Source: a virus
DNA length: 37,438 bases
Virus record (IMG/VR): IMGVR_UViG_3300009103_002418
Location: 1 to 37,438 of that record
Reading direction: 5' to 3' (one strand)
Below, in pieces: positions 1-37,438 of this stretch (position 1 is its first letter; each line of letters begins with the position of its first letter). Below the pieces are notes generated by a model. It saw only the letters and a program-made list of their open reading frames with translations. It did not search any database and was not told the DNA's origin. The translations under genes and the position numbers were made by a program.

Positions 1-291
1 GCCAAACCTAAAAAGCCTGAGATTCCAGATAAAATACTGAAAGACTTTTTGGAAGAGAAAGTTAATCTAAGTAGCCTAAAAGATATATCAATGATCCGAG
101 CAGGTTACTTGTGGACGGCGGGAGATGTTCAAAGGTACAGAGTGAATGTGTGGAGGACAACATATGAAGGTGGGACATTTTGCCCCAATACCCTAATTGT
201 CCATTCGTTTTTTGTTCACTACTACACAGATGAGCAAATGATTGTTGACAAGACTACAGAGCCAACCGAGAAAAAAGACAAAATTTTCTAA
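1..291 (+). CDS. C-terminal part of an unknown protein (cut by window edge)
   Basis: The reading frame is open from the first base and ends with TAA at 289-291, so 96 residues of a longer protein are visible. The fragment starts Lys/Pro-rich (AKPKKPEIPDK), runs through aromatic stretches (VWRTTYEGGTF, FFVHYYTDEQ) and ends in a charged KKDKIF tail. I recognise no family. An internal TTG at 49 could start a shorter form, but the in-frame coding upstream argues for truncation by the window. A promoter follows directly after its stop. Confidence 0.6.
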   Translation, partial: AKPKKPEIPDKILKDFLEEKVNLSSLKDISMIRAGYLWTAGDVQRYRVNVWRTTYEGGTFCPNTLIVHSFFVHYYTDEQMIVDKTTEPTEKKDKIF

Positions 292-301
292 AGATTGCCA
301 C

Positions 302-329
302 TTGACAATGCCGATAACTATGGTATAAT
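302..329 (+). promoter_or_regulatory. sigma70-like promoter P1 (CGATAA spacer family)
   Basis: A perfect TTGACA (302-307) is separated by 16 nt from a perfect TATAAT (324-329). The spacer carries TGCCGATAA right after the -35 box, shared with promoters at 1886, 2336 and 4775. It faces the cluster of small genes starting at 342. Consensus strength suggests early transcription by host RNA polymerase. Confidence 0.85.
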
Positions 330-341
330 GGGGTCACGGCC

Positions 342-419
342 ATGAGTTTAAGGGAAATGATAGATTACTTGGTAGCTTATTTTGAGAAGCTAAAAGAAAG
401 AGAGATTGAAAATGAGTAA
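342..419 (+). CDS. 25-aa leader peptide or microprotein
   Basis: This short frame starts with ATG about 6 nt after the expected transcription start of P1 and ends GAG TAA at 417-419. The peptide starts MSLREMIDYLVAYFEKLKE and is amphipathic and charged. No good Shine-Dalgarno sequence precedes it. Its stop overlaps the next start in an ATGAGTAA junction identical to those of genes further along, which is the main argument that it is translated. It may mainly couple translation of the next gene. Confidence 0.45.
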   Translation: MSLREMIDYLVAYFEKLKEREIENE

Positions 420-618
420 AGAATATAATGACAGTTTAACACCAGACCAAGTTGATGCTATTACTCACGCATGGTTAGACCTATGTGCAAGTAACCAACA
501 TTTTGAGGGGACGATAAACTCAGTGCGGCAAGTTGAGGCAGATGAATTGGCAGTAGCTTGCAGAGATAGTGTTGAAGAATTAGAAACAGCGTTTCCATTT
601 TTAATGGAGAGAGGTTGA
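412..618 (+). CDS. small acidic hypothetical protein (68 aa)
   Basis: ATG at 412 is chosen over an upstream TTG at 406 because it lies in the ATGAGTAA junction that overlaps the preceding stop by 8 nt. The protein (MSKEYNDSLTPDQVDAITHA...) is acidic and predicted helical, with no recognisable domain. It lies in a co-transcribed run of tiny genes typical of early host-interaction regions in large phages. Function unknown. Confidence 0.65.
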   Translation: MSKEYNDSLTPDQVDAITHAWLDLCASNQHFEGTINSVRQVEADELAVACRDSVEELETAFPFLMERG

Positions 619-620
619 AG

Positions 621-734
621 ATGAGTAGCAAAGGAATTGGTGTTGGTGAGTGTGCTGAACACGGTGAGTTTTTCTTAGATGCTTATGATAGCCCATGTCC
701 ATCATGTGAAGATAAGGAGATTGAAGATGAGTAA
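621..734 (+). CDS. 37-aa putative zinc-binding microprotein
   Basis: ATG at 621 follows the previous TGA (616-618) by 2 nt, in the sequence GAGGTTGAAGATGAG, so a Shine-Dalgarno sequence is present. The protein has C-x2-H (CAEH) and C-x2-C (CPSC) about 16 residues apart, plausible ligands for a small zinc ribbon, and ends in the acidic tail EDKEIEDE. It ends with GAT GAG TAA, overlapping the next ATG by 8 nt. No family recognised. Confidence 0.6.
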   Translation: MSSKGIGVGECAEHGEFFLDAYDSPCPSCEDKEIEDE

Positions 735-885
735 TACAGTAACTTTAAGTAAGCATGAGATGGTGGTGGACAGACATCACGAAATCAATATCGTCACATG
801 GAGAGGTCTGGTTATTCAGGTAGACGGTCTACCAGACGACTGGGAATACACCATACATGATGTGGAGGAAGATGCAGATGAGTAA
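727..885 (+). CDS. small hypothetical protein (52 aa)
   Basis: The start at 727 is set by the sequence AAGGAGATTGAAG before ATG and by the 8-nt ATGAGTAA overlap with the previous gene; an upstream in-frame ATG at 679 would overlap that gene heavily. The protein (MSNTVTLSKHEMVVDRHHE...) looks beta-rich and ends in an acidic tail (DVEEDADE). The following gene begins inside its last codons. Function unknown. Confidence 0.65.
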   Translation: MSNTVTLSKHEMVVDRHHEINIVTWRGLVIQVDGLPDDWEYTIHDVEEDADE

Positions 886-1039
886 ACTATATAAGAATTG
901 GCCGTTTCATAATTTAATTGCACATCCTGTTAGCGAATTAGTCTATTGGGTCGTTAGACCTTTTGGTAGACCGATGGCTAAAACAGCAGGCGATTGGATT
1001 CACGATTCCACTTTACCAAAGGGTTTTGAAAATGAGTAA
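878..1039 (+). CDS. small conserved-type phage protein (53 aa)
   Basis: ATG at 878 lies in ATGAGTAA overlapping the previous stop; GGAGGAAGATGCAG just upstream supplies the ribosome binding site. The sequence contains NWPFHNLIAHPVSELVYW and later GDWIHDSTLPKGFE, a His-Pro plus W-x-H-D pattern that I have seen in short phage proteins of unknown role. The aromatic/hydrophobic middle could associate with a membrane. Confidence 0.65.
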   Translation: MSKLYKNWPFHNLIAHPVSELVYWVVRPFGRPMAKTAGDWIHDSTLPKGFENE

Positions 1040-1220
1040 GACTATGTATCTACATTTAGAACCACATATGATTAGCTATGAGTCTGGTGCTACCATTCAG
1101 GTTAAACTAGACGACGAAGGAATTGTTGTTGACGCTTGGAGTTTAGATGACTGCATTGCATCTACTTGGGAAACTTACAATGAACTTGGTGTTGAAGTAA
1201 AGGAGATTAAAAATGACTAA
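1032..1220 (+). CDS. small acidic hypothetical protein (62 aa)
   Basis: ATG at 1032 is preferred to one at 963, because the ATGAGTAA junction again overlaps the previous stop by 8 nt. The protein (MSKTMYLHLEPHMISYESG...) has alternating beta strands, then an acidic helix. Its end overlaps the next gene (1213) by 8 nt. No family recognised. Confidence 0.65.
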   Translation: MSKTMYLHLEPHMISYESGATIQVKLDDEGIVVDAWSLDDCIASTWETYNELGVEVKEIKND

Positions 1221-1446
1221 GTATACTGTAGACTGTGGCTGGCAAATGTATGGTCATGTAGAGATTGAAGCAAAGGATGTGGATGAGGCTATTCATATTG
1301 CAGAACAACAAACTAAACTGTCAGATGTTAATGCTGAATATGTTATGGGGTCTTTTGAAGTTGATTATGACACTACCCATGATAACGCATACTATGGATG
1401 CTATCCTAATAACCTACCAAGACTAATGGAGGGTCTAGATGAGTAA
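1213..1446 (+). CDS. small hypothetical protein (77 aa)
   Basis: ATG at 1213 is preceded by AAGGAGATTAAAA, a clear Shine-Dalgarno sequence. The N-terminal half (YTVDCGWQMYGHVEIEAKD, then VDEAIHIAEQQ) has the strand-then-helix pattern of small phage beta-alpha proteins in which an EA-x-D-x-x-EA segment opens a helix. It ends in ATGAGTAA shared with the next gene. Function unknown. Confidence 0.7.
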   Translation: MTKYTVDCGWQMYGHVEIEAKDVDEAIHIAEQQTKLSDVNAEYVMGSFEVDYDTTHDNAYYGCYPNNLPRLMEGLDE

Positions 1447-1639
1447 TATAACAACATTATTTAAAGGTAAGTTTGTGTCGGTAGATTTAGTTGATGAGAC
1501 TATTGAGCTAACAGTAGAAGATAATGTATATAGCCGTTCAGAGTCATATGACCTATTAAGGGAACTACAGCACGCTTGGATGGAAGTTGAGATGCACTCG
1601 CCGCCAACAGACTGCGCGGCATTACATCACGACAAATAA
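1439..1639 (+). CDS. small hypothetical protein (66 aa)
   Basis: It starts inside the last codons of the previous gene (ATGAGTAA at 1439) with GGAGGGTCTAG upstream. The protein starts MSNITTLFKGKFVSVDLVD, predicted beta, followed by a helix (YDLLRELQHAWMEV). It is the last member of the overlapping chain, since the next gene starts after a 22-nt gap. Function unknown. Confidence 0.65.
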   Translation: MSNITTLFKGKFVSVDLVDETIELTVEDNVYSRSESYDLLRELQHAWMEVEMHSPPTDCAALHHDK

Positions 1640-1661
1640 AAAATCTTGGGAGTTTTAAAAA

Positions 1662-1889
1662 ATGAAATACGAACTAGAAGAGTGGACAAACAACAGGGGT
1701 AAAAAAGTTAAGCGTTACCCTAAGCTGTACGGTAAACATCGTAAGCAAGAGAAGCGTGAAGAAGCAGAAGAACGACAGGCAGAGCATGATAAGCTCTCCT
1801 TAAAAGAAAAGATGGCTAAAGCTGTGCCTAACGGCAGGGAATACAACCGATTAGAAAAAAAATTAAAAAAATCTAAAGATACCCATTGA
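1662..1889 (+). CDS. highly charged basic helical protein (75 aa)
   Basis: The protein is rich in Lys, Arg and Glu (GKHRKQEKREEAEERQAEH, LEKKLKKSKD) and is predicted to form one long charged helix or coiled coil, a composition often seen in nucleic-acid-binding or scaffold proteins. Its last codons overlap the -35 box of the next promoter (1886), so coding and regulation are tightly packed. No family assigned. Confidence 0.65.
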   Translation: MKYELEEWTNNRGKKVKRYPKLYGKHRKQEKREEAEERQAEHDKLSLKEKMAKAVPNGREYNRLEKKLKKSKDTH

Positions 1890-1913
1890 CAATGACGATA
1901 AGTATTGTATAAT
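1886..1913 (+). promoter_or_regulatory. sigma70-like promoter P2 (CGATAA spacer family)
   Basis: TTGACA at 1886-1891 and TATAAT at 1908-1913 are both perfect and 16 nt apart. ATGACGATAA follows the -35 box as in P1. The predicted start, about 1920, coincides with the first base of a hairpin-closed leader. Confidence 0.85.
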
Positions 1914-1919
1914 GAAAAC

Positions 1920-2005
1920 ACTGGCGAGGTCACAATTTCGGTGTGATCCAAAACCATAACCGAGTACCATCGAGTTACGCAAGTTGGATAAGCCAGTCTT
2001 TTTTT
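1920..2005 (+). ncRNA. structured leader RNA / attenuator or small RNA
   Basis: The segment begins with ACTGGC (1920-1925) and ends with GCCAGT (1992-1997) followed by seven T from 1999, so a 6-bp closing helix plus U-run forms an intrinsic-terminator-like end. Inside, GGTCACA pairs with TGTGATC in a 7-bp hairpin. It lies exactly at the predicted start of P2 and 28 nt before the next gene. It could be an attenuator for the 2034 gene or a free small RNA. I match it to no known riboswitch or tRNA. Confidence 0.6.
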
Positions 2006-2033
2006 AACTAACCAAATTAAGGAGATTAGAAGT

Positions 2034-2309
2034 ATGGACATTTTACAGCAAGCACAAGTACAGGGAAATATGTTTAACTTTATCATGTCCGTAGCGGAGG
2101 CAGGATGTGGGTACGATGGAGAAAATCGAGTACCAGTTGATACAGTCCTTGAACACATTGACGGGACACTAGCAAACCTAGAGGGCATGGAGATGTTAGG
2201 TTTACTGAGTATTGATGCTGGTGGCGAAGTTAAAATAACCAGCGATGGCGTAGATTTGTTAAAGTCAACTTATGGTGTTGCATCACCAGAGGGGTGGAAA
2301 AACGGATAA
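2034..2309 (+). CDS. hypothetical protein, possible winged-helix fold (91 aa)
   Basis: The start ATG follows AAGGAGATTAGAAGT, a strong ribosome binding site. The protein is acidic and alternates helices with a C-terminal strand-turn-strand (LGLLSIDAGGEVKITSDGVDLL) reminiscent of the wing of small winged-helix regulators, but no recognition helix is convincing. It stands alone between P2 plus its terminator-like leader and P3, so its expression may be attenuated. Confidence 0.7.
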   Translation: MDILQQAQVQGNMFNFIMSVAEAGCGYDGENRVPVDTVLEHIDGTLANLEGMEMLGLLSIDAGGEVKITSDGVDLLKSTYGVASPEGWKNG

Positions 2310-2335
2310 TTTTCAAAAAAAATTAAAGTTACCGC

Positions 2336-2363
2336 TTGACATTGACGATAATTAGGATATAAT
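2336..2363 (+). promoter_or_regulatory. sigma70-like promoter P3 (CGATAA spacer family)
   Basis: TTGACA (2336-2341) and TATAAT (2358-2363) are perfect, 16 nt apart, and TTGACGATAA follows the -35 box. It drives the rIIB-like gene with a leader of about 43 nt that includes AAAGGAAAG before the start codon. Confidence 0.85.
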
Positions 2364-2412
2364 AGGAAGTATCGAATAACCAATCACTTTTAGTTTAGCA
2401 AAGGAAAGAATT

Positions 2413-3249
2413 ATGCTTAGTCACATTAAATCAAATGACAATCACTGGACGGTCGTACTCGGAGGTCAGCCCCATCAGTTCGATCATACCCACCCAGAAT
2501 ATAATGGGTTATGCGAGTGCGTCATGGCAGGAGATGCAGACGAGTTCGTTAATCTTATTAACACTGGTACAGTTATCGAGAACTGGTCTGAGGGTAACTT
2601 TGAGTTCCGAGATGGATTCCTCTACTACGAGGGCGAACAGGTGGCAAATCAGCCGACCGAGCGTATCCTCAACATGATAAAGAATGGATGGGATCATAAG
2701 CCAATGTTGGCGTACCTAGACCGTCTGTACCAGAACGTCAGCAATCGTGCCGTTCAAGAGTCCTACACTTGGTGTAGTCATAAGGGCTTACCAATTACTG
2801 ATGACGGAATGTTAATCGGTTATAAGGGCGTTAGCCTCTACTCTGGTGAAGATCGTACAGACCAGAACGGTCGTCCCCTCACCGAAGGCGACCATGTGGA
2901 TAAATACACTGGTCACTCGTTCCGTAACAATGTCGGAGATGAGTGCAGTATGAATCGTCGTCGAGTCAGCGACAACTGTGAACAGGGCTGTGCCGCCGGT
3001 CTGCATGTGGGTACTTATGAGTACGCTAATGACTGGGCTGGCTCTGGTGGCAAGGTTGTGCTTGTCAAGTTTGACCCCGCCGACATCGTTAGCGTCCCTA
3101 CTGACTGTCAATTCTCCAAGATGCGAGTCAGTAAGTACACTGTGGTCAGCATTGCCCGTGAGCAACTCGAAGAAGAGGTGTACATGGAGTGTGAGTACGA
3201 CGAGTACGACGAGTACAACGAATACGACGAAGTTAATGACACTTTCTAA
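2413..3249 (+). CDS. rIIB: rIIB-like protein (278 aa)
   Basis: The C-terminal half matches the phage rIIB-like domain: LPITDDGMLIGYKGV, a YTGHSFRNNVGDECSM segment, the CAAGLHVGTYEYAN motif, and VVLVKFDPADIVSVPTDC followed by a KMRVSKYTVV strand. T4 rIIB acts with rIIA in lysis inhibition and exclusion; the biochemical role of related proteins in other phages is unknown. No rIIA is visible here. Codons are enriched in C/G-ending forms (GTC, CGT, TAC) compared with its neighbours, suggesting strong expression from P3. The C-terminus carries a tandem Tyr/acidic repeat (EYDEYDEYNEYDE) absent from the core family. Confidence 0.82.
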   Translation: MLSHIKSNDNHWTVVLGGQPHQFDHTHPEYNGLCECVMAGDADEFVNLINTGTVIENWSEGNFEFRDGFLYYEGEQVANQPTERILNMIKNGWDHKPMLAYLDRLYQNVSNRAVQESYTWCSHKGLPITDDGMLIGYKGVSLYSGEDRTDQNGRPLTEGDHVDKYTGHSFRNNVGDECSMNRRRVSDNCEQGCAAGLHVGTYEYANDWAGSGGKVVLVKFDPADIVSVPTDCQFSKMRVSKYTVVSIAREQLEEEVYMECEYDEYDEYNEYDEVNDTF

Positions 3250-3269
3250 TCGTGGTTGGTTAGATTTCT

Positions 3270-3322
3270 AGGGGGGTACGGGAGGACGTAAAGAAATTTC
3301 GCCCTGCCCCCCTTCTTTTTTC
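3270..3322 (+). terminator. intrinsic terminator after the rIIB-like gene
   Basis: AGGGGGG at 3270-3276 can pair with CCCCCCT near 3307-3313, with an inner GGG/CCC extension, followed by TTCTTTTTT. It lies 20 nt after the rIIB-like stop codon. Confidence 0.75.
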
Positions 3323-3340
3323 TTTCAAGGGGGTTTTACT

Positions 3341-3514
3341 ATGGCTAAAACGGACATTGACTGGGAAATTAAACAAATCGGTGATGCGATTTCATACTAC
3401 GAGGCGGATATAAAAAAGGTTTTCTCTAAAATGGAAGCTGAAAGACACGAAGCCACCATAAAGAGCTTAATAGCTCAAATGAGAGAACTTGAAAGGAAGC
3501 AAGATGTACGGTGA
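3341..3514 (+). CDS. small helical hypothetical protein (57 aa)
   Basis: ATG at 3341 is preceded by CAAGGGGGTTTTACT, a usable ribosome binding site. The protein (MAKTDIDWEIKQIGDAISYY...) is almost entirely helical with heptad-like hydrophobics (VFSKMEAERHEATIKSLIAQM), so a short coiled coil is likely. Its last 11 nt overlap the next gene. Confidence 0.6.
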   Translation: MAKTDIDWEIKQIGDAISYYEADIKKVFSKMEAERHEATIKSLIAQMRELERKQDVR

Positions 3515-3644
3515 GGACTACCTAGACGAGATTTACGAAAGGACTAGCGAAGAATACGACCCGTATGACTACGTTTATGATCTTGATAGAGATGTTGATG
3601 CGCATATAGAGGGTTCAACCGCCTTTAATTGGGAGCAGGGGTAA
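3504..3644 (+). CDS. acidic, tyrosine-rich small protein (46 aa)
   Basis: ATG at 3504 overlaps the previous gene, whose GGAAGCAAG serves as ribosome binding site. The protein is strongly acidic and Tyr-rich (MYGEDYLDEIYERTSEEYD, PYDYVYDLDRDVD). Its composition resembles DNA-mimic or decoy proteins and the Tyr/Asp/Glu tail of the rIIB-like protein, but a function cannot be deduced. Confidence 0.55.
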   Translation: MYGEDYLDEIYERTSEEYDPYDYVYDLDRDVDAHIEGSTAFNWEQG

Positions 3645-3713
3645 TAAAGTGTATAATCGTGCGAGGTGTTAGAGAGTACAGGACTCAACAGGCACAACAC
3701 ACGGAGTTATACA

Positions 3714-4115
3714 ATGAGCTTTTTAAAGAAAACTTGCAGCAATTTTTTTGTTCTAGCATCGTTAGTGTTTTTATCGGGTATGATCTCAGTGTATGACAAC
3801 GTGATGAACGTCATATTTTACCATGATTTACCACTAAATGAAGAGAACCCATTTGCATCTTGGTTGATCGCAAAAGTGGGTGTTGCCGGTCTTGTCCAAA
3901 TAAAGTCATACAGTACGATACTGGCGGTCAGCATAATGTTACTTTTAGCGAAAACAAAATACAGGGTTGTTATATTACCAGTATTTATTTTTCAACTGTT
4001 CCTTTTTTGCTACCTGACTTTTTATACGGTACAAGGTCAGACAGTATTCACGGGGGACTGGAGTAGGCCAATCAGGTTGTTTTTCGAGTTTTATCAAGGA
4101 AAGCATATGCCATGA
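3714..4115 (+). CDS. integral membrane protein, about 3 TM (133 aa)
   Basis: ATG at 3714 follows ACGGAGTTATACA and is preferred to a TTG at 3666. Hydrophobic segments lie near residues 10-30 (FFVLASLVFLSGMISVY), 50-80 (VGVAGLVQIKSYSTILAVSIM) and 85-110 (YRVVILPVFIFQLFLFCYL). The polar NEENPFASWLI loop between helices resembles small membrane proteins of the DUF5658 type, but the match is weak. Inner-membrane location is likely; role unknown. Confidence 0.6.
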   Translation: MSFLKKTCSNFFVLASLVFLSGMISVYDNVMNVIFYHDLPLNEENPFASWLIAKVGVAGLVQIKSYSTILAVSIMLLLAKTKYRVVILPVFIFQLFLFCYLTFYTVQGQTVFTGDWSRPIRLFFEFYQGKHMP

Positions 4116-4210
4116 AGACTGTTTGGAAATTTGGAAGGATAGTAATAGGACTTATTTTACTAATTTTAATAATTGTTTTGCTTAATTGCAACTTTTTTGT
4201 TACTTTTTGA
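4112..4210 (+). CDS. 32-aa single-pass membrane peptide
   Basis: It starts in the ATGA overlap with the upstream gene. A basic N-terminus (MKTVWKFGR) is followed by a single hydrophobic stretch (IVIGLILLILIIVLL) ending NCNFFVTF. The Cys after the hydrophobic core could mimic a lipobox, but Asn at -1 is atypical. A gene with a good ribosome binding site follows after 14 nt. Confidence 0.5.
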   Translation: MKTVWKFGRIVIGLILLILIIVLLNCNFFVTF

Positions 4211-4224
4211 TTTGGAGGAAAACT

Positions 4225-4686
4225 ATGAAAGGTTTTTTTGTTGCGGCGATGGTTATGGTTACGAGCCTTGCCTTCGCTAGTGAAGGATTTTCTCACGAAG
4301 GTTCTTTGGATAAGGTCTGTCGTCAGCGACAGGTTACATTCAGGGTCATTCGACCAATAGACGTTATGAGAGGCACTGTGGGGTATTGCAAGGATACTAC
4401 TGGTAAGGTTGTTAGAGGTGCTAACACCATGATTAAGGGTACTATCAAGGGGGCTGGTGAAATACTATCGGCTCCGTTTAAGGCTAAGATGCGATTGCCG
4501 CAGCCCAAGTTTTATCGCTGGCATCGTGGACATTGGTACGAAGTGCCGACTAAGCCGATTAAACCGAATATCAATCTCGGTGTCCCAGTTGATCCATCCG
4601 AATTGGATGCTGATACTCTTCAATTTTTACCCCACCCCATTCCGATGGAAGTTAAAGATATACTAGCGTATGAGTACAGATTCTAA
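4225..4686 (+). CDS. secreted hypothetical protein (153 aa)
   Basis: TTTGGAGGAAAACT precedes the ATG. The first 19 residues form a classic signal peptide (MKGFFVAAMVMVTSLAFA, likely cut after AFA). The mature part has two Cys (VCRQRQ and GYCKD, possible disulfide), a Gly/Lys amphipathic helix (MIKGTIKGAGEILSAPFKA) and a Pro-rich C-terminal half. Export by a phage gene suggests envelope alteration or superinfection exclusion, which is inference. A terminator follows. Confidence 0.7.
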   Translation: MKGFFVAAMVMVTSLAFASEGFSHEGSLDKVCRQRQVTFRVIRPIDVMRGTVGYCKDTTGKVVRGANTMIKGTIKGAGEILSAPFKAKMRLPQPKFYRWHRGHWYEVPTKPIKPNINLGVPVDPSELDADTLQFLPHPIPMEVKDILAYEYRF

Positions 4687-4721
4687 ATAGCGGGGTAAAT
4701 TTTATTTTATACATCCCTGCG

Positions 4722-4753
4722 AGCCAGATTCCGAGAGGTTTCTGGCTTTTTTT
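4722..4753 (+). terminator. intrinsic terminator
   Basis: AGCCAGA (4722-4728) and TCTGGCT (4741-4747) form a perfect 7-bp stem with a 12-nt loop and run into seven T. It closes the unit ending with the secreted protein, just before promoter P4. Confidence 0.9.
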
Positions 4754-4774
4754 ATGAATTTACTAAAGTACCTA

Positions 4775-4803
4775 TTGACAAATACCGATAAGAAGGATAT
4801 AAT
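4775..4803 (+). promoter_or_regulatory. sigma70-like promoter P4 for the tRNA cluster
   Basis: TTGACA (4775-4780) and TATAAT (4798-4803) are perfect, 17 nt apart, with ATACCGATAA after the -35 box as in P1-P3. The predicted start is about 9 nt before the first tRNA. Confidence 0.85.
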
Positions 4804-4818
4804 AAACTAAAACCGAGA

Positions 4819-4890
4819 GGTACGGTGGGATTGGTTATCTCCGTGAGTCTTATATACTCGCCTCCGCAAGTTCGATTCTTGCCCGTACTA
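4819..4890 (+). tRNA. tRNA-Ile (anticodon UAU)
   Basis: Acceptor strands GGTACGG (4819-4825) and CCGTACT (4883-4889) pair in 7 bp with G1-U72 wobble. The anticodon stem TGAGT/ACTCG holds loop CTTATAT with anticodon TAT, and the T arm is GCAAG-TTCGATT-CTTGC. The discriminator is A and CCA is not encoded (ACT follows). It reads AUA, which suggests compensation for a codon rarer in the host. The D stem is short (GGA/TCC). Confidence 0.88.
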
Positions 4891-4908
4891 CTTATCTAGG
4901 GGTCAGAA

Positions 4909-5079
4909 ATGGCGAAGAAGAAAAAATACATACCTCCTAAGACAAATGAGGGGGACATAGAAAAGTTTAAAGAACATTCAAAGTTAATAGAGGAAAAGAT
5001 AAAGGCAATTTCCGAAACCTACAGAAGATGGTGGGATAAAGATAAGGGCGATTGGAAAAAGGGGTACAAGGACAGCTAA
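4909..5079 (+). CDS. small basic protein inside the tRNA cluster (56 aa)
   Basis: The frame lies between tRNA-Ile and tRNA-Met with TAGGGGTCAGAA before ATG. The protein starts MAKKKKYIPPKTNEGD and is Lys-rich and helical, ending with the aromatic segment YRRWWDKDKGDWKKGY. It must be co-transcribed with the tRNAs, so mRNA and tRNA would come from one processed precursor. No family recognised. Confidence 0.55.
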   Translation: MAKKKKYIPPKTNEGDIEKFKEHSKLIEEKIKAISETYRRWWDKDKGDWKKGYKDS

Positions 5080-5082
5080 CTT

Positions 5083-5156
5083 GGACTGGTAGCTCAGTTG
5101 GTTAGAGCAGGGGACTCATAATCCCTTTGTCGGGGGTTCGAGTCCCTCCCAGTCTA
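5083..5156 (+). tRNA. tRNA-Met (anticodon CAU; could be tRNA-Ile2)
   Basis: Acceptor GGACTGG (5083-5089) pairs with CCAGTCT (5149-5155), again G1-U72. The D stem is GCTC/GAGC, the anticodon stem GGGGA/TCCCT with loop CTCATAA (anticodon CAT), and the T arm GGGGG-TTCGAGT-CCCTC. The discriminator is A without encoded CCA. CAT can be elongator Met or lysidine-modified Ile2; a paired 1-72 position disfavours initiator tRNA. Confidence 0.92.
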
Positions 5157-5161
5157 CTCAC

Positions 5162-5233
5162 GTTCCCATAGCTTAACGGATAAAGCAACGGTCTTCTAAA
5201 CCGTAGATCGGGGTTCGATTCCCTGTGGGAATA
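5162..5233 (+). tRNA. tRNA-Arg (anticodon UCU)
   Basis: Acceptor GTTCCCA (5162-5168) pairs with TGGGAAT (5226-5232), with G1-U72 once more. Anticodon stem ACGGT/ACCGT holds loop CTTCTAA (anticodon TCT, reads AGA). The T arm is CGGGG-TTCGATT-CCCTG. AGA is the frequent Arg codon in this window, fitting codon-usage compensation. It lies 5 nt after tRNA-Met. Confidence 0.93.
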
Positions 5234-5287
5234 CTATTAAAATAATTAAATGACAAAAAGATGATAATGGTAGTAAAGTATCATCGG

Positions 5288-5545
5288 CTCACAAAAATTT
5301 GTACAAAGACGTAATAGGGTGAAGTCTAGCGTTCCTTACCCATTGTGAGACAGTAAGTTACCGGAGAGTGTACGACCACTACGAGGTGTGGCAAAAAGTA
5401 AATCTTGGCTATGACTCACCACTGTCAACCAAGTCCTGTAAAGAAGCACAGTTGCAAATTAGCATTGAGAACATACAAGTAATTAAAGACCATACTGCTT
5501 ACTAGCACTACTTATACCTACAAGTTCCTTATGGTTCTTTACAGG
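5288..5545 (+). ncRNA. candidate structured noncoding RNA after the tRNA cluster
   Basis: The 341 nt between tRNA-Arg and the next gene hold no convincing coding frame, but complementary arms follow one another. TCACAA (5289-5294) pairs with TTGTGA (5343-5348), enclosing GGGTgAAG/CTTACCC (5317-5324/5335-5341). GACAGT (5349-5354) pairs with ACTGTC (5421-5426) with an inner AGTTA/TGACT. CCTGTAAAGAA (5435-5445) is the exact complement of TTCTTTACAGG (5535-5545). The order fits one RNA of about 260 nt read from P4. TATAAT at 5546-5551 without a good -35 follows. Not matched to a known family. Confidence 0.5.
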
Positions 5546-5574
5546 TATAATGTGGTGTCGGTACGGAAAGACTA

Positions 5575-6021
5575 ATGAAAGAAAGTAACGAGAATAAATC
5601 CGAAGACTACGAGTTGGTAGAGAACCGATCAATGCTCCCGTATGGAGACAGCACTTTGTCGCCACCATTCAGTTCGACGGAGGGTGAAGTCTCTGAGTGG
5701 AAGGATAATAAAAACAGATCAAGTGACAACTACTTCAGGAACAAGTGTGCAGAACTGCTAAAGGAGTACGAAGATTTGAAAGAGAATTACGACATAAATG
5801 AGATGATTAGCGGCTCAGAACTACAGTTTAAGCCGGTTGTAGGGGTTCCTTACTACTTGTATGTGAGGACGAATGGAACTAGGTTTGTTTCTTTGGTGTC
5901 CCCTGACGAATTTGGAACCAAACGCATGAGCGACCTTGGGTATCTAGGCTCGTTTAAGGTGGACTCCAACGACGTGTGGAGAGAGGTCATAGAAACCCAA
6001 CAAGAAAACAGAAAAAAGTAA
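5575..6021 (+). CDS. DUF2452-like protein (148 aa)
   Basis: The C-terminal two thirds follow the DUF2452 pattern as I recall it: MLPYGDSTLSPP near the N-terminus, a helical ELLKEYEDLKENYDINE segment, FKPVVGVPYYLYVRTNGTRF, then SLVSPDEFG and YLGSFKVDSNDVW. The domain's function is unknown. Its N-terminal 20 residues are acidic and low-complexity. It stands alone between the noncoding stretch and promoter P5. Confidence 0.65.
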   Translation: MKESNENKSEDYELVENRSMLPYGDSTLSPPFSSTEGEVSEWKDNKNRSSDNYFRNKCAELLKEYEDLKENYDINEMISGSELQFKPVVGVPYYLYVRTNGTRFVSLVSPDEFGTKRMSDLGYLGSFKVDSNDVWREVIETQQENRKK

Positions 6022-6029
6022 AATTTCTT

Positions 6030-6067
6030 TTGACAAATCAGGGCTATCTTACTACTATAATATAGTA
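6030..6067 (+). promoter_or_regulatory. promoter P5 with palindrome over the -10
   Basis: TTGACA (6030-6035) lies 17 nt before TACTAT (6053-6058), or 20 nt before TATAAT (6056-6061). The perfect palindrome ACTATA-A-TATAGT (6054-6066) covers the -10 and probable start site. The same 13-mer occurs at 13616-13628. It drives the dipeptidase gene. Confidence 0.7.
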
Positions 6068-6092
6068 AAAATAACATCATGGAGAAATAGGT

Positions 6093-7310
6093 ATGAATTG
6101 GCGAGACGTTCACGAACAATCAGTAGTAGTAGACCTGCACAACCACGCTGTTCTCAAGAAATTTCTTTTAGATAGAGACTTGACGGGCAGCAAAACCAAG
6201 TTTTTAGCAGGTTTATTTAAGAGGGGCTTTTGGCCGCTTAGTCAACGCAACACCTTTCCACTCATTGAAAAGGGAGGTGTCGATGTTGTTCTATCCACCT
6301 GTTATGTCCCAGAGGTTGAGTGGCTTGAGGATCAGTTGCTCGCAAGAATCTTGCTTACGCTTTCTCCGAGTGTAAAAAAAAGGGTATTTGATCCCACATA
6401 TTTCGATGCCACTATCTCCATGATGGACGCAATGGAGGAAGAAGTATTTAATTACAACAGAAAACACCTAGACAACGACGCAAGAACATTAAAGTTTGTC
6501 AAGAACCCCGAAGAGTTAGCTGAATCCCTTGATCGTGGGCATGTTGCAATGATACACTCGGTTGAGGGCGCACACAGCTTACAAGGTATTGACTGCGAAA
6601 ATTCATCAGACATGGAGGTTATGGACGCAGAAGTTCTGCAAAACCTAGAGCATCTATCCGATAGGGGTGTTGCCTACCTGACGTTAGCGCATTTTTACCC
6701 AAACAAAGTGGCTCCCCCAGTATTTCCCTACCCCAACTACGGTATCAAAAGGGGTAATTGGAAAAACCTGATGGCTGGTTGGGACATGAATGTTGGACTA
6801 TCTAAACTAGGCAAATTGGTCGTAGAGAGAATGTGTGAACTGGGCATGTTGATTGATATAGTTCACTGTACACCGAAAGCTAGGTCTGAGGTCTACGAAA
6901 TAGTCGGAGAAAGAAAAAATCGGGTACTCGCCAGTCACACTGGATGCTTTGAAATAAATCGTGACCCATACAACTTAGAAGACTGGGAACTTAAATGGAT
7001 AGCCGATCACGGGGGTGTCATTGGAATTATCTTTATGAACTATTGGCTAAGTCCCGTAGATACGCCTCTAGGAATGAAGTATATAGAACAAACGATAAGC
7101 CATATCAGAGATGTGGCCGGAATCAACGCCGTAGGCATAGGTACAGACTACGATGGCTTCACAGACCCTCCAGATGAAATGGTAGATATGTCCGAGATGC
7201 CAAGATTAACAAGATACCTAGCCTCACTAAAAAGATACGATGACAACGAGATTCAAAAGATTCTTGGTGGCAACTCTCTCAGGTTACTAATGAGTGGCTG
7301 GAAACAATAA
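6093..7310 (+). CDS. membrane dipeptidase-like metallohydrolase, peptidase family M19 (405 aa)
   Basis: Family M19 enzymes are amidohydrolase-fold zinc peptidases that split dipeptides, including D-residue-containing ones. Matching motifs in order: DLHNH (His16/His18, the N-terminal metal pair), HSVEGAHSL (bridging Glu, about residue 158), LTLAHFYPN, IDIVHC (metal His), LASHTG, and GIGTDYDGF with the catalytic-type Asp, then GGNSLRLL. Full family length, with no signal peptide, so cytoplasmic action is expected. The second His in DLHNH replaces the usual Asp (H-x-D), so metal binding may differ. It has its own promoter and GGAGAAATAGGT before ATG. Possible roles are peptidoglycan-peptide or D-amino-acid dipeptide turnover, or nutrient release. 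Confidence 0.85.
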   Translation: MNWRDVHEQSVVVDLHNHAVLKKFLLDRDLTGSKTKFLAGLFKRGFWPLSQRNTFPLIEKGGVDVVLSTCYVPEVEWLEDQLLARILLTLSPSVKKRVFDPTYFDATISMMDAMEEEVFNYNRKHLDNDARTLKFVKNPEELAESLDRGHVAMIHSVEGAHSLQGIDCENSSDMEVMDAEVLQNLEHLSDRGVAYLTLAHFYPNKVAPPVFPYPNYGIKRGNWKNLMAGWDMNVGLSKLGKLVVERMCELGMLIDIVHCTPKARSEVYEIVGERKNRVLASHTGCFEINRDPYNLEDWELKWIADHGGVIGIIFMNYWLSPVDTPLGMKYIEQTISHIRDVAGINAVGIGTDYDGFTDPPDEMVDMSEMPRLTRYLASLKRYDDNEIQKILGGNSLRLLMSGWKQ

Positions 7311-7351
7311 TTAAACACCTTAAAATAAAAAGGGGATAACAGAATTACTTA

Positions 7352-7549
7352 ATGCCTTTATTCAAAAAGAAAAAAGACGAAGACAAAGATAAAAAACCAA
7401 ACGAAAGAAAAGAAAGCAGGAGAGACTTTAGACTCGCCAGAATACAAGAGGTAACAGCGAAGGCATACGCAGTTGCGGCCAAGAGGAAATGGCTATTCCT
7501 TATGATAGCAGCAGTAATTGTAGGCTATTTAGTATTTAAGTTTGCGTGA
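7352..7549 (+). CDS. basic single-pass membrane protein (65 aa)
   Basis: A very basic N-terminus (MPLFKKKKDEDKDKKPNE) and an Arg-rich helix are followed by one C-terminal transmembrane helix (WLFLMIAAVIVGYLVFKFA). This is a tail-anchored topology with the charged part in the cytoplasm. Its stop overlaps the next start in TGATGG. Function unknown; AGGGGATAA lies upstream at a longer than usual distance. Confidence 0.6.
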   Translation: MPLFKKKKDEDKDKKPNERKESRRDFRLARIQEVTAKAYAVAAKRKWLFLMIAAVIVGYLVFKFA

Positions 7550-7662
7550 TGGACGCAATAAAAGCTGGCCTTCTGGCGTGGACTATTGAGGTTGCTATAG
7601 CAGTTTTAATGTTTATACTCTTGAGGCATGAGGAAAACAAAGTTATCAAGAGAAGAAAATGA
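7549..7662 (+). CDS. 37-aa single-pass membrane protein
   Basis: It starts on the A of the previous TGA and ends in the ATGA overlap with the phosphomannomutase gene. The sequence MDAIKAGLLAWTIEVAIAVL continues as MFILLRHEENKVIKRRK: one membrane helix with a basic C-terminal tail, opposite in orientation to its upstream neighbour. A paired membrane complex is possible. Confidence 0.55.
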   Translation: MDAIKAGLLAWTIEVAIAVLMFILLRHEENKVIKRRK

Positions 7663-8360
7663 TTCACTACCTATTTGATGTCGATGGAACACTAACTCCG
7701 GCTAGAGGTACGATGGACAGGGGCTTTAAGCAATATTTTGGGAGATGGGTAAACAGGGTTAGGAGACAAGGTGGCGAAGTTTTTTTGGTAACTGGCTCAG
7801 ACAAGCCCAAGACCGTCCAACAGATAGGAACTGATTTATACAGATGTGTAAACGGCGTTTACCAGAACGGTGGAAACCAACTTTACGTTAGAAATAATGT
7901 AATAAAACAGGAAGAGTGGAGAATGGGTATACATCTACACCTAGACCTGCTACTGGTGCTGGACAAAAGCAGATGGGCTGGAACGGCGGGTGTCAACCTA
8001 GAAGAGCGAGTCGGAATGGTGAACTTCTCTACGGTGGGCAGAGACGCAACGCCAAAACAGCGTAAAACATACTACGAGTGGGACAAATCGCACGGCGAAA
8101 GGAAAAAGATTGCAGATTGGCTCTCAAACAGATACCCAAAACTGGAGTTTGCTATCGGTGGCGAGGTCAGCATAGATATATTTCCCAAAGGAAAAGATAA
8201 AAGCCAAGCGTTAAAGGACATGACGGGGGAAACGATCTTTTTTGGCAATAACTGCAACATGGGTGGCAACGACCATTCAATAGCCATGCAATCTGATAAA
8301 TACCACCAAGTTGACAACTGGAAAGAAACTAAATATATCATAAATAGTTATTACAGGTAG
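7659..8360 (+). CDS. phosphomannomutase-like HAD enzyme (233 aa)
   Basis: It resembles eukaryotic-type PMM, a HAD-IIB enzyme interconverting mannose 6- and 1-phosphate. LFDVDGTLTPAR carries nucleophile Asp7 and acid/base Asp9. The family's substrate and cap segments are visible: ERVGMVNFSTVGRDA, GERKKIADWL, FAIGGEVSIDIFPKGKDKSQAL, and the metal loop FFGNNCNMGGNDHSIA, where the usual first Asp of GD is Asn (GNN). The length is close to the family's usual 245. It is part of a sugar-phosphate group with the cupin at 9906, the nucleotidyltransferase at 10397 and the glycosyltransferase at 15867. The Asn substitution could lower activity or mark altered function. Confidence 0.88.
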   Translation: MIHYLFDVDGTLTPARGTMDRGFKQYFGRWVNRVRRQGGEVFLVTGSDKPKTVQQIGTDLYRCVNGVYQNGGNQLYVRNNVIKQEEWRMGIHLHLDLLLVLDKSRWAGTAGVNLEERVGMVNFSTVGRDATPKQRKTYYEWDKSHGERKKIADWLSNRYPKLEFAIGGEVSIDIFPKGKDKSQALKDMTGETIFFGNNCNMGGNDHSIAMQSDKYHQVDNWKETKYIINSYYR

Positions 8361-8364
8361 GAAT

Positions 8365-8643
8365 ATGTGTATTAGAGATCAGATACAAGAAGGTTTTGAC
8401 CAATCGCTTTTGTTTGCAGACGGCTTTGACGACTGCATAATAGGAATTGTAGATGACTTCGGGACTATAAGAGTGGTATATTGCGTTAAAAAGATGATAA
8501 GCAATTTAATGTCCCAATCACTAGGGGTCAACGCTATGACATATGAAGACGCGATGGAGTACCTTGAGTATAACACGTTCAACGCTTGGGTTGGACAGAA
8601 AACACCTATTTATATGGAGCCTAGAGAATGTTTCACGATTTAA
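8365..8643 (+). CDS. conserved-type phage hypothetical protein (92 aa)
   Basis: The sequence contains FADGFDDCIIGIVDDFG, RVVYCVKKMI and MTYEDAMEYLEYNTFNAWVG followed by KTPIY, a pattern I recognise from uncharacterised phage proteins in which a FDDAI-like start, a YS/YC-x-x-KMI helix and an ED-A-x-EY-x-E-x-N segment recur. No catalytic motif is evident. Its end overlaps the next gene by 16 nt. Confidence 0.72.
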   Translation: MCIRDQIQEGFDQSLLFADGFDDCIIGIVDDFGTIRVVYCVKKMISNLMSQSLGVNAMTYEDAMEYLEYNTFNAWVGQKTPIYMEPRECFTI

Positions 8644-8813
8644 AAGATGCCTACGGGGAAATGCTAAAGAAGGCAACCTTTATTGCCGATGATGGGGGTG
8701 TGCATATAACATTCCCTCAACACCTGTTTGATAGGTTCGAGCAAGAATTTAATATTTGCTTCATTGAAGAAGATGAAGATGTACACTTCAAATTATGGCA
8801 GGACGAGGATTAG
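8628..8813 (+). CDS. small acidic hypothetical protein (61 aa)
   Basis: ATG at 8628 overlaps the preceding gene; GGAGCCTAGAGA upstream provides the ribosome binding site. The protein ends acidic (FIEEDEDVHFKLWQDED) and looks alpha/beta. No family recognised. Confidence 0.6.
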   Translation: MFHDLKDAYGEMLKKATFIADDGGVHITFPQHLFDRFEQEFNICFIEEDEDVHFKLWQDED

Positions 8814-8814
8814 T

Positions 8815-9228
8815 ATGGGCGACTCATCAAAAACAATTATAGTAGATTGCGATGGGGTTATCGCAGATAAAAATCATGGGGGCGATTACTCTAAGGCTGG
8901 CCCGTTACAGCATGGCATAGACCAAGTAAATCAAATGTACGACATGGGCTATACCATCACTTTGTATACCGCTAGGTACGGTGATAGGGAGTCTGGAAAC
9001 ATCCACAGGCAATATGAACGTGGGTACAAGGAGTGGACTGATTGGCTTGAAAAACATGGAGTTAAGTATCATCACGCATATATGGGTAAACCAGCAGGAA
9101 TCATGTACATTGACGACAAAGCGGCTAGGGTCAGCGGAGACGATGATGATGGATGGCATCAGGTTTGGGTTGAGCTTCATCAATTAAAGCATAGAGACAA
9201 GTATGGCAATATAACGGGGGGACGATAA
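8815..9228 (+). CDS. HAD-superfamily phosphatase (137 aa)
   Basis: ATG at 8815 (after GAGGATTAGT) is chosen over an upstream start that would overlap the previous gene. HAD motif I is TIIVDCDGVIA (Asp11, Asp13), motif II LYTARYGDRE (Thr) and motif III/IV GIMYIDDKAAR (Asp-Asp). It is a compact capless HAD, like 5'-nucleotidase-type or polynucleotide 3'-phosphatase-like phage proteins that dephosphorylate small substrates or nucleic-acid ends. Substrate unknown. It could belong to the sugar-phosphate group or to nucleic-acid repair. Confidence 0.8.
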   Translation: MGDSSKTIIVDCDGVIADKNHGGDYSKAGPLQHGIDQVNQMYDMGYTITLYTARYGDRESGNIHRQYERGYKEWTDWLEKHGVKYHHAYMGKPAGIMYIDDKAARVSGDDDDGWHQVWVELHQLKHRDKYGNITGGR

Positions 9229-9229
9229 A

Positions 9230-9430
9230 ATTAAAGTAAATTTAAGAGGCGATTCAGGCCTATCCGACAGCGGCTTCCAAAAGTCACAAAATTTTTTCTT
9301 GGAAAGACACAAAGATGCCCTTGACAAAATCGAAAAATGTAGTAAAATAGAAATGGACAGGCGACGGTTTAACTCAAAGCCTCCAAAGAAGAGCTTATGG
9401 AGCAGGATAACGTCTTGGTTTTCAAAATGA
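9230..9430 (+). CDS. small protein with probable AUU start (66 aa)
   Basis: An open frame with protein-like composition begins 2 nt after the HAD gene: ATT at 9230 is preceded by a very strong GGGGGGA at 9215-9221. No ATG, GTG or TTG occurs in frame until TTG at 9299. The reading KVNLRGDSGLSDSGFQKSQ continues to a basic amphipathic C-terminus (KKSLWSRITSWFSK). Its TGA overlaps the next ATG (ATGA). If AUU is not used, the TTG would give 43 residues. Confidence 0.45.
   Translation: MKVNLRGDSGLSDSGFQKSQNFFLERHKDALDKIEKCSKIEMDRRRFNSKPPKKSLWSRITSWFSK
9321..9348 (+). promoter_or_regulatory. possible internal promoter
   Basis: TTGACA (9321-9326) and TAAAAT (9343-9348) are 16 nt apart, inside the small frame at 9230-9430 and about 80 nt before the nuclease gene. 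It lacks the CGATAA spacer of the P1-P4 family. It may give extra transcription of the nuclease, cupin and nucleotidyltransferase genes. Confidence 0.5.
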
Positions 9431-9909
9431 TAGAAATTAAAATCACAGAAGACATGAAACGGCGGGCTTGGCGTAAGGCGCGTGAAATGGGAGAGATCAA
9501 TAACTCCATAACTCACGGTGAGGGTAATATTGCGGGGTTCTTGGGAGAAGAAGTCGCCAACAGCATAATTAAAGGGAAAATAAACAACACCTACGATTAT
9601 GATATTACCAGAGATAGGGTCAAATACGACGTTAAAACCAAACGATGCACCTCAGAGCCAAAGGGATACTACGAATGTTCTGTAGCCGCATTTAACACCA
9701 AACAAAAATGTGACCACTATGTTTTTGTTAGGATAGAAAATGTAGGTGGGAGATGGGGGAGGGCTTGGATTCTAGGGTCTTACAGTAAGGAAAAATACTT
9801 TAAGGACGCTAGATTTCTTAAAAAGGGCAATATTGATGGCAATAATAATTTTAAAGTTAAAGCTGATTGTTACAATATGCCGATAAGTAAGTTAGAGAGA
9901 CTAAAATGA
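9427..9909 (+). CDS. PD-(D/E)XK-type nuclease candidate (160 aa)
   Basis: ATG at 9427 in the ATGA overlap is taken as start. After a basic helix (DMKRRAWRKAREMGE) comes GFLGEEVANSII, then YDYDITRDRVKYDVKTKR and a YYECSVAAF strand: an acidic residue in a helix, a D-VKTK hairpin and a following strand, as in PD-(D/E)XK nuclease folds (Glu in GEE, Asp-x-Lys in DVK). The C-terminal strands KCDHYVFVRIENV fit the same fold. DNA cleavage is likely but the target is unknown. It overlaps the cupin gene by 4 nt. Confidence 0.62.
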   Translation: MIEIKITEDMKRRAWRKAREMGEINNSITHGEGNIAGFLGEEVANSIIKGKINNTYDYDITRDRVKYDVKTKRCTSEPKGYYECSVAAFNTKQKCDHYVFVRIENVGGRWGRAWILGSYSKEKYFKDARFLKKGNIDGNNNFKVKADCYNMPISKLERLK

Positions 9910-10400
9910 GACAATTTGAACTTAGCTGCTGTGGCGTAAAAGTGAATGAGAATAAAATTCCTTATCAATGTAGAAGCTGTGGAAGCACATCGTTTCACCA
10001 ACTCGAAGTAGATAAGCATGATCGAGTCATTACGGCACTTACAGGGTATTCTGGAGACTTAGAAGAAGAAGTAAGACCTTGGGGTTCTTTCAGGGTTTTA
10101 CTTGATGAAAAAGGCCTCAAAGTAAAAAAGATCACCGTAAACCCCAAGAGCAGACTAAGCCTTCAGCTACATCAACATAGATGCGAGTGGTGGAAGATTA
10201 TCTCGGGCGTAGGCATGATGCAGGTGGGATCAAAAGAATGGACGGTTGGACGCTGGGACACTGTAGTTATAGAAAAGTTACAGGTTCACAGAATAACAAA
10301 CGAAACAGACACACCTATTGTTTTTGTCGAGATACAAACCGGAGTTTGTCAGGAAGACGACATCATAAGAATTGAAGATGATTACGAGAGGACAGAATGA
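9906..10400 (+). CDS. mannose-6-phosphate isomerase-type cupin with N-terminal Cys cluster (164 aa)
   Basis: Residues about 57-160 match the cupin domain of type II phosphomannose isomerases (C-terminal part of ManC): RPWGSFRVLLDE, a KITVNPKSRLSLQLHQHR metal motif, WWKIISGVGMM, VHRITNE, VEIQTG and EDDIIRIEDDY. The nucleotidyltransferase half of ManC is absent. In front sits a Cys group (C8, C9, C22, C25) that may form a zinc ribbon, an unusual addition. With the phosphomannomutase at 7659 it could link fructose 6-phosphate to mannose 1-phosphate. Confidence 0.85.
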   Translation: MRQFELSCCGVKVNENKIPYQCRSCGSTSFHQLEVDKHDRVITALTGYSGDLEEEVRPWGSFRVLLDEKGLKVKKITVNPKSRLSLQLHQHRCEWWKIISGVGMMQVGSKEWTVGRWDTVVIEKLQVHRITNETDTPIVFVEIQTGVCQEDDIIRIEDDYERTE

Positions 10401-10852
10401 GAATAGGGATTATATCAGGATACTTTAACCCTGTGCATACGGGACACTTGGATTATATTGAAGGAGCAAAAGAAAAGTGCGACCTTTTATACGCAATCGT
10501 CAACAGCGACCATCAAGTAGGACTGAAGGGGTCTACACGTTTTATGGATCAAGAATCCAGATTAAGAATCGTTAGAGCTTTACGTGCAGTAAATCGCGCT
10601 ATGATCTCCATTGACGAAGACGGCTCTGTAGTTAGGTCTATTGCAAGTATCAACAAGCAGTATTTCGATGACCCGTTCGTTGATATGATATGCTTTATGA
10701 ATGGTGGAGACAGGGGATATGAGAATACTCCGGAATCAGATTTCTGTGAACAAAACGGTATCCTTCTCTACCACAACGTGGGGGGTGAAAAAACCGAATC
10801 TTCCAGTATGCTATTGAACGGAGTCAAAACCGAAAAGGAAAATAACCGATGA
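10397..10852 (+). CDS. cytidylyltransferase-like nucleotidyltransferase (151 aa)
   Basis: The start GIISGYFNPVHTGHLDYIEGA carries the HxGH motif (His14, His17) of HIGH-family nucleotidyltransferases, such as glycerol-3-phosphate cytidylyltransferase and heptose-1-phosphate adenylyltransferase. STRFMDQESRLRIVRAL corresponds to the second conserved segment and ESSSMLLNG to the ISSTxIR-like end. It overlaps both the PMI-type cupin and the next gene by 4 nt, which suggests activation of a sugar or polyol phosphate. Substrate not determinable. Confidence 0.85.
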   Translation: MRIGIISGYFNPVHTGHLDYIEGAKEKCDLLYAIVNSDHQVGLKGSTRFMDQESRLRIVRALRAVNRAMISIDEDGSVVRSIASINKQYFDDPFVDMICFMNGGDRGYENTPESDFCEQNGILLYHNVGGEKTESSSMLLNGVKTEKENNR

Positions 10853-11004
10853 CGGATTTTTTCAGCTGGCTACAGAAAATCTCACAGGAGGAAGATAGTG
10901 GGGTCGAGGTTTTTGTAGACGAAGATGGAGAAATAGAATTTGAAATAGACCAAGCTGTTTTGACGGAAATTATAGAAAGATATAAAGACAGCAATGATGA
11001 GTAA
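10849..11004 (+). CDS. small acidic protein (51 aa)
   Basis: It starts in the ATGA overlap with the nucleotidyltransferase gene. The protein starts MTDFFSWLQKISQEEDSGV and continues with FVDEDGEIEFEIDQAVL; it is strongly acidic with one central strand pair. It ends GAT GAG TAA, recreating ATGAGTAA, but the frame opened there (10998) has only six codons. Confidence 0.55.
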   Translation: MTDFFSWLQKISQEEDSGVEVFVDEDGEIEFEIDQAVLTEIIERYKDSNDE

Positions 11005-11017
11005 CGAGGAACAATAG

Positions 11018-11332
11018 ATGTACGAATATAAGGCGACGGTTGATAGAGTTGTAGACGGCGATACCGTTGATTTTATTGTAGACTTAGGGTTTGCTGTCCA
11101 AATGAAAATCAGAGGCCGTTTAGCTGGTGTTGACACACCGGAACGTGGACATCAGGACTTCATCCAAGCGACACAAATGTGCGCTCAATTACTAAAAAGG
11201 GCAGCGGACACCTTCCCATACGAAGGGAAAGTGATAATTAGAACAGAAAAAACAGGTAAGTACGGTCGATGGATCGTACACATTCAAGGCGTAACCGATG
11301 AACTGGCCAAAGTCTGGCCGTATGGAAAATAA
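11018..11332 (+). CDS. SNase-like (thermonuclease) nuclease, short form (104 aa)
   Basis: Staphylococcal-nuclease-type OB-fold signatures are present: VVDGDTVDFIVDLGF near the N-terminus, RGRLAGVDTPE with the catalytic-type Arg and Glu, and GKYGRWIVHI with the second Arg. Family members hydrolyse DNA or RNA with Ca2+. The protein lacks the longer C-terminal helices of secreted SNases and has no signal peptide, so intracellular action is likely. It follows the previous gene by 13 nt with AACGAGGAACAATAG as ribosome binding site. Confidence 0.82.
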   Translation: MYEYKATVDRVVDGDTVDFIVDLGFAVQMKIRGRLAGVDTPERGHQDFIQATQMCAQLLKRAADTFPYEGKVIIRTEKTGKYGRWIVHIQGVTDELAKVWPYGK

Positions 11333-11355
11333 CTTTACAAAAAAGGATTAAGAGG

Positions 11356-11613
11356 ATGACTAATTTTAAAAACAAAGCAGTTAGATCGTTAATGCTGAAT
11401 GCACAAAAGGATAAAGCCGAGGCGTTGGCAAGCCTATCAATTATGTTAGACCACCCCGCCGGTATCGGAGATCATAGCACGGGCGACCTGTACAATAACC
11501 TAAATGAAGCATTGTCCAATCTGGCTGACGCTGAAGACAGAGTAGAATGTCTAGAGAGGCATTTTAAAGCATCGTTACACAGTACCGACCCGCCAGCGTA
11601 CGCAAGCGTCTAA
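11356..11613 (+). CDS. helical conserved-type phage protein (85 aa)
   Basis: An all-helical acidic protein with MLNAQKDKAEALASLSIML, a central HPAGIGDHSTGDLYNN loop and a second helix (LNEALSNLADAEDRVECL). The loop pattern HPxGIGDHS is typical of a short uncharacterised phage family. Probably a helical hairpin; partner unknown. AAGGATTAAGAGG precedes the start. Confidence 0.7.
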   Translation: MTNFKNKAVRSLMLNAQKDKAEALASLSIMLDHPAGIGDHSTGDLYNNLNEALSNLADAEDRVECLERHFKASLHSTDPPAYASV

Positions 11614-11630
11614 AATTTGGAGGTAGTATT

Positions 11631-12026
11631 ATGAAAAGGGTATTTGCAATCGTAATGATAACTTCTAATGGATCATTGGACTACGCCTTGGAGCCTATCG
11701 GTATTTATTCAGACCTAGAGGTCGCACTTGAATACATAGGAAAATTAGAGGACAGAACGCCAGATAACGAATGTATATACGACATACTTGAGTTTAAGGT
11801 AGACGAAAAACCCATGCTATTAGATTTCCTAGAGAAGCGAGAAGAAGTAAAAAACGAAACCCTATCCGATATACTCATAGGGTTAATGAAAAAGGGCTTA
11901 GTAGATCAATTAATTGGAGAAGATGGTAACTTCTATTATGTATTAACTGATCTAGGCAAAGAAACTTCTAAAAACAAGCTAATACCAGAGCATATTAAAA
12001 AATATTTTATTAAAAGAAAAAAATGA
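11631..12026 (+). CDS. hypothetical protein with possible C-terminal winged-helix segment (131 aa)
   Basis: AATTTGGAGGTAGTATT precedes ATG. The N-terminal half starts MKRVFAIVMITSNGSLDYAL and looks like a small alpha/beta sandwich. The C-terminal half (LSDILIGLMKKGLVDQLI, NFYYVLTDLGKE) resembles the helix-wing of a winged-helix domain, where a strand ending in LTxxGKE follows a G-x-V/L turn. The tail is Lys-rich. The stop overlaps the next gene by 4 nt. Confidence 0.6.
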   Translation: MKRVFAIVMITSNGSLDYALEPIGIYSDLEVALEYIGKLEDRTPDNECIYDILEFKVDEKPMLLDFLEKREEVKNETLSDILIGLMKKGLVDQLIGEDGNFYYVLTDLGKETSKNKLIPEHIKKYFIKRKK

Positions 12027-12217
12027 AATGCAATGAGTGTAAAAAAGAGATACCTTCCGAGCAGAACTACAAATGTCGCATCTGCTATCTCAATTATTGT
12101 TCCAAGTGTGCGTTAGATCACTTTGGATTAAAGGAGGGAAAGGGCAGAGTTTATCCTAAAAATATACTGTACAGTATGTGGTGGATAATAAAGAAAAGGT
12201 TTTTTCAGAAAGGATAG
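12023..12217 (+). CDS. small zinc-finger protein (64 aa)
   Basis: Six Cys in C-x2-C spacing (CNECKKEIP, KCRIC, YCSKC, with His in LDHFG) indicate a RING-like or treble-clef zinc module binding one or two zinc ions. The C-terminus is basic and aromatic (YSMWWIIKKRFFQKG), perhaps membrane- or nucleic-acid-associated. It starts in the ATGA overlap with the previous gene. Confidence 0.65.
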   Translation: MKCNECKKEIPSEQNYKCRICYLNYCSKCALDHFGLKEGKGRVYPKNILYSMWWIIKKRFFQKG

Positions 12218-12225
12218 CAGGATAC

Positions 12226-12342
12226 ATGAATAAGAACGAAGAAAAGAAAGAAACGCTACTGGGCGCAAAAGATTTTAGCTTAGGCTTTCTATCCGGCATT
12301 AGTTTGTCGATGTTTATTCTGATATACAGAACTTTTACCTAG
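12226..12342 (+). CDS. 38-aa single-pass membrane protein
   Basis: ATG at 12226 follows AGGATAGCAGGATAC. The peptide MNKNEEKKETLLGAKDFSLG is followed by a hydrophobic helix (FLSGISLSMFILIYRTFT). This gives a charged cytoplasmic head and a C-terminal membrane anchor. The next gene has its ribosome binding site immediately after the stop (AGGGGGAATTG). Confidence 0.5.
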   Translation: MNKNEEKKETLLGAKDFSLGFLSGISLSMFILIYRTFT

Positions 12343-12351
12343 GGGGAATTG

Positions 12352-12642
12352 ATGTTTGAGTCTTTAGTTTTAGCGATGTGCCTTTTACTGCCGCAGGCAG
12401 ACCCAATATGGGGCAACGCAAAAACAGACCAAGAAAAATGTCAAGCGGAAGCTGACTACATGGCAAAGCATAAGAAGTTTTGTCACGTTGGAAAATGTAT
12501 AGGGAGATTTGAAGGTATCGGTTGGAGCAGAAGCTGTTCCTTTCCTAATACCTGCGTCCCCTCTAAGAAGATGCAACTAACTGGAGACGCCGTTGCGGTA
12601 ACTCAAAACGGCTATACCATCAGGGTTAGAAGCTGGAGATAA
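12352..12642 (+). CDS. secreted Cys-rich protein (96 aa)
   Basis: ATG at 12352 is used. A short signal-like segment (MFESLVLAMCLLLPQ) is followed by a compact domain with five further Cys (EKCQAEADYM, FCHVGKCIG, SCSFPNTC), likely disulfide-bonded in the periplasm, and a basic C-terminal strand. The spacing resembles small exported phage proteins of unknown function. It lies in a run of membrane and export genes before the tmRNA. Confidence 0.65.
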   Translation: MFESLVLAMCLLLPQADPIWGNAKTDQEKCQAEADYMAKHKKFCHVGKCIGRFEGIGWSRSCSFPNTCVPSKKMQLTGDAVAVTQNGYTIRVRSWR

Positions 12643-12643
12643 A

Positions 12644-12772
12644 ATGAAAAATCACTGGAACTTACTTGACAAAATAGCGAGAGTATCAATTATCCTTATG
12701 ATATGGTACATTGGCGGCTTTGTCCTTGGTTCCTCGGTTGTTTATTTTGTTCACTGGCTAGGTTTAATATAA
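12644..12772 (+). CDS. 42-aa membrane protein
   Basis: ATG lies 1 nt after the previous stop. MKNHWNLLDKIARVSI is followed by a long hydrophobic stretch (LMIWYIGGFVLGSSVVYFVHW) forming one or two short membrane helices. Its stop lies immediately before the tmRNA acceptor piece. A TTGACA at 12666-12671 within it has no good -10 partner. Confidence 0.5.
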   Translation: MKNHWNLLDKIARVSIILMIWYIGGFVLGSSVVYFVHWLGLI

Positions 12773-12775
12773 GTC

Positions 12776-13049
12776 CCCTAGTGGGCTAAACATGTAGACG
12801 TTGCTATTGAAGTAATGCAGGACGCGGGTTCGATTCCCGCCGCCTCCACTTTCCAAACTATGGGGGTGATCGGTTTCGACTGGTTGTGGATGTAGTAATT
12901 GCATGTGCTGGGTGATTAGAAGGGCCAGCTAAAAAATCTAATCAATTTTTAAGTGTCGAAGAGAATTTCGCACTGGCCGCCTAGCGGCCAACTGACTATT
13001 TAATAGTCACGGGGGGTTGCCCGCCCTTGCTACCCAAACGGGCGTTTTT
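12776..13049 (+). ncRNA. ssrA: circularly permuted (two-piece) tmRNA
   Basis: The acceptor piece comes first: ACATGTAGACGTTGCTA (P2 3' strand), then T arm GCGGG-TTCGATT-CCCGC, CGCCTCC and discriminator A at 12848. After 13 nt the coding piece starts at 12862 with GGGGGTGATCGG. GGGGGTG pairs with CGCCTCC in all seven acceptor positions (two G-U), and TAGTAA..GCATGT of the coding piece pairs with ACATGT..TTGCTA. A tag frame with a likely resume Ala GCT at 12928 ends GAAGAGAATTTCGCACTG plus GCC GCC TAG, coding ...EENFALAA. The stop sits in the loop of hairpin GGCCGC/GCGGCC; a GACTAT/ATAGTC hairpin and an H-type pseudoknot (GGGT/ACCC with GCCCG/CGGGC) follow, then T5. The tmRNA tags stalled products for proteolysis; the exact resume codon is uncertain. 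Confidence 0.93.
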
Positions 13050-13064
13050 ATTCAGGAGAACACT

Positions 13065-13586
13065 TTGCTGATTGATCTAATCTATAGGGACTATAAACCT
13101 AACGACTGGGATAACATATTTTTTTCAGAAGCGGTTTTATGGTCAAGAAGAAGCCATGATAGCCAGACGCAATGTGGGTGTGTGTTAGTCAAAAACAAGA
13201 CATCTATTGCCACTGGATATAATGGTTTTATGAGAGACATAAATGACAGAGCATTACCCAGCACCCGACCGGACAAGTATCCGTTTATGATTCACGCCGA
13301 AGCCAACGCGATATACAATTGCGCCAGAGAAGGGAACTCAACACTTGGAGCCAGAGCTTATATCACAGCCCCCCCTTGCACCGCTTGCTTGCAGATGTTA
13401 TGGCAATGCGGGGTACATGAAATCTATTTTTCAGACATGTCCTCACCCAAGGGTGATATATGGTCTAAGAAATATGAAGAGGTGTTAAAACAAATTGGAG
13501 ATCGGCTCACCATAAGACACATACCCAAAAAAGCCCTTGACAGCGCGTTTCTTGTGGAAAGCGCAGAAAAATTTGAAAATATTTGA
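13065..13586 (+). CDS. deoxycytidylate (dCMP) deaminase (173 aa)
   Basis: The zinc-dependent deaminase motifs are complete: HAEANAIYNCAREG (His ligand and catalytic Glu) and PPCTACLQMLWQCG (two Cys ligands), with the N-terminal SEAVLWSRRSHDSQTQCGC-type segment. The enzyme converts dCMP to dUMP for dTMP synthesis. TTG at 13065 is the likely start because CAGGAGAA lies 7 nt before it; more upstream starts would lie in the tmRNA pseudoknot. It fits with NrdAB, MazG-like and dNMP kinase in this window. Confidence 0.9.
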   Translation: MLIDLIYRDYKPNDWDNIFFSEAVLWSRRSHDSQTQCGCVLVKNKTSIATGYNGFMRDINDRALPSTRPDKYPFMIHAEANAIYNCAREGNSTLGARAYITAPPCTACLQMLWQCGVHEIYFSDMSSPKGDIWSKKYEEVLKQIGDRLTIRHIPKKALDSAFLVESAEKFENI

Positions 13587-13594
13587 AATCCCCC

Positions 13595-13628
13595 TTGACA
13601 TTTCGGTATTCGTAGACTATAATATAGT
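13595..13628 (+). promoter_or_regulatory. promoter P6 with palindrome over the -10
   Basis: TTGACA (13595-13600) and TATAAT (13618-13623) are perfect and 17 nt apart. The palindrome ACTATA-A-TATAGT (13616-13628) overlaps the -10, exactly as at P5. It serves the coiled-coil, 13907 and ssb genes. Confidence 0.85.
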
Positions 13629-13668
13629 AATGATCGACAAGGTTACTTTTACTTAAACAGGAAAAAAC

Positions 13669-13866
13669 ATGGCATCAATCTTAGAAATGGCAGAAGCACA
13701 TCTCTTAAATGTACAAAGAGAGCTTCAGAATTTGTCACAAAGAAGGTCGGAAATAGACAAGGAAATAGAAACATTAAACGCATACCTTTTAGAAGGCGCT
13801 AAAGTGGTGCAAGACAACACAGCCGAAGCAGAAGACACCGAAGTTCCCGAATACTCGGGAGATTAA
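13669..13866 (+). CDS. coiled-coil protein (65 aa)
   Basis: Residues 5-45 form a heptad-patterned coiled coil (EMAEAHLLNVQRELQNLS, SEIDKEIETLNAYL), followed by an acidic disordered tail (AEAEDTEVPEYSGD). It is the first gene behind P6. The role is unknown; such short coiled coils can be scaffolding or partner-binding proteins. Confidence 0.65.
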   Translation: MASILEMAEAHLLNVQRELQNLSQRRSEIDKEIETLNAYLLEGAKVVQDNTAEAEDTEVPEYSGD

Positions 13867-13906
13867 CCGTTAGATTTTTATTAATAGGAAAGTAATTGGA
13901 GAAATT

Positions 13907-14224
13907 ATGGAAAGCAAAGAGTTTTATTCAACATTAGCCTCCCTGCCGTCAAGCTATCGTTTTGACGTGGAAGGCAAGTTAATCACGGGACGGGTCACTC
14001 GCGGGGCTGCTCGTGGAGAGACAGTAAACCCAGTTACTGCGGTAGCTTACCGTGAGACTGGAGAAGTTTACGGAACAAACAAGCGAGAAACCCAAAAGGC
14101 CGGTCGCGCACTGGGGTTGACTCGTGAGTTTACAAATCATGTGTATAACGCTACTGCGGGCGTTTCAAACCGTGGTAATTCTCAAGTAGTTCGTGGAAAA
14201 ATTAGATCAGCTTTAGGAGTTTAA
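13907..14224 (+). CDS. conserved-type basic protein (105 aa)
   Basis: The Gly/Arg/Thr-rich middle (VTRGAARGETVNPVTAVAYR) and C-terminal helix (NRGNSQVVRGKIRSALG) are basic, consistent with nucleic-acid binding. The start follows AATTGGAGAAATT, and ssb begins 2 nt after its stop. Codons are biased to CGT/GGT forms, suggesting strong expression. I know no functional assignment. Confidence 0.7.
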   Translation: MESKEFYSTLASLPSSYRFDVEGKLITGRVTRGAARGETVNPVTAVAYRETGEVYGTNKRETQKAGRALGLTREFTNHVYNATAGVSNRGNSQVVRGKIRSALGV

Positions 14225-14226
14225 AA

Positions 14227-14580
14227 ATGGATAGCAATTGTTGGGTAGGTGTTGGTCGTTTAACTAAGGATGCGGAGTTCTCTACAACCAAAAAGGGAAC
14301 CCCAATGTCTAAGTTCAGAATGGCGGTTAATGATCGCCGTAATGATAAAACACTTTTTATTAACGTTTTGTGTTTTGGGAAGATGGCGGAGAGCCTTCAA
14401 CCTAAACTTGTAAAAGGACGAGAAGCATCTATTCAAGGAAAGTTGAATATTGATGACTATGAGGATGAAAATCAAAACAAGAGAAGTTCTGTTTGTATTA
14501 TGGCAGACGAAATCTCTCTTGGATATGACCCCTCAAGCATCACATCAAAGGCGGTAGAGCCAAGCTCTTTGATTGATTAG
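14227..14580 (+). CDS. ssb: single-stranded DNA-binding protein (117 aa)
   Basis: This is a bacterial-type SSB OB fold: WVGVGRLTKDAEFSTTKKG, FRMAVNDR, LFINVLCFGKMAESL, LVKGREASIQGKLN and a final MADEISLG strand. SSB coats single-stranded DNA in replication and recombination and pairs functionally with the RecA/UvsX-type recombinase at 29528. The C-terminal tail is short (PSSLID), ending in an acidic-hydrophobic residue pair as in protein-docking tails. A long untranslated structured region follows. Confidence 0.93.
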   Translation: MDSNCWVGVGRLTKDAEFSTTKKGTPMSKFRMAVNDRRNDKTLFINVLCFGKMAESLQPKLVKGREASIQGKLNIDDYEDENQNKRSSVCIMADEISLGYDPSSITSKAVEPSSLID

Positions 14581-14584
14581 TATA

Positions 14585-14901
14585 TGTCTTCATGGGTAGC
14601 TCTCATGAGGCAGGAAGGTGGCTGAATAACCGCAGCAAGCCAGTGGCGGTAAGGCACACAAACCATTGAGTATGCCCAAATGGGTGAGGCTTTGGTAAGT
14701 GGTTCAAATTGGGGAAGCCCGTCAAAGGGTTGCCAGAATTGGCCCCCAAACTTTGCAGGTAACTAACTGTTAATCCTGCCCTTCCATTTTTTATATCCTC
14801 AGCAACAGCCTTTTTTGGCAAGCCGTAAGGACGATGAAATCGGTTGGATATATTAGTTGCTGCATAGCCCCGTTGAGCCGACCGCTTGACGGGGTTTTTT
14901 T
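14585..14901 (+). ncRNA. candidate structured noncoding RNA between ssb and hsp20
   Basis: About 315 nt without a + strand gene contain many consecutive helices: CTTCATG/CATGAGG (14588-14594/14604-14610), ACCGC/GCGGT (14629-14633/14646-14650), AACCATT/AGTGGTT (14661-14667/14698-14704), then a three-way junction closed by CAAA-TTGGGG/CCCCAA-AC-TTTG (14705-14714/14744-14755) holding hairpins AGCCC/GGGTT and GCCA/TGGC, then GCAGG-TAAC/GTTA-AT-CCTGC. The interleaved pairs TATATCC/GGATATA (14792-14798/14846-14852) and CAGCAAC/GTTGCTG (14800-14806/14856-14862) suggest a pseudoknot or switch. A terminator ends it. No known family recognised. Confidence 0.65.
14868..14901 (+). terminator. intrinsic terminator of the ssb unit / structured RNA
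   Basis: CCCCGT (14868-14873) and ACGGGG (14889-14894) form a perfect stem with a 15-nt loop followed by TTTTTTT. Confidence 0.88.
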
Positions 14902-14910
14902 AACTACAAT

Positions 14911-14925
14911 AAAGCACGTCGCCCC
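14911..14925 (+). repeat. left arm of the inverted repeat flanking hsp20
   Basis: AAAGCACGTCGCCCC is complementary over 15 positions (one G-U) to 15377-15391, after the hsp20 stop. It lies in the hsp20 leader, 39 nt before the start codon. Confidence 0.85.
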
Positions 14926-14963
14926 CCAAGTTATGCCTAATAGGGTAACAAAGGAGGTTTATT

Positions 14964-15368
14964 ATGACAAACTCAACTTTAATTAAACATTTTCTTGATC
15001 GTAGTATTGGATGGGATAACCTGTTTGATTCTATTGCAACAAATAGATCGAACTTCCCTCCGTACAATATCGTAAAAGTCGAGGATGGTGGAGCAGAACT
15101 TCAGTTAGCACTTGCTGGATACAGCAAGGACGACCTTGAAGTCTCTGTTCAGGATAAAGTTTTGGCAATTTCCTCAAGTGGGGTTGACAAACAGGACGAT
15201 ATAGAGTATAATTACAGGGGTGTGGCAAAGAGAGCCTTTACAATTAAATTCTCACTTGGCCAATATCAGGAGGTAGAAGACGTAACAATGAGAGATGGTA
15301 TGCTATACGTCTCCTTTGTAACGGTACTACCCGAAGATAAACAATTAAAGAAATTTACTATTAACTAG
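14964..15368 (+). CDS. hsp20: small heat shock protein, Hsp20/alpha-crystallin family (134 aa)
   Basis: The alpha-crystallin domain is visible: PPYNIVKVEDGGAELQLALA, GYSKDDLEVSVQDKVLAISS, YRGVAKRAFTIKFSLGQ and MRDGMLYVSF, an IbpA-type arrangement. These ATP-independent chaperones hold unfolding proteins; homologues are frequent in T4-related cyanophages and other marine phages, where a role in particle assembly has been suggested. A strong AAAGGAGGTTTATT precedes the start. The gene is bracketed by a 15-bp inverted repeat in its two UTRs, the right arm followed by T6. Confidence 0.92.
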   Translation: MTNSTLIKHFLDRSIGWDNLFDSIATNRSNFPPYNIVKVEDGGAELQLALAGYSKDDLEVSVQDKVLAISSSGVDKQDDIEYNYRGVAKRAFTIKFSLGQYQEVEDVTMRDGMLYVSFVTVLPEDKQLKKFTIN

Positions 15369-15376
15369 TTTTACTC

Positions 15377-15391
15377 GGGGCGACGTGTTTT
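15377..15391 (+). repeat. right arm of the inverted repeat flanking hsp20
   Basis: GGGGCGACGTG plus TTTT pairs with 14911-14925 across about 450 nt and runs into six T, like the 3' half of a terminator whose 5' half is missing locally. It overlaps the ribosome-binding area of the next gene. Confidence 0.85.
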
Positions 15392-15393
15392 TT

Positions 15394-15870
15394 ATGTATG
15401 AGCCAGCTACTGTCGATATTCTTACGCAGCTTTTAACTATTTTTCTTGCAACATGCTTTGCCGTTGGATACCTAAACGGGTTATTCTCAAGCGGGGAAAG
15501 CCAGAGCGGCAAGTCTAACTCTCTTCTGTCTCACTTTGAAGACGAACAAGACATTTATGCTGTCCTGAGTGGGGATGAAGAATATCTCGCTGCCCATGTC
15601 ACTCTAAAAGAAGAGCCTCTTCCTAAGCCCAAGCCTAAGAAAAAGACGCCCATCTCCAATAGGGCAAAATCATCACGCATAGTCCTAAGAGAGGAACCTA
15701 AACCAAAGCCGGTAAAGCCCTCTAAAACTGACTTCGGGTCTCAATGTGCGTCCGCCCTACACAACCTTGGGTGCAAGAAGTCGGAGGCTAATAAGATCGT
15801 TGACGACATTCTCTCCAGAAACCCTGACATTACCATAGAAGATTTTATTCAAGAGGTTTTCAAAAAATGA
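15394..15870 (+). CDS. membrane-anchored protein with RuvA-C-like helical domain (158 aa)
   Basis: An N-terminal membrane helix (ILTQLLTIFLATCFAVGYL) is followed by an acidic segment, a Lys/Pro-rich linker (KPKPKKKTPISNRAKSS) and a C-terminal three-helix module (CASALHNLGCKKSEANKIVDD) that resembles RuvA domain III/UBA-like folds (AL-x-x-LG-x-K-x-x-EA). RuvA domain III contacts the RuvB motor, and phage proteins with this module are uncharacterised. The combination suggests a membrane-tethered protein docking a DNA-processing partner, which is speculative. GTG at 15385 is an alternative start. The end overlaps the glycosyltransferase gene by 4 nt. Confidence 0.65.
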   Translation: MYEPATVDILTQLLTIFLATCFAVGYLNGLFSSGESQSGKSNSLLSHFEDEQDIYAVLSGDEEYLAAHVTLKEEPLPKPKPKKKTPISNRAKSSRIVLREEPKPKPVKPSKTDFGSQCASALHNLGCKKSEANKIVDDILSRNPDITIEDFIQEVFKK

Positions 15871-16949
15871 GTTTTTCCAACAAACTAAACCTTATGGCTC
15901 CAATTAATCAGCTTGGATATGGAGTGGCCGGATTAAACATACTCAAGGCCTTACAGGAGGAGGGCGTAGAGACCTCTCTATTTACCATTGGTCAACCTCA
16001 AGTAACCAACCAAGAGGACGCAGACGCTGTTAGAAGAGGGCTAGAGACCGCACAATTTTTTGATTCAACCGCACCATGTATAAAAATCTGGCATCAAAAC
16101 CAAATGGCAGAGTTTATTGGCGGGGGAATTCACATTGGATTTCCTATTTTTGAGCTAGACACCTTCAGTGAGGTAGAAAAGCACCATCTACAGTCCTGCG
16201 ACCGCCTATTTTTATGCTCAGAATGGGCCAAAAAGGTATGTGAGGATAATGGACTATACAAAGCCAAGTCCGTGATACCACTTGGCGTGGACTCAAACAT
16301 CTTTAAACCAGCCCCGTGGAAGCCTCTTAACGTATTTGCAGATGACGATAATAAAACAATTTTCTTTAACTGCGGAAAATGGGAGATTCGCAAGGGTCAT
16401 GATATACTCATTAAGGCCTTTGAAATGGTTTTAAATCATGGTGACGACGCAGAATTGTGGATGATGTGTACAAATCCCTTTAATTCCCCAGAGGAAGAGG
16501 CTAACTGGAAACAATTGTATTCTCACCCCAGAATTAAATTAATTCCAAGAGCTGAGACACAGGAAGAAGTGTATAATATAATGACACAGGTAGACTGTGG
16601 CGTATTTCCCTCTAGAGCTGAGGGATGGAATTTAGAACTTTTAGAGATGATGGCGACCGGAAAGCACGTAATAGCAACAGACTATTCTGCTCATACTGAA
16701 TTTTGCACTAAAGAAAACTCCGGACTTGTGCCGATAAAAGATACAGAACCAGCATTTGACGGCAAATGGTTCTTTGGTCAGGGGAATTGGGCAAAAATAT
16801 CAGACCATGAAGTATTTGATTTAAGCATGAAGATGCAGAATTTTATACTGAATAAGAGAGGTACGGCAAACGAAGCTGGAATAGAAACCGCCAAACAATT
16901 CTCTTGGTCAAACACCGCGAGAGAGATATTAAAAGATGTCAATAAATAA
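15867..16949 (+). CDS. GT4-family glycosyltransferase (360 aa)
   Basis: This is a GT-B fold glycosyltransferase. The N-terminal acceptor domain opens with LNLMAPINQLGYGVAGLN; the nucleotide-sugar domain begins FFNCGKWEIRKGHDILIKAF and contains the GT4 signature PSRAEGWNLELLEMMATGK (Glu of the E-x7-E motif) followed by VIATDYSAHTEF. GT4 enzymes often use GDP-mannose, UDP-sugars or ADP-sugars. With the phosphomannomutase and PMI-type genes upstream, a mannosyl or related transfer to DNA, virion or envelope is plausible but unproven. It sits between the RuvA-C-like and sigma factor genes. Confidence 0.88.
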   Translation: MSFSNKLNLMAPINQLGYGVAGLNILKALQEEGVETSLFTIGQPQVTNQEDADAVRRGLETAQFFDSTAPCIKIWHQNQMAEFIGGGIHIGFPIFELDTFSEVEKHHLQSCDRLFLCSEWAKKVCEDNGLYKAKSVIPLGVDSNIFKPAPWKPLNVFADDDNKTIFFNCGKWEIRKGHDILIKAFEMVLNHGDDAELWMMCTNPFNSPEEEANWKQLYSHPRIKLIPRAETQEEVYNIMTQVDCGVFPSRAEGWNLELLEMMATGKHVIATDYSAHTEFCTKENSGLVPIKDTEPAFDGKWFFGQGNWAKISDHEVFDLSMKMQNFILNKRGTANEAGIETAKQFSWSNTAREILKDVNK

Positions 16950-17271
16950 TGAAGAAATTTTCTCACAAATTGTGTTCTCCATGAAAAGCGATGGTGAATT
17001 GTATATTGATATTAACATTGACGATTATAGCGATGATTCCATAAAAGATTTCGCTAAACTCGTAAGCGCGTTAGGCACGCTTCAGCTTCAGCTTGAAACT
17101 GTCCAAATAGCATCTAGTGGTATCATAGAGACGATACCAGAAAAGATAGATTTATTTTTGACTGAAATAACAAGGATAGCCTCCAAGAAACTAAACAAGG
17201 AAGATCCAGATCCACCAACGGTGGATGGAGAGAAGGATGAACCATGTATTAAACCTTCAGACTTGATTTAA
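16936..17271 (+). CDS. acidic hypothetical protein (111 aa)
   Basis: The start overlaps the glycosyltransferase gene by 14 nt. An N-terminal strand pair (GELYIDINIDDYSDDSI) and two helices (DFAKLVSALGTLQLQLETV, EKIDLFLTEITRIASKKL) are followed by an acidic Pro/Asp tail. The overall shape resembles small phage structural-module proteins, but no family is recognised. Confidence 0.65.
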   Translation: MSINNEEIFSQIVFSMKSDGELYIDINIDDYSDDSIKDFAKLVSALGTLQLQLETVQIASSGIIETIPEKIDLFLTEITRIASKKLNKEDPDPPTVDGEKDEPCIKPSDLI

Positions 17272-17288
17272 CACGGGAGTATACACCC

Positions 17289-17732
17289 ATGAAAAAAACA
17301 CAAAAAATTGGTTGGCAAAAATATGAAGATGTGCTAGAGGGTCAGATAACCTGCCCCCTTGCAGAACAGCTTTATGACAGTGTCCTAAGAACCATGGAAA
17401 AATACCAAGAGGTTGAAGATATGGATCTAGCAGCAGAATACGCAGAAGATCCGTATGGAGGCAAGCCGCACGAGGGCGAGCCTCAATTCACCGCCATTAC
17501 CTTGGATAAAGATTTCTCCAAAGAAATACTTATGGCAACAAATTATGACTGCTGGATGGGACACACCAACTTTAATCTGACGCCAGTAATCAAGAAGCAA
17601 TTAGATGACATAGACGGCGTTGAAATACTTAAAATTTGTACTAGGTACAGGTTTTTCATAGGAATTGGCAGAATGTTTGACTTCTCTGAAGTCAGAAAAA
17701 ATATTGAAGATAAACTAAACTTAAACGAATAA
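17289..17732 (+). CDS. conserved-type phage protein of unknown function (147 aa)
   Basis: A helical N-terminal half (QLYDSVLRTMEKYQEVEDM) precedes an alpha/beta half with NYDCWMGHTNFNLTP, DGVEILKICTRYRF and FIGIGRMFDFSEVRKNIE. The C-W-x-G-H-T-NF and TRYR-F-x-IG-I-GRMF patterns recur in uncharacterised proteins of large phages, usually near late regulators. No catalytic role can be assigned. Confidence 0.72.
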   Translation: MKKTQKIGWQKYEDVLEGQITCPLAEQLYDSVLRTMEKYQEVEDMDLAAEYAEDPYGGKPHEGEPQFTAITLDKDFSKEILMATNYDCWMGHTNFNLTPVIKKQLDDIDGVEILKICTRYRFFIGIGRMFDFSEVRKNIEDKLNLNE

Positions 17733-17745
17733 GGAACCCCGTTAG

Positions 17746-18279
17746 ATGGTAAATATTGAACAAAGAAATATTAGAGATATTATTGACACAGATGATTTTG
17801 AGTGTATCTCCAGAACCAATAAGATCGACGCAGATGATGTATATAAAATTCTCAAGAAGGCATCGTCGAGCTTTAGGTATTCCCTCTCTCAGGACGAGTT
17901 GATGACCTGTTGCATTACCGCCCTCTGGAAGGCCGTTGAAAAATACTGCACAGATTCCAATTGTAAATTTACAACCTATCTTTACAAGGGTGTTGTAATG
18001 GAATGTCTTAGCCAGAAAAAATTTAACAAAAACAAGCTTACTCTTGGTGGTAAATTACACCCAAATATACGAGATAATAGCAATCAGTATGAACCTATAG
18101 ACATGATTGACGAGATCAATGTTGCCTGCGAAGACCCGAACCTAATCATAGACAGGTACTATAAAAATATGTCTATTAAGGAGATTGCTGAGGTTAGGGG
18201 GGTTTGCGGCGAAACAATAAGAATTAAAATCAATAAAAATCTAAAAAAGTTGAGACTTTCTTTACTAAAAAGTGTATAA
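17746..18279 (+). CDS. phage RNA polymerase sigma factor (177 aa)
   Basis: Region 2-like sequence (LSQDELMTCCITALWKAVEK, then FTTYLYKGVVMECLSQKK) is followed by a helix-turn-helix region 4 (NMSIKEIAEVRGVCGETIRI, then KINKNLKKLRLSLL). The size and compact architecture match T4 gp55-like late sigma factors or small ECF-like sigmas, which redirect host core polymerase to late promoters. It precedes the putative virion/lysis block, consistent with a late regulator. Its last codons include the AAGTGTATAAT box of a candidate promoter for the next gene. Confidence 0.82.
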   Translation: MVNIEQRNIRDIIDTDDFECISRTNKIDADDVYKILKKASSSFRYSLSQDELMTCCITALWKAVEKYCTDSNCKFTTYLYKGVVMECLSQKKFNKNKLTLGGKLHPNIRDNSNQYEPIDMIDEINVACEDPNLIIDRYYKNMSIKEIAEVRGVCGETIRIKINKNLKKLRLSLLKSV

Positions 18280-18280
18280 T
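18270..18280 (+). promoter_or_regulatory. candidate late-type promoter box AAGTGTATAAT
   Basis: AAGTGTATAAT overlaps the sigma factor stop codon; a weak TTGAGA lies 19 nt upstream. The identical 11-mer lies at 3647-3657, just before the membrane protein gene at 3714. A promoter read by the phage sigma factor is possible. Confidence 0.4.
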
Positions 18281-18358
18281 ACTTCGGATAATTTGGACTG
18301 CTATAAGGGACTCGGAAAAATACAACAATATTTATTTTATTAAATGGAGACCATTCTT

Positions 18359-19039
18359 ATGGCATATGGAAGTAGTTTTTTACTAGGTACAAAAGGTGGC
18401 ACTTACGCCGCCGGTTGGAGAATTGGAACAAGTGGCGTCGTAGACGGCGGTACTGTTGTTATGGCTGGTAATACGGGAGTAAGCCCTATTACTAAAGACA
18501 TGGGCATTAACACTCTTGCCGACAATCTTGGCGACAGGGCTACTGGCTCTAAAGTCCTTGCTAACGTTGGTACTGGCGCTGCCACTACTGACAGGGCCGG
18601 TATTCAATCGTCTCAATCTGGGTTATCCCCAGAGGGAGCTGCAATTGCATTCAACGCTAATGCGACACAGTGGGTTATGCGAGGTGTTTCAACAACCCTT
18701 GGTGGCGCTGCTAACACGACCTTGTTAAGCAAGGGTAGCGTTGGTGACGGTCGCTATGACAATATTCACGGCACTATTGCTGATAGATTGATTGGCTCTA
18801 AAGCCGACGAAGCGTTTGACACTATGGCTCGACCAAGCACTCAAATTGTTCCCGGTCGAACCAAGGGTTCAAATGCCGGTAATGCATCTACTATGGTCAA
18901 TCCAGCAGATGGTACAGCCGCTGTTTCCACTGAGATCTTCCCAACTCGCGCAGTTCCGGGCGAATTGACTTACCACTTTGGTGGACAAGCCAAGCCTACG
19001 ACTGACGAATACAAAGCTAAAGATACCCGCGAAAGCTAA
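18359..19039 (+). CDS. Gly/Ala/Thr-rich probable virion protein (226 aa)
   Basis: ATG at 18359 (GGAG at 18346) is taken as start. The protein is low in Cys and charged residues and rich in Gly, Ala, Thr and Ser (WRIGTSGVVDGGTVVMAGN, SVGDGRYDNIHGT, then RTKGSNAGNASTM), with a beta-rich, fibre- or decoration-like composition. It is preceded by a candidate late promoter and followed by a strong terminator, giving a single-gene unit typical of abundantly made virion proteins. Family not recognised. Codons are biased to GCT/GGT/CGA forms. Confidence 0.65.
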   Translation: MAYGSSFLLGTKGGTYAAGWRIGTSGVVDGGTVVMAGNTGVSPITKDMGINTLADNLGDRATGSKVLANVGTGAATTDRAGIQSSQSGLSPEGAAIAFNANATQWVMRGVSTTLGGAANTTLLSKGSVGDGRYDNIHGTIADRLIGSKADEAFDTMARPSTQIVPGRTKGSNAGNASTMVNPADGTAAVSTEIFPTRAVPGELTYHFGGQAKPTTDEYKAKDTRES

Positions 19040-19049
19040 TCTTTTAGTA

Positions 19050-19100
19050 ACGTATTACAGGTTCCCCTTGCGATTAATACGTGGGGGGAACCTTTTATTT
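19050..19100 (+). terminator. terminator with interleaved alternative helix
   Basis: AGGTTCCCC (19059-19067) pairs with GGGGAACCT (19085-19093, extendable by two G-U) and runs into TTTTATTT: a strong terminator. ACGTATTA (19050-19057) is also the exact complement of TAATACGT (19075-19082), interleaved with the first pair. The two helices are mutually exclusive or form a pseudoknot. Confidence 0.85.
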
Positions 19101-19111
19101 GGGAGTAGAGT

Positions 19112-19696
19112 ATGTTTAGTTTTGATGCAGAATCCATAACCTTTGCAAGTGCGCTCGCTGGAATTATAACCTCTGGCGGCATTTTCGCTTGGAAAAAACT
19201 GATAAGACCGGCAATCAAATTCTTAGACGATCAAGAAGACCTAAAGAAATCAATAGAAACTATTAGAAGTGAAGTTGTTACTAATGGTGGTCATTCTATA
19301 AAAGATGCTGTAAACTGTTTAAGAGTTACCTGTCAAAGTATAGAAAAATCCCAAAAAGTTTTAGACCAACGCTCTAAAGCGTCACTACACTATCACGATA
19401 GGGCGTTATTTGAAATTGATAAGCTTGGCGGAATATCTTGGTATAATGAAAAGTTTGAATCATTAACTGAAGACAACGCCAACCCAAACGAAGGATTTGA
19501 TTGGGTTTCTATAGTAGACGAGGAAAAGCGGGAAGATTTTGTCAAGGAAGTGACTTCCTGCTTAGAAATGTGCAGAAAAATAGATATCGAGACTGTTTCG
19601 GTAAATAGTCAGCGTATTCATTTTTTAGGTTATCCGTACAGGATTACGGACAAAGATCACGAAGGATTCTTGATAAATCTTTATAAGGAGAACTAA
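19112..19696 (+). CDS. membrane-anchored coiled-coil protein with PAS-like domain (194 aa)
   Basis: Residues 1-30 form a membrane helix (ITFASALAGIITSGGIFAW). A helical linker follows (FLDDQEDLKKSIETIRSEV, NGGHSIKDAVNCL), then from about residue 95 a PAS-like domain (RALFEIDKLGGISWYNEKF, GFDWVSIVDEEKREDFVK) ending IHFLGYPYRITDKDHEGFLI, with the strand-helix-strand order and N-x-x-F of PAS folds. No kinase or output domain follows. The helical EV-x-NGG-x-S-x-KDAV motif occurs near phage holins as far as I recall. Possible membrane sensor tuning lysis. Confidence 0.65.
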   Translation: MFSFDAESITFASALAGIITSGGIFAWKKLIRPAIKFLDDQEDLKKSIETIRSEVVTNGGHSIKDAVNCLRVTCQSIEKSQKVLDQRSKASLHYHDRALFEIDKLGGISWYNEKFESLTEDNANPNEGFDWVSIVDEEKREDFVKEVTSCLEMCRKIDIETVSVNSQRIHFLGYPYRITDKDHEGFLINLYKEN

Positions 19697-19697
19697 T

Positions 19698-19910
19698 ATG
19701 AGTTCTAAAAAATTCTCCCTTAACTGGGCTGATATTTCCAAAATTGGTAGAAACGCCTTGTTGGTTGGTAGCGCTGCTGCTTTAACTTACGTGGCTGGAA
19801 ACTTAGATCAAATTGATTTGGGTACTCTGGGTGCACTATTTGTGCCCATCGTCGCCGTTGGCTTGGACACCGCTATCAAGTGGCTTAAAGACAACAAAGA
19901 CGAGGAGTGA
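19698..19910 (+). CDS. holin-like small membrane protein (70 aa)
   Basis: Two hydrophobic helices (NALLVGSAAALTYVAG and LGTLGALFVPIVAVGLDTAI) separated by a short polar turn (NLDQIDL), with a basic/acidic charged C-terminus (KWLKDNKDEE), form a class II holin-like topology. It starts 1 nt after the PAS-like gene with TAAGGAGAACTAAT as ribosome binding site and precedes the papain-like peptidase gene, which suits a lysis cassette. Confidence 0.6.
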   Translation: MSSKKFSLNWADISKIGRNALLVGSAAALTYVAGNLDQIDLGTLGALFVPIVAVGLDTAIKWLKDNKDEE

Positions 19911-19912
19911 TA

Positions 19913-20842
19913 ATGGAAAAGAGCTTTAACAGTCCTAGAGACCTGTTGAATGCTTACAGAGACGGGTTTGAGGGAAGCATCTGTGACCCAGAAGAGACGG
20001 CAGAGCTTTTATCCCGTTTAAAGACTCCATTATTTGGCGCGACTGCTTTTAGACTTTACGGCAGCGGAGAGGGTAAACTCTCCCTGCCGTTTAAGTCTTT
20101 ATTGAGGTTCGACCCAAACTTTGGGCCTTCTGAAAGGCAAACGACGGGCGATTGTGTGAGTCATGCCACGAGAAATGCTATCGACATAACGAGGGCTGTG
20201 GAAATTGACGTAAAAGGCGAGTCAGAATCTTTTGAGGCTCGCGGTGCCACTGAGGCAATTTATCAATCTAGAGGGCATAGAGGTCAAGGTATGACCTGTT
20301 CTGGTGCCGCTAAGTACGTCCACTCTAAGGGCGGGTTACTAATACGAAAAGACTACGGAAAAGTAGATCTATCTGAATATAATTCCACACTTGGTGCCAA
20401 GCACAGGATTCCTTCCAGTATTTATACGACTGAAGCCAAGAAGCACCAAGTAAGAACAATCTCATTAATCACCACCATAGAAGAAGCTAGGGACGCATTA
20501 GCTAATGGTTATGCTATCTCCGTGTGTTCTGGATATGGTTTTAGCTCTCGCAGAGATAGTAACGGGATTGCTAAACGTGGCAGCGGCTGGAGCCATTCAA
20601 TGGTTTGGTGCGCCTGTGACGACACGAGAAAAAGACACAATGAGACGTTGTTTTTAATTGCAAATAGTTGGGGCAAGTGGAATTCTGGCCCCAAGGTTCA
20701 CGGGCAACCGGAAGGAAGCTTCTGGATCAGGGAAAAGGATGCTAGAGGAATGTTAGCGCAACAAGGATCTTGGGTATTCAGCGATGTGGACGGATTCCCA
20801 GCTAGGAATTTACCAGACTACGGCACAACAACATACTTATAG
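19913..20842 (+). CDS. papain-like (C1-type) cysteine peptidase (309 aa)
   Basis: The catalytic set of papain-fold peptidases is visible: QTTGDCVSHATRNAIDI (Cys81 with the oxyanion Gln at 76), WSHSMVWCACD (His228) and LIANSWGKW (Asn251 in the hallmark NSWG). ATG at 19913 follows GAGGAGTGATA. No signal peptide is seen. Such a peptidase beside a holin-like gene could process virion proteins, cut peptide cross-bridges during entry or lysis, or act on host proteins; CHAP-like amidases share the fold but lack NSWG. The GSGWSH segment and C-terminal PEGSFWIREKD match papain-like geometry. Confidence 0.75.
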   Translation: MEKSFNSPRDLLNAYRDGFEGSICDPEETAELLSRLKTPLFGATAFRLYGSGEGKLSLPFKSLLRFDPNFGPSERQTTGDCVSHATRNAIDITRAVEIDVKGESESFEARGATEAIYQSRGHRGQGMTCSGAAKYVHSKGGLLIRKDYGKVDLSEYNSTLGAKHRIPSSIYTTEAKKHQVRTISLITTIEEARDALANGYAISVCSGYGFSSRRDSNGIAKRGSGWSHSMVWCACDDTRKRHNETLFLIANSWGKWNSGPKVHGQPEGSFWIREKDARGMLAQQGSWVFSDVDGFPARNLPDYGTTTYL

Positions 20843-20851
20843 GGCAAAACC

Positions 20852-21550
20852 ATGAAAAATTTCCTAATCCTTTCCGCCATCACTTTATTCGCATTCTCTG
20901 ATGTTGCGGCCATAAATTTTAGACCTTACATTTCAACTAGACTAGCTCAGACCATAATGACCTATGAAGGTGATACGGTTGTAGAAGAAAAGTGTGACGG
21001 CTCTGGCTGGATCACACATGGAGACGGTCACAAGACTGAATGTCCCGGCTGTTCAGCCTGCCAAAGCAATACTCCAGAAGAACCAGACGCAAAGCCTGAG
21101 TCCGGCTGTCAATGTGGATGTGAAAGAGAAGAATGCAAATGCCAAGAAACTGGAGAGTGCTTTCCCCTACCCTCGGCTAGTAACCAAGCTGTAAAAAAAA
21201 AGTTGGACTCCTCCGAAGGATCTTCCCTCTATTTAGAAGAAGATAAACAAAAGTACAATGTGTATCATTTTGGAGCAAAGTGGTGCGCCCCTTGCGAAAA
21301 AATGAAAAAGCAAACTTGGTCTAGTGATAAGGTTAAAAGTGCAATAAAAGAAAATGAAGCAAAGCTTTTTATATTTGATGAGTCTAATCCAGAACATAAG
21401 AAGTTTTTTCTTTTCTATAAAATAAAATTATACCCAACGATAATCTTTGTTGAAAGCGACAACCTTTCAGAACAAGTTTATCGGGCTTCTGGATTTGTTG
21501 GCCCAGAAGAGATGTCACAAACCATAAAAGAGAAACTAAAAGATGAATGA
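20852..21550 (+). CDS. secreted thioredoxin-fold protein with Cys cluster (232 aa)
   Basis: A signal peptide (MKNFLILSAITLFAFSDVAA) is followed by a linker of about 80 residues containing ten Cys (EKCDGSGW, ECPGCSAC, CQCGC, ECKCQETGEC). From residue 135 comes a thioredoxin domain with YHFGAKWCAPCEKMKKQTW (redox pair C145/C148) and the cis-Pro segment KLYPTIIFVE. The EGDTVVEEKCDGSGWI and C-x2-C-x2-C spacing resembles zinc or other metal ligands. A periplasmic disulfide oxidoreductase or metal-delivery protein is plausible; an exported form is unusual for a phage. Confidence 0.85.
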   Translation: MKNFLILSAITLFAFSDVAAINFRPYISTRLAQTIMTYEGDTVVEEKCDGSGWITHGDGHKTECPGCSACQSNTPEEPDAKPESGCQCGCEREECKCQETGECFPLPSASNQAVKKKLDSSEGSSLYLEEDKQKYNVYHFGAKWCAPCEKMKKQTWSSDKVKSAIKENEAKLFIFDESNPEHKKFFLFYKIKLYPTIIFVESDNLSEQVYRASGFVGPEEMSQTIKEKLKDE

Positions 21551-21884
21551 ACCGCCAGAAATACAAAAAAGTATTGCCATTAAAGTTCTAACATATGCTC
21601 AAGCGAAGGATGACCAATTTTCTATAGATCCTTTTACTATTATGGCAATTTGTAATTGCATTATATCGATTGTTAAGCTATTATATATGTGTTACAGCAA
21701 GGAGGGGGTCGCAAAGGTGCTAAAAAACAAAGGGATTGTACACAAGCTCTTACTAAAAAGAGAAATAAGGAAGCACTTCAGCGACAAACAACAGAGAAAT
21801 ATCGTTTACATGTCCATGTTGGATGTGTATCATAACCTTTCAGAATCTGAGTTAACAGAACTCTTAGATAGTGCACAGGAGTAA
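21543..21884 (+). CDS. hypothetical protein with one hydrophobic helix (113 aa)
   Basis: The start overlaps the thioredoxin gene by 8 nt. A central hydrophobic segment (FTIMAICNCIISIVKLLYM) is flanked by polar helices, with a basic middle (KNKGIVHKLLLKREIRKHF). It could be membrane-associated. No family recognised; it lies in the presumed lysis/virion block. Confidence 0.62.
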   Translation: MNEPPEIQKSIAIKVLTYAQAKDDQFSIDPFTIMAICNCIISIVKLLYMCYSKEGVAKVLKNKGIVHKLLLKREIRKHFSDKQQRNIVYMSMLDVYHNLSESELTELLDSAQE

Positions 21885-21886
21885 GA

Positions 21887-22204
21887 ATGAACTCTTTTCA
21901 AATTCTTATGCTAGTTTTAGCGGGCCTACTTGCTACTAGCGTTTTTTGGGATAAGATAAAAGATCTTGGATCAAATATCATCACGCCCAAGCCACAACCC
22001 AAGGTTAAACCCTTTGCCCCCTTACCGTCCGATGAGGACGCTCACGAAAAAAACTCATCACTCGTAGAGATCATTAGGTGTTGGGAGCATCTTAAAATCA
22101 GCTGTCAAAAAGAAGAGCTAAAAGAAGCTTGCGATGAGCTTGACAGAATTTTCCCTCTTTTTGTTCCCAAGGGCAAGGAGGCGGTAGATGTCCAAAACGG
22201 TTAG
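21887..22204 (+). CDS. membrane-anchored hypothetical protein (105 aa)
   Basis: An N-terminal membrane helix (FQILMLVLAGLLATSVFW) is followed by a Lys/Pro linker (ITPKPQPKVKPFAPLP) and a helical domain (IIRCWEHLKISCQKEEL...) with an acidic end. The anchor-linker-helical-domain layout parallels the protein at 15394. Its end overlaps the next gene by 17 nt. Confidence 0.62.
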   Translation: MNSFQILMLVLAGLLATSVFWDKIKDLGSNIITPKPQPKVKPFAPLPSDEDAHEKNSSLVEIIRCWEHLKISCQKEELKEACDELDRIFPLFVPKGKEAVDVQNG

Positions 22205-22658
22205 ACTAATACTGGCCTTCTCTTTGGTTATCATTTCCCTGTTTGGTGAAAAAATACTAGAGGTCATTAAAGACAATGTAGAAATTATCAATACGCCGTC
22301 GGTGGATATAGCAGAGCCAAACCTGACGTATAAAACTTTGGTAAAAGATATCGTGGATATAGATATTGAGAAGCAGGACGCAAAGCAAATCTCGGACTTC
22401 TTTCTTGAGCTTTCTGAAATAGTTTGGACAGACCCCGGATTTTTAAACTCAACCGGAACTTTTAGGGAGTTTAATATGAAATCAGGGGGTTTGAATTTTG
22501 CTGGACTTGAGCTAAAGAATAAATATCCATCTCTAGGTGAAGAGATAGATGAAGTGGTGTCAGACACTGTGGGCCTAGAAGACGTAGCATTAACAGATGA
22601 AAAAAGAAAAAGTCTTCGTGATTGCTTGGCGGCAATCGCTTGGGGGGTTCATCAATAG
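22188..22658 (+). CDS. hypothetical protein with N-terminal anchor (156 aa)
   Basis: The N-terminus VRLILAFSLVIISLFG is a signal anchor or uncleaved signal peptide. The rest is acidic and helical (DIDIEKQDAKQISDFFLEL, EEIDEVVSDTVGLED), ending DCLAAIAWGVHQ. It probably faces the periplasm. Function unknown. Confidence 0.6.
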   Translation: MSKTVRLILAFSLVIISLFGEKILEVIKDNVEIINTPSVDIAEPNLTYKTLVKDIVDIDIEKQDAKQISDFFLELSEIVWTDPGFLNSTGTFREFNMKSGGLNFAGLELKNKYPSLGEEIDEVVSDTVGLEDVALTDEKRKSLRDCLAAIAWGVHQ

Positions 22659-22831
22659 TGGGAATTACAGAATCTATTATTGGCACAATTCTTGACCACT
22701 TCGGCATTAAAGAAGATCAGATCGACAAGGCCAAAGAAATAATAGACATGATCGATTTCACAAAGGAGAATGGAAAAGACGTTATCCTCGTAAAGGTTGG
22801 AGATAACATTGAAATAAAAATTTACAAGTAA
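22658..22831 (+). CDS. small helical protein, GTG start (57 aa)
   Basis: GTG at 22658 overlaps the previous TAG by 1 nt; TTGGGGGG upstream (about 11 nt) could be the ribosome binding site, with TTG 22640 as alternative start. The protein (VGITESIIGTILDHFGI, IDKAKEIIDMIDFTKEN, ending VKVGDNIEIKIYK) is helical with a final strand. It is the last gene before a terminator. Confidence 0.5.
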   Translation: MGITESIIGTILDHFGIKEDQIDKAKEIIDMIDFTKENGKDVILVKVGDNIEIKIYK

Positions 22832-22838
22832 ATTAGAG

Positions 22839-22871
22839 ACCTCGCTTTAATCTATTATTGCGAGGTTTTTG
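22839..22871 (+). terminator. intrinsic terminator before nrdA
   Basis: ACCTCGC (22839-22845) and GCGAGGT (22860-22866) form a perfect 7-bp stem with a 14-nt loop and end in five T. It ends the presumed lysis/virion block. Confidence 0.9.
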
Positions 22872-22882
22872 TATTTACCCAC

Positions 22883-22928
22883 TTGACAAACGGAGCTAAG
22901 TACGCTACAATGAACAGTGCATAATGCA
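22883..22928 (+). promoter_or_regulatory. promoter P7 with start-site palindrome upstream of nrdA
   Basis: TTGACA (22883-22888) and TACAAT (22906-22911) are 17 nt apart. TGCAT-A-ATGCA (22918-22928), a perfect palindrome, covers the predicted start site and could bind a repressor. It faces the long nucleotide-metabolism/replication run. Confidence 0.85.
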
Positions 22929-22955
22929 TTGATAATAATACAAGGATACTCTTAC

Positions 22956-25184
22956 ATGCAAGTCACTAAAAGGAACGGGGAAAAAGAAGACTTCTCTGTT
23001 GAAAAAATTCACAAGGTTGTCATAGAGGCAACCAAGGGAATAAATGGCGTTTCATTTTCAGACATCGAAATGAATGCAAACCTCTCTCTTTATGATGGAA
23101 TCGCCAGCTCAGAAATACATCAAATATTAATCAAGTCAGCAAACGATTTAATATCCACGTCGGCACCCAACTATCAGTATGTTGCCGCGAGACTTTTAAA
23201 CATGCAGCTCAGGAAGGAAGTTTGGGGATGCGGAACTACCCCCACCAACTTTCAGGTTTTCCTTGAAAGAAATATAGACAACGGTATATACGATCCATTA
23301 ATCTTAGATAAGTGGTCAAATGATGACGTTGATCTGTTTTCTAAATACATCAATCACAATAGGGACGACCTGTTTACATACGCTGGACTCCAGCAAATGA
23401 TTGACAAATATCTAGTGAAAAACAGAAGCTCTGGAAATATCTACGAAACACCACAATTTGCCTATATGTCCATAGCAATGTGTCTGTTCGAAACGATTGA
23501 AGAGGTTAAGAAAGCCTATGACTGTTATTCTACATTCAAAATTAATCTTCCTACTCCTATTATGGCTGGTGTTAGGACTAATATACGACAGTTCGCCAGT
23601 TGCGTTTTGGTTGACGTTGACGATAATCTTGATGCTATATTTTCGTCTGTTCATGCTGTGGGCAAGTATACTGCGAGACGTGCAGGAATCGGACTCAACA
23701 TCGGACGAATGAGGCCAATCAACTCACCCATTCGGGGTGGAGAGGTCATTCATACGGGGCTTATCCCTTATCTTAAGAACTTTGAATCTGCTGTCAAATC
23801 TACATCTCAAAATGGCCTACGAGGTGGCTCCGCTACGGTACATATCCCCTTTTGGCACTACGAGGTCGAAGACGTTGCGGTGCTTAAAAACAATGCTGGC
23901 ACAGACGACAATCGTGTTCGCAAGCTAGACTATTCTATTCAGTTTTGCAAACTATTCTATGATCGACTTATTGCCAATGAAGACGTTACTCTGTTTAGCC
24001 CCCATGAAGCACATGGTTTGTATGAAGCTTTTGGCGATAACAAAAAGTTTGAAGAGCTGTACCTAAAATATGAGTCTGCAAGAACACTCCGGTTCAAAAA
24101 GAAAGTCCCCGCCAGAAAACTTGCGGAAATCTTTGCGAGGGAACGTCTGGAAACTGGGCGTATCTATAGCATGAATTTAGACACAGCAAATGAGAATGGC
24201 TGTTGGAATATCCCCGTCTATATGAGCAATTTATGTCAAGAAATTATTCACCCAACCAATCCTATCCAAGCTATCGATGATCCAGAGGGAGAAATTGGCA
24301 TTTGCATTCTCTCGGCCCTTAATCTCTTGGAGCTTGGAAACGAAAAAGACGTGGAGGACGCCTGCCGAATGGCCGTCCGAACCTTGGAGTCAGTCATTGA
24401 TTACCAAGATTACCCAGTCTTGGCTGGCGAGAACTTCACTAAAAACCGCCGATCTCTAGGCATAGGCATAACCAATCTGGCTGGATTTCTTGCTAAGAAC
24501 AAATTAAAATATGGCGACCCCGAGTCGTTAGAATTGGTTCATGAAACCATGGAGCAGATTCAGTGGAATCTAATTAGCGCCAGTTGCGAGTTAGCAGAAG
24601 AGAAAGGGCCTTGTAATAAATTTGAAGATACAAAATATGCACAGGGATTACTGCCAATTGACTGGTACAAAAAAACGGTTGATGAATTAATAAAACCAGA
24701 TTATAACATGGACTGGGAGGGTCTGAGAGAAAGGGTAAAGAAGCATGGCTTACGCCACTCTACTCTTTCGGCTATCATGCCATGCGAATCGTCTAGTGTC
24801 ATACAGAATAGCACAAACGGTATCGAACCAGTTCGCAGTCTTTTGATACACAAAAAAGCTAAAAACGGCGTTTTAAAACAGTTAGTACCAAACTATCACA
24901 TGAGAAAAAACCACTATACCATGGCTTGGGATATGACTAGCAATAAAGGCATGATGGATGTGGCGGCAGTAATACAAAAGTTCACCGATATGAGCATGAG
25001 TACAAACCTCTATTATAATTACGATCACTATGAGGATGGCAATATACCTCTCAGCGCTATTATTAAAGATCAGGTATATGGATATAAATATGGGCTAAAA
25101 AATTTCTACTATGCTAATACTCCAGACGGGGATGGTGATACCGAAAAGGATATGGGCTGTGAATCAGGAGCTTGTGCTATATGA
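22956..25184 (+). CDS. nrdA: class Ia ribonucleotide reductase large subunit (742 aa)
   Basis: NrdA reduces ribonucleoside diphosphates using a thiyl radical. An N-terminal ATP-cone (VTKRNGEKEDFSVEKIHKVV) is followed by ASCVLVDVDDNL (redox Cys), the catalytic NLCQEI (Asn-Cys-Glu set), NSTNGIEPVRSL and a C-terminal CESGAC tail for thioredoxin or glutaredoxin reduction. The length is usual for the family and no intein is present. ATG at 22956 after ACAAGGATACTCTTAC is taken as start. The ATGA overlap leads into an inserted nucleotidyltransferase gene and then nrdB. Confidence 0.96.
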   Translation: MQVTKRNGEKEDFSVEKIHKVVIEATKGINGVSFSDIEMNANLSLYDGIASSEIHQILIKSANDLISTSAPNYQYVAARLLNMQLRKEVWGCGTTPTNFQVFLERNIDNGIYDPLILDKWSNDDVDLFSKYINHNRDDLFTYAGLQQMIDKYLVKNRSSGNIYETPQFAYMSIAMCLFETIEEVKKAYDCYSTFKINLPTPIMAGVRTNIRQFASCVLVDVDDNLDAIFSSVHAVGKYTARRAGIGLNIGRMRPINSPIRGGEVIHTGLIPYLKNFESAVKSTSQNGLRGGSATVHIPFWHYEVEDVAVLKNNAGTDDNRVRKLDYSIQFCKLFYDRLIANEDVTLFSPHEAHGLYEAFGDNKKFEELYLKYESARTLRFKKKVPARKLAEIFARERLETGRIYSMNLDTANENGCWNIPVYMSNLCQEIIHPTNPIQAIDDPEGEIGICILSALNLLELGNEKDVEDACRMAVRTLESVIDYQDYPVLAGENFTKNRRSLGIGITNLAGFLAKNKLKYGDPESLELVHETMEQIQWNLISASCELAEEKGPCNKFEDTKYAQGLLPIDWYKKTVDELIKPDYNMDWEGLRERVKKHGLRHSTLSAIMPCESSSVIQNSTNGIEPVRSLLIHKKAKNGVLKQLVPNYHMRKNHYTMAWDMTSNKGMMDVAAVIQKFTDMSMSTNLYYNYDHYEDGNIPLSAIIKDQVYGYKYGLKNFYYANTPDGDGDTEKDMGCESGACAI

Positions 25185-25582
25185 AAACAGGATTTGTTTG
25201 TTCTGCTTTTGACCTGTGTCATGCTGGGCATCTACTGATGTTAGAAGAATGTGCAAATAATTGCAACACGTTAATAGTTGGACTACACACAGACCCGACG
25301 ATAGATAGGCCAGAAAAAAACAGGCCCATAGAAACGGTACTTCAGAGATACCTGAGACTAAAGTCAAATAAATTTATCAACAGAATAATACCGTATGAAA
25401 CCGAAGAAGACCTGTCAGTTATTTTAAAAAGCCTAGACATTGACATTAGATTTTTAGGCGAAGACTACATAGGTAAGATGGACTATACAGGGTGTGAACT
25501 AGATATAGAAATCCATTACTGTAAAAGGTACGGATATTCTTCCTCCGGCTTAAGAAAAAAAATACAAGAGGGCGATCAGTGA
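25181..25582 (+). CDS. cytidylyltransferase-like nucleotidyltransferase between nrdA and nrdB (133 aa)
   Basis: The start MKTGFVCSAFDLCHAGHLLM carries HAGH (His14, His17), as in glycerol-3-phosphate or ethanolamine-phosphate cytidylyltransferases; VLQRYLRLKSNKFINRII and a final YSSSGLRKKI correspond to later motifs. The length is typical of TagD-like enzymes (about 130). It overlaps nrdA and nrdB by 4 nt each, so it is made with the reductase. It may activate a polyol or sugar phosphate with CTP. It is distinct from the homologue at 10397. Confidence 0.87.
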   Translation: MKTGFVCSAFDLCHAGHLLMLEECANNCNTLIVGLHTDPTIDRPEKNRPIETVLQRYLRLKSNKFINRIIPYETEEDLSVILKSLDIDIRFLGEDYIGKMDYTGCELDIEIHYCKRYGYSSSGLRKKIQEGDQ

Positions 25583-26652
25583 AAACTATTTTTAATACTA
25601 AAAACGTAGACCCAATGAGTCAGCCTCTGTTTTTAGGGAAAGACTTGGGCGTTCAGCGATATGATATCTTAAAGTATCCAATCTTCAAGGATCTGGACAG
25701 TAAACAGATGATGAACTTCTGGAGGCCAGAGGAAATTGAGCTGAAAAAGGATCGCGGCGACTTTAAACAGATGTCCGACAACGAAAAGTTTATTTTTACT
25801 TCGAACCTCAAATATCAAACCATGCTAGACAGTGTTATCTGTCGAGGTGTCCCCACCTTGCTTGAGTTTGTAACCAATACAGAACTTGAAGCATGTCTCA
25901 TGACTTGGCAGTTCTTTGAAAAGATCCACAGCCAATCATATTCATATATCATTCAAAATGTTTATGCCGACAGCTCCGAAGTTTTTGGGGGCATATACGA
26001 AGATAAAGAAATAATGAAACGCGCAGACGGAGCGATCCAAGACTACAACAATTTAATGAATATGGCCTGTGACAAGAATAAACTATCTGACATAAAGAAA
26101 CAAATTTATATGACGATAATTAGCATCAACATCTTGGAGGCTGTGAGATTTTATGTTAGCTTTGTTTGCAGCTTTGCCTTTGCTGAGAATAAAAAAATGG
26201 CAGGCAACGCCGACATTATTAAGCTCATTAAACGTGACGAGGCTTTACATTTGGCCACCACCCAAAATATACTAAAAATCCTCCATAGAGAAGAGTCCGA
26301 AGGGTTTATAAAAACCTCAGAACAGTGTCAAAAGGCTGCGGTTAGAATGTTTGAAAATGCGGCGGAGGAAGAGAAGAAGTGGGCATCATATCTTTTCAAA
26401 AACGGTTCTATAATTGGATTAAACGAAACAGTGTTACACCAATATGTAGACTGGTTGTGTATGTCCAGAAGGAAGTCAATAGGCTTGCCATATGATAACG
26501 TCGGCAAAAACCCAATCGCCGGATGGACGCAGGCTTGGATGCACAGTGAATCTGTTCAGGTTGCACCACAAGAACACGAGATCACTAGCTACAAAATTGG
26601 TGCCAGTAGAAACGACTTGGAAGACATGGATTTTGGAGACATGAAACTATGA
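25579..26652 (+). CDS. nrdB: class Ia ribonucleotide reductase small subunit (357 aa)
   Basis: Diiron/tyrosyl-radical residues are all visible: Asp84 (TMLDSVICRG), Glu114 and His117 in EKIHSQSY, radical Tyr121, and the second helix set in IKRDEALHLATT. GTG at 25579 in the overlap with the nucleotidyltransferase gene is the start. The protein supplies the radical for NrdA. Its stop overlaps the MazG-like gene (ATGA). Confidence 0.96.
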   Translation: MKTIFNTKNVDPMSQPLFLGKDLGVQRYDILKYPIFKDLDSKQMMNFWRPEEIELKKDRGDFKQMSDNEKFIFTSNLKYQTMLDSVICRGVPTLLEFVTNTELEACLMTWQFFEKIHSQSYSYIIQNVYADSSEVFGGIYEDKEIMKRADGAIQDYNNLMNMACDKNKLSDIKKQIYMTIISINILEAVRFYVSFVCSFAFAENKKMAGNADIIKLIKRDEALHLATTQNILKILHREESEGFIKTSEQCQKAAVRMFENAAEEEKKWASYLFKNGSIIGLNETVLHQYVDWLCMSRRKSIGLPYDNVGKNPIAGWTQAWMHSESVQVAPQEHEITSYKIGASRNDLEDMDFGDMKL

Positions 26653-27047
26653 CAAAAGACGACCCATCAAACTGCTATCACGATCAGAGGGCCAGAATGA
26701 GACAGCTTGAAATATGGCAGAGCAAGAGCGATGAACCAAAAAGCAAAAACCTAAGAACACTAATAGACAACGTTATAGGATGGCATTACGATAGAAATCT
26801 CATAGAAGGTAGCACTGATAAAGATCAAGTACTAAAACTAGCCCAAGAGCTTGGAGAGCTATCGGATAGCGTATGCAAAGGAAAAGACATTAGAGATGAT
26901 ATAGGAGACATGATGGTTGTCATGCTTAATATTACAGAGAGAAACGGAATAATATTAGCGGAGTGCCTAGAAAAAGCATGGAACGACATCAAAGATAGAA
27001 AAGGTCAGATGATCGATGGGATTTTCGTAAAAGCAACAGACCTTTAA
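26649..27047 (+). CDS. MazG-like nucleotide pyrophosphohydrolase (132 aa)
   Basis: The all-alpha NTP pyrophosphatase core is present: LKLAQELGELSDSVCKGKD (E-x2-E), then IRDDIGDMMVVMLNITER (E/D-x2-D) and an ECLEKAWNDIKDRKGQM helix. MazG-type enzymes hydrolyse dNTPs or (p)ppGpp-like alarmones, and phage copies are thought to tune host metabolism. The N-terminal 30 residues are an extra basic segment. It overlaps nrdB by 4 nt. Confidence 0.87.
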   Translation: MTKDDPSNCYHDQRARMRQLEIWQSKSDEPKSKNLRTLIDNVIGWHYDRNLIEGSTDKDQVLKLAQELGELSDSVCKGKDIRDDIGDMMVVMLNITERNGIILAECLEKAWNDIKDRKGQMIDGIFVKATDL

Positions 27048-27070
27048 ACCCGAAAAGAGTTACAATCTAA

Positions 27071-27727
27071 ATGGTAAAATCTAGAAGAAAAAACAACAAA
27101 CCAAAAATACAAAACTTAGAAGCAAAAACTGAAAACCAAAAGGAATATATTAGATCCATTATAGAAAACGATATCGTTTTTTGCTCAGGCCCATCGGGGT
27201 CTGGAAAATCTTTTATAGCCGCAGGGATAGCAGCGGAACATTTACATCGAGGACAGGCAGAGCAAATTATAGTCACTAGACCCTTGGTTTGTACGGGTAA
27301 AGAGATTGGCTCACTGCCGGGGGAGCTTGATGAAAAAATAGCCCCATACCTTTTGCCAATGAAAGAAAACTTAAGATTCTTCCTTGGGCAATCGTACTAT
27401 GGGTATTACGACAACAATGGCCAAATACACTATAAACCCTTGGAAATTATGAGAGGTTCAACCTTCCATAACTCTTACATGATTCTTGACGAAGCTCAAA
27501 ATTGCACCATTGAACAAATAAAGATGTTTATAACCAGAATGGGCAAAAACAGCAAGGTATTAATCAACGGAGACATTAATCAAGATGACCTTAGAGGTAG
27601 GAGCGGTCTGGACTTCTGCATGGAAAGATTAAGACGAGTCCACGGGGTAGGGGTGTGCGAACTAGACTACGACGATATTCAAAGAAATGGCATAATAGGA
27701 AAAGTTTTACACGCACTGGAGAATTAA
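27071..27727 (+). CDS. phoH: PhoH-like P-loop ATPase (218 aa)
   Basis: Walker A is GPSGSGKSFIAAG (about residues 38-50) and Walker B MILDEAQN; VTRPLVCTGKEIGSLPG and a C-terminal RSGLDFCMERLRRVHGV also match PhoH family features. The family is an ATPase related to superfamily 1 helicases, frequent in marine phages and often used as a phage marker; its phage role is unknown, with RNA modulation suggested. The N-terminus is basic (KSRRKNNKPKIQ). Confidence 0.93.
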   Translation: MVKSRRKNNKPKIQNLEAKTENQKEYIRSIIENDIVFCSGPSGSGKSFIAAGIAAEHLHRGQAEQIIVTRPLVCTGKEIGSLPGELDEKIAPYLLPMKENLRFFLGQSYYGYYDNNGQIHYKPLEIMRGSTFHNSYMILDEAQNCTIEQIKMFITRMGKNSKVLINGDINQDDLRGRSGLDFCMERLRRVHGVGVCELDYDDIQRNGIIGKVLHALEN

Positions 27728-28074
27728 TGTTATACGATTACGAATGTGGACATTGCGAATACTCAATGGAAGATGTTTACCAAAAGGTAGACGACGAACC
27801 ATTATTAAATTGTCCCAACTGCGGGGAGGACGCATTGGCGAGACTGATAACGGGCGGGGCTTATGCATTTGTTAAAAATGCCAATACCATTGGCGGTTTG
27901 GCAGATAAAAATGCAACAAAAAATAAAAGCAAGATTAATGAAATTCAAGCAATGAAAAACGAATCAAAATCCAAACCCGAGAAACCAGATTATCACGGAG
28001 GCGCAACCAATAAGGAAATAAATAAAATGACAGCGAAACAAAAACGTAATTATATTATGAGAGGGGAAAAATGA
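27727..28074 (+). CDS. FmdB-type zinc-ribbon protein (115 aa)
   Basis: The start MLYDYECGHCEYSMEDVYQK and LLNCPNCGEDAL give two C-x2-C pairs of an FmdB/CxxC-CxxC regulatory zinc ribbon, then a Lys/Asn-rich C-terminal tail (NKEINKMTAKQKRNYIMRG). ATG at 27727 overlaps the phoH stop by 1 nt. Regulatory or nucleic-acid-binding role is inferred from the family name only. Confidence 0.8.
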   Translation: MLYDYECGHCEYSMEDVYQKVDDEPLLNCPNCGEDALARLITGGAYAFVKNANTIGGLADKNATKNKSKINEIQAMKNESKSKPEKPDYHGGATNKEINKMTAKQKRNYIMRGEK

Positions 28075-28412
28075 ATTCCGAAAACGGCATGAATTATATA
28101 GAATCGAATGACAGCATTGAACCGACCAAGAAGCAGGAATACCTGTTTAATATGTCGGGTCAAAATTTAGAATCACCAAAAGAGAAAGTTTATGGAAAAG
28201 TTGTTGCAAAAAACAACCGAGACTACTATTATATTAGAGTGCATCAGTCAGTTCCTTACGATCCGCTAGGCACCTACGCAAAGAGGGAACAATACCTAGA
28301 AACCAAAATGTCACAGGTTTCGAAGTCAACTTTTGACTTTTATATGCTGTATTTAAAAACTAAAAATTCCATTTATATGACTAGAGCTAGGAGAGGGTTA
28401 TCAAATGACTAA
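28071..28412 (+). CDS. conserved-type phage hypothetical protein (113 aa)
   Basis: The C-terminal region (YYYIRVHQSVPYDPLGTYAK, then REQYLETKMSQVSKSTFDFY and LKTKNSIYMTRARRG) is the pattern of an uncharacterised family common near replication genes of large phages, with VPY-x-P-x-GTY and L-x-TKM-x-x-VSK-x-TF-x-FY. No functional motif. It ends in an overlap with the HTH gene. Confidence 0.72.
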   Translation: MNSENGMNYIESNDSIEPTKKQEYLFNMSGQNLESPKEKVYGKVVAKNNRDYYYIRVHQSVPYDPLGTYAKREQYLETKMSQVSKSTFDFYMLYLKTKNSIYMTRARRGLSND

Positions 28413-28704
28413 AAAGGGACCGCTAAGTAACAAGGATAAAGAGTATATTGCATCCAATAGAGACGTTGAAGTCAAAGATTTAGCAGAAAAGCTGGATCGG
28501 GCCGAGGGGACAGTGAGCAAGTATCTAGAAGAATTGCCAAAGAAGTCGGCACATGCGTTCGACGCTTTCGCTAGAAACGACAAGGGTGCTACCGTTATGA
28601 CCCCAACGGCATCAGAGATAGGAGATCAGTACAAAAAGACCAAGACATCTAAAAGGACGAGGAGTTGTACCACGAGCATAAGAGAGGCACATAATCCGCG
28701 ATGA
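28405..28704 (+). CDS. HTH-containing probable DNA-binding protein (99 aa)
   Basis: Residues 8-45 (LSNKDKEYIASNRDVEVKDL, AEKLDRAEGTVSKYLEEL) form a helix-turn-helix like small transcription regulators. The C-terminal half has NDKGATVMTPTASEIGDQYK and a basic Ser/Thr/Arg tail. It overlaps both neighbours. It may bind DNA as a regulator or interact with the replication machinery. Confidence 0.7.
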   Translation: MTKKGPLSNKDKEYIASNRDVEVKDLAEKLDRAEGTVSKYLEELPKKSAHAFDAFARNDKGATVMTPTASEIGDQYKKTKTSKRTRSCTTSIREAHNPR

Positions 28705-29114
28705 GTGATCAATGGTTATCAAAGTATAGATCTAATAAAAATGCCGTGTGGATCAAATGTAAGCTCACCAACGGTGAACAGCGCTATTGCGACGAGTTCA
28801 AGGGGTGGATTGACATAAAAAAGACATGCGAAAAAGAGAAATGCTTCATTAAAGAATTGAAGCTATCTTTTAGATCCCATGAGGTTGATATTAACCTAGA
28901 AGAGGCCGAAGCTGTTTACCTAATCAAGGCGGCTATGGGTAGCTTCGGATCTCCCACGAAGCATTATTATACAACCGGAGTGTTGAAAGACGGCGTAGTC
29001 TACAAAAAGATGTGGCTTATCCCCGAGCTAGTAATCGACAAAGAGCTTGAGGATGATTTAAGTGAATGTTTTGAACAGGCTTTAATTTACAATGAAGAAA
29101 AGAAACAGAACTGA
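28701..29114 (+). CDS. hypothetical protein (137 aa)
   Basis: The protein is alpha/beta with a basic N-terminus (MSDQWLSKYRSNKNAVW) and an acidic C-terminus (DKELEDDLSECFEQALIY). Aromatic residues (KHYYTTGVLKDGVVYKK) form a strand pair. The C-terminus overlaps the next gene by 23 nt. No family recognised; the position between HTH and recombinase genes suggests a replication-associated role. Confidence 0.65.
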   Translation: MSDQWLSKYRSNKNAVWIKCKLTNGEQRYCDEFKGWIDIKKTCEKEKCFIKELKLSFRSHEVDINLEEAEAVYLIKAAMGSFGSPTKHYYTTGVLKDGVVYKKMWLIPELVIDKELEDDLSECFEQALIYNEEKKQN

Positions 29115-29550
29115 GAAGAGTAAATACAAACATGAATCTACTGGAGACTATTGCACCTGTGCCGCATACGTTGCAGAAATCATGTGCAGAAGAAATGCCG
29201 AGAGCAAAAATGAAGGGTCTTTGCCATTTAAGTTTTGGAATAAAAAGCCTTGGGACTGGACTTTCAAGCGCCAGCTGTATGTTGCAAACAATCTGTTAAA
29301 AACTTTTTCAGAAGAGGTTCTGGTAAAAGCAATTCATTCGAACGAATTCAGAGGAATCTTCTCATTGAACCACCCAAAAGCAACAAGGGTGATTAAAAAG
29401 TATGAGGCGATATTAAATGAGCAAGAATCCCGCCCAAAACAGGAGATTAAAATCAAAGAGAATGCCAAGAGCCGCAGGAAAAGCTATGGCGGAAAAAATA
29501 TTTTAAATAAACTTAGGAAAATAGAAAATGGCCAAGAAGAAGACATCTAG
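29092..29550 (+). CDS. conserved-type phage protein (152 aa)
   Basis: The central part (YCTCAAYVAEIMCRRNAESK, SLPFKFWNKKPWDWTFKRQL, LLKTFSEEVLVKAIHS) is a helical aromatic-rich domain seen in uncharacterised phage proteins next to recombination genes; the C-terminus is basic (NAKSRRKSYGGKNIL). The stop overlaps recA. DNA binding is plausible from charge. Confidence 0.7.
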   Translation: MKKRNRTEKSKYKHESTGDYCTCAAYVAEIMCRRNAESKNEGSLPFKFWNKKPWDWTFKRQLYVANNLLKTFSEEVLVKAIHSNEFRGIFSLNHPKATRVIKKYEAILNEQESRPKQEIKIKENAKSRRKSYGGKNILNKLRKIENGQEEDI

Positions 29551-30640
29551 TCAGACCGAAAACAATCCAATTCTCGCAACCCTCTCTAAGAAGTATGGAA
29601 AAATAATCCAGACCGGAACTGAAGTTCTAAAAAGCTTAGAAACCTATGAGACTATTGGAATCTCGCCAGCATTAGACATTGCACTTGGAGGGGGGATTAG
29701 AGAGGGTCAGTGTGTTGTAATGACAGGCGACCCAAAGACCGGAAAAACGACGACGGCTCTTTACTTTGCGGCTAAGGCTCAAGCTGTGGGAAAGACGGTT
29801 TTTTACCTTAACACCGAAGGGCGATTAACAAAAGAAAATTTCCGTGGCATCAAGGGTTTAGATATTGATAAAATCACTATCGTTCAAGCCACAGATGAGA
29901 CCCCCATCGTCTCCGCCGAGACATACCTAAATGTTTTAGAACGACTAATCAAAGAAGAAGAAGATATCGTTGTTATTGTGGATTCTACATCCAACATGGT
30001 TCCACAAGACGAAATTGACGGCGAAATCAGAACGGGTGTACGTAATGCACTCCCCCGCTTATTGTCTATGTTCTTTAAGCGTATTAGCGGCGACGTTGCT
30101 AGAATGAAAGCTATCGCCATCTTTATTACCCATAATATCGCAAATACTGGTGGGAGTCGCTGGGCGCCCTCCAAGATGGCAGACTGTGGCAATATGCTGC
30201 AATTTCAGGCTGGAACCAATATGGTGATTACACACCGTGGTAAATGGGAAGTCCCCAAAGAGTCGGGCAATCACGTTGGTCAAGTTGCTAACTGGATAAT
30301 TAAAACATCTGCCGCCGGAGGCAAGCCCATGGGGACAGCGGCTAGCTGGATTCGATATGGGATTGGTCTCGACGAGGCTCAAGAGGTTGCACAAATAGCG
30401 ACGGAGTTTGCTATGATTTCCGCGAAGGGGGCGTGGTACACTTTCTCTACGTTTGTCGATAATAAAGATAATCCAATCATCAAAAGCTGGCTAATTGAAA
30501 ATGAGGTAGACACAGATGACGATGAAGCTATAGTTAAAGCCTTTAAGTGTCAAGGCATGGAAAAGGTTGTTGGCTTCCTGAACAGTAACCCCACGCTGCT
30601 AGACTTTATGTATGACGAGATAAGAGAAGTGTTACTATGA
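29528..30640 (+). CDS. recA: RecA/UvsX-type recombinase (370 aa)
   Basis: Walker A GDPKTGKTT lies at residues 67-75, Walker B near VVIVDSTSNMVP, followed by the loop/filament region IDGEIRTGVRNALPRLLSMF and IAIFITHNIA. RecA-type ATPases form filaments on single-stranded DNA and exchange strands; phage versions drive recombination-dependent replication. SSB (14227) and a UvsY-like candidate (31037) would be partners. It is larger than T4 UvsX core alignments would need, with a helical C-terminal domain. It overlaps the upstream gene by 23 nt. Confidence 0.93.
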   Translation: MAKKKTSSQTENNPILATLSKKYGKIIQTGTEVLKSLETYETIGISPALDIALGGGIREGQCVVMTGDPKTGKTTTALYFAAKAQAVGKTVFYLNTEGRLTKENFRGIKGLDIDKITIVQATDETPIVSAETYLNVLERLIKEEEDIVVIVDSTSNMVPQDEIDGEIRTGVRNALPRLLSMFFKRISGDVARMKAIAIFITHNIANTGGSRWAPSKMADCGNMLQFQAGTNMVITHRGKWEVPKESGNHVGQVANWIIKTSAAGGKPMGTAASWIRYGIGLDEAQEVAQIATEFAMISAKGAWYTFSTFVDNKDNPIIKSWLIENEVDTDDDEAIVKAFKCQGMEKVVGFLNSNPTLLDFMYDEIREVLL

Positions 30641-31053
30641 AAGTAGTGGGGCTAAATGGGCGTGAGTATAATCTCGACCTTAAAAGATACTCTAAGCCCA
30701 GACAAAAATGTTCTTACTATCACAAGGTGGCTAGAGGATTACTGCAAAAAATATTTTCTGGTTACAACGTGTATGAAGAGGTTAAATTGCCGGGAACAGT
30801 AAATCCTGCAAAAAAGTCTGTCTTGTATCTTGACTTTTACATTCCAAATGCTATAATAGGGGTAGAAGTTCATGGGCAACAACATTTTAAGTACGTGCCA
30901 TACTTCCATAAAAGCAAGGCGGGGTTTTTAAGATCAAAGGCTAGAGACAAAGTTAAAGCCGAATGGTGTGAGCTAAATGGAATAACACTGGTAGAGTTAC
31001 GATGGGACGAATCAGAAGAATATTGGAGAGAAAAAATTGAACGCAGCAGATAG
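30637..31053 (+). CDS. Vsr/DUF559-like PD-(D/E)XK endonuclease (138 aa)
   Basis: Residues about 60-90 (VLYLDFYIPNAIIGVEVHGQ, then QHFKYVPYFH) match the Vsr-like nuclease core with catalytic Asp (LDFYIP), E-V-x-G-Q-Q-H and following DKVKAEWCELNGITLVEL. In other members this fold nicks or cuts DNA at mismatches or specific sites. It overlaps recA by 4 nt, so a role in recombination or repair of phage DNA fits. Its N-terminus is basic. Confidence 0.82.
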   Translation: MKVVGLNGREYNLDLKRYSKPRQKCSYYHKVARGLLQKIFSGYNVYEEVKLPGTVNPAKKSVLYLDFYIPNAIIGVEVHGQQHFKYVPYFHKSKAGFLRSKARDKVKAEWCELNGITLVELRWDESEEYWREKIERSR

Positions 31054-31498
31054 ACTAAAGGAGTTTTTAGATGGCATTGAAAGTTATATTACAGCAAAGA
31101 ACGTTACCCCCTCTAAATTCTCTCCAGAGTTTGCCCTTGCAGACTCGCTAAATACAGAACAGTTAGAAAAGCTTACTCAAGATGATTGCTTTAATTTTGC
31201 CTATCATCTTTATCAGTACGCAGATCATCTGGCTCGTGAACGAGCGCATTGTTGGAATGTTTCCAAGTGGTGCAGCAATAGCTTAGAGAGCATTATAGCT
31301 CAAGCAATACCGGACATGATGGGTGAATACATTAAACACGATACTAAGGTGGCCACAATTATAAGAAATGACGAGCTTGCAGGTAGAATAAATGACTGGA
31401 AGCTAACAGCAGAAGGCCGTCTAGAGAACCTTAAAAGTAGAGAGTACAACGTTCGCCGCAAGGCAGATATTTTAATCGAAAAAGGAAAGAAAAGATGA
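31037..31498 (+). CDS. UvsY-like recombination mediator candidate (153 aa)
   Basis: The protein is all-helical and basic. TTG at 31037 with GGAGAGAAAAAA upstream is the likely start. The C-terminal sequence RLENLKSREYNVRRKADILI resembles, by memory, the T4 UvsY end ALDAIKSRGFAIKHIQDM, and the middle HLARERAHCWNVSKWCSNS could be the equivalent of its DNA-binding helices. The position one gene after recA supports a mediator that loads recombinase on SSB-coated DNA. Sequence identity is low, so this is inference. Confidence 0.55.
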   Translation: MNAADRLKEFLDGIESYITAKNVTPSKFSPEFALADSLNTEQLEKLTQDDCFNFAYHLYQYADHLARERAHCWNVSKWCSNSLESIIAQAIPDMMGEYIKHDTKVATIIRNDELAGRINDWKLTAEGRLENLKSREYNVRRKADILIEKGKKR

Positions 31499-31923
31499 GT
31501 GATCAAATTGTAAAAGCGCTCCTAGAATCCCTTACTCCCGAACAAAAGGAGGAACTTATAAAGGGACTCCTGAATAGCAATGTAAAAGGGGATGCTCCCC
31601 AACTCGCTTCGGAAAATACCGTTCCAGAGAGTGAGCTAAATAAGTCAGAGGTAAATGAGGACTTTACAATGAACCGTAGCGCGGTAAATAACAAAAAAAG
31701 GAAAACACCGGTGAAAGCAAGGAAAAACAAATGGACCGATTCGGGTGAAAGCAGGGACGAGGGCTATGACCCTAGCAAGTTTGAAAAGATGGGCCGAACC
31801 AAAAGGAGAGCCAAGCATAAAAGAAAAGAAATTGAATGCCATGTATGTGGTAAGTCATTTGCGATTAATGAGAACTTAGTGTTTGGCGAATTTATTAGAT
31901 GCAATCGATGCACAGGAAGATAG
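31495..31923 (+). CDS. zinc-finger protein, conserved-type phage protein (142 aa)
   Basis: The N-terminal helix (QIVKALLESLTPEQKEELIK) is followed by a disordered basic middle (FTMNRSAVNNKKRKTPVKAR) and a C-terminal C4 zinc module (IECHVCGKSFAIN and IRCNRCTGR). FTMNR...TPVKA-x-KN-x-W and a CHVCGK finger are features of a recurrent uncharacterised phage family between recA and helicase genes. Possibly DNA or RNA binding. It overlaps the upstream gene by 4 nt. Confidence 0.75.
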   Translation: MSDQIVKALLESLTPEQKEELIKGLLNSNVKGDAPQLASENTVPESELNKSEVNEDFTMNRSAVNNKKRKTPVKARKNKWTDSGESRDEGYDPSKFEKMGRTKRRAKHKRKEIECHVCGKSFAINENLVFGEFIRCNRCTGR

Positions 31924-31924
31924 T

Positions 31925-33373
31925 ATGGACCCCAAGCTTTCAGATGTTGGAGCAGAGCGCGCTGTGCTTGCGGGCCTGTTTGCCTACGGATTAGAATCTT
32001 ACGTTGAAATAAGTGACTTTATTACGCACGGTAGTTTTGCTAACCAAAACAACCAAGTCATTTTTAAGTGTGTCGCAAAGGTATTAGAAAGCGATGCGTC
32101 TATTGATATACCTGCTATCTTATCGGCGGCAGAACGTCTGAATTTGTCCGAGACCATACAGACCAAACAGGAGCTGCAATACATTCGAGACTTAATGGAT
32201 TATCCTGTTAAGAAGGATAATGTCCTACATTTTGCAGCGCAGGTTAAAAAGTTTGAGTTCGCTCGCAGCGCGAGACGAATAGCTAAAAAAATAGATAATG
32301 ACATCGCCTCTATCAATGGGGACGAGAGTATTGATGACATTATTAATCTCGTAGAAATGCCGTTAATGGACTTCCTGCGAGACGACGAGACGGGCCAAAA
32401 GCCAGAGATGCTTGGAGATGACATTGATGAGTATGTAGAATATCTCATCGAAAATAAGTGCGACCAAATAGGACTATCAAGTGGCTATCCAAGATTTGAT
32501 GCCGTCGTCGGCGGCGGTCTTCGTCGCAAGTGTGTTGATCTTGTTTCCGCCCGCCCCGGAGTGGGTAAGTCTGTCTTTGCAGACAATGTAGCCCTACACA
32601 ATGCCCGAAAAGGTATTCCGGTACTCATGCTTGACACCGAGATGAGCAAAGAGGATCATCTGAATAGAATCCTTTCTAATATTAGCGGCGTGCCCATCGA
32701 GGAGATTTCAACAGGTAAGTTCGCAGAAGATGATGAGAAACTCATTAAAGTCCAAAATGCTACCGAAGAAATCAGAGACATCCCATACACCTATGTAAGT
32801 GTGGCAGGAGCGCCATTCGAGACTATTATAAACACCATTAAAAGGTGGATATTGCGTGAGGTGGGTCAGGACGAAAGCGGAAGAACCAACGACTGTGTTG
32901 TTGTTTATGACTACCTAAAATTAATGTCATCATCTAATATAACCAAGAACATTCAAGAATACCAAGCGCTTGGTTTCCAGATCACCAATCTACACAACTT
33001 GGCCGTTAAGTATGACTTTGCGTGCCTGTCTTTTGTCCAGCTAAATAGGGATGGCATAACTAAGGAGTCCACAGACGCTGTAAGTGGTTCTGACAGGCTC
33101 ATCTGGTTATGTACATCATTCTCTATGTTTAAGCCGAAGTCCGCAGAGGAGCTGGCTGAGGATGGCCCAAACGCAGGTAACCGCAAGTTAGTAACCCTTA
33201 AGGCGCGTCACGGTGCCGGTTTAATGGATGGCAATTATATTAATATGAATATGATAGGCTCCCACGCCCAACTGGACGAATTAAGAACGAGAGATGAGTT
33301 TAGGTCGTCACCAGAGGGCGATGTGATCGAGGGGTCAGAACTCCCATTCGAGGTAGATGAAGATGAAATTTGA
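31925..33373 (+). CDS. replicative DnaB-type helicase (482 aa)
   Basis: The N-terminal DnaB domain (DVGAERAVLAGLFAYGLESY) is followed by the RecA-like motor with Walker A SARPGVGKS (residues about 209-216), LMLDTEMSKEDHLNRILSN (H1a/Walker B area) and CLSFVQLNRDG (sensor). The hexameric helicase unwinds DNA at the fork, and the primase is two genes downstream. ATG at 31925 is chosen because AGGAAGATAGT precedes it; an upstream in-frame TTG at 31883 would add 14 residues. The stop overlaps guaC. Confidence 0.92.
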   Translation: MDPKLSDVGAERAVLAGLFAYGLESYVEISDFITHGSFANQNNQVIFKCVAKVLESDASIDIPAILSAAERLNLSETIQTKQELQYIRDLMDYPVKKDNVLHFAAQVKKFEFARSARRIAKKIDNDIASINGDESIDDIINLVEMPLMDFLRDDETGQKPEMLGDDIDEYVEYLIENKCDQIGLSSGYPRFDAVVGGGLRRKCVDLVSARPGVGKSVFADNVALHNARKGIPVLMLDTEMSKEDHLNRILSNISGVPIEEISTGKFAEDDEKLIKVQNATEEIRDIPYTYVSVAGAPFETIINTIKRWILREVGQDESGRTNDCVVVYDYLKLMSSSNITKNIQEYQALGFQITNLHNLAVKYDFACLSFVQLNRDGITKESTDAVSGSDRLIWLCTSFSMFKPKSAEELAEDGPNAGNRKLVTLKARHGAGLMDGNYINMNMIGSHAQLDELRTRDEFRSSPEGDVIEGSELPFEVDEDEI

Positions 33374-34487
33374 AGACGGGATTAAATTAGACTTTGATGA
33401 TGTCTTAATTAAACCTAAAAGGTCAACATTGGCTACTAGGTCTGGTGTTTGTATTGAAAAGGCTTATAGATATCTCCATTCTGATATACGAGAATTGGCA
33501 GTTCCCATAATAGCGGCGAACATGGACACAACGGGAACCTTTGCCATGTCAGAGGCTCTTGCTGGATTTGAAGGTGGGATCGGTATGCAGACCGCCCTGC
33601 ATAAACACTACAGCCTTGCCGAACTGACTAAATATTATAAAGCTGACTGGCGTTTAAATACTTGGTTTACAATAGGCATCAAGGAGGATGATGTTCGCAG
33701 GCTGCGTCACATACAGAAGGAAACACGGTTCTATGATAATGGAATATCCTTGAGGTGTGAGATTGGTATAGAGAAAATCTGTATTGATGTGGCCAATGGA
33801 TACCAAAAGGTTTTTGTTGACCACGTTAAAAGAATCAGAGACGAGTTTCCTTACGCTGTTATTATGGCTGGCAATGTTTGCACCCCAGAGATGGTAAGTG
33901 AATTACTCATCAGCGGCGGCGCAGATATCGTAAAGATAGGAATTGGGCCGGGAAGCGTGTGTGCCACCAGAAGAATAACGGGTTGCGGATACCCACAGTT
34001 GTCAGCTATTATAGAGTGTGCTGACGCTGCCCACGGAATAGGTGGCCACATTTGTGCTGACGGTGGCTGCAAGCACGCGGGAGATGTTGTAAAAGCTTTT
34101 GCTGCTGGAGCAGACTTTGTAATGCTCGGAGGCATGTTGGCTGGCACGGATGAGTGCGAAGGTGAGTGGGAATACGAGACCTTGGGGGAACGCCATAAAG
34201 ATGGATATGGATACTATGATGGATATCATCATAAGAAAAAAGTAAAAAAATCGCTAAAGTTCTATGGGATGTCCAGTGAGGCGGCCATGAATAAACATAG
34301 CGGAGGAATGAAGTCATACAAAGCCTCAGAAGGTATAGTTAAAAGCGTCCCCTATAAAGGGCCTGCTAAAAACGTAATACAGGAAGTTGCCGGTGGCATT
34401 AGAAGTGCCTGTGCCTATGTAGGGGCGCCAACACTAAAAGATCTTCCCAAATGCTCAACGTTTATTCGGGTAAATAGAACACATTAA
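33357..34487 (+). CDS. guaC: GMP reductase (376 aa)
   Basis: The sequence follows GuaC rather than IMP dehydrogenase: DFDDVLIKPKRS, VKIGIGPGSVCATRRITGCG with the catalytic Cys, YPQLSAIIECADAAHGIGGH, HICADGGC-like phosphate loop, AGADFVMLGGMLAG, and KFYGMSSEAAMNKHSGG followed by YKASEG, and no CBS pair. GMP reductase converts GMP to IMP with NADPH, which would feed AMP synthesis. It is rare in phages and overlaps the helicase gene, so it is co-expressed with replication. A second ATG at 33363 is an alternative start. Confidence 0.93.
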   Translation: MKMKFEDGIKLDFDDVLIKPKRSTLATRSGVCIEKAYRYLHSDIRELAVPIIAANMDTTGTFAMSEALAGFEGGIGMQTALHKHYSLAELTKYYKADWRLNTWFTIGIKEDDVRRLRHIQKETRFYDNGISLRCEIGIEKICIDVANGYQKVFVDHVKRIRDEFPYAVIMAGNVCTPEMVSELLISGGADIVKIGIGPGSVCATRRITGCGYPQLSAIIECADAAHGIGGHICADGGCKHAGDVVKAFAAGADFVMLGGMLAGTDECEGEWEYETLGERHKDGYGYYDGYHHKKKVKKSLKFYGMSSEAAMNKHSGGMKSYKASEGIVKSVPYKGPAKNVIQEVAGGIRSACAYVGAPTLKDLPKCSTFIRVNRTH

Positions 34488-34499
34488 GAAAGAAAAGCA

Positions 34500-34661
34500 A
34501 TGTTAGCAATATATGCAATATCAATATCAACGTTATGCTATCTGGCTTGTGGAATAAATAATATTCGACAGAAAGATTTTCCCCACGCTTTAGTGTGGTT
34601 CGCATACGCAACAGCAAATGTAGGATTCCTGTGGTATGAACTCACAAAAAACAAACAATAA
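34500..34661 (+). CDS. 53-aa two-helix membrane protein
   Basis: ATG at 34500 follows AAGAAAGAAAAGCA, a weak ribosome binding site. Two hydrophobic stretches (YAISISTLCYLACGI and LVWFAYATANVGFLWY) flank a basic turn (NNIRQKDFPHA). It overlaps the primase start by 26 nt. Function unknown; small two-pass membrane proteins recur throughout this window. Confidence 0.5.
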   Translation: MLAIYAISISTLCYLACGINNIRQKDFPHALVWFAYATANVGFLWYELTKNKQ

Positions 34662-35664
34662 AACTTTAGACCTAAACAAAGTAAAAAACATTGTATTCGA
34701 AGACATTGAATTGCTTTTAGATAGTTTTAACTTGGAATATGAACAGGTCGCGGATAATATATTTATGAGGTGTCCTGCTCATGAGGGCAGCGACAACCCA
34801 CAGGGTGTATCCATTTCGTTGACCAAGCAGGCTTGGAGATGCTGGACTCGTGGCTGTCACGAACATTACAGCACGGATATTTTTGGTTTTGTAAAAGGGG
34901 TACTAGATACCGAATCATTTTCAGATGCGCTTAGATATATCTGTCAGCTTTATAATGTTAATGACGCCAAGACCGACGCTAAGGAAAAGGGTAAGCCAAG
35001 AGAGAGCATATTTGGAGATTTAGTAAAAACTGTACGCAAGAAAGATGACTTAATAACAGTACGACCACAAATCGAGAGTGTAGAAACCGATCAAAGATCG
35101 CCATATTTTGAAAGCAGAGGATTTAGCCGTAGTACACTTAGTTACTTTGGTGTAAGAGATTGCAATAACAATAAGTCTCCAATGCGCCATCGTTCTATTA
35201 TACCGATCAGCTTCAAGGGAACACAGGTCGGCTATATAGCTAGATCCACAAAAGATTGGTTACAGCCAAAATACCTATTCTCCAGCGGAATAAAGAAAAC
35301 TGATTATTTGTATAATTATGATGATGCTATTGAGGGCGCAAAGAGAATCGGATGCATGTTTCTTGTTGAAGGGCAGGGCGATGTCTGGAAGCTTTGGGAG
35401 TGCGGAGTAAAAAATGTTGTAGGATTATTTGGGAAGGACATATCTTGCCAGCAAAGAAGCCTACTCCTTAAAAGTGGGGTAACCACACTGGTTGTTCTCA
35501 CAGACAATGATCAAGCTGGAAGGGAGTCAAAAATCAAAATAAAGAGGGATATAGGTAGGCTATTCAAGTTGACATTTCCCAGAATGCACACAAAGGATCT
35601 AGGCAACATGCCGGTTGAAACAATAAAAAACAATCTGTTAGAAGATTTGAGAGGATGCTATTAA
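34636..35664 (+). CDS. TOPRIM DNA primase (342 aa)
   Basis: An N-terminal zinc-binding domain has CPAHEGSDNP (Cys46, His49) and WRCWTRGCHEH (Cys69, Cys74/His75), as in DnaG/T7-type primases. The TOPRIM domain follows with MFLVEGQGDVWKLWECGV and VVLTDNDQAGRES (metal-binding D-x-D). It lays RNA primers on the lagging strand together with the DnaB-type helicase upstream. C-terminal LEDLRGCY overlaps the dNMP kinase region. Confidence 0.9.
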   Translation: MNSQKTNNKTLDLNKVKNIVFEDIELLLDSFNLEYEQVADNIFMRCPAHEGSDNPQGVSISLTKQAWRCWTRGCHEHYSTDIFGFVKGVLDTESFSDALRYICQLYNVNDAKTDAKEKGKPRESIFGDLVKTVRKKDDLITVRPQIESVETDQRSPYFESRGFSRSTLSYFGVRDCNNNKSPMRHRSIIPISFKGTQVGYIARSTKDWLQPKYLFSSGIKKTDYLYNYDDAIEGAKRIGCMFLVEGQGDVWKLWECGVKNVVGLFGKDISCQQRSLLLKSGVTTLVVLTDNDQAGRESKIKIKRDIGRLFKLTFPRMHTKDLGNMPVETIKNNLLEDLRGCY

Positions 35665-36401
35665 TGATTATAGGAATTTCAGGGCGTAAGCAGGCAGGCA
35701 AGAATACTGTTGCTAATATACTTCATGGCATATGCTTAAAAGAGCAGGGGCTTGTTAAAGATTGGAACCTTAATGGTGGCGGCGAATTAATGATTCTAAC
35801 CGACAGCGTTGATGGTGAAGAGGGGTGGGGCGAATTTGACATATCGAGAAAAGACGATCAGTTTGTTGAGTACGCAAACCTGAACATGTGGCCACACGTT
35901 AAGCTCTATAGCTTTGCTGACCATCTTAAATGGATATGCGTAAAACTCTTTGGTATACCCCATGAGTGCGTATTTGGAACTGACAAGCAGAAGAATCAGA
36001 TTCAGGAGCATCTCCGTTGGGAACTAATGCCCGGACACGTCACAACTCATCATGGCTATGGACCAATGACCGCCCGCGAGTTTATGCAGTTCTTCGGGAC
36101 AGATATCATGCGTAAGATACATGAACCCATATGGGTAAATAGCTGTATCAGAATAATACAAGCGGAACAATCGGGATTAGCTATCATTGCAGATGTTCGC
36201 TTCCCCAATGAGGCGAAAATTATTGAAGACAATGGCGGTCACGTTGTTCGCTTAAAAAGACAGCTATTCGATGATAGCCATTCTAGCGAAGTTGCGCTCG
36301 ATGATTACCCCTTCGCTCATTATATTGACAATAGGGACGAAAGTATCGACTCCTTAATGGAGAAGGTTAAAAAACTATACCATCACCTAAAGGAGAAATA
36401 A
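35664..36401 (+). CDS. deoxynucleoside monophosphate kinase (245 aa)
   Basis: The P-loop GISGRKQAGKNT at residues 4-15 has the Gly-rich AGKNT form of T4 gp1-type dNMP kinases; AREFMQFFGTDIMRKIH and LAIIADVRFPNEAKIIE also match. The enzyme phosphorylates dNMPs to dNDPs. ATG at 35664 is preferred over 35655 because AGAGG lies at proper distance. It overlaps the primase by 1 nt and the next gene by 1 nt. Confidence 0.87.
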   Translation: MIIGISGRKQAGKNTVANILHGICLKEQGLVKDWNLNGGGELMILTDSVDGEEGWGEFDISRKDDQFVEYANLNMWPHVKLYSFADHLKWICVKLFGIPHECVFGTDKQKNQIQEHLRWELMPGHVTTHHGYGPMTAREFMQFFGTDIMRKIHEPIWVNSCIRIIQAEQSGLAIIADVRFPNEAKIIEDNGGHVVRLKRQLFDDSHSSEVALDDYPFAHYIDNRDESIDSLMEKVKKLYHHLKEK

Positions 36402-37438
36402 TGCTAGTTACTTATGTTAGAAGCTCAAGTTATAACAACTATGAGTTTTGCCAAATGCAATACTTTATAACTTATGTTCTTGGTCATCAATCCGATAGCG
36501 GTAAAAAGGCAGAACAGGGCACAATGGCCCACAAGGTCATGGAAATCTTAGCGGGGCTTAAAAAGTTCCAACAAGATAACCCGAAAAGAAAATACCTTGT
36601 GGTAGACGATGATGCTGCCGGTAAAATCAAAGTCCACGAAAGTAAATTGCACACAGAAGACTTTGTAAATGAGTTATGTGATATCAGCATTGATTGTTAT
36701 GCAAAAGACTCTAAACATAAGTTTGCCCCAGCAGACAGGCGGGCAGTAAATGAATGTGTTTCGACCTTCTTGACTCATGCAAATGGTCAGTTTGATCCTA
36801 GACTCAGGGATATTTACCACCCAGAGCCTCATTTTGATATCCCAATTGAAGAAGATTGGGCTAAATTTGAATACGAATTAAACGGCGAAAAGGTTGAGGG
36901 GCAATTAGCTATTAAGGGTACGATTGACCTCGTGACCAAGATCTCCGATGATACAATTGAGGTTGTTGACTGGAAAAGCGGTCGCCGCATGGATTGGGCT
37001 ACAGGCGAAGAGAAAGATTATGCAAAACTAGAGAATGACCCCCAACTTTTGCTATATTTCTATGCAATTTCTAAGCTATATCCGGATTTTCCCAACAGGA
37101 TTATGAGCATATTTTTCTACAAAGATATGGAAGGAGAAGTAGATCCAAAGCCTTTTAGCCTATGTTTTGGCCCCAAAGATGAAACCAGATTCTTAGAGAT
37201 GCTAAGGAACAGAGTAGAAGAAATTAGACAAAATAACAGCCCCAACCTACTAGACCCCACGAGAAGTCATTGGAAATGCAAGTATCTGTGTCATTTTTGC
37301 AAAAACGATTGGCCGGGGACAGATAAAAAAATGTGTATATATATAGAGGAGCACTTGAAAGAGAACGGTATGGAAAAAACCGTTGAAGAGTGCACTAGGG
37401 AAGGCTTTAATATAGGATTTTATGAGGCACCGGGGTAA
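36401..37438 (+). CDS. RecB/Cas4-like PD-(D/E)XK exonuclease (345 aa)
   Basis: Motifs of the RecB-type nuclease family: SYNNYEFCQMQYFITYV (N-terminal), GTMAHKVMEIL, LAIKGTIDLVTK (catalytic Asp), IEVVDWKSG (E-x-D-W-K, the D..WK core) and NDPQLLLYFYA (QxxxY). C-terminal Cys (WKCKYLCHFC) could bind an iron-sulfur cluster together with the N-terminal Cys, as in Cas4/AddB. It may process recombination ends. The stop codon falls on the last base of the window, so the C-terminus is complete. Confidence 0.85.
   Translation: MLVTYVRSSSYNNYEFCQMQYFITYVLGHQSDSGKKAEQGTMAHKVMEILAGLKKFQQDNPKRKYLVVDDDAAGKIKVHESKLHTEDFVNELCDISIDCYAKDSKHKFAPADRRAVNECVSTFLTHANGQFDPRLRDIYHPEPHFDIPIEEDWAKFEYELNGEKVEGQLAIKGTIDLVTKISDDTIEVVDWKSGRRMDWATGEEKDYAKLENDPQLLLYFYAISKLYPDFPNRIMSIFFYKDMEGEVDPKPFSLCFGPKDETRFLEMLRNRVEEIRQNNSPNLLDPTRSHWKCKYLCHFCKNDWPGTDKKMCIYIEEHLKENGMEKTVEECTREGFNIGFYEAPG

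Follow-up and report, generated by a model that had tools for sequence, protein, structure and literature searches.

The stretch of viral DNA analysed here, referred to as the window, is 37,438 nt long (IMG/VR record IMGVR_UViG_3300009103_002418, an uncultured virus), and at 12773-13044 it carries a circularly permuted, phage-encoded tmRNA gene. The covariance model for permuted tmRNAs (RF04321, tmRNA_permuted; gathering score 47) matches 12790-12984 on the plus strand at 85.6 bits (E 3.2e-15), with all 213 model positions covered and the acceptor half before the coding half. A first-pass annotation of the same DNA, made from its letters, had described a permuted phage tmRNA of the two-piece type with this anatomy, and the search bears it out. 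The parts of the gene and its downstream neighbour are as follows:

12773-12786, plus strand: small hairpin (GTCC/GGGC) on the 5′ side of the acceptor half, read from the sequence; relatives pair here with other letters
12787-12848, plus strand: acceptor half, with the P2 3′ strands, the T arm and the 3′ acceptor strand, A73 at 12848 (RF04321, RF00023)
12790-12807, plus strand: P2 strands in the acceptor half (12790-12795 with 12901-12906; 12800-12807 with 12892-12899)
12824-12840, plus strand: T stem-loop GCGGG-TTCGATT-CCCGC (RF04321); two pairs are double-changed in relatives
12841-12847, plus strand: acceptor stem 3′ strand CGCCTCC, pairing with 12862-12868
12849-12861, plus strand: 13-nt intervening sequence CTTTCCAAACTAT, predicted to be excised; read from the sequence, 12-13 nt in relatives
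12862-13044, plus strand: coding half, with the 5′ acceptor strand, P2 5′ strands, PK1, tag, P5, a hairpin and the 3′ pseudoknot
12872-12880, plus strand: D-loop-like motif GGTTTCGAC in the coding half
12907-12943, plus strand: pseudoknot PK1 (stems 12907-12911/12925-12929 and 12914-12920/12937-12943)
12955-12984, plus strand: tag frame GTC GAA GAG AAT TTC GCA CTG GCC GCC TAG (VEENFALAA*)
12974-12990, plus strand: P5 hairpin TGGCCG-CCTAG-CGGCCA, whose loop contains the stop codon
12993-13009, plus strand: hairpin TGACTAT-TTA-ATAGTCA, paired with changes in relatives
13014-13049, plus strand: 3′ H-type pseudoknot (GGGT/ACCC and GCCCG/CGGGC; 13014-13043), then TTTTT
13065-13586, plus strand: dCMP deaminase gene (PF00383), directly 3′ of the tmRNA

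The earlier coordinates for A73 (12848) and G1 (12862), with 13 nt between them, proved exact, and the acceptor stem GGGGGTG/CGCCTCC seen across the permutation has 7 bp including U12845-G12864, the G3-U70 alanine identity pair, which is invariant in all six phages with the permuted gene. The acceptor half scores 54.2 bits on RF00023, and CCA is not encoded after A73, where CTT stands instead. The acceptor RNA likely begins close to the small hairpin at 12773-12786, whose equivalents in relatives read GTCCA/TGGAC in L037 and TGCC/GGCA in L210, where the end of a tRNA-Glu lies directly 5′ of it. From its pairing, P2 is the helix that would join both pieces. The T run after the 3′ pseudoknot may be a terminator and is not among the terminator-scan matches; a scan for promoters and terminators around the gene gave no signal above chance, and the folding energy of the RNA (z -1.64) is uninformative alone.

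Passing RF04321 does not by itself prove permutation, because in some Pseudomonadota genomes a one-piece 3′ end adjoins a match of 47-65 bits (for example, G070 C177 3287-3483), and the order of the halves in the window was for this reason also checked directly. A misread one-piece gene is ruled out, since there is no second acceptor half 3′ of the coding half; other T arms in the window lie only in tRNAs at ~5.1-5.2 kb. A second acceptor or coding half, as a remnant of tandem duplication, was likewise not found in the window. ARAGORN, which had been named as a check, called permuted tmRNAs in the relatives L037 and L209 and no tmRNA at the window gene, which it may miss because the window has one base fewer than its relatives after the acceptor stem. 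We assign the gene to the two-piece type from its order and sequence, on which its processing into two RNAs is also predicted.

Six distinct permuted members were found in IMG/VR, namely the window (with the near-identical L020), L037 (a 122-kb contig), L038, L209, L210 and L212. In the alignment of these phages, 98.5% of the paired cells of the acceptor stem, T stem, P2, PK1 and P5 hold a pair and 7 pairs (18 cells) are double-changed, compared with 34-49% paired and 0-1 double changes in controls with the partners slid by 1-3 columns. The acceptor stem is 100% paired, and so is P2, whose strands had been seen to match in the window, with one pair double-changed and six changed on one side. 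The first stem of PK1 has three double changes (GCTGG/CCAGC in the window and CGTAG/CTACG in L037), and its second stem is 90% paired. In addition, the further hairpin (12993-13009) and pseudoknot (13014-13043) of the earlier description are present, and both sides of their pairs co-vary in relatives, with TGACCT/AGGTCA in L037 and TGACCTA/TAGGTCA in L210 for the hairpin, and GCCAGT/ACTGGC and GCCAGC/GCTGGC for the pseudoknot. The L038 sequence (record G003, L154) has a run of 10 N within the tmRNA, 3′ of P5, which most likely fills a gap in the assembly or stands for withheld bases.

The window tag is VEENFALAA, with a small nonpolar tail and its stop in P5; the EENFALAA end and the stop codon in the loop of a 6-bp hairpin stand as first described, while the tag frame has one more codon at its start than had been supposed. 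Nine-codon tags across the permuted relatives read VEENFALAA, AEENFALVA and GVENYAMAA, and ARAGORN reports VEENFALAA* in L037 and the one-piece phages L041 and L042 and AEENFALVA* in L209. Because the nine codons stay in frame despite single-base indels directly 5′ of the tag among relatives, GTC, GCT or GGC is the most likely resume codon, and constraint acts on the gene. A longer tag, AKKSNQFLSVEENFALAA, was considered and rejected, as its frame shifts between relatives with these upstream indels whereas VEENFALAA stays in frame. Planctomycete tmRNA tags are presumably similar (AEENFALAA), a string that we did not find in the open-access literature. The intervening sequence had been thought unusually short; however, 13 nt is ordinary for permuted genes, which in a sample of 32 viral and ~80 bacterial loci have spacers of 5-34 nt (5-31 nt in pattern-matched permuted genes of other phages, and 6-7 or 26-34 nt in betaproteobacterial permuted genes of Rhodocyclales relatives).

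A search with the tag identified 12 further viral contigs with a one-piece tmRNA (L039-L046, L132, L133, L135 and L136), all with the tag VEENFALAA and with halves recognisably like those of the window; L134 appears alike, and its sequence is incomplete. These genes have the standard order, unlike the window, where the acceptor half lies 5′ of the coding half, and CCA is encoded by neither form. The phages that carry the two forms are close relatives: the window NrdA is 88% identical to that of the permuted phage L037 (G002), 87% to that of the one-piece phage L042 (G007) and 75% to that of the one-piece phage L041 (G006), and its RIIB is 92% identical to that of G002 and 87% to that of G007. 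No close isolate was found among known phages, the best NrdA match being Pelagibacter phage Mosig (55%), and a search for the host by tmRNA similarity brought up, in 299 Pseudomonadota genomes, nothing but short matches, most of them to the T arm. The window also encodes a membrane dipeptidase (Peptidase M19, PF01244; 6093-7310) that is kept in related phages at 50-80% and has even partial matches in only 11 of 50,697 phage records, with <32% identity among the matches listed. Other genes include an IMP dehydrogenase/GMP reductase gene (PF00478; 33357-34487) and a small sigma-factor-like protein (Sigma70 region 4, phage sigma factor family; 17746-18279) that is conserved in the clade.

The tmRNA lies directly upstream of the dCMP deaminase gene in one-piece form in L042 and L044 and in permuted form in the window and L038. 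In L037, L209, L210 and L212, the permuted gene sits within a tRNA cluster, which implies at least one relocation. A small gene (12349-12642 in the window) occurs together with the permuted tmRNA at both locations (12349-13049 in the window and 9738-10449 in L037).

Both halves of the permuted gene are akin to the phage one-piece gene. On the six permuted genes, coding-half HMMs of the phage one-piece group score 74-92 bits and those of alphaproteobacterial, betaproteobacterial and other phage permuted genes at most 25, and acceptor-half HMMs score 44-62 bits for phage one-piece genes, at most 49 for cellular one-piece genes and at most 40 for the permuted groups; the window itself scores 62 (acceptor) and 82 bits (coding) on the phage one-piece HMMs. 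With the halves put in one order, the core of the permuted targets is up to 72-77% identical to phage one-piece genes, at most 53% to other permuted genes and at most 55% to cellular one-piece genes. In a tree of 64 tmRNAs, on a core of ~210 columns, three permuted targets and nine phage one-piece genes fall into a single clade with support 100/99; this clade is not resolved in a second tree with more targets and a different sample, and a single group of all permuted genes is rejected in neither (p-AU 0.079 in the first, 0.15 in the second).

The first-pass annotation placed the source of the gene in an alphaproteobacterial host, and this is not supported. The alpha model (RF01849, alpha_tmRNA) gives the window 34.3 bits over a partial match, below its gathering score of 50, the alpha half HMMs give 6 and 2 bits, and the T-loop region of alpha genes is unlike that of the window; on these three comparisons, an alphaproteobacterial origin was rejected as the best reading. 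The cyanobacterial model, also named earlier as a check, falls below its cut-off as well (RF01851, cyano_tmRNA; 40.6 bits, partial, gathering 70). More broadly, the gene might have been taken from any bacterium with a permuted tmRNA, be it alphaproteobacterial, betaproteobacterial or cyanobacterial, as published for Melnitz. The permuted order would agree with such a donor, as would the relatives L037, L038 and L209, whose 53-63 bits exceed the alpha cut-off, and the window itself, which the beta model (RF01850, beta_tmRNA) matches at full length with 64.2 bits, below its gathering score of 84. However, true alpha and beta genes reach 253-297 and 288-316 bits on the same models, the halves score poorly on the alpha and beta HMMs, and no permuted gene with the ATGTAGA acceptor half turned up when 84,980 genomes were scanned for this pattern. 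A clade of target and betaproteobacterial genes is rejected in the first tree (p-AU 0.0003), whereas one of target and alphaproteobacterial genes is not formally rejected in the second (p-AU 0.10). We regard a bacterial donor of the permuted gene as very unlikely, and a separate circular permutation within the phage lineage is the simplest reading.

Within the phages, we infer that the change went from one piece to two: the one-piece form is the likelier ancestor because its complete genes match RF00023 end to end, at 98-118 bits. The opposite course, in which the permuted form is ancestral and the one-piece form was restored by a second permutation, has a precedent in the re-permutation reported for the mitochondrial tmRNA of Jakoba libera (PMC11915505), and the one-piece phage G007 falls, with weak support, among permuted phages in the RIIB and M19 protein trees. 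In two other gene trees, G007 lies outside the permuted phages, a conflict that is expected of mosaic phages, and recombination among phages explains its placement equally well. Given that the phage one-piece genes keep the full tag-to-P2 region, the regain of which is unlikely, and that the one-piece form occurs in a wider, more divergent set of phages, this reversal is hard to credit. The suggestion that the gene is a non-functional remnant, left for example by an element recombining at the tmRNA, would be in line with the one-base linker deletion in the window and with an exchange of acceptor halves in L046. There, at 7451-8304, an endonuclease VII gene (PF02945) comes after a complete one-piece tmRNA and before a stray acceptor half, and the latter matches the L039 subtype at 77 of 78 positions but the neighbouring L046 gene at only 48 of 78. 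Halves of a phage tmRNA have in fact been visibly shuffled in this contig, in what looks like an element swapping the 3′ half of the gene. Yet compensatory changes across the main helices, tag frames that are intact despite indels directly upstream, and G3-U70 retained in all six phages make a remnant extremely unlikely.

The established biology of two-piece tmRNA is that one transcript is cut by RNase P at G1 and processed at its 3′ side to A73, that CCA is added, and that the two RNAs pair through P2; tmRNA is charged with alanine, enters ribosomes in an SmpB-dependent manner and tags proteins for proteolysis. This account reportedly goes back to Keiler (2000) and to Sharkady and Williams (2004), papers to which PMC9004378 and PMC3978253 refer. 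We consider it highly probable that the window encodes a working permuted tmRNA that arose from the group's own one-piece gene, separately from the alphaproteobacterial, betaproteobacterial and cyanobacterial permutations. A single transcript would carry the acceptor half, the 13-nt spacer and the coding half; host RNase P would cut at G1 (12862), host 3′ tRNA processing would remove the spacer from A73 (12848), and a CCA-adding enzyme would complete the acceptor RNA. The two RNAs, held together by P2 and the acceptor stem, would be charged by alanyl-tRNA synthetase via G3-U70, and with host SmpB the complex would enter stalled ribosomes and add the nine-residue tag VEENFALAA, with its ClpXP-type LAA end. 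A search of 14 phage records gave no SmpB gene, which leaves this role to the SmpB of the host. The gene itself would have originated when a one-piece tmRNA that the phage group already had underwent circular permutation.

Two-piece tmRNA has been described as independently reached in three bacterial lineages (alphaproteobacterial, betaproteobacterial and cyanobacterial), all of them old, and the break is argued to aid tmRNA on the ribosome. It is quite probable that two-piece tmRNA arose separately in the virus lineage of the window, whose close relatives keep the unpermuted sister at the same locus. If true, this would be a further origin beside those three, with its unpermuted sister still visible, and a recent one that offers a before-and-after pair, permuted and unpermuted, in phages ~87-88% identical in NrdA. 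It would also be a fresh case for testing the duplication-and-loss model of gene permutation, in which tandem duplication is followed by loss of the outer halves (PMC3978253). The clade-specific covariance models call for caution, as they mislead on these phage genes: an alpha or beta label would suggest a false host or transfer history, and ARAGORN overlooks the window gene entirely.

Phage two-piece tmRNAs as such are already published, and in one study they account for 53 of the 133 distinct tmRNA structures from phages (PMC9004378). In the open-access literature, we found no report of a phage tmRNA whose permuted form goes back to a one-piece tmRNA of phages. Methylophage Melnitz, with its alphaproteobacterial-type two-piece tmRNA, and other marine phages encode a permuted tmRNA like the window; however, the ssrA of Melnitz is linked to alphaproteobacterial/SAR11 genes and other phage two-piece genes are tied to host lineages (PMC9004378), whereas the window gene groups with phage one-piece genes. 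A glutamine riboswitch as in Melnitz has no Rfam match near the window gene. With the bacterial permuted tmRNAs (RF01849, RF01850, RF01851 and the combined RF04321), the gene shares the order of the halves, the tRNA-like domain, P2, PK1 and the tag, but its P2 and coding-half sequences differ from theirs, as does its T arm from that of the alpha genes. Compared with the phage one-piece tmRNAs (L039-L046, L132-L136; RF00023), which keep the standard order and the full tag-to-P2 region, the window gene is permuted, yet it shares with them the tag VEENFALAA, PK1, P5, the acceptor half and the unencoded CCA and, with those of L042 and L044, the slot upstream of the dCMP deaminase gene.
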